Positions 1 to 20,090 of a stretch of DNA of 20,090 nt are shown here, in pieces. Each line of letters starts with the position of its first letter. The stretch's first letter is position 1. Position numbers and translations under genes: made by a program. The notes under the pieces were generated by a model. That model was not told where the DNA came from, did not search any database, and saw nothing but the letters and a program-made list of their open reading frames with translations. The DNA is from a virus, in the IMG/VR virus record IMGVR_UViG_3300021138_000218, positions 1 through 20,090 of that record; one strand, given 5' to 3'.

Positions 1-299
1 TCTGACATCATCTCGCAACTTTTATAATCAAGTTTCAAAACGGAATCTTGACCATTATACAGCGACTCGAGCCATCGCTTGAATTGGATGAACTCGACAT
101 CCCTGTCATTGTGTTGCACACTAAGCCACACCCTGAAATGAAAAATGTGACGATGAGGAGTACCAAGAAACGATACGTCATACATGTCTCCTGTTGCTAG
201 TTTAGGATCTGTTGCGGCCGCTGGATAGCAGTGAATACCTTCTTTTTGGAAGGTAACCCAGATCATTTTATTTGGACGAATATCTTGTTTAATTATCAT
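1..299 (-). CDS. Conserved phage protein of unknown function (3' end missing)
   Basis: The frame opens with ATG at 299 and stays open for 99 codons to the window edge, so the C-terminus is cut off. It overlaps the end of the preceding oxygenase gene by 11 bases, as translationally coupled genes in this block do. The product starts MIIKQDIRPNKMIWVTFQKE and carries a CYPAA segment (about residues 24-28), a histidine-rich strand PHRHIFHF (about 48-55) and an EFIQFKRWLESLY helix (about 69-81). I associate this type with small conserved proteins of T4-like marine phages but know no function. The His-x-His strand followed by an acidic/aromatic helix weakly recalls the T-fold of QueD/6-pyruvoyl-tetrahydropterin synthase; this is only a lead. 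Confidence 0.75.
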   Translation of the reverse strand, partial: MIIKQDIRPNKMIWVTFQKEGIHCYPAAATDPKLATGDMYDVSFLGTPHRHIFHFRVWLSVQHNDRDVEFIQFKRWLESLYNGQDSVLKLDYKSCEMMS

Positions 300-891
300 T
301 GTAGCCTTTCATTAGTTCTTCGACAGTTATACCTTTAATTTTATACATGTACGTATATCTTGCTCCTGCAAAATATCTTGATAATGGTTTTACACAGTGT
401 AGTTGATTTCCTGGAAATATTACTGTTCTATTATATGCTGGAGTTATGACTGCGTCAACACTTATCGGATCGAATAATATAGTTTGTACGTAATCTAATT
501 TCATTTCTGGAATATTACGAGCGTACTTATCGTATAAAAAAGTCTCTCCTCCCCATGTTATATTCCATGTATCTGTAATATAGTTTATTACAGTAACTGA
601 TTCATCGAAATGTGCATCATAATGAGGCCCAGGCTCGAGTCCATATGTTTGTGAGTTAATATATGTTCTATGCGGAACTGTAATATTAGAAAACTTATTT
701 GAAAATTCTTTTAACATTTCATCACATAAGTCTTTAACTAAAGATGGTTTTTCTAATTGGCTAGTCCAATAAAACCTGCCTCCGGAGTCTCCAAAGAAAT
801 ATGAAAATTCGTGTTCATGTAATGCAGTAAACAGCGAATTATATGTGTCTTTATTATAGACATTTTCTAATACAACTATATTATCTTTCAT
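289..891 (-). CDS. Fe(II)/2-oxoglutarate-dependent oxygenase (prolyl-4-hydroxylase-like)
   Basis: This 200-residue protein fits the single-domain phage 2OG-Fe(II) oxygenases, which hydroxylate a protein, base or small molecule using 2-oxoglutarate and O2. The iron site appears complete: an HxD pair at H90/D92 (PHYDAHFD; H94/D96 is the alternative register), a GGETFLY strand at 114-120 that is typical of the jelly roll, and a distal histidine H165 in FPGNQLHCVKPLSR. R172 or R178 is the likely 2-oxoglutarate carboxylate ligand. The substrate cannot be read from sequence. The gene overlaps both neighbours (4 bases upstream, 11 downstream) at the end of the block with the DpdA-like gene and two NAD(P)-type dehydrogenases, which suggests shared chemistry. 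Family assignment is good; the role is open. Confidence 0.8.
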   Translation of the reverse strand: MKDNIVVLENVYNKDTYNSLFTALHEHEFSYFFGDSGGRFYWTSQLEKPSLVKDLCDEMLKEFSNKFSNITVPHRTYINSQTYGLEPGPHYDAHFDESVTVINYITDTWNITWGGETFLYDKYARNIPEMKLDYVQTILFDPISVDAVITPAYNRTVIFPGNQLHCVKPLSRYFAGARYTYMYKIKGITVEELMKGYNDN

Positions 892-1406
892 GTTGGAGTA
901 TCTTGTGTATATTGATCCCAGTAAGTATATTTTTCCTTACTCATTAGATCATGTAGTTGATGAGTCCATACTCCGGGATTAGTCTTACCCCAAGTAAGAT
1001 CATCTAGTTTAAGTGTAGCGTTATAGTTGAATTGATTAATATAAGGTAATTTTACACTAATCATAGGAACAAATCTAGGGTATTCGGAATATCCTGATTC
1101 AAGTACTCCTTCTGCATGCTTGACATCGAAGTCTAGAGTCACCCAATAATCCTCTTTGAGGCAGCCTAGAATGACTTCGTCCCACGCACGATATTCATTA
1201 AATGAAATACTGCCGGGATTAAAACTTTGACTAGTTCCGAAATAGATATGTTTAATTTCGACATCTCGATTTGCCTGTTGTAAGATTTCTTTTAATGGAG
1301 GAGTTCCTACTACAAACAATGTCTTCATGCCATGACAAATAGTATGCTCAACTTCATATCCTGTAAAGTAAACAACATTTTGTCGTTCTTCAGTGTTTAG
1401 TCCCAT
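888..1406 (-). CDS. Conserved phage protein of unknown function, 172 aa
   Basis: The product has 172 residues, begins MGLNTEERQNVVYFTGYEVE and contains HTICHGMKTLFVVG (about 21-34), IYFGTSQSFNP (about 54-64), WVTLDFDVKHAEGVLE (about 88-103) and a C-terminal NPGVWTHQLHDLM. I have the impression of similar proteins in marine T4-like phages, always without a function. It has no signal peptide or membrane segment and looks like a small soluble alpha/beta protein. It sits between the MDR dehydrogenase (10-base overlap) and the oxygenase (4-base overlap), so it is almost certainly co-translated with them. I recognise no catalytic motif. Confidence 0.8.
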   Translation of the reverse strand: MGLNTEERQNVVYFTGYEVEHTICHGMKTLFVVGTPPLKEILQQANRDVEIKHIYFGTSQSFNPGSISFNEYRAWDEVILGCLKEDYWVTLDFDVKHAEGVLESGYSEYPRFVPMISVKLPYINQFNYNATLKLDDLTWGKTNPGVWTHQLHDLMSKEKYTYWDQYTQDTPT

Positions 1407-2302
1407 TTAATATAACCTCTGCTGTAACCCTTCGGACGATTAACGCCATCCGCAAACGCTTGTTCCCACTCTGTAGTACGATTGTAACACTTTGTCCAGA
1501 AAGAATCAACTTCTATGTAGCCATTTTCAATAAAGAATTTTGCCATTCTCATACATTCGATGAAATAAGGATTGCGTGGACTTGGTTTGATAGTAGTAAC
1601 AGCTTTCCAAAGTTGTGATTGTGCTTCTTGTTTACTCACTGCTTTACCCACTCCGTCGATAATCAGTGCATTGTTATTTAGGTTAATATCTATACCTAGT
1701 TCATAATTTCCGCTAAGATCTACTACAACATCATAATTTTCAATGGTGCTAGATAACAGTCTGGTACCCCATAGATCTTTATTGCTATGTCCTAAAACAT
1801 CGACGTGAAAGATATATCCATTAAGACGCATAGCATGATAGGCGACCCAAGCAAGGAAACCACTACCGATAATTAACATACGTGTGTTTTCACTGCGACC
1901 CTGTCTGTCTAATAATTGATCTTTAGCCTGATTAATAAGGTTAAGACCACATGCCACTGGTTCTAAAATATATTTTGGATCAGCCTCGGGTACTTTTACA
2001 AATTCTTCTATACGTACATTGTAATAATCGGCATACGCAGGTTCGCCTCGTGTTGCTACAATATCGCCTATTTGTGTATTAGCAATACCCATACCTACTT
2101 TAGTTACTACACCTACTCCTTCATGCCCTTGCATGTTTAATGGCAATGGTCCAAATTCTCCCATCATCATATCGATATCGCTACGACATACACCAGTCAT
2201 TAATGCTCGAACTTCGATTTCGAATTGTCCAGGATTGGGTTTATCGAACTCTACTTCTTCAAACCAGCCTTGACCAGTTGTTTGTAAACACTTTACTTTC
2301 AT
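1397..2302 (-). CDS. Zinc-type medium-chain dehydrogenase/reductase (alcohol/sorbitol dehydrogenase-like)
   Basis: The 301-residue product has the two-domain MDR layout. A GroES-like catalytic domain carries GVCRSDID (C39, candidate zinc ligand), the family signature GHEGVGVV at 59-66 (H60, E61) and LEPVACG at 113-119 (E114). A Rossmann domain starts near LIIGSGFLAW (143-152). Known members oxidise alcohols or polyols, or reduce carbonyls, with NAD(P)H. The four-cysteine structural zinc lobe is absent and the protein is shorter than the usual 340-380 residues, mainly in the coenzyme domain. The third glycine of the usual GxGxxG is replaced. It overlaps the Gfo/Idh/MocA gene by 4 bases, and the pair may act in succession on one sugar or sugar-like substrate. 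The substrate is unknown. Confidence 0.82.
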   Translation of the reverse strand: MKVKCLQTTGQGWFEEVEFDKPNPGQFEIEVRALMTGVCRSDIDMMMGEFGPLPLNMQGHEGVGVVTKVGMGIANTQIGDIVATRGEPAYADYYNVRIEEFVKVPEADPKYILEPVACGLNLINQAKDQLLDRQGRSENTRMLIIGSGFLAWVAYHAMRLNGYIFHVDVLGHSNKDLWGTRLLSSTIENYDVVVDLSGNYELGIDINLNNNALIIDGVGKAVSKQEAQSQLWKAVTTIKPSPRNPYFIECMRMAKFFIENGYIEVDSFWTKCYNRTTEWEQAFADGVNRPKGYSRGYIKWD

Positions 2303-3180
2303 AATTCTTCTATTCTTTCATGTATCCAGAGATCAATATCATATTGTCGTAGCCAGAATTCATAATTATCTTCATTATTAATAGCATCTTGAATCATAGA
2401 TTCGTACGCATCTGCAGGACACCAACCTAATTCAAATCGTTCTACACTATTATCTTGCATAATAAACTCAATAGAACTATCTTCAGTATCCATATTACGC
2501 CAGTCGGCATAACAACCCCATTTATTACCGAAGTCTATATGGCATACATCGTCGATATCGTATGTTCCATTAGGATTAATTGTACCATAATCGGTACTAG
2601 TAATGTCTTCTAACCGCCATTTCATCTGCGAAGATTTACCATTTACTGATTCTTTACGCCAAGATGGGTTTAATGCAATATATAAACTTAGCAAGTGGGG
2701 CATTAAATCTCTACTAACTCCACCGAATGCCAGTTTGCGTGTAGTGAACCAACTACCTGGGCTAGGAATACAATTTTTTCTAATCCATCGTATGTTCACA
2801 ATCTTAGCTTTATTTGCTAATTTTTGTAAATCGACAATATTACTCCGCCACATATTATTTTTAACCATCATAAATCGTGTTTGCGGAAATGTGCCTATTA
2901 GTTTAGCCCATGTAAGACTAGTAGCAACACCTGGTTTTTCGATAAAAATCATTTTTGTACAAGGTGCCAGTTTAGCCGCAAGTTCAAAATGAGTAAAATT
3001 GGGAGTACAAATATGGGCTGTGTCAAACATATAGCATTTAGCAATAGCATCTTCTACAGTTAGGAAATCTGCGCCTTTACCGGGATCGCTATCTACTGTA
3101 ACAACTCCATGTCTAAGGTTCTTTAATACTTTAGCATATAAATTACCTATACCCATTCCGACAATAAGACTAGTTTTCAT
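2299..3180 (-). CDS. Gfo/Idh/MocA-family NAD(P)-dependent oxidoreductase
   Basis: The N-terminus SLIVGMGIGNLYAKVL is a Rossmann dinucleotide-binding turn. HICTPNFTH (57-64) and the hallmark EKP (81-83, in FIEKPGVAT) identify the Gfo/Idh/MocA family, whose members oxidise or reduce sugars, inositols and nucleotide sugars. The 293-residue length is a little short for the family (330-400). The C-terminal half should form the substrate-binding sheet, but I see no motif that fixes the substrate. The gene overlaps the upstream BPSL0761-like gene by 11 bases and the downstream MDR gene by 4. Two dehydrogenases of different folds side by side in a phage are unusual and suggest a dedicated small-molecule modification route. 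Confidence 0.82.
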   Translation of the reverse strand: MKTSLIVGMGIGNLYAKVLKNLRHGVVTVDSDPGKGADFLTVEDAIAKCYMFDTAHICTPNFTHFELAAKLAPCTKMIFIEKPGVATSLTWAKLIGTFPQTRFMMVKNNMWRSNIVDLQKLANKAKIVNIRWIRKNCIPSPGSWFTTRKLAFGGVSRDLMPHLLSLYIALNPSWRKESVNGKSSQMKWRLEDITSTDYGTINPNGTYDIDDVCHIDFGNKWGCYADWRNMDTEDSSIEFIMQDNSVERFELGWCPADAYESMIQDAINNEDNYEFWLRQYDIDLWIHERIEEL

Positions 3181-3430
3181 TTGTGAACTTCTTTCCTTCT
3201 TCCCAATACTTGATCATGCGACTAACATCTTCCATACGTTCTTGTACAACATGTGGAGCCGCACGTTCTAATTCTTTTAAATTATGATAACTAGGATAAT
3301 GGCGTAAGCACCGACGAGCGTCCTCGCGTATTTTTTTTGAAACACGTGGAGTCTTTTTTGGATCTAATAGACTTTCTAAAAACTCTTCAGTTCGCTGTAT
3401 GCTTCTAAATCGTTCGTCAGGTAATGTCAT
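3170..3430 (-). CDS. BPSL0761-like small protein
   Basis: I place the start at the ATG at 3430, giving an 86-residue protein beginning MTLPDERFRSIQRTEEFL. A GAGG lies about nine bases upstream, and the N-terminus matches the MT-x-P-x-ER-x-R-x-(3,4)-T-x-EFL pattern I know from BPSL0761-family proteins. A GTG two codons earlier (3436) is also possible. The RRCLRHYP segment (about 40-47) is the second family hallmark. The family is found in bacteria and phages and has no established role. It is helical, highly charged and likely a nucleic-acid- or protein-binding accessory. It overlaps the end of the DpdA-like gene by 14 bases, so it is translated with it and could be an accessory to that enzyme; that is inference. 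Confidence 0.75.
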   Translation of the reverse strand: MTLPDERFRSIQRTEEFLESLLDPKKTPRVSKKIREDARRCLRHYPSYHNLKELERAAPHVVQERMEDVSRMIKYWEEGKKFTNEN

Positions 3431-4973
3431 GTACACTAGCCTCTAAATCATCGAGTTTATCGGAGACTTCGTCATCAAAGTCTGGCTCTTCTTCTGATTT
3501 TACAGGATCTACATCCACTTCGTCAAATAGTTCGAAGTATTTTGTTGTGGCATTAACTGTTCGTTTTCCAGTATAACCACGTGTTCCGGGAATAGCCATC
3601 CAGAATTTACTAAATTCTTCAATAATAGAGTCGGCGGTTCCTCGATCACTTGTGGCAAATATAGCTTCGATAACGTCTTTTACATATAATCTATCAAACT
3701 TTTCTTGAACTAACATAGTTGGACACAATCCGGCATCATATTGACGATTGGCTTCCTGTACAGCATTGATATGCATCCAAACATTATGGCCCATCATGAT
3801 AGCATAAGTGAAACTATCCCAACTAGTCTTGCCTACTTTACCAATTTTGTTAACATCATTTGGTCCGTATATGCAGATTTCATTTACTTTAACACCATCC
3901 ATGATAGGACTTGTTTCAAAATTAGAAAAATGTTTATCTTGCACTACTACATCCTGAAATAGTCTCGTGTCATTTTTGTATTTTTTATTATCAAGTGAAG
4001 GTAACATACGATATAACCATTTTTCTCTATCTTTAATTTCTGTTTGTACATAAATCTGTCCATTAGCAGTTGCTAAGAACGGACTTGCACAGTCAAAACT
4101 AATAGTAAAGTCGCTGTTATGATACTTACGAACTGCACGTTGTATATCTGTTAAGATTAATGCCCATTCGAGTTTACTAGTTCCTAAGAAGTGCATCCAA
4201 TCTTGTTCACCTTTTTCAAGCAATCCATCAAACCTTAATGCCACTAGACGTTTTAGAGTCAAGTGAATGTCGCACATGTTTTGCCCGCCCATGCCCCAAC
4301 CATTAAAATGACGACCAGGATATTGTTTTGGATCACAGTATTTCTTCATATGCTGATACCAACCTTCTGCATCGGTATGATTTTCACCTTGCAGTACGTT
4401 TAAGAACTTGCAATTACCATTACGATTATTAATAAAGTAATCATTATTAATAAATGTAGCGTTTACTGCTTCTGCGTATGTACTAATACCAGTAGCTTTA
4501 GCACCTGCCGGACTACGAGCAACCCACGCTGGAACATCGAGGCACATACCATAATCCATAAGTGAATCCATCCACTTAAGAACGGCTTCACGTTTCTTCT
4601 GTGCCTTAGGACAGTTAGGATTTTTCCAGTCACCTTCCCACTTACCTTTACCAATTTGGAAGCCACCTGAATCACCTAGCACCCAACTAGTCGAGCGATT
4701 GCGATTGCGGAACATGTCTTCGCTAGGATCGGGTTTATTCAAATCTAAATTAGCATGACCTGCACTATACAAACAATGGTCATAGTAAAATGCCGCATTA
4801 GGATCTAGATAATTCATAGCTTCAATCCCCATAGGGCCAAAGCTAGCAGGAATACGTGCTGGATCTACATAAGGTCCAAATCGTTGCTTGCCTATATAAG
4901 TGCTATAGAATCCTGATGTTGCCGGCAGGAAGTATGCGTAATCGTTTTGTGTAGCTGTTAAATTCTTATTCAT
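3417..4973 (-). CDS. dpdA-like: Guanine transglycosylase-like protein (TGT/DpdA type)
   Basis: The 518-residue product shows landmarks of the tRNA-guanine transglycosylase fold: DSGGFQ (101-106; bases 4656-4673), LDVPAW (145-150), a LQGENH loop (194-199), GWGMGG (225-230), a FLGTSKLEW segment like the TGT RYLMG region, and FDCASP with D294 (bases 4092-4094). In TGT the aspartates of DSGGFQ and FDC are catalytic, and both are kept. The CxCxxC...H zinc site of TGT is not evident. Phage homologues (DpdA) insert 7-deazaguanines into DNA, so DNA base exchange is the favoured role, with tRNA as the alternative. An acidic tail (about 480-518) is unlike TGT. The ATG at 4973 is chosen because it forms a TAATG overlap with the upstream stop; a TTG at 5006 would add 11 residues. 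Confidence 0.7.
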   Translation of the reverse strand: MNKNLTATQNDYAYFLPATSGFYSTYIGKQRFGPYVDPARIPASFGPMGIEAMNYLDPNAAFYYDHCLYSAGHANLDLNKPDPSEDMFRNRNRSTSWVLGDSGGFQIGKGKWEGDWKNPNCPKAQKKREAVLKWMDSLMDYGMCLDVPAWVARSPAGAKATGISTYAEAVNATFINNDYFINNRNGNCKFLNVLQGENHTDAEGWYQHMKKYCDPKQYPGRHFNGWGMGGQNMCDIHLTLKRLVALRFDGLLEKGEQDWMHFLGTSKLEWALILTDIQRAVRKYHNSDFTISFDCASPFLATANGQIYVQTEIKDREKWLYRMLPSLDNKKYKNDTRLFQDVVVQDKHFSNFETSPIMDGVKVNEICIYGPNDVNKIGKVGKTSWDSFTYAIMMGHNVWMHINAVQEANRQYDAGLCPTMLVQEKFDRLYVKDVIEAIFATSDRGTADSIIEEFSKFWMAIPGTRGYTGKRTVNATTKYFELFDEVDVDPVKSEEEPDFDDEVSDKLDDLEASVHDIT

Positions 4974-5326
4974 TATTGTACCAAATGTTGTGCTATTACC
5001 ATACAACTAAGCCAAATCCATAAAGTGTTAAAACCTACTAGTGTAGGTAATGCTTTCTTTTCTGAAACCCATATAAGCATAGCAGATGTAAAAAGTGTAA
5101 TAAAATATAATTGCCATATATTTAGACCAAATACAAGACCGGGAACAATTACTATTGCCTTGGCAAACCAACTAGCCGCTTCAACAATGTTATATGAAGT
5201 CCAATAGTCTTTGCGAAACCAATTAGAATAACATTCTCGGATTGCCGTAAATGTAATGTGATTATAAATCACAAATACAATAACCGATGTAATTATTGAA
5301 GCGAATAGTATTTGATTCAATGACAT
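4973..5326 (-). CDS. Small four-helix membrane protein, unknown function
   Basis: The 117-residue protein is almost entirely hydrophobic, with four likely transmembrane segments at about 5-23, 48-68, 70-87 and 93-113. They are separated by short polar loops, including SNWFRKDYWTSY (34-45), which should be cytoplasmic by its positive charges. There is no cleavable signal peptide and no motif I recognise. The start codon overlaps the clamp gene stop by one base (TAATG), and its own stop overlaps the DpdA-like start in the same way, so it is coupled between them. It could be a membrane anchor, transporter-like or host-envelope protein; the sequence does not decide. Confidence 0.75.
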   Translation of the reverse strand: MSLNQILFASIITSVIVFVIYNHITFTAIRECYSNWFRKDYWTSYNIVEAASWFAKAIVIVPGLVFGLNIWQLYFITLFTSAMLIWVSEKKALPTLVGFNTLWIWLSCMVIAQHLVQ

Positions 5327-6057
5327 TATTTAGATTGTGCTGGCAAAATATATTCGTATACTGCAATGCCGCTATCTACTGTAATATTTAAAGCACCTTG
5401 ATCTGCAATTCGCATAGTTTTATCACCGTTTAAATTCAATATACTTAACACCTGTGCAACTGGCCATGCCCATTTTTGTTTTAATTTACCAGTGACACCT
5501 GCTTGAAAAACAAATGATCCTGCGTGTGTGCTTGCATCTCCGAAGCTAAACACTAAGTTACTATTATCTGTGCTAACTTGGAATGTTGGTTCTTCTGTAT
5601 GTGCTGCCGCTTGGAACTTTAAGCGTTGTATACTTGCCATAGTTGGCTCGAATTCAATATCCCATTTAGCACCTTTGAACTTAACAGTTTTCAACATGTC
5701 ATTAATAATTTCTGAATTCATAAAACGATAATCGTTTTGGAAATCACCAGCACCATTTTTAAAATGCAAACCTGTTGGAATCTCTTCTCCGTTACGTTCC
5801 TGTTTAACTACTGCAATAGTGAAGTTTTCTTTGTATTCAGGGCATTTCAAATGAGTATCTAATTTATTTAGATTAGGCATTCCGAATGTTCCGACTAAAT
5901 CTTCAACTGGATCTTTTGTTTTAGCGTTAAGGATAACACTACGATCCTCTGCCATCGATTCAATATTAGTTTCAGTATCAGTTGCTGATATTTTAACTAG
6001 AGGCAAATTGCCTAAACTATGTGTGTGTGCTACTAGGTCTTGTAAAAAGTCTTTCAT
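5326..6057 (-). CDS. 45: Sliding clamp, T4 gp45-like DNA polymerase processivity factor
   Basis: The 243-residue product matches the length (T4 gp45 is 228) and general pattern of T4-type clamps, which form a trimeric ring that holds the polymerase on DNA and, in T4, also activates late transcription. Recognisable parts are the N-terminal helix MKDFLQDLVAHTHSLG, the central IQRLKFQAAAH region, the GSFVFQAG strand and the C-terminal region ALNITVDSGIAVYEYILPAQ. I chose the ATG at 6057, since GGAG lies six bases upstream of it. The earlier ATG at 6069 (four more residues) sits about where the promoter at 6078-6105 should start transcription, leaving it no ribosome binding site. It is the first gene of its block, consistent with high expression. 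Confidence 0.88.
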   Translation of the reverse strand: MKDFLQDLVAHTHSLGNLPLVKISATDTETNIESMAEDRSVILNAKTKDPVEDLVGTFGMPNLNKLDTHLKCPEYKENFTIAVVKQERNGEEIPTGLHFKNGAGDFQNDYRFMNSEIINDMLKTVKFKGAKWDIEFEPTMASIQRLKFQAAAHTEEPTFQVSTDNSNLVFSFGDASTHAGSFVFQAGVTGKLKQKWAWPVAQVLSILNLNGDKTMRIADQGALNITVDSGIAVYEYILPAQSK

Positions 6058-6063
6058 ATGATT

Positions 6064-6067
6064 CTCC
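6064..6067 (-). promoter_or_regulatory. Ribosome binding site of the clamp gene (GGAG)
   Basis: GGAG lies six bases before the ATG at 6057 and within the first codons of the alternative ATG at 6069. This decides the start: the downstream ATG has a well-placed Shine-Dalgarno sequence and the upstream one does not. Confidence 0.65.
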
Positions 6068-6077
6068 ATGTTTTGTT

Positions 6078-6105
6078 ATTATATAGGTTTTTCTGACAAT
6101 GTCAA
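6078..6105 (-). promoter_or_regulatory. Sigma70-type promoter for the clamp block
   Basis: On the coding strand the -35 box TTGACA (6105-6100) and the -10 box TATAAT (6083-6078) are both perfect consensus, with a 16-base spacer. Transcription should start near 6070-6072, just ahead of the clamp gene. The -35 box contains the TGA stop codon (6104-6102) of the preceding dehydrogenase gene, and a short palindrome TGACA-T-TGTCA (6094-6104) covers it. Confidence 0.7.
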
Positions 6106-6881
6106 GGATTTTTCCTAACCTTTTTGTTATATTTTATTGCTGATTCTACCAATGTATGTGATACTTGTAATGTATCAGCATAATGAACAAATGCTTTAGT
6201 ATCTTTTGGAAAACAAGCTCCACCAAAACCACGTTCTCCATCGGGCCCAGGTACCATCATGTGACTGTTACCTATTCTATTATCATGTGTTAATATTTGT
6301 CGGATCAGATCATAGTCTGCACCGTTTAATTTACACATATCATAAAGTTGATTAAAAAATGCTACCTTAACACTTAGGAAACAATTAGTAGCATATTTGA
6401 TCATGCTGGCTTCTGTAATACTAGTATTGAATATTAGTTTTAGTTTAGGGCATGATTCTTGAAATAATGTTTGCCACATTCCCTCAGGATCATCACCTCC
6501 GACGACCATATAAGTTTGATTTTTAAAATCTTCATTGGCACTAACAGCACGTAAAAATTCTGGACTATAACAAATATTATGATTAGGATAATTCATTAAT
6601 AGTCTTTCTAAATAATTAGGCGGCACTGTGCATTTTAACAATACTGGAACATGAACTGGAACAGTATCCATGACTTGATATATTTGATTTACATCACAGT
6701 CTCCTGTTTCAGTACTAGGTGTTCCAACACAAATAACTACACCCTCTGCATATTTAAAATCAGATACGATATTGTCATTTATCCTCGGATCACATATATG
6801 TAAGATAGCGTGATCTTTTATTGCATTAGCAACTGCCTTACCTACAAACCCATATCCTGCAATTATTATTTCTCTTTTCAT
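6102..6881 (-). CDS. UDP-glucose/GDP-mannose dehydrogenase-family protein, short form
   Basis: The N-terminus IIIAGYGFVGKAVA is the NAD-binding Rossmann turn, followed by VICVGTPSTETGDCD (49-63). The central domain has SITEASMIKYATNCFLSVKVAFFNQ (K162, N166) and GFGGACFPKD with catalytic C223. Full-length enzymes oxidise the sugar C6 hydroxyl of UDP-glucose or GDP-mannose to the acid in two NAD+ steps. At 259 residues this protein ends soon after the catalytic and central helical domains and lacks the C-terminal nucleotide-sugar-binding domain of the usual 390-450-residue enzyme. The reading frame is intact with no remnant of the missing part, so this looks like a settled short form rather than a fresh break. 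It starts one base after gene 43 ends. Confidence 0.83.
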   Translation of the reverse strand: MKREIIIAGYGFVGKAVANAIKDHAILHICDPRINDNIVSDFKYAEGVVICVGTPSTETGDCDVNQIYQVMDTVPVHVPVLLKCTVPPNYLERLLMNYPNHNICYSPEFLRAVSANEDFKNQTYMVVGGDDPEGMWQTLFQESCPKLKLIFNTSITEASMIKYATNCFLSVKVAFFNQLYDMCKLNGADYDLIRQILTHDNRIGNSHMMVPGPDGERGFGGACFPKDTKAFVHYADTLQVSHTLVESAIKYNKKVRKNP

Positions 6882-6882
6882 A

Positions 6883-9552
6883 TTAAAACTCGAATAAACT
6901 GTTAAATGTATTTTTTTCTTCTGTGCTCCCTAAGTCCCATTTAAGCACACTAATTAAGTTCTCTAACTTTTTGTCGATAATTGTAGCTTCCATTTCTGCA
7001 TGTTCAAAAGGTAAATCTTTAAACCATTGTGGGAGACGTAGTTCATCCACTGGATAGGCTACACTTGTAAAACCCATAGCGTTTTGCTTGAGCTTACAGA
7101 CGATAACTTTTTGTCCGTCTGTAATAGACATGCTGTATTTGTCATTGAACATACGTTTTAGCGTATTCCAATTGATACTAGCACGAACGTGTCCAGGCAT
7201 ATTAGCCTTACCTGCTTTGGCTTCTTTAGCTTGGTAGTCGGTAATGTTGTTAGCACGTTTAGGGCTACCTTTTTCCCAACCAGGACGAGCTTTGAAGCGA
7301 ATTCTAAATTCACTAATGTGATCTAATACTGTTTGTTCATCGGCACCGGTAAGAACCATTTCCAAAACTTCACTTAGGAAGTCTTGAATAAATTCCGGCG
7401 TATCACTACGTTTTAGATCCAAGCCCATGGCTTTTATCTTACCTGGTTTGCCTTCTACATCTGTACGTTTGCCTTCTTTATCAAAATACAAAACAGCATA
7501 ACGCTTTTTAGTAATGAACAATCCTTTAACAGCGACAATTTCTCGACCTGCTTTAATCACTTCTCCACGTGTTTTAGGACAGTGGAATGTGTCTAACATA
7601 AACTGTGGAAAAGTAGCATTTACTTCTTCACCGATAGTGTCATACAATTGTATCACTGTTTCTTTTGTCCAAGGAATCTTGCCGGTTTCAATGTCCTTCT
7701 GTAAAGTGCGATGAGCACTAAAATAACAACTATCAGTATCACCATAAATTACTGCCTTTCCTCTATGATCGTAATCACCTGTAATAATTTCATTCACTTT
7801 ACCGGCCATATGTCGCACAATTTGTCGACCAGTTAGTGTAGTAGATTGACCAATGCGCTTATCAAAAAATCTACATCCACTGTTAAGAATAGCGCCATAC
7901 AAACTATTAAGATTAATTTTCTTAACAAGTTGACGCTTGTCCCAATATTCTTCTTCGACTTTGTTCCCAGCTTTAATTGCATCTTTTAATTTGGCCTGCA
8001 TTTCCTTGCGTTCTGCATACCACCTTTTCAATAGCCCTGGAATTATACCTTCTTTTTCATAGGTGAAGATAGTACCGTTTGCTGAAAGCACCCAAGGCTG
8101 ATTGCTTTCAAAAATCAATCTATATACTTCGGCGGCACTTAGTATATCGCTATCTCCATTTTCCCAATCAATAGTTATATCAGTGCCGATTTCTTGATTC
8201 ATTACTGCTGTATATTCTAAACTACCGAAAATACCTTCCCACGATGCCGCAAAACTATTACCTTTAGCCATCTTATCTTCAATAAACTCTTCGGTTAATG
8301 TTTGACGCAGTTGTCCTATAATAGTTTCTGGGCCCATATTAAGCGCACGAATAGCTGAGGGATATAGACTGTTAATGTCTAATGATCCGATCCAGTCATG
8401 TATTCCTTCTTTAGGCACCGCAACATAAGCACCAGCCGCCGCAGTATCGTCATCTCGTTCGCTCATCTTAGTACGATTAGGAACTTGGAAACCTCTGCGA
8501 TGTGCTTCGTTAATAATAGCTTGTTCTGTAACAGCTACCGCGCCCATTGTAGTTTGTAGCAATACTGTATTTTCATGTGCCAGTGTATTGGCAAGATCCA
8601 TGAATTTTAGTTTCTTATCTAAATCGTCAAGAAGTTTACAGTCATTGATGTTGTATTCAACGAATGTCTTAAAGTCATTGTTGTATAATTGATCTAGTGT
8701 ACCTTCGTACTGTGTCTTACGCTTGCCTAATTCGTATTCGGCAATAGCATCCAATCTGTAACTGTGGCGTTCTTCATACGTGTATTTGCGATACAGTTCA
8801 AGATAGTCTAAATGAACGCGACCAATATAGTCATAGGTTACACTATCTCGACCAAACTTTTCATATTCACGGCGCTTAGGTAACTGATCAAACAAACAGA
8901 ATCTGCGTGTATCATCTTTGCTTAAAACTTTTGTTACTCTATTTGTAGTGTAAGGTACGTCAAACCCTTCACTGTTCCAACCACTAACGACATCGGCATC
9001 TTGTATTAGATCTAAAAACATGTTTAACAATTCTGCTTCATTGTCAAACAAATAGACATTTGGAAAATCTTTAACCATTTCTTTAGCATCTTCCATCTTA
9101 AGATTTTTAGGTGGAATAGCCATACATACCATAGTTTCTAACCATTGTAGATAGACAGCAATCGCAGTAATCGGCATAAATGCATCATCAGGTGATGCAT
9201 AGCCACGTTCTGGATCAAAGTCTACCTCAATATCGAAAAACGCTACATTTAGTTTCGGAGCATCTTGATTTAAGTAGTGTTCACTTAGTGTTACAAAGAT
9301 TGGATTAATATCTGATTCAAACAGTTCTTTACCACTGTTGATAGCTTGTTCTTTGCGTAATTCTTTTGTGTTTTTACAGACTATACGTGATAACGTATCT
9401 CCGTAAATTGAAGTGAATTTGCCTCTTGGGTCTTTTACATAGAACGTGTGTTTGACAGGAATGTCTCGAAATTCACGTTCACCTTTCTTATTTCGTTCAA
9501 CCACTTTAACGATATCGTTCTCGCGGTCAAACCACGCATCTACGTAACTCAT
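6883..9552 (-). CDS. 43: DNA polymerase, family B (T4 gp43-like)
   Basis: The 889-residue length matches T4 gp43 (898). The 3'-5' exonuclease is intact: FFDIEVD (D107, E109), GFDVPY (D198) and NINDCK (D304). The polymerase domain has motif A LDINSLYPS (D392), motif B KKINLNSLYG (544-553) and motif C YGDTDS (603-608, D605 and D607). The protein ends NTFNSLFEF, a hydrophobic tail resembling the RB69/T4 polymerase C-terminal peptide that binds the sliding clamp; the clamp gene is two genes downstream. The ATG at 9552 is preceded by AGGAG at a six-base spacing, directly after a 6-bp hairpin that could be a translational operator. There are no inteins and no split. Confidence 0.97.
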   Translation of the reverse strand: MSYVDAWFDRENDIVKVVERNKKGEREFRDIPVKHTFYVKDPRGKFTSIYGDTLSRIVCKNTKELRKEQAINSGKELFESDINPIFVTLSEHYLNQDAPKLNVAFFDIEVDFDPERGYASPDDAFMPITAIAVYLQWLETMVCMAIPPKNLKMEDAKEMVKDFPNVYLFDNEAELLNMFLDLIQDADVVSGWNSEGFDVPYTTNRVTKVLSKDDTRRFCLFDQLPKRREYEKFGRDSVTYDYIGRVHLDYLELYRKYTYEERHSYRLDAIAEYELGKRKTQYEGTLDQLYNNDFKTFVEYNINDCKLLDDLDKKLKFMDLANTLAHENTVLLQTTMGAVAVTEQAIINEAHRRGFQVPNRTKMSERDDDTAAAGAYVAVPKEGIHDWIGSLDINSLYPSAIRALNMGPETIIGQLRQTLTEEFIEDKMAKGNSFAASWEGIFGSLEYTAVMNQEIGTDITIDWENGDSDILSAAEVYRLIFESNQPWVLSANGTIFTYEKEGIIPGLLKRWYAERKEMQAKLKDAIKAGNKVEEEYWDKRQLVKKINLNSLYGAILNSGCRFFDKRIGQSTTLTGRQIVRHMAGKVNEIITGDYDHRGKAVIYGDTDSCYFSAHRTLQKDIETGKIPWTKETVIQLYDTIGEEVNATFPQFMLDTFHCPKTRGEVIKAGREIVAVKGLFITKKRYAVLYFDKEGKRTDVEGKPGKIKAMGLDLKRSDTPEFIQDFLSEVLEMVLTGADEQTVLDHISEFRIRFKARPGWEKGSPKRANNITDYQAKEAKAGKANMPGHVRASINWNTLKRMFNDKYSMSITDGQKVIVCKLKQNAMGFTSVAYPVDELRLPQWFKDLPFEHAEMEATIIDKKLENLISVLKWDLGSTEEKNTFNSLFEF

Positions 9553-9557
9553 TTTTT

Positions 9558-9582
9558 CTCCTTTGTGATTTTTGGCTCACAA
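9558..9582 (-). promoter_or_regulatory. Operator-like hairpin abutting the gene 43 ribosome binding site
   Basis: On the mRNA, TTGTGA (9582-9577) pairs perfectly with TCACAA (9568-9563) around the eight-base loop GCCAAAAA, and the stem is followed immediately by AGGAG (9562-9558) and the start codon. T4 gp43 represses its own mRNA by binding a hairpin with a 5-bp stem and an 8-base loop at this same place. The position and geometry match; the loop sequence differs from the T4 AAUAACUC. Confidence 0.55.
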
Positions 9583-9620
9583 TTACCAAAATAATCATTT
9601 ATGGCTGATTAAACCTTCTT

Positions 9621-10505
9621 TTAAAAACCTTCTACAGGTCTAAACCATATATGGTCGGGGCAATAATCTTGTTTGTATTCAGGTGTATTTAATGCTGTAT
9701 AAAATAATTCTAAGTCATCTAGGTTAGCTTTCTTAAGATTAATTAATGAGTCTAACCACATTTTTTGTTCTTTAGGTGGATTTCCAAGCTCTAACAATGG
9801 TCTTAAATATGTATTAAGCCATGATACATGCTGTCTTGGAGTAGGATGTCTATCTTCTATTAATAATTTTCCTTTATTGTCTCTAAATCTCCAATTTTTA
9901 TCTGGATTTTCATACGTGTGTTCTGCTATAGGTTTTAACCAATGCTTGGAATTTTCTTTCCATATACGATCGACATAAAAATTATATTGAGGAAAATCAT
10001 TTTCTATTGATATTGATTTGACAAAATTCTCGTCGGCGTGGAATGCGTGCAAATCACTTCCTAACTTAGTAAAATCACCAATACTAGTCATATACCAAGT
10101 ACAACCTGTTGATTTTAGTAACGATATAACTGAAATCATTGCGTTGAGACTATGCATAATGTATGCAGACTCATCAAAGAATTTATCAATCCATTCGGCA
10201 TTAAATACATTCGAGTTATGTTCTGCAAAAATACTTCCAGCGGTTTTCCAATGATATTGATTATCTTTTACGAATTTACAATAATCGTGTCTTAAATGAC
10301 TTGTCCATTGTACAATTACAATATCATCACTATTAATAATATTCCTTGCATGACATTCTGCAACTCGTTCGGCTATACCTCTGCATCCAAGTCCAGCCAT
10401 ACCCCAATTTTGATAATTTTTGTATTCTAGACCGAGGAAGTTTGACCAAGTAGGCCAAGTCACATAAGAGGTATAAGAACAACCAAAGGTAAACAATCGA
10501 GACAT
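9621..10505 (-). CDS. SGNH/GDSL-hydrolase-like protein
   Basis: The 294-residue product starts with TFGCSYT, the block I serine motif (S10). It is followed by NWGMAGLGCRGI (33-44; block II glycine near G36), IVIVQWTSHLRHDY (62-75; the usual block III Asn position is not clearly conserved) and EDRHPTPRQH (217-226; block V histidine, H220). SGNH enzymes are esterases or acetylhydrolases acting on lipids, glycans or peptidoglycan. Phage members often act on surface polysaccharide, but nothing here fixes the substrate. There is no signal peptide, so it acts in the cytoplasm or in the virion. It starts two bases after the dsbA-like gene stops and is followed by the gene 43 leader. Confidence 0.72.
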   Translation of the reverse strand: MSRLFTFGCSYTSYVTWPTWSNFLGLEYKNYQNWGMAGLGCRGIAERVAECHARNIINSDDIVIVQWTSHLRHDYCKFVKDNQYHWKTAGSIFAEHNSNVFNAEWIDKFFDESAYIMHSLNAMISVISLLKSTGCTWYMTSIGDFTKLGSDLHAFHADENFVKSISIENDFPQYNFYVDRIWKENSKHWLKPIAEHTYENPDKNWRFRDNKGKLLIEDRHPTPRQHVSWLNTYLRPLLELGNPPKEQKMWLDSLINLKKANLDDLELFYTALNTPEYKQDYCPDHIWFRPVEGF

Positions 10506-10507
10506 TT

Positions 10508-10765
10508 TTAAATTCTTTTAGTAATATCCAAAATTGCTTCAATTTCTTCCCAGTCTGCATTATAATTTTGCCAATCACCTTTATGGGCAATTTTAATTGC
10601 ACGGTTGATAACTGATGGTTTGATTTGTAATTCTTCTGCAACTGCTTTAACAGTTTCTTTTAAGCCTTCTTGCAAATCTTCAACTTCACGTAAGACAGTC
10701 GAACCTTCGCTGATTAATCTTTCTAATTTGGCTTTTTCTTCGGGACCATAACTGCGACCTGACAT
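10508..10765 (-). CDS. dsbA: DsbA-like double-stranded DNA-binding protein
   Basis: The 85-residue, highly charged helical protein (MSGRSYGPEEKAKLERLISE...) matches in size and layout the small double-stranded DNA-binding protein DsbA of T4-like phages. In T4 that protein binds near late promoters and aids late transcription. The middle segment GLKETVKAVAEELQIKPSVINRAIKIAH (34-61) looks like a helix-turn-helix-type repeat with the K-P-S-V-x-N-R-A recognition stretch typical of these proteins. It has its own strong promoter and an AAGGAG ribosome binding site five bases before ATG, suggesting high early or middle expression. The identity rests on my recall of marine phage DsbA proteins and is good but not certain. 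Confidence 0.72.
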   Translation of the reverse strand: MSGRSYGPEEKAKLERLISEGSTVLREVEDLQEGLKETVKAVAEELQIKPSVINRAIKIAHKGDWQNYNADWEEIEAILDITKRI

Positions 10766-10770
10766 ATTTT

Positions 10771-10818
10771 CTCCTTATATACATAGTATATTATATACTA
10801 CTTATACAAGAAGGTCAA
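10771..10818 (-). promoter_or_regulatory. Promoter and ribosome binding site of the dsbA-like gene
   Basis: TTGACC (10818-10813) and TATAAT (10795-10790) are separated by 17 bases, a near-consensus sigma70 promoter. AAGGAG (10776-10771) lies five bases before the ATG at 10765. The promoter sits in a 56-base gap between the last gene of the late-type block and dsbA, so it starts a new transcription unit. Confidence 0.7.
10784..10800. promoter_or_regulatory. Palindrome over the dsbA -10 box (candidate operator)
   Basis: TAGTATAT and ATATACTA form perfect 8-bp inverted arms around one central base, covering the whole -10 box. This could be an operator for a phage or host repressor, or a chance product of AT-rich DNA. 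Confidence 0.35.
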
Positions 10819-10821
10819 TGG

Positions 10822-12255
10822 TTATAAAACTTTTTTCACCGAACACTTAGGAACAGTCATTCCGTCTTTACTTTGGACACCGGTTTGTATTTGTCCTGCT
10901 CTGCAAGTGCTAGTCTTTTTTTTAGGTTTTACAGTTTTGATTAGTGTGTTTGCTTCTTTGATAGAGTTAGGTCTATCTAATCCGGAAGGAATATTAGCAG
11001 ATCTACGTCCGCCTTTGGCTTTTATTTCAGCTAGCTCTTCTATACCATGTTTGACTTGCTCTACATTCATAGATAATTCTGGGAATAATCTTGCTAAATG
11101 TTGCCAAACATTAGGATTTTCACTTTTAGCCATTTCAGCTAACTCTGACATTTGTTTACTAGCACGTAACATACGAGATCGAATACTAGCAGGATTGACT
11201 CCTTGATGACTATGTATTGTACTGGACATCGGTTCATCTTTATTAAAATCTAAAGGTGTTTCACCTAAACTTAAATGTCCACTATCTGGTATATTACTTT
11301 GTGGCCCAGGCCCAGCTACAGGTTTGAATCCCATACTATGACCAGGAATTTCGTTTTCTTTAACTTTCTTCTTTTTCTTCATAGCATTGCTTAACTGTTT
11401 AGTACCAGTATCAGCTTTGTTGAATTCTTTAGCAACAGATTGTTTAATGCCTACTTTTTTAGCAAAATTAGGATCGTGTGCGGCTGCTGCCATAAAACGA
11501 GCTTGTTTTTCGCTAGTACTTTTTTCGTTGACAACTTCTTGACCTTCTTTCATCAATACACGTTCGGCAATTACACTAGCATATTGATTGAGTAGTTGTC
11601 GACGATTTGCTTTTTCTTCTGCAATTTCTTCTTCTACTTTATGGAAATATTTTCCAATAGTAGTTTCTCGACCAACTGGTTTGTCTACAGGTTTTTCTTT
11701 TTGATAGTGTTGCATTGCCATTTGCACAGGCAATGATACTTTATGAGGATTACCTTCCATTAACAAACTAACATCATTTTTATCTACAATAGATAAAAAA
11801 TTACCTATACTATTTTCTTGTACAGGAGTTCCAACTGGTTGATTAATATCATTAATACTAGGGCCAGCATATGGTTTATCTGCACCACCTACAATTTGTG
11901 ATAACTCTTCTGGAGTTTTTTGTAATTCTTTAGGCAAACTTGCATTAGCCGCATTTATATTTGCCTGAACAGTTTTACTAGTGTCTGCACCTTGCGTTAA
12001 TGGCGTAAATGTAACAGGTAATGAAAGATCGGCAGTAATACTAATACTGTCAGGGATTGACGATTGACTGTATAATCCAGAAGAGAACTGTATGTATGTA
12101 GTTGCTTGATCTTTTGGATCGGCTCTTCTTGGATTAGTTGATGGATTTATATCTGCTTCGCTAACAACACGAAGAAACTTAGACATCTCACTAGCACCTG
12201 CTACAGGCTTTGTAGCAACACCATCCATCGCCTGTAGTATGCGCTTCATGTCCAT
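10822..12255 (-). CDS. Putative virion-associated protein of unknown function, 477 aa
   Basis: The 477-residue protein begins MDMKRILQAMDGVATKPVAG. It contains a stretch KSTSEKQARFMAAAAHDPNFAKKVGIKQSV that I have met in other phage proteins, and ends with a lysine-rich, cysteine-containing tail (C450, C472). Large parts are low-complexity and rich in Pro, Gly, Lys and Gln, without enzyme motifs. Several (L/I)-x-E sites (IAEE, LMEG, LAEM, LAEI) would be cut by a gp21-like prohead protease if the protein is in the prohead; such sites are common by chance in helical proteins. The ATG at 12255 has AGGG seven bases upstream. It closes the late-type block, four bases after the previous gene. A role in or on the virion is inference from position and composition. 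Confidence 0.7.
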   Translation of the reverse strand: MDMKRILQAMDGVATKPVAGASEMSKFLRVVSEADINPSTNPRRADPKDQATTYIQFSSGLYSQSSIPDSISITADLSLPVTFTPLTQGADTSKTVQANINAANASLPKELQKTPEELSQIVGGADKPYAGPSINDINQPVGTPVQENSIGNFLSIVDKNDVSLLMEGNPHKVSLPVQMAMQHYQKEKPVDKPVGRETTIGKYFHKVEEEIAEEKANRRQLLNQYASVIAERVLMKEGQEVVNEKSTSEKQARFMAAAAHDPNFAKKVGIKQSVAKEFNKADTGTKQLSNAMKKKKKVKENEIPGHSMGFKPVAGPGPQSNIPDSGHLSLGETPLDFNKDEPMSSTIHSHQGVNPASIRSRMLRASKQMSELAEMAKSENPNVWQHLARLFPELSMNVEQVKHGIEELAEIKAKGGRRSANIPSGLDRPNSIKEANTLIKTVKPKKKTSTCRAGQIQTGVQSKDGMTVPKCSVKKVL

Positions 12256-12259
12256 CGTA

Positions 12260-13669
12260 TTACCCTAATAGTTTTTGTGTCAATGCACGGATTTGATCAA
12301 CTTCGCGTGATTCAGCAACCATTGGTTTCTCAGCACGATTTAAACGAGATAATTGTTCTTGCATACGTGAAAAGTCTGTTGATTCTTTAACAGTTTCTTT
12401 CTTTTTGTCAGCAACTGCTTTTTTCATTGGCTCTTTTTTATCGCCATCTTTATCCATATCTAAGAAATCAGGTTTGGCAGCTTTTGATCTTTCAGCAACA
12501 TACGCTTGAGTCTCTTTGATGTTCTTCCACATAGCGGCTGCGGCAATCTTTTCGCCTTTCTCACCGCCACCGGCTTTCTTAGCAACATCTTTAAAACTCT
12601 TGCCTGGCTTACCGATATCTTTACCTGCTTTGGCTTTTTTAACTACAGCACTTTTCTTAGCCTTGCTTAAACCTGCGCTTGGAGCAGACTCGTGCATGCA
12701 TGAACATTTTTCCATCATCATGCCACATTCAGCGCATGTTGATTCATTAGTAGTTTTAACTCCACCTTTCATGATAGTTTGCTTACCAGGATTAGCTTTA
12801 CCCCATGCTTTAGAATCTTTTTCTTGAGCTTTATCCATCTCGCGATCGCCTGCCTTATCGGCACTTGAACGAGCTTTAGCATGCGATTTTGTACGATCGT
12901 TTCCGGAATCGTGTGGTTCATCACTAAAACGATCTGGATTATGTTTATGAGTAATTACACTACCTTTTTTCTTAATAGTACCACCAGTACTACTTGTTTT
13001 TTCGTAGTCTTTATCACCTTCATCTTTTGGACGCTTATGAGCTGTGAAAGCATTTTCTACTTCTTCGTCTACAGCACCTTCTTCTGCTTGTAAACGTTTC
13101 ATGGCGGCATAGTGAGCACGAGTAGCTGTATTGTGTTTAGCGGCTAGACGTTTTGCCTTTTCACTTGGTTCCATACCAGGATGCATAACAACACCAGTAC
13201 CACCACATTCTGCACATTCCATCTCTCCGCCACTCATAATACCTTCAGACACTTTCTTACCGTTAATCTTTTCAGCGTGAGATTTTTTAAGTTCTTTAAC
13301 TTTTTCTTTAGCTTCCATTAGACGATTTTTAAGAACTTGTTTTTGTGCCTCGCTTAATGTATCGCTGTTATCTAAGTGATGTCCGTACTCACTGAATTTC
13401 ATTTCATACTCTAAATAATGATAAACACTAGCCATGTAATCAGCGGCTTTAGTAATCTTAGCTTGAATCCATGATTCTAATTTGTCATCATCGCTTAATT
13501 GCTTGAATAATTTGTGCGAATATGTGGCTAATTTGTACAAATCAGCTTTGGCCATTTTACCTTCTTGATCGTCTTCTGCTTCAAGTGGCTGATGAGTGCC
13601 TGTTTCTGGTGCGTCCATTGCTGGTTCTTGACCCATTGTTGGATCTAAGTTGTCTAATTCTTCTGGCAT
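12260..13669 (-). CDS. Putative prohead/virion protein with two Cys clusters and a DxDxDG motif, 469 aa
   Basis: An acidic N-terminus is followed by a conserved helical domain (about 40-135) with the stretch ASVYHYLEYEMKFSEYG. A CAECGGTG motif (152-159) and a second cluster CAECGMMMEKCSC (312-324) could hold zinc or iron. The C-terminal half is lysine-rich and disordered, with DMDKDGDKKE (404-413), a DxDxDG calcium-loop-like motif. LSE/A (105-107) and LME/A (117-119) fit the gp21 prohead protease site. I recall similar large lysine-rich proteins in marine T4-like phages, likely virion-associated, but no established function. GGAG lies seven bases before ATG. The 26-base gap upstream is the only one within this block above four bases. 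Confidence 0.72.
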   Translation of the reverse strand: MPEELDNLDPTMGQEPAMDAPETGTHQPLEAEDDQEGKMAKADLYKLATYSHKLFKQLSDDDKLESWIQAKITKAADYMASVYHYLEYEMKFSEYGHHLDNSDTLSEAQKQVLKNRLMEAKEKVKELKKSHAEKINGKKVSEGIMSGGEMECAECGGTGVVMHPGMEPSEKAKRLAAKHNTATRAHYAAMKRLQAEEGAVDEEVENAFTAHKRPKDEGDKDYEKTSSTGGTIKKKGSVITHKHNPDRFSDEPHDSGNDRTKSHAKARSSADKAGDREMDKAQEKDSKAWGKANPGKQTIMKGGVKTTNESTCAECGMMMEKCSCMHESAPSAGLSKAKKSAVVKKAKAGKDIGKPGKSFKDVAKKAGGGEKGEKIAAAAMWKNIKETQAYVAERSKAAKPDFLDMDKDGDKKEPMKKAVADKKKETVKESTDFSRMQEQLSRLNRAEKPMVAESREVDQIRALTQKLLG

Positions 13670-13695
13670 GAGTATACTCCGTTGTCTTTATATAT

Positions 13696-14346
13696 TTAGC
13701 GTCTTTTGATTGTGATTGCTTCGTTTGCTGGCCCACCGAAAAGGCTAGTTCCTTTAATGTCTAAACCATTTTTAGCAGTGCCATCCTTATTTTTAGGCTG
13801 GTTAACTTTGGGTTGTGGTGGCGCTTTAGTACCAGAACCCGTTGCTACACTACCTGTATAGCTTTTTTTACCACGTGCTTTACCTGGGCTAAGTTGTGGA
13901 CTTACAACTGTTCCAATATTAGCGGCACTAGTTGCGCCTACTGTAGCTGATTCTGTTACACCATGTTTTTTAGCGGCGGCAATACGTGCATGAAGATGAT
14001 GCAATCCATGTTCCATACTACGTGCTTTACGTTCGTTATCGGTGAGATTTTGTTCACGATCGGCATATTGCCAACTATTTCCACCTAATCGTTGATATTC
14101 TGATTTCATTTTTTCATATTCAGCTTCTAAATGTGGAAGATTGGTATGGTCCTTTGCTTTAGCATCTTGATTACGTTGATCCGCGGCTTGTCGATCTGCA
14201 TCACGTTTTTCTTGATCTTGACGTCGTAGTTCGTCGTGTTCTGGATCTCCGTGTATACGTAAGTTTTTAAACTTAGGATTGTTTTTTTGTAAATCTTTAA
14301 AAAATGACATCATATCATTTTCATTTACTAATTCTCGCATTTTCAT
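13696..14346 (-). CDS. Hypothetical protein, coiled coil with low-complexity basic tail, 216 aa
   Basis: The protein starts MKMRELVNENDMMSFFKDL, a short basic/hydrophobic leader like those of its neighbours. A charged coiled-coil region (about 35-115, rich in Asp, Arg, Gln and Lys) follows, then a Gly/Ser/Pro/Lys-rich tail (ATVGATSAANIG at about 134-145, KARGKKSYTGS, TKAPPQPKVNQPKNKDG) ending AITIKRR. Tails of this kind occur in other marine phage virion proteins as I recall them. There is no enzyme motif. A second ATG at 14340 could be the start. It overlaps the upstream 76-residue gene by 4 bases. Its leader has VNE rather than the (L/I)-x-E seen in the neighbours, so its fit to the capsid-targeting pattern is weak. 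Confidence 0.68.
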   Translation of the reverse strand: MKMRELVNENDMMSFFKDLQKNNPKFKNLRIHGDPEHDELRRQDQEKRDADRQAADQRNQDAKAKDHTNLPHLEAEYEKMKSEYQRLGGNSWQYADREQNLTDNERKARSMEHGLHHLHARIAAAKKHGVTESATVGATSAANIGTVVSPQLSPGKARGKKSYTGSVATGSGTKAPPQPKVNQPKNKDGTAKNGLDIKGTSLFGGPANEAITIKRR

Positions 14347-14573
14347 TTTTTAATTCCTCTGTATCCAGTGCCGACAGCACGTTCGCCGTTCATAAACTTG
14401 GGCAAACTAAACCACAACTTAAACCATTCTTCAGTTCCAGGCTGTATATTTTGTTCACGCATGATCTTTGCTTTCTCTGTACCAGTTATACTAATATTAC
14501 TTCCGCCGTAAGGTTGCAGGCCTTTAAATTCATTAACGCCGGCTAGTTTCTTAAGACGTGCTATTTCATCCAT
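14343..14573 (-). CDS. Small conserved phage protein of unknown function, 76 aa
   Basis: The 76-residue product (MDEIARLKKLAGVNEFKG...) carries ISITGTEKAKIMREQNIQPGTEEWFKLWFSLP (about 27-58), which I associate with short conserved proteins near structural genes of marine T4-like phages. The N-terminal (D/N)EIxRLKKLAG leader also occurs in other phage virion proteins, as I recall. It has no catalytic motif, is soluble, and has a basic C-terminus (GYRGIKK). Its start overlaps the Dps stop by one base and its end overlaps the next gene by four, so it is translated as part of the chain. Confidence 0.72.
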   Translation of the reverse strand: MDEIARLKKLAGVNEFKGLQPYGGSNISITGTEKAKIMREQNIQPGTEEWFKLWFSLPKFMNGERAVGTGYRGIKK

Positions 14574-15013
14574 TACTTAAGACTCGCTCTCAACATCCAA
14601 CTGTGCTTTTTATGTGCATCTTGTCTATCAGCTAAAAAATTACTTAGCCCATGATCTCCATTTGCTTCAGCCATATCAAATGTAATGCGGAATATATCTG
14701 CCATGCGATCACTGTCTGCTAATAATTCTGACATCATTCCATGGAAGTCGAGTATTTCGTTTTCGTCTTTAACAGCAGTTAACATACTAAACTTTTCTAA
14801 GCTAGCAGGTGTGTAAACTTGTAAGGCACGTAATTGCTCAGCAAACGTATCGATACTACCATATACTTCTGTATAAATGCGTTCAAACAATAAATGTAGT
14901 TGATAAAATAGTGGTCCTTCACAATTCCAATGAAAGTTTTGTGCCTTGATGGCAAAAGCATATTCACTAGCAAATGCGCTCTTAAGAGCTAAGTGATACT
15001 TATCGTGTTCCAT
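14573..15013 (-). CDS. dps: Dps-like ferritin (DNA-protection/iron-oxidising protein)
   Basis: The 146-residue four-helix protein keeps the inter-subunit ferroxidase site of Dps in exact spacing: H28 (in NFHWN), H40 and E44 (in LHLLFE), D55 and E59 (in SIDTFAE). These correspond to H51, H63, D67, D78 and E82 of E. coli Dps, with Asp67 replaced by Glu. Dps dodecamers oxidise Fe(II) with peroxide, store iron and often coat DNA. The long lysine-rich N-terminal tail used by E. coli Dps for DNA binding is missing. The C-terminus is basic (AHKKHSWMLRASLK). Its place amid putative packaged proteins raises the question whether it enters the capsid; no capsid-targeting-like leader is visible on it. 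Confidence 0.88.
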   Translation of the reverse strand: MEHDKYHLALKSAFASEYAFAIKAQNFHWNCEGPLFYQLHLLFERIYTEVYGSIDTFAEQLRALQVYTPASLEKFSMLTAVKDENEILDFHGMMSELLADSDRMADIFRITFDMAEANGDHGLSNFLADRQDAHKKHSWMLRASLK

Positions 15014-15387
15014 TATATTCCGTATTTGTTCTTTTTATGTTTAGCTACTGGGCTAGTATGGTGAGTATCGTGAGGTTCACGGCTTGGTGTACGTGGTTTT
15101 ACTTGGTCATATTCGGTAGGTATAACTCGTTTAACCTGTTGAACCATGTCATGTTCTTTATCTGTGTATGGATGGAATGTCCAAAACGGTCCCATCCAGC
15201 TTTCATGATCTACATCAAGTTTTTTATTACTACCATCGGCCATAGCCATAGCCATGCCAGTACGATACTGGTGATAACTTGGATAGTAACCGCCTGGATC
15301 ACGCTGGCGACTGAATCCTTGATGAACAGCATCGTGATGTTCATGAGGTTTACCAGTTTGTTCAGAAAGAAATTCTTTAGCTCTCAT
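15013..15387 (-). CDS. Small protein with targeting-like leader, paralogue of the downstream half of the nucleotidyltransferase fusion
   Basis: The 124-residue product begins MRAKEFLSEQ, close to the T4 internal-protein leader MKTYQEFIAE. It then has a His-rich segment, YHQYRTGMAMAMA (about 39-51), a YTDKE stretch (about 74-78) and the tail SPVAKHKKNKYGI. The same landmarks in the same order occur in residues 273-404 of the preceding gene (MRAQEF, YMQYRFGLAMA, YTDAE, SPVAKQKKNKYGI). The two are therefore ancient tandem duplicates; their DNA differs at many synonymous sites. No enzyme motif is visible. LSE/Q at 7-10 could be a gp21-type cleavage site. The function is unknown and packaging into the head is inference. 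Confidence 0.75.
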   Translation of the reverse strand: MRAKEFLSEQTGKPHEHHDAVHQGFSRQRDPGGYYPSYHQYRTGMAMAMADGSNKKLDVDHESWMGPFWTFHPYTDKEHDMVQQVKRVIPTEYDQVKPRTPSREPHDTHHTSPVAKHKKNKYGI

Positions 15388-15785
15388 TATATACCGTACT
15401 TGTTTTTCTTTTGCTTAGCCACTGGACTAACAACGTTACCGCCTTCTGCTTCGTTACTAATTCCATCTGTAAGATGTGTAATAGCGCCTGCACCTAGAGC
15501 TTTAGCGGCATCTTCTACCTTTTTCAATTCAGCATCTGTGTATGCAGTAATTAAAGGATCGCCACTCATAGCACCGGCTCTCGGCATGTTTGGATTAGCC
15601 ATAGCAAGACCAAATCTGTATTGCATATATGGACTACCATTAGCTTTGTTCATGCTAATGTTAGGAATACTCATGGCATTTTTTAATGCTTGAATATGAT
15701 TGTGATGCAATTCCTCGGCGCCTTTTCCAGCATAAGGAACATCGCCTTCTGCTAGTTGTTTGCGTATAAATTCTTGTGCTCTCAT
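15013..15785 (-). repeat. Two tandem paralogous coding domains (MRAxEF...KNKYGI)
   Basis: The 3' third of the nucleotidyltransferase gene (15785-15387) and the whole next gene (15387-15013) encode proteins with the same leader, core (YxQYRxGxAMA) and tail (SPVAKxKKNKYGI). Both end in a TACGGxATATAATG junction that contains the start of the next gene. Synonymous differences show the duplication is old. Confidence 0.65.
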
Positions 15786-16601
15786 CTCTCTTATTACCTT
15801 ATTAGCATATTTAACCGAATTTTCATCAGATCTGGTATATACTTGTTGCGCCTTTTTATCTCCTGTTCCTCTTTCTATTTGGTCTGGTTCTTTAGCTTTT
15901 TCTTTTTCAAACCATTTACGCATTTCTTCGGAGCTTGGAGTTGTTTTCTTTTTTACAGGTTTTTCAACTTTACCTAAAAGCCCCATGAGACTTTCATCAG
16001 CTACTTTTTCTTTCTTAGCTTTTTTAACTTTAACAGGATGTTGTCCGCATGCTTCTGCTACAGTTTCAAAGAATGTTTTACCATGTACTCGTAAATTAGG
16101 ATCTACTCCTGCTAGTTGATAGAATAATTGTTCGTTACCTGCACGAGCGGCTTCACGTAATTTAGTAGCAGACATAACTCGCGGGCTTTGTACATGGATA
16201 ATATTTTTAAAATTGTAATAGCCATGCATACTCTTTTGGCCATTATACTGATGTAATAACTTTCCAGCCCATTGCCAATCAGTTGCATCTGTTACGTAGG
16301 CAATAGTTTTACCTTCTCCTAAATGACTAAAGATTTTAGCGGCTAAAGTCATAATACTCTTCTCTCCTAGTATATGACCTTCGATTTCTGGATCGATAGC
16401 CGCCATCCATGCTGTCTTAGTTTGAAAAGATAATGGATCATCTGCTCCGGCTGTTGTGGGATTAGTGCCAATAAACCAATTATGACCTGCATGTTTAACT
16501 GCTTTCCAAACTTCAGCGTGACCTTGATGCGGAGGATTGAAGCGACCAAAGCAGAATGCCGCATCTGCTTGATGACTTTCGAATAACTGTCTTAATTTCA
16601 T
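15387..16601 (-). CDS. Cytidylyltransferase-like nucleotidyltransferase fused to a C-terminal phage domain
   Basis: After the leader MKLRQLFESH, the region 14-155 is a nucleotidyltransferase of the HxGH superfamily: FCFGRFNPPHQGHAEV (H25, H28) binds the nucleotide phosphates and SATKLREA (144-151) resembles the second signature (ISTT/SxxR). Such enzymes attach a nucleotide to a phosphorylated small molecule (NMN, pantetheine phosphate, choline or glycerol phosphate). The substrate here is unknown; an NMN adenylyltransferase-type role is possible. A lysine-rich linker (about 185-260) leads to a second domain starting MRAQEF at 273, paralogous to the next gene. AGGAG lies seven bases before the ATG, which overlaps the upstream gene by four bases. 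The internal ATG at 15785 might serve as a separate start. Confidence 0.82.
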   Translation of the reverse strand: MKLRQLFESHQADAAFCFGRFNPPHQGHAEVWKAVKHAGHNWFIGTNPTTAGADDPLSFQTKTAWMAAIDPEIEGHILGEKSIMTLAAKIFSHLGEGKTIAYVTDATDWQWAGKLLHQYNGQKSMHGYYNFKNIIHVQSPRVMSATKLREAARAGNEQLFYQLAGVDPNLRVHGKTFFETVAEACGQHPVKVKKAKKEKVADESLMGLLGKVEKPVKKKTTPSSEEMRKWFEKEKAKEPDQIERGTGDKKAQQVYTRSDENSVKYANKVIREMRAQEFIRKQLAEGDVPYAGKGAEELHHNHIQALKNAMSIPNISMNKANGSPYMQYRFGLAMANPNMPRAGAMSGDPLITAYTDAELKKVEDAAKALGAGAITHLTDGISNEAEGGNVVSPVAKQKKNKYGI

Positions 16602-17839
16602 TGTGGCGCTCCTGCCGGTTTCTTACCTGGTGCCCAAGTTGTTGGAACTAATTTAATATTTCCGTACTTGTGATGAGATTGTGCATAACGTACATGCCCT
16701 TCACCGTGCGTATCCCAGATTTCTTTACGTGGTTGAGATTTAATTGCGGCATCTACTGTATCTTTCATATCTCTAATGCCTTTGATTAAATGAAATATAG
16801 CATCTAACCCGCCCGGATGTGCTTGCACCATGGCTTTAATATGCTCTTGCTTCTTAGCACTAACACCTTTCTTAGTCATCCAGTCTATAAATTCTTGCCC
16901 GCCGATTCTACCGAAGTTAATTTGACCATTAGCATGTGCGTTACTCATGGCATTAAAAAAAGGATAGAATATTCCGTTTTTATCTGGATCAGGTAAACTA
17001 GATATAAATCCGTCTATAACCCCAGCATGTTTGTTTGTGTATTCGATTAAATCATCTACAGCACTTGTATCTACTCCTGGTGCTTCATCGGTATATATAG
17101 GACCTTGTACAATTAATCCAGGGGTCTTATTAAATTCTTGAAAGTTATCTTTAGGAACTTGTTCTCTATCATCTGCTCCGAAACGAGGAAATTGAGCATG
17201 CCCGACAACCATAACATGTGCTTTACTAATACGTTGTCCTAATTCACTTGCGGCATCCACATGATATGTTGTATCGCTCAACGGATTAGGACTAAATTCC
17301 CATACACCTTGTGGGTATTCTTTAGTCGGAGGAGTTAATCGCTTAGGATTGCCTGGTTCAACGCCAAACAAATTATCAGCATAGACAAATCCTACAAAGT
17401 TTTTAGGAGTTGCGGCATCGAATAAAGGATATAAATTACTGAAATTGGTAGCAAATTGCTTACGTTTTTCTAATTCTTCAGGAGTTTTTGGGTTACCGCT
17501 TTTGTTTACAATGAAATCGTACACATCGTGCGGGTTATCGCTTTTAACACCTTTGCTCCATTGGTTATGTCCTGCTAGTATTAATGGCCCATTCTTTTGC
17601 TCACGTCCCCAGTAGACTTGAGGATTGCCATCCCACTTGCGACGTACTGTAGTTTTGCCTGCTTTCTCGCTAGCAATCTCTTTAAAATGGCCTAATGCTT
17701 CTAATGTGCCTGCCGAACCTTTAAAAAACACTAAATGTTCAGGATGGTTAAAAGGTCGACCGTATTTTTCCATTCCATCATCGTTTGAAATGGATGGTTT
17801 TGCCTTAGCCTCGTAAAGAAATAATTCTCTAAGTAACAC
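16598..17839 (-). CDS. DUF6267-like protein with a KWDG nucleotidyltransferase-like motif
   Basis: The 413-residue protein resembles a family I know from marine and other large myoviruses (DUF6267). RRKWDGNPQVYWGRE (66-80) contains K68-x-D70-G71, the form of motif I in ATP-dependent DNA/RNA ligases and capping enzymes, where the lysine takes the nucleotide. KNFVGFVYADNLF (146-158) and GVWEFSPNPLSDTTYHVD (178-195) sit where motifs III and IIIa/IV would fall. Ligase motif V (KxK) is not clear, so catalysis is unproven. The start is a GTG at 17839, supported by AAGGGG five bases upstream; the next ATG is 22 codons later and would remove the leader. That leader, MLLRELFLYEAK, has LYE/A, a gp21-type site. 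Confidence 0.75.
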   Translation of the reverse strand: MLLRELFLYEAKAKPSISNDDGMEKYGRPFNHPEHLVFFKGSAGTLEALGHFKEIASEKAGKTTVRRKWDGNPQVYWGREQKNGPLILAGHNQWSKGVKSDNPHDVYDFIVNKSGNPKTPEELEKRKQFATNFSNLYPLFDAATPKNFVGFVYADNLFGVEPGNPKRLTPPTKEYPQGVWEFSPNPLSDTTYHVDAASELGQRISKAHVMVVGHAQFPRFGADDREQVPKDNFQEFNKTPGLIVQGPIYTDEAPGVDTSAVDDLIEYTNKHAGVIDGFISSLPDPDKNGIFYPFFNAMSNAHANGQINFGRIGGQEFIDWMTKKGVSAKKQEHIKAMVQAHPGGLDAIFHLIKGIRDMKDTVDAAIKSQPRKEIWDTHGEGHVRYAQSHHKYGNIKLVPTTWAPGKKPAGAPQ

Positions 17840-17841
17840 TA

Positions 17842-18213
17842 TTACCCCTTATACTTTCCGTCTTTAATATGTTGGATAATATCTTCGTGCATTTTATCGC
17901 ATATTTCTTCGCACATTTTATTTTCTAACTTATGTGGAAGTTCTTTAACAGGGAATTGTTTAACATATTCTTTATAGCTTTCTTCTACAGCATTGCGAAA
18001 TAGTTTTAAATCAGTAGGTTTTTTTGCTTTAACTAAATCTATACATTTTGCAATCGTAGGATATACATTACGACGATACACATTATCGTCATTATGCATA
18101 AAATGTATTAAATCTTCGGATAAATCGTAATCAAGCTCTCGCCCGTCCGCAGTATGTTTGATAAACTTGCTATCATCAAAGAATCTGCCTTCTAATAGTT
18201 CATGTATACGCAT
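17842..18213 (-). CDS. Conserved phage protein with targeting-like leader, 123 aa
   Basis: The 123-residue product starts MRIHELLEGRFF and has LSEDLIHFMHNDDNVYRRNVYPT (about 31-53), KEYVKQFPVKELP (about 81-93) and MCEEICDKMHED (about 99-110). I associate it with conserved small proteins of marine T4-like phages; no function is known to me. It is acidic overall with a basic end, and is soluble and helical. LLE/G at 6-9 matches the gp21 prohead protease site, and the leader resembles those of the next genes. It is the first gene after the candidate late promoter at 18261-18268 and is followed two bases later by the DUF6267-like gene. Confidence 0.78.
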   Translation of the reverse strand: MRIHELLEGRFFDDSKFIKHTADGRELDYDLSEDLIHFMHNDDNVYRRNVYPTIAKCIDLVKAKKPTDLKLFRNAVEESYKEYVKQFPVKELPHKLENKMCEEICDKMHEDIIQHIKDGKYKG

Positions 18214-18260
18214 TTTTAAGCTCTTTTTAATTTACTCAGCAGAAAACTCTGCGGTTAGAG

Positions 18261-18268
18261 TATTTATC
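18261..18268 (-). promoter_or_regulatory. Candidate T4-type late promoter (GATAAATA)
   Basis: On the coding strand GATAAATA lies 47 bases upstream of the first gene of the late-type block. The T4 late consensus is TATAAATA, and NATAAATA has been proposed for cyanophages. It is the only such octamer I noticed in the leaders of this window. It sits in one of the two longest gaps (69 bases). There is no -35 box, as expected for sigma gp55 promoters. Confidence 0.5.
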
Positions 18269-18282
18269 GCTTTTACCAGAAC

Positions 18283-18876
18283 TTATTTTTTAACTATGCG
18301 CTCTACTTTGCTTATGCTACCGCCCAAGTGCATCCGGGCCATAAGTAAATTATTATCACCGGTTATATAGAAGTGTGTACCACCCCAACTACGTGGTTTT
18401 AACAAGTCTTTGATACAACTTTTAGTCAGTTTACATTTTTTATTTGTATCGGCCCACGCTATAAATGCACTATGTTCCTGGATAGTTTTACCTAAAGTAA
18501 TACGATAATCGTAGTCCATTTTAGGCATAATTATAGTACCTTCTGTTAAACTAGTTCCTTGTTCGGGTTCGCAGACGTATTTTACATGTTCTGGGCCAAG
18601 TTTAGTTAATCGTTTGATCAGTTTTTGATCATTAGTGTAGATACTAATCCAAGGGCTTTCGACACGAATATCTATATTTGATTCGGACATCAACTCAGTA
18701 GCAAGTTTAACAGCATAGCCATTATCTTGGCCTGCAGATTTCCTGGCAGCTGATCCAAGTTTAGATAACGCCTCAGACATATCTCCTGTACGGAAAATAC
18801 TTGCAAAAGAACACGTCAGTACAATCTTGTACTGATATGTTCCTCTAAATAGTCGTCTAGTAGTTTTAAATAACAT
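18283..18876 (-). CDS. Conserved phage protein of unknown function, 197 aa
   Basis: The 197-residue protein starts MLFKTTRRLFRGTYQYKIVL and contains FRVESPWIS-like and nearby segments: IRVESPWISIYTND (about 75-88), KMDYDYRITLGKTIQEHSAFIAWA (about 119-142) and a highly conserved-looking C-terminus, RSWGGTHFYITGDNNLLMARMHLGGSISKVERI. I recall similar proteins in marine phages, always hypothetical. There is no signal peptide, despite a hydrophobic patch at 17-28. It overlaps the ClpA-like gene by 11 bases and has AGAAG before its ATG, so it belongs to the clp transcription unit. A link to Clp function, such as an adaptor role, is possible but unsupported. Confidence 0.78.
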   Translation of the reverse strand: MLFKTTRRLFRGTYQYKIVLTCSFASIFRTGDMSEALSKLGSAARKSAGQDNGYAVKLATELMSESNIDIRVESPWISIYTNDQKLIKRLTKLGPEHVKYVCEPEQGTSLTEGTIIMPKMDYDYRITLGKTIQEHSAFIAWADTNKKCKLTKSCIKDLLKPRSWGGTHFYITGDNNLLMARMHLGGSISKVERIVKK

Positions 18877-20090
18877 TATCTTCTGTTACTTTATTTTCAG
18901 TAGAATCTACAGTTAGCAGTGGTACTTTACTTGGTTTAGGAGTAGGAATCAATACTAGTTTATCATCTAGAACAGTAATTGATAGTGAACCACCATTCTT
19001 AAGATCACCAAACAACATTAGTTTAGCTAATGGACGTTTGATTTCTTTGTCGATAACACGTTGTAATGGACGAGCACCCATTTTAGCATCGAACCCTTTA
19101 TCGATAAGCCAATTAGTACTTTCCTTATCTAGTTTAATCTTAATACCTTTTTCTTTTACTTGATTACGCAATTCGTCAATAAACTTAGTAACAATTTTAA
19201 TCATTGTTTCTTTGTTTAGTTTATTAAATGTAACAATTCCATCTAAACGATTACGAAACTCTGGAGTAAAAAACTTCTTAAGATCCTTGTCGCTGTAATC
19301 TTTTTCTTGCGTACCAAAACCGATAGCGTTCTTTTCAGAATCGGCTGCTCCGGCATTGGTAGTAAGAATAAGAATTAAGTTACGACAATCTGCTTGTTTT
19401 CCATTTGAACCAGTAATAAACCCATTATCCATCATTTGTAGCAACACAGTTGATACATCTGGATGTGATTTTTCTACTTCGTCAAACAACAATACAGCAT
19501 TAGGATTCTCTTGAATCTGTGTAATCAACAAGCCAGCATTTTCTTCAAAGCCAACATAACCTGGAGGGCTACCGATTAGCTTGGAGATGCTATGCTTCTC
19601 TTGATATTCACTCATATCAAAGCGTAACAACTTAACACCTAAGTGTTTAGCAAGTGATTTAGCAGTTTCAGTCTTACCAGTTCCAGTTGGACCCATGAAT
19701 ACAAACGAACCAATAGGTTTGTTCTCAGATTTAAGTCCTGCTTGTGCAACCATAATCTTATCAACAATTTCTGTTAGAGCAAGATCTTGACCATAAACTT
19801 CAGCTACAAGATTATCTTGTAAGGTGGCAAGATTGCTAGATTCAGTTTCCATGATTTTTTCTTCAGGCATTTGAATCATTTTAGCAAGCTCGTATTGAAT
19901 TTCACGTTCACCAATAACACGGTCATCTGCTAGTTTAAGATTAAAACGACTACATGCTACATCAATCAAATCGATTGCTTTGTCTGGTAGTTTTTTGTCT
20001 GTTTGATATTTAATAGACAATTTAATAGCGGCATCAATAGCGTCATCACGGATTTTAACATTGTGGAAGCCTTCGTAGTATTTCTTAATA
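18866..20090 (-). CDS. clpA-like: ClpA-like AAA+ unfoldase, C-terminal part (5' end outside window)
   Basis: The frame is open to the window edge and reads IKKYYEGFHNVKIRDDAIDA before 20020, the usual ClpA/ClpC junction after the first ATPase domain; 407 residues are visible. The second ATPase domain is complete: Walker A GPTGTGKT, Walker B LLFDEVEKSH, pore loop GYVG, sensor 1 LTTNAG, arginine finger EFRNRLD and sensor 2 GARPLQR. NAIGFG (IGF at 19316-19324) aligns with the ClpA AIGL loop that docks on ClpP, so it could feed substrates to a ClpP protease. There is no ClpP gene in the window, so host ClpP is the likely partner. The tail beyond about residue 370 is short and acidic. The N-terminal domain, which would choose substrates, is not visible. 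Confidence 0.92.
   Translation of the reverse strand, partial: IKKYYEGFHNVKIRDDAIDAAIKLSIKYQTDKKLPDKAIDLIDVACSRFNLKLADDRVIGEREIQYELAKMIQMPEEKIMETESSNLATLQDNLVAEVYGQDLALTEIVDKIMVAQAGLKSENKPIGSFVFMGPTGTGKTETAKSLAKHLGVKLLRFDMSEYQEKHSISKLIGSPPGYVGFEENAGLLITQIQENPNAVLLFDEVEKSHPDVSTVLLQMMDNGFITGSNGKQADCRNLILILTTNAGAADSEKNAIGFGTQEKDYSDKDLKKFFTPEFRNRLDGIVTFNKLNKETMIKIVTKFIDELRNQVKEKGIKIKLDKESTNWLIDKGFDAKMGARPLQRVIDKEIKRPLAKLMLFGDLKNGGSLSITVLDDKLVLIPTPKPSKVPLLTVDSTENKVTEDNVI

Follow-up and report, generated by a model that had tools for sequence, protein, structure and literature searches.

Tandem H-type pseudoknots in the gene 43 leaders of uncultured phages form a putative translational operator of the DNA polymerase gene

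In phage T4, translation of the DNA polymerase gp43 is repressed by gp43 itself, acting on a leader hairpin that extends to the ribosome-binding site, and such control of gene 43 is not universal even among T4 relatives (PMC3014915). The T4/RB69 operator is a simple, single-copy hairpin with the loop AAUAACUC, situated about 8 nt before the Shine-Dalgarno (SD) sequence in T4. T4 gp32 also represses its own translation, in this case through a leader pseudoknot; the gene 32 operator of T4, T2 and RB69 is a single H-type pseudoknot 67 nt upstream of the start, accompanied by an A+U-rich tract that lacks structure (PMC3014915). The Escherichia coli rpsO (S15) operator likewise contains a pseudoknot and is bound by the product of its own gene (PMC3014915); a reference title in that paper attributes trapping of the 30S subunit to it. 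The nearest tandem-pseudoknot motif is STAXI (RF01728), which is found in Enterobacteriales near genes for DNA-handling proteins, features UUCG tetraloops and usually three repeats, and is not tied to one start site (PMC2864571).

The locus described here lies in a window of 20,090 nt, the whole stretch of viral DNA that was analysed (IMG/VR record IMGVR_UViG_3300021138_000218, positions 1 to 20,090). In its target it most resembles the T4 gene 43 operator, in its fold the gene 32 operator, and by the features tested it belongs to neither. Our preferred reading, to which we assign a probability of roughly 0.57, is a tandem H-type pseudoknot serving as translational operator of the phage DNA polymerase gene, with gp43 as its likeliest ligand. 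A sequence-only reading had reported a 6-bp stem with an 8-base loop against the AGGAG at 9558-9582, and this was borne out to every letter: the minus strand from 9582 to 9558 reads UUGUGA-GCCAAAAA-UCACAA-AGGAG, a perfect stem which the AGGAG abuts, followed after 5 nt by the gene 43 AUG (9552-9550). The gene downstream encodes a B-family polymerase matching phrog_262 (E 1e-198). The reported hairpin is, moreover, half of a two-unit element, as a second, equal unit (9615-9592) lies 29 nt upstream with the stem-loop UAAUCA-GCCAUAAA-UGAUUA at 9611-9592, and each unit is preceded by a GGU which can pair with the loop GCC (Table 1). Taken alone, the window hairpin is weak and its significance comes from relatives. 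Hairpins with a 6-bp stem and 8-nt loop number 11 in the window against 6.4 per shuffle, the folding energy of the leader is no better than that of shuffles (z -0.88), and the stems are A+U-rich, with an alternative favoured by the predicted nested fold.

Table 1. Coordinates of the tandem pseudoknots and the adjoining gene in the window.
Feature	Position	Strand	Basis
Pseudoknot 1, S1 5' strand GGU, pairs with 9603-9605	9613..9615	-	G-C to A-U compensation in about 8 lineages
Pseudoknot 1, S2 5' arm UAAUCA	9606..9611	-	Covariation
Pseudoknot 1, S1 3' strand GCC, first three loop bases	9603..9605	-	Leader comparison
Pseudoknot 1, A-rich loop 3 AUAAA	9598..9602	-	Loop positions 6-7 invariably AA
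Pseudoknot 1, S2 3' arm UGAUUA	9592..9597	-	Covariation
Pseudoknot 2, S1 5' strand GGU, pairs with 9574-9576	9585..9587	-	Leader comparison
Pseudoknot 2 (reported hairpin), S2 5' arm UUGUGA	9577..9582	-	Covariation
Pseudoknot 2, S1 3' strand GCC (loop)	9574..9576	-	Leader comparison
Pseudoknot 2, A-rich loop 3 AAAAA	9569..9573	-	Loop comparison among leaders
Pseudoknot 2, S2 3' arm UCACAA	9563..9568	-	Window sequence, leader comparison
Shine-Dalgarno AGGAG, 0 nt from stem	9558..9562	-	Spacing 0-3 nt in nearly all relatives
Gene 43, B-family DNA polymerase, 889 aa, putatively controlled gene	6883..9552	-	ORF, phrog_262

Relatives were collected by a polymerase scan of IMG/VR (80 relatives, 86-100% identical), two further scans with the polymerase, which gave 160 loci at 67-75% identity, and a context-free pattern scan, whose pattern matched only members with a loop or stem spacing one base longer and whose 51 good matches every one preceded gene 43. 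The combined set comprised 289 leaders from related uncultured phages, 185 of them distinct. In these gene 43 leaders, from about 290 phages, each unit follows the order GGY, short linker, stem, GCCNNAAR, stem. In near relatives the stem of the reported hairpin differs (UUGUCA, UUGCAA, UUGAGA and others) around a near-constant GCCNNAAR loop, and a second hairpin of identical design lies upstream, with a GGU before each. For 32 distinct leaders, RNAalifold predicted both stems, with double-sided changes in six of nine pairs. Across the 16 pairs of this alignment, pseudoknot included, 94% of combinations were standard against 84% when shuffled, and the covariation of 0.309 (0.114 shuffled) was reached by none of 500 shuffles and stood far above slid versions of the structure. 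Among 103 distinct single units, 100% of cells were paired against 80.5% when shuffled, a figure owed partly to construction as the parse required stems; their covariation was 0.632 against 0.227, again reached in 0 of 500 shuffles. When placed on a FastTree phylogeny of 176 polymerases, the stem pairs had changed 12-42 times each with pairing kept. Conservation of the stem in related phages, the check proposed by the sequence-only reading, therefore holds through repeated compensatory changes, and the stem stands unrefuted.

The pairing between triplet and loop was assessed with a parse in which the 5' triplet was chosen blind to the loop and non-pairable combinations were allowed. All 341 units from the 185 distinct leaders proved pairable (GGU:GCC 307, GGC:GCC 17, AGU:GCU 9, GGU:ACC 6 and AGC:GCU 2), and the combinations AGY:GCC, GGY:GCU and GGC:ACC, though permitted by the parser, occurred in none of them. 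One of the two AGC:GCU units is doubtful, since the parse in that leader (L268) coincides with promoter-like sequence. On the same tree, the first S1 pair moved from G-C to A-U with eight changes of the 5' base and eight of the 3' base; the two changed in step in six of six supported independent contrasts, or eight contrasts when all branches are counted. A farther clade (62% identical; L357, L377) has GAGU:GCUC in unit 2, compensated once more. Taken by itself, S1 is 3 bp long, and because it is so short its covariation (0.129) does not exceed that of slid controls (up to 0.150), while its pairing is 100% against at most 62.5% in those controls; it is the coordinated changes on the tree that carry the case for the pseudoknot. 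The geometry is of the H type, with a linker of mostly 1-3 nt across a stem of 4-7 bp, 0 nt between the helices, and five loop bases including the invariant AA crossing the 3-bp helix. At the third S1 pair, 88 of 103 distinct units (85%) have U-G; the opposite strand would have A-C there, and it is therefore the mRNA strand that acts. Collectively, these comparisons make a pseudoknotted structure at the RNA level close to certain.

The SD starts 0-3 nt past the second unit in nearly all leaders, and one clade (L393-L428) has a single such unit whose 3' arm forms part of the SD, as in CCG-GCCAUAAA-CGG-AG (L393, L405, L406 and L413) and in UCCA-GCCACAAG-UGGA-G. A covariance model found one strong copy per contig, at gene 43, in 16 contigs of 22-105 kb, and a single copy at gene 43 in each of the contigs of up to 230 kb. 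Over three contigs (297 kb), a pseudoknot descriptor returned 32 matches against 22.7 expected, and only six units, all at gene 43, precede an SD and start codon. A descriptor match elsewhere that is common to two contigs (L438 and L441) is protein-coding and was rejected. A scan of genome contigs returned a single stray MAG contig and no host clue.

The element is not universal. A marine clade kept one unit; five of its members (L222, L229, L242, L254 and L259) are without unit 1 and carry upstream another type of hairpin, ACGCC...GGC(G)GGCAUGUAGA, which may be a remodelled module or an unrelated one; GAGUC-hairpin-AUG units in L377, L393 and L405 are similar to it. Several related polymerase genes (L362, L364 and L366) are without the element because an upstream ORF abuts gene 43, and for some related polymerases there is no leader whatever. 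In L024, L025 and L029, an antisense ORF resembling a DUF723 (PF05265) endonuclease, at 2229-2972 on the minus strand of L025, is inserted directly after the element and start codon; the element remains intact at a distance of about 810 bp from its gene, and gene 43 has another SD. This insertion is a natural uncoupling of gene 43 from its putative operator and, along with the absences, indicates that the element is dispensable.

Several features of the neighbourhood may be recorded. A TAAATA resembling a T4 late promoter occurs in 88 of 153 distinct leaders (for example L329, L336 and L340) at a fixed position, in most cases 17 nt ahead of the first GGY, against an expectation of 0.018 per 40 nt; it is absent in the window. 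Late transcription from it would start about 6 nt upstream of the first pseudoknot. In relatives such as L025, a homologue of the late-transcription regulator DsbA (PF11126; 10508-10765, minus strand, in the window) is directly upstream of the leader. In the window, a 294-aa ORF (9621-10505, minus strand) is inserted between the DsbA-like gene and gene 43; it has an N-terminus like that of SGNH hydrolases by eye, had no match in Pfam, PHROG or NCBIfam, and is not at that place in relatives such as L025. A 529-aa ORF (3417-5006, minus strand) is conserved near gene 43 in 20 of 20 contigs and resembles, by eye, queuine/7-deazaguanine transglycosylases, a putative assignment as searches of Pfam and NCBIfam gave no match. 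Its match is split near query residues 133-147 in several relatives, which suggests either that those copies gained an insertion or that the window copy underwent a deletion.

We propose that each unit folds by pairing GGY with the first three loop bases, (G/A)C(C/U), so that the A-rich loop would cross the short helix, and that the downstream unit, which abuts or contains the ribosome-binding site, would when clamped by its ligand keep the 30S subunit off gene 43. An unclamped element would be melted by ribosomes and gene 43 translated. That the element controls translation of gene 43 is very probable; the comparison of leaders shows the helices, the pseudoknot, the acting strand, the cis-linkage to gene 43 and the position at the SD. 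The likeliest ligand would be free gp43, polymerase outside replication thereby repressing its own synthesis, and two units may allow tighter or cooperative binding; the ligand and the cooperativity are both suggested by analogy. A dedicated element with a single target fits autogenous control.

The sequence-only reading had suggested that this could be a diverged T4 operator. A cis-acting RNA operator at gene 43 has good support, whereas derivation from that of T4 does not, in that the unit is pseudoknotted and usually double, and the gene 43 leaders of T4 and eight cultured large phages do not fit the descriptor. True descent from the T4/RB69 operator would account for a cis-acting RNA structure that reaches the ribosome-binding site on the same side of the SD, in the leader of a homologous polymerase gene (phrog_262 directly downstream), with an 8-base loop; the RB49 loop contains UAAA (PMC3014915), and unit 1 here often has AUAAA. 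However, the T4 operator is a plain hairpin in which nothing points to a pseudoknot (PMC3014915), the UAAC-type loop (UAAA in RB49) is not found here, and the T4 leader matches neither descriptor nor covariance model. That the loop differs from T4 had been noted already; it is GCCNNAAR, dictated by pairing with GGY, and unlike the T4 operator the element has two pseudoknots with the SD 0-3 nt away or overlapped. T4 gp43 is 26% identical to the window polymerase, and the leaders of the closest cultured polymerases (Phosso 49%, Atu_ph07 46% and 121Q-like 43% identical), as of the further intermediates CBB and SCTP-2, are without the element, so that we consider such descent highly improbable. 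On the window sequence alone, the palindrome UUGUGA-N8-UCACAA might also be read as a double-stranded DNA operator of the CRP type, but stems that differ freely (GUCA, GCAA, GAGA, GUAA, GCCG and others) while pairing and loop persist, and that use G-U pairs, refute such a site and leave this reading with practically no weight. A terminator was also rejected, there being no U-run after either stem.

Other alternatives concern what, if anything, binds. A different phage or host protein, such as an SSB, a RegA-like repressor or the DsbA-like neighbour, is an unlikely but credible ligand: T4 gene 32 demonstrates that an SSB can use a leader pseudoknot (PMC3014915), and the DsbA homologue sits directly upstream of gene 43. 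Trans regulators usually have several targets, however, and in whole contigs gene 43 is the sole site of the element, as autogenous control would predict; a search that finds RegA (PF01818) in T4 detected none in 11 large contigs, and one for a gp32-type SSB, run without a positive control, was likewise negative. A structure with no ligand, tuning initiation, acting as a thermosensor or protecting a 5' end from nucleases, would agree with the wide variation in stem G+C and with the TAAATA, which may make the element the very 5' end of the transcript. We hold it distinctly unlikely, given that invariant loop adenines, conserved loop length and pseudoknot geometry in two units exceed the needs of simple occlusion, and a sensor of stability would constrain energy rather than loop. 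Compact pseudoknots adjoining an SD are often small-molecule riboswitches, and preQ1-I and SAM-II are H-type pseudoknots with an A-rich loop 3 at the SD, a likeness which, with the queuine tRNA-ribosyltransferase-like ORF near gene 43, might point to a nucleotide or 7-deazaguanine ligand. This is very improbable: no Rfam riboswitch reached threshold in the window or 20 relatives, the best sub-threshold match (preQ1-II, 16.4 bits against 47) is chance and was not repeated in relatives, the ORF assignment has no Pfam or NCBIfam match behind it, very few unpaired bases are conserved, and the regulated gene is always the polymerase. A replication riboswitch of a new RNA family, whose signal would be not gp43 but a metabolite (nucleotide or modified base) or an intermediate of replication, is quite improbable.

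Among described classes, the gene 32-type operator shares with the element an H-type pseudoknot in the leader of a replication gene, evident here from compensatory changes in S1 and S2, and translational repression is its known use; the present element differs in lying before gene 43, in being tandem and much smaller, and in having unit 2 touch the SD, with no unstructured A+U tract before the start. STAXI shares tandem pseudoknots, and its covariance model gave no gathering match in the window and 20 relatives. The rpsO operator is unrelated in structure, gene and host, and shares no sequence. Rfam gave no match in the window, 20 relatives and three leaders; a sub-threshold match to freshwater-2, aligned mainly on AAGGAGAAAA, was dismissed as chance. 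A search confined to open-access papers found no description of the element, and its novelty is for that reason provisional.

If our reading is correct, the element constitutes a new RNA family, absent from Rfam. The tandem operator would count as a second and independent one, located at the other classic autoregulated gene of T4, in a widespread group of uncultured phages, and would suggest that replication genes have come under autogenous control repeatedly, by way of different RNA folds. Hundreds of natural variants already perform its mutational analysis, and recognition of RNA by the polymerase would become testable with an RNA of 25-60 nt.
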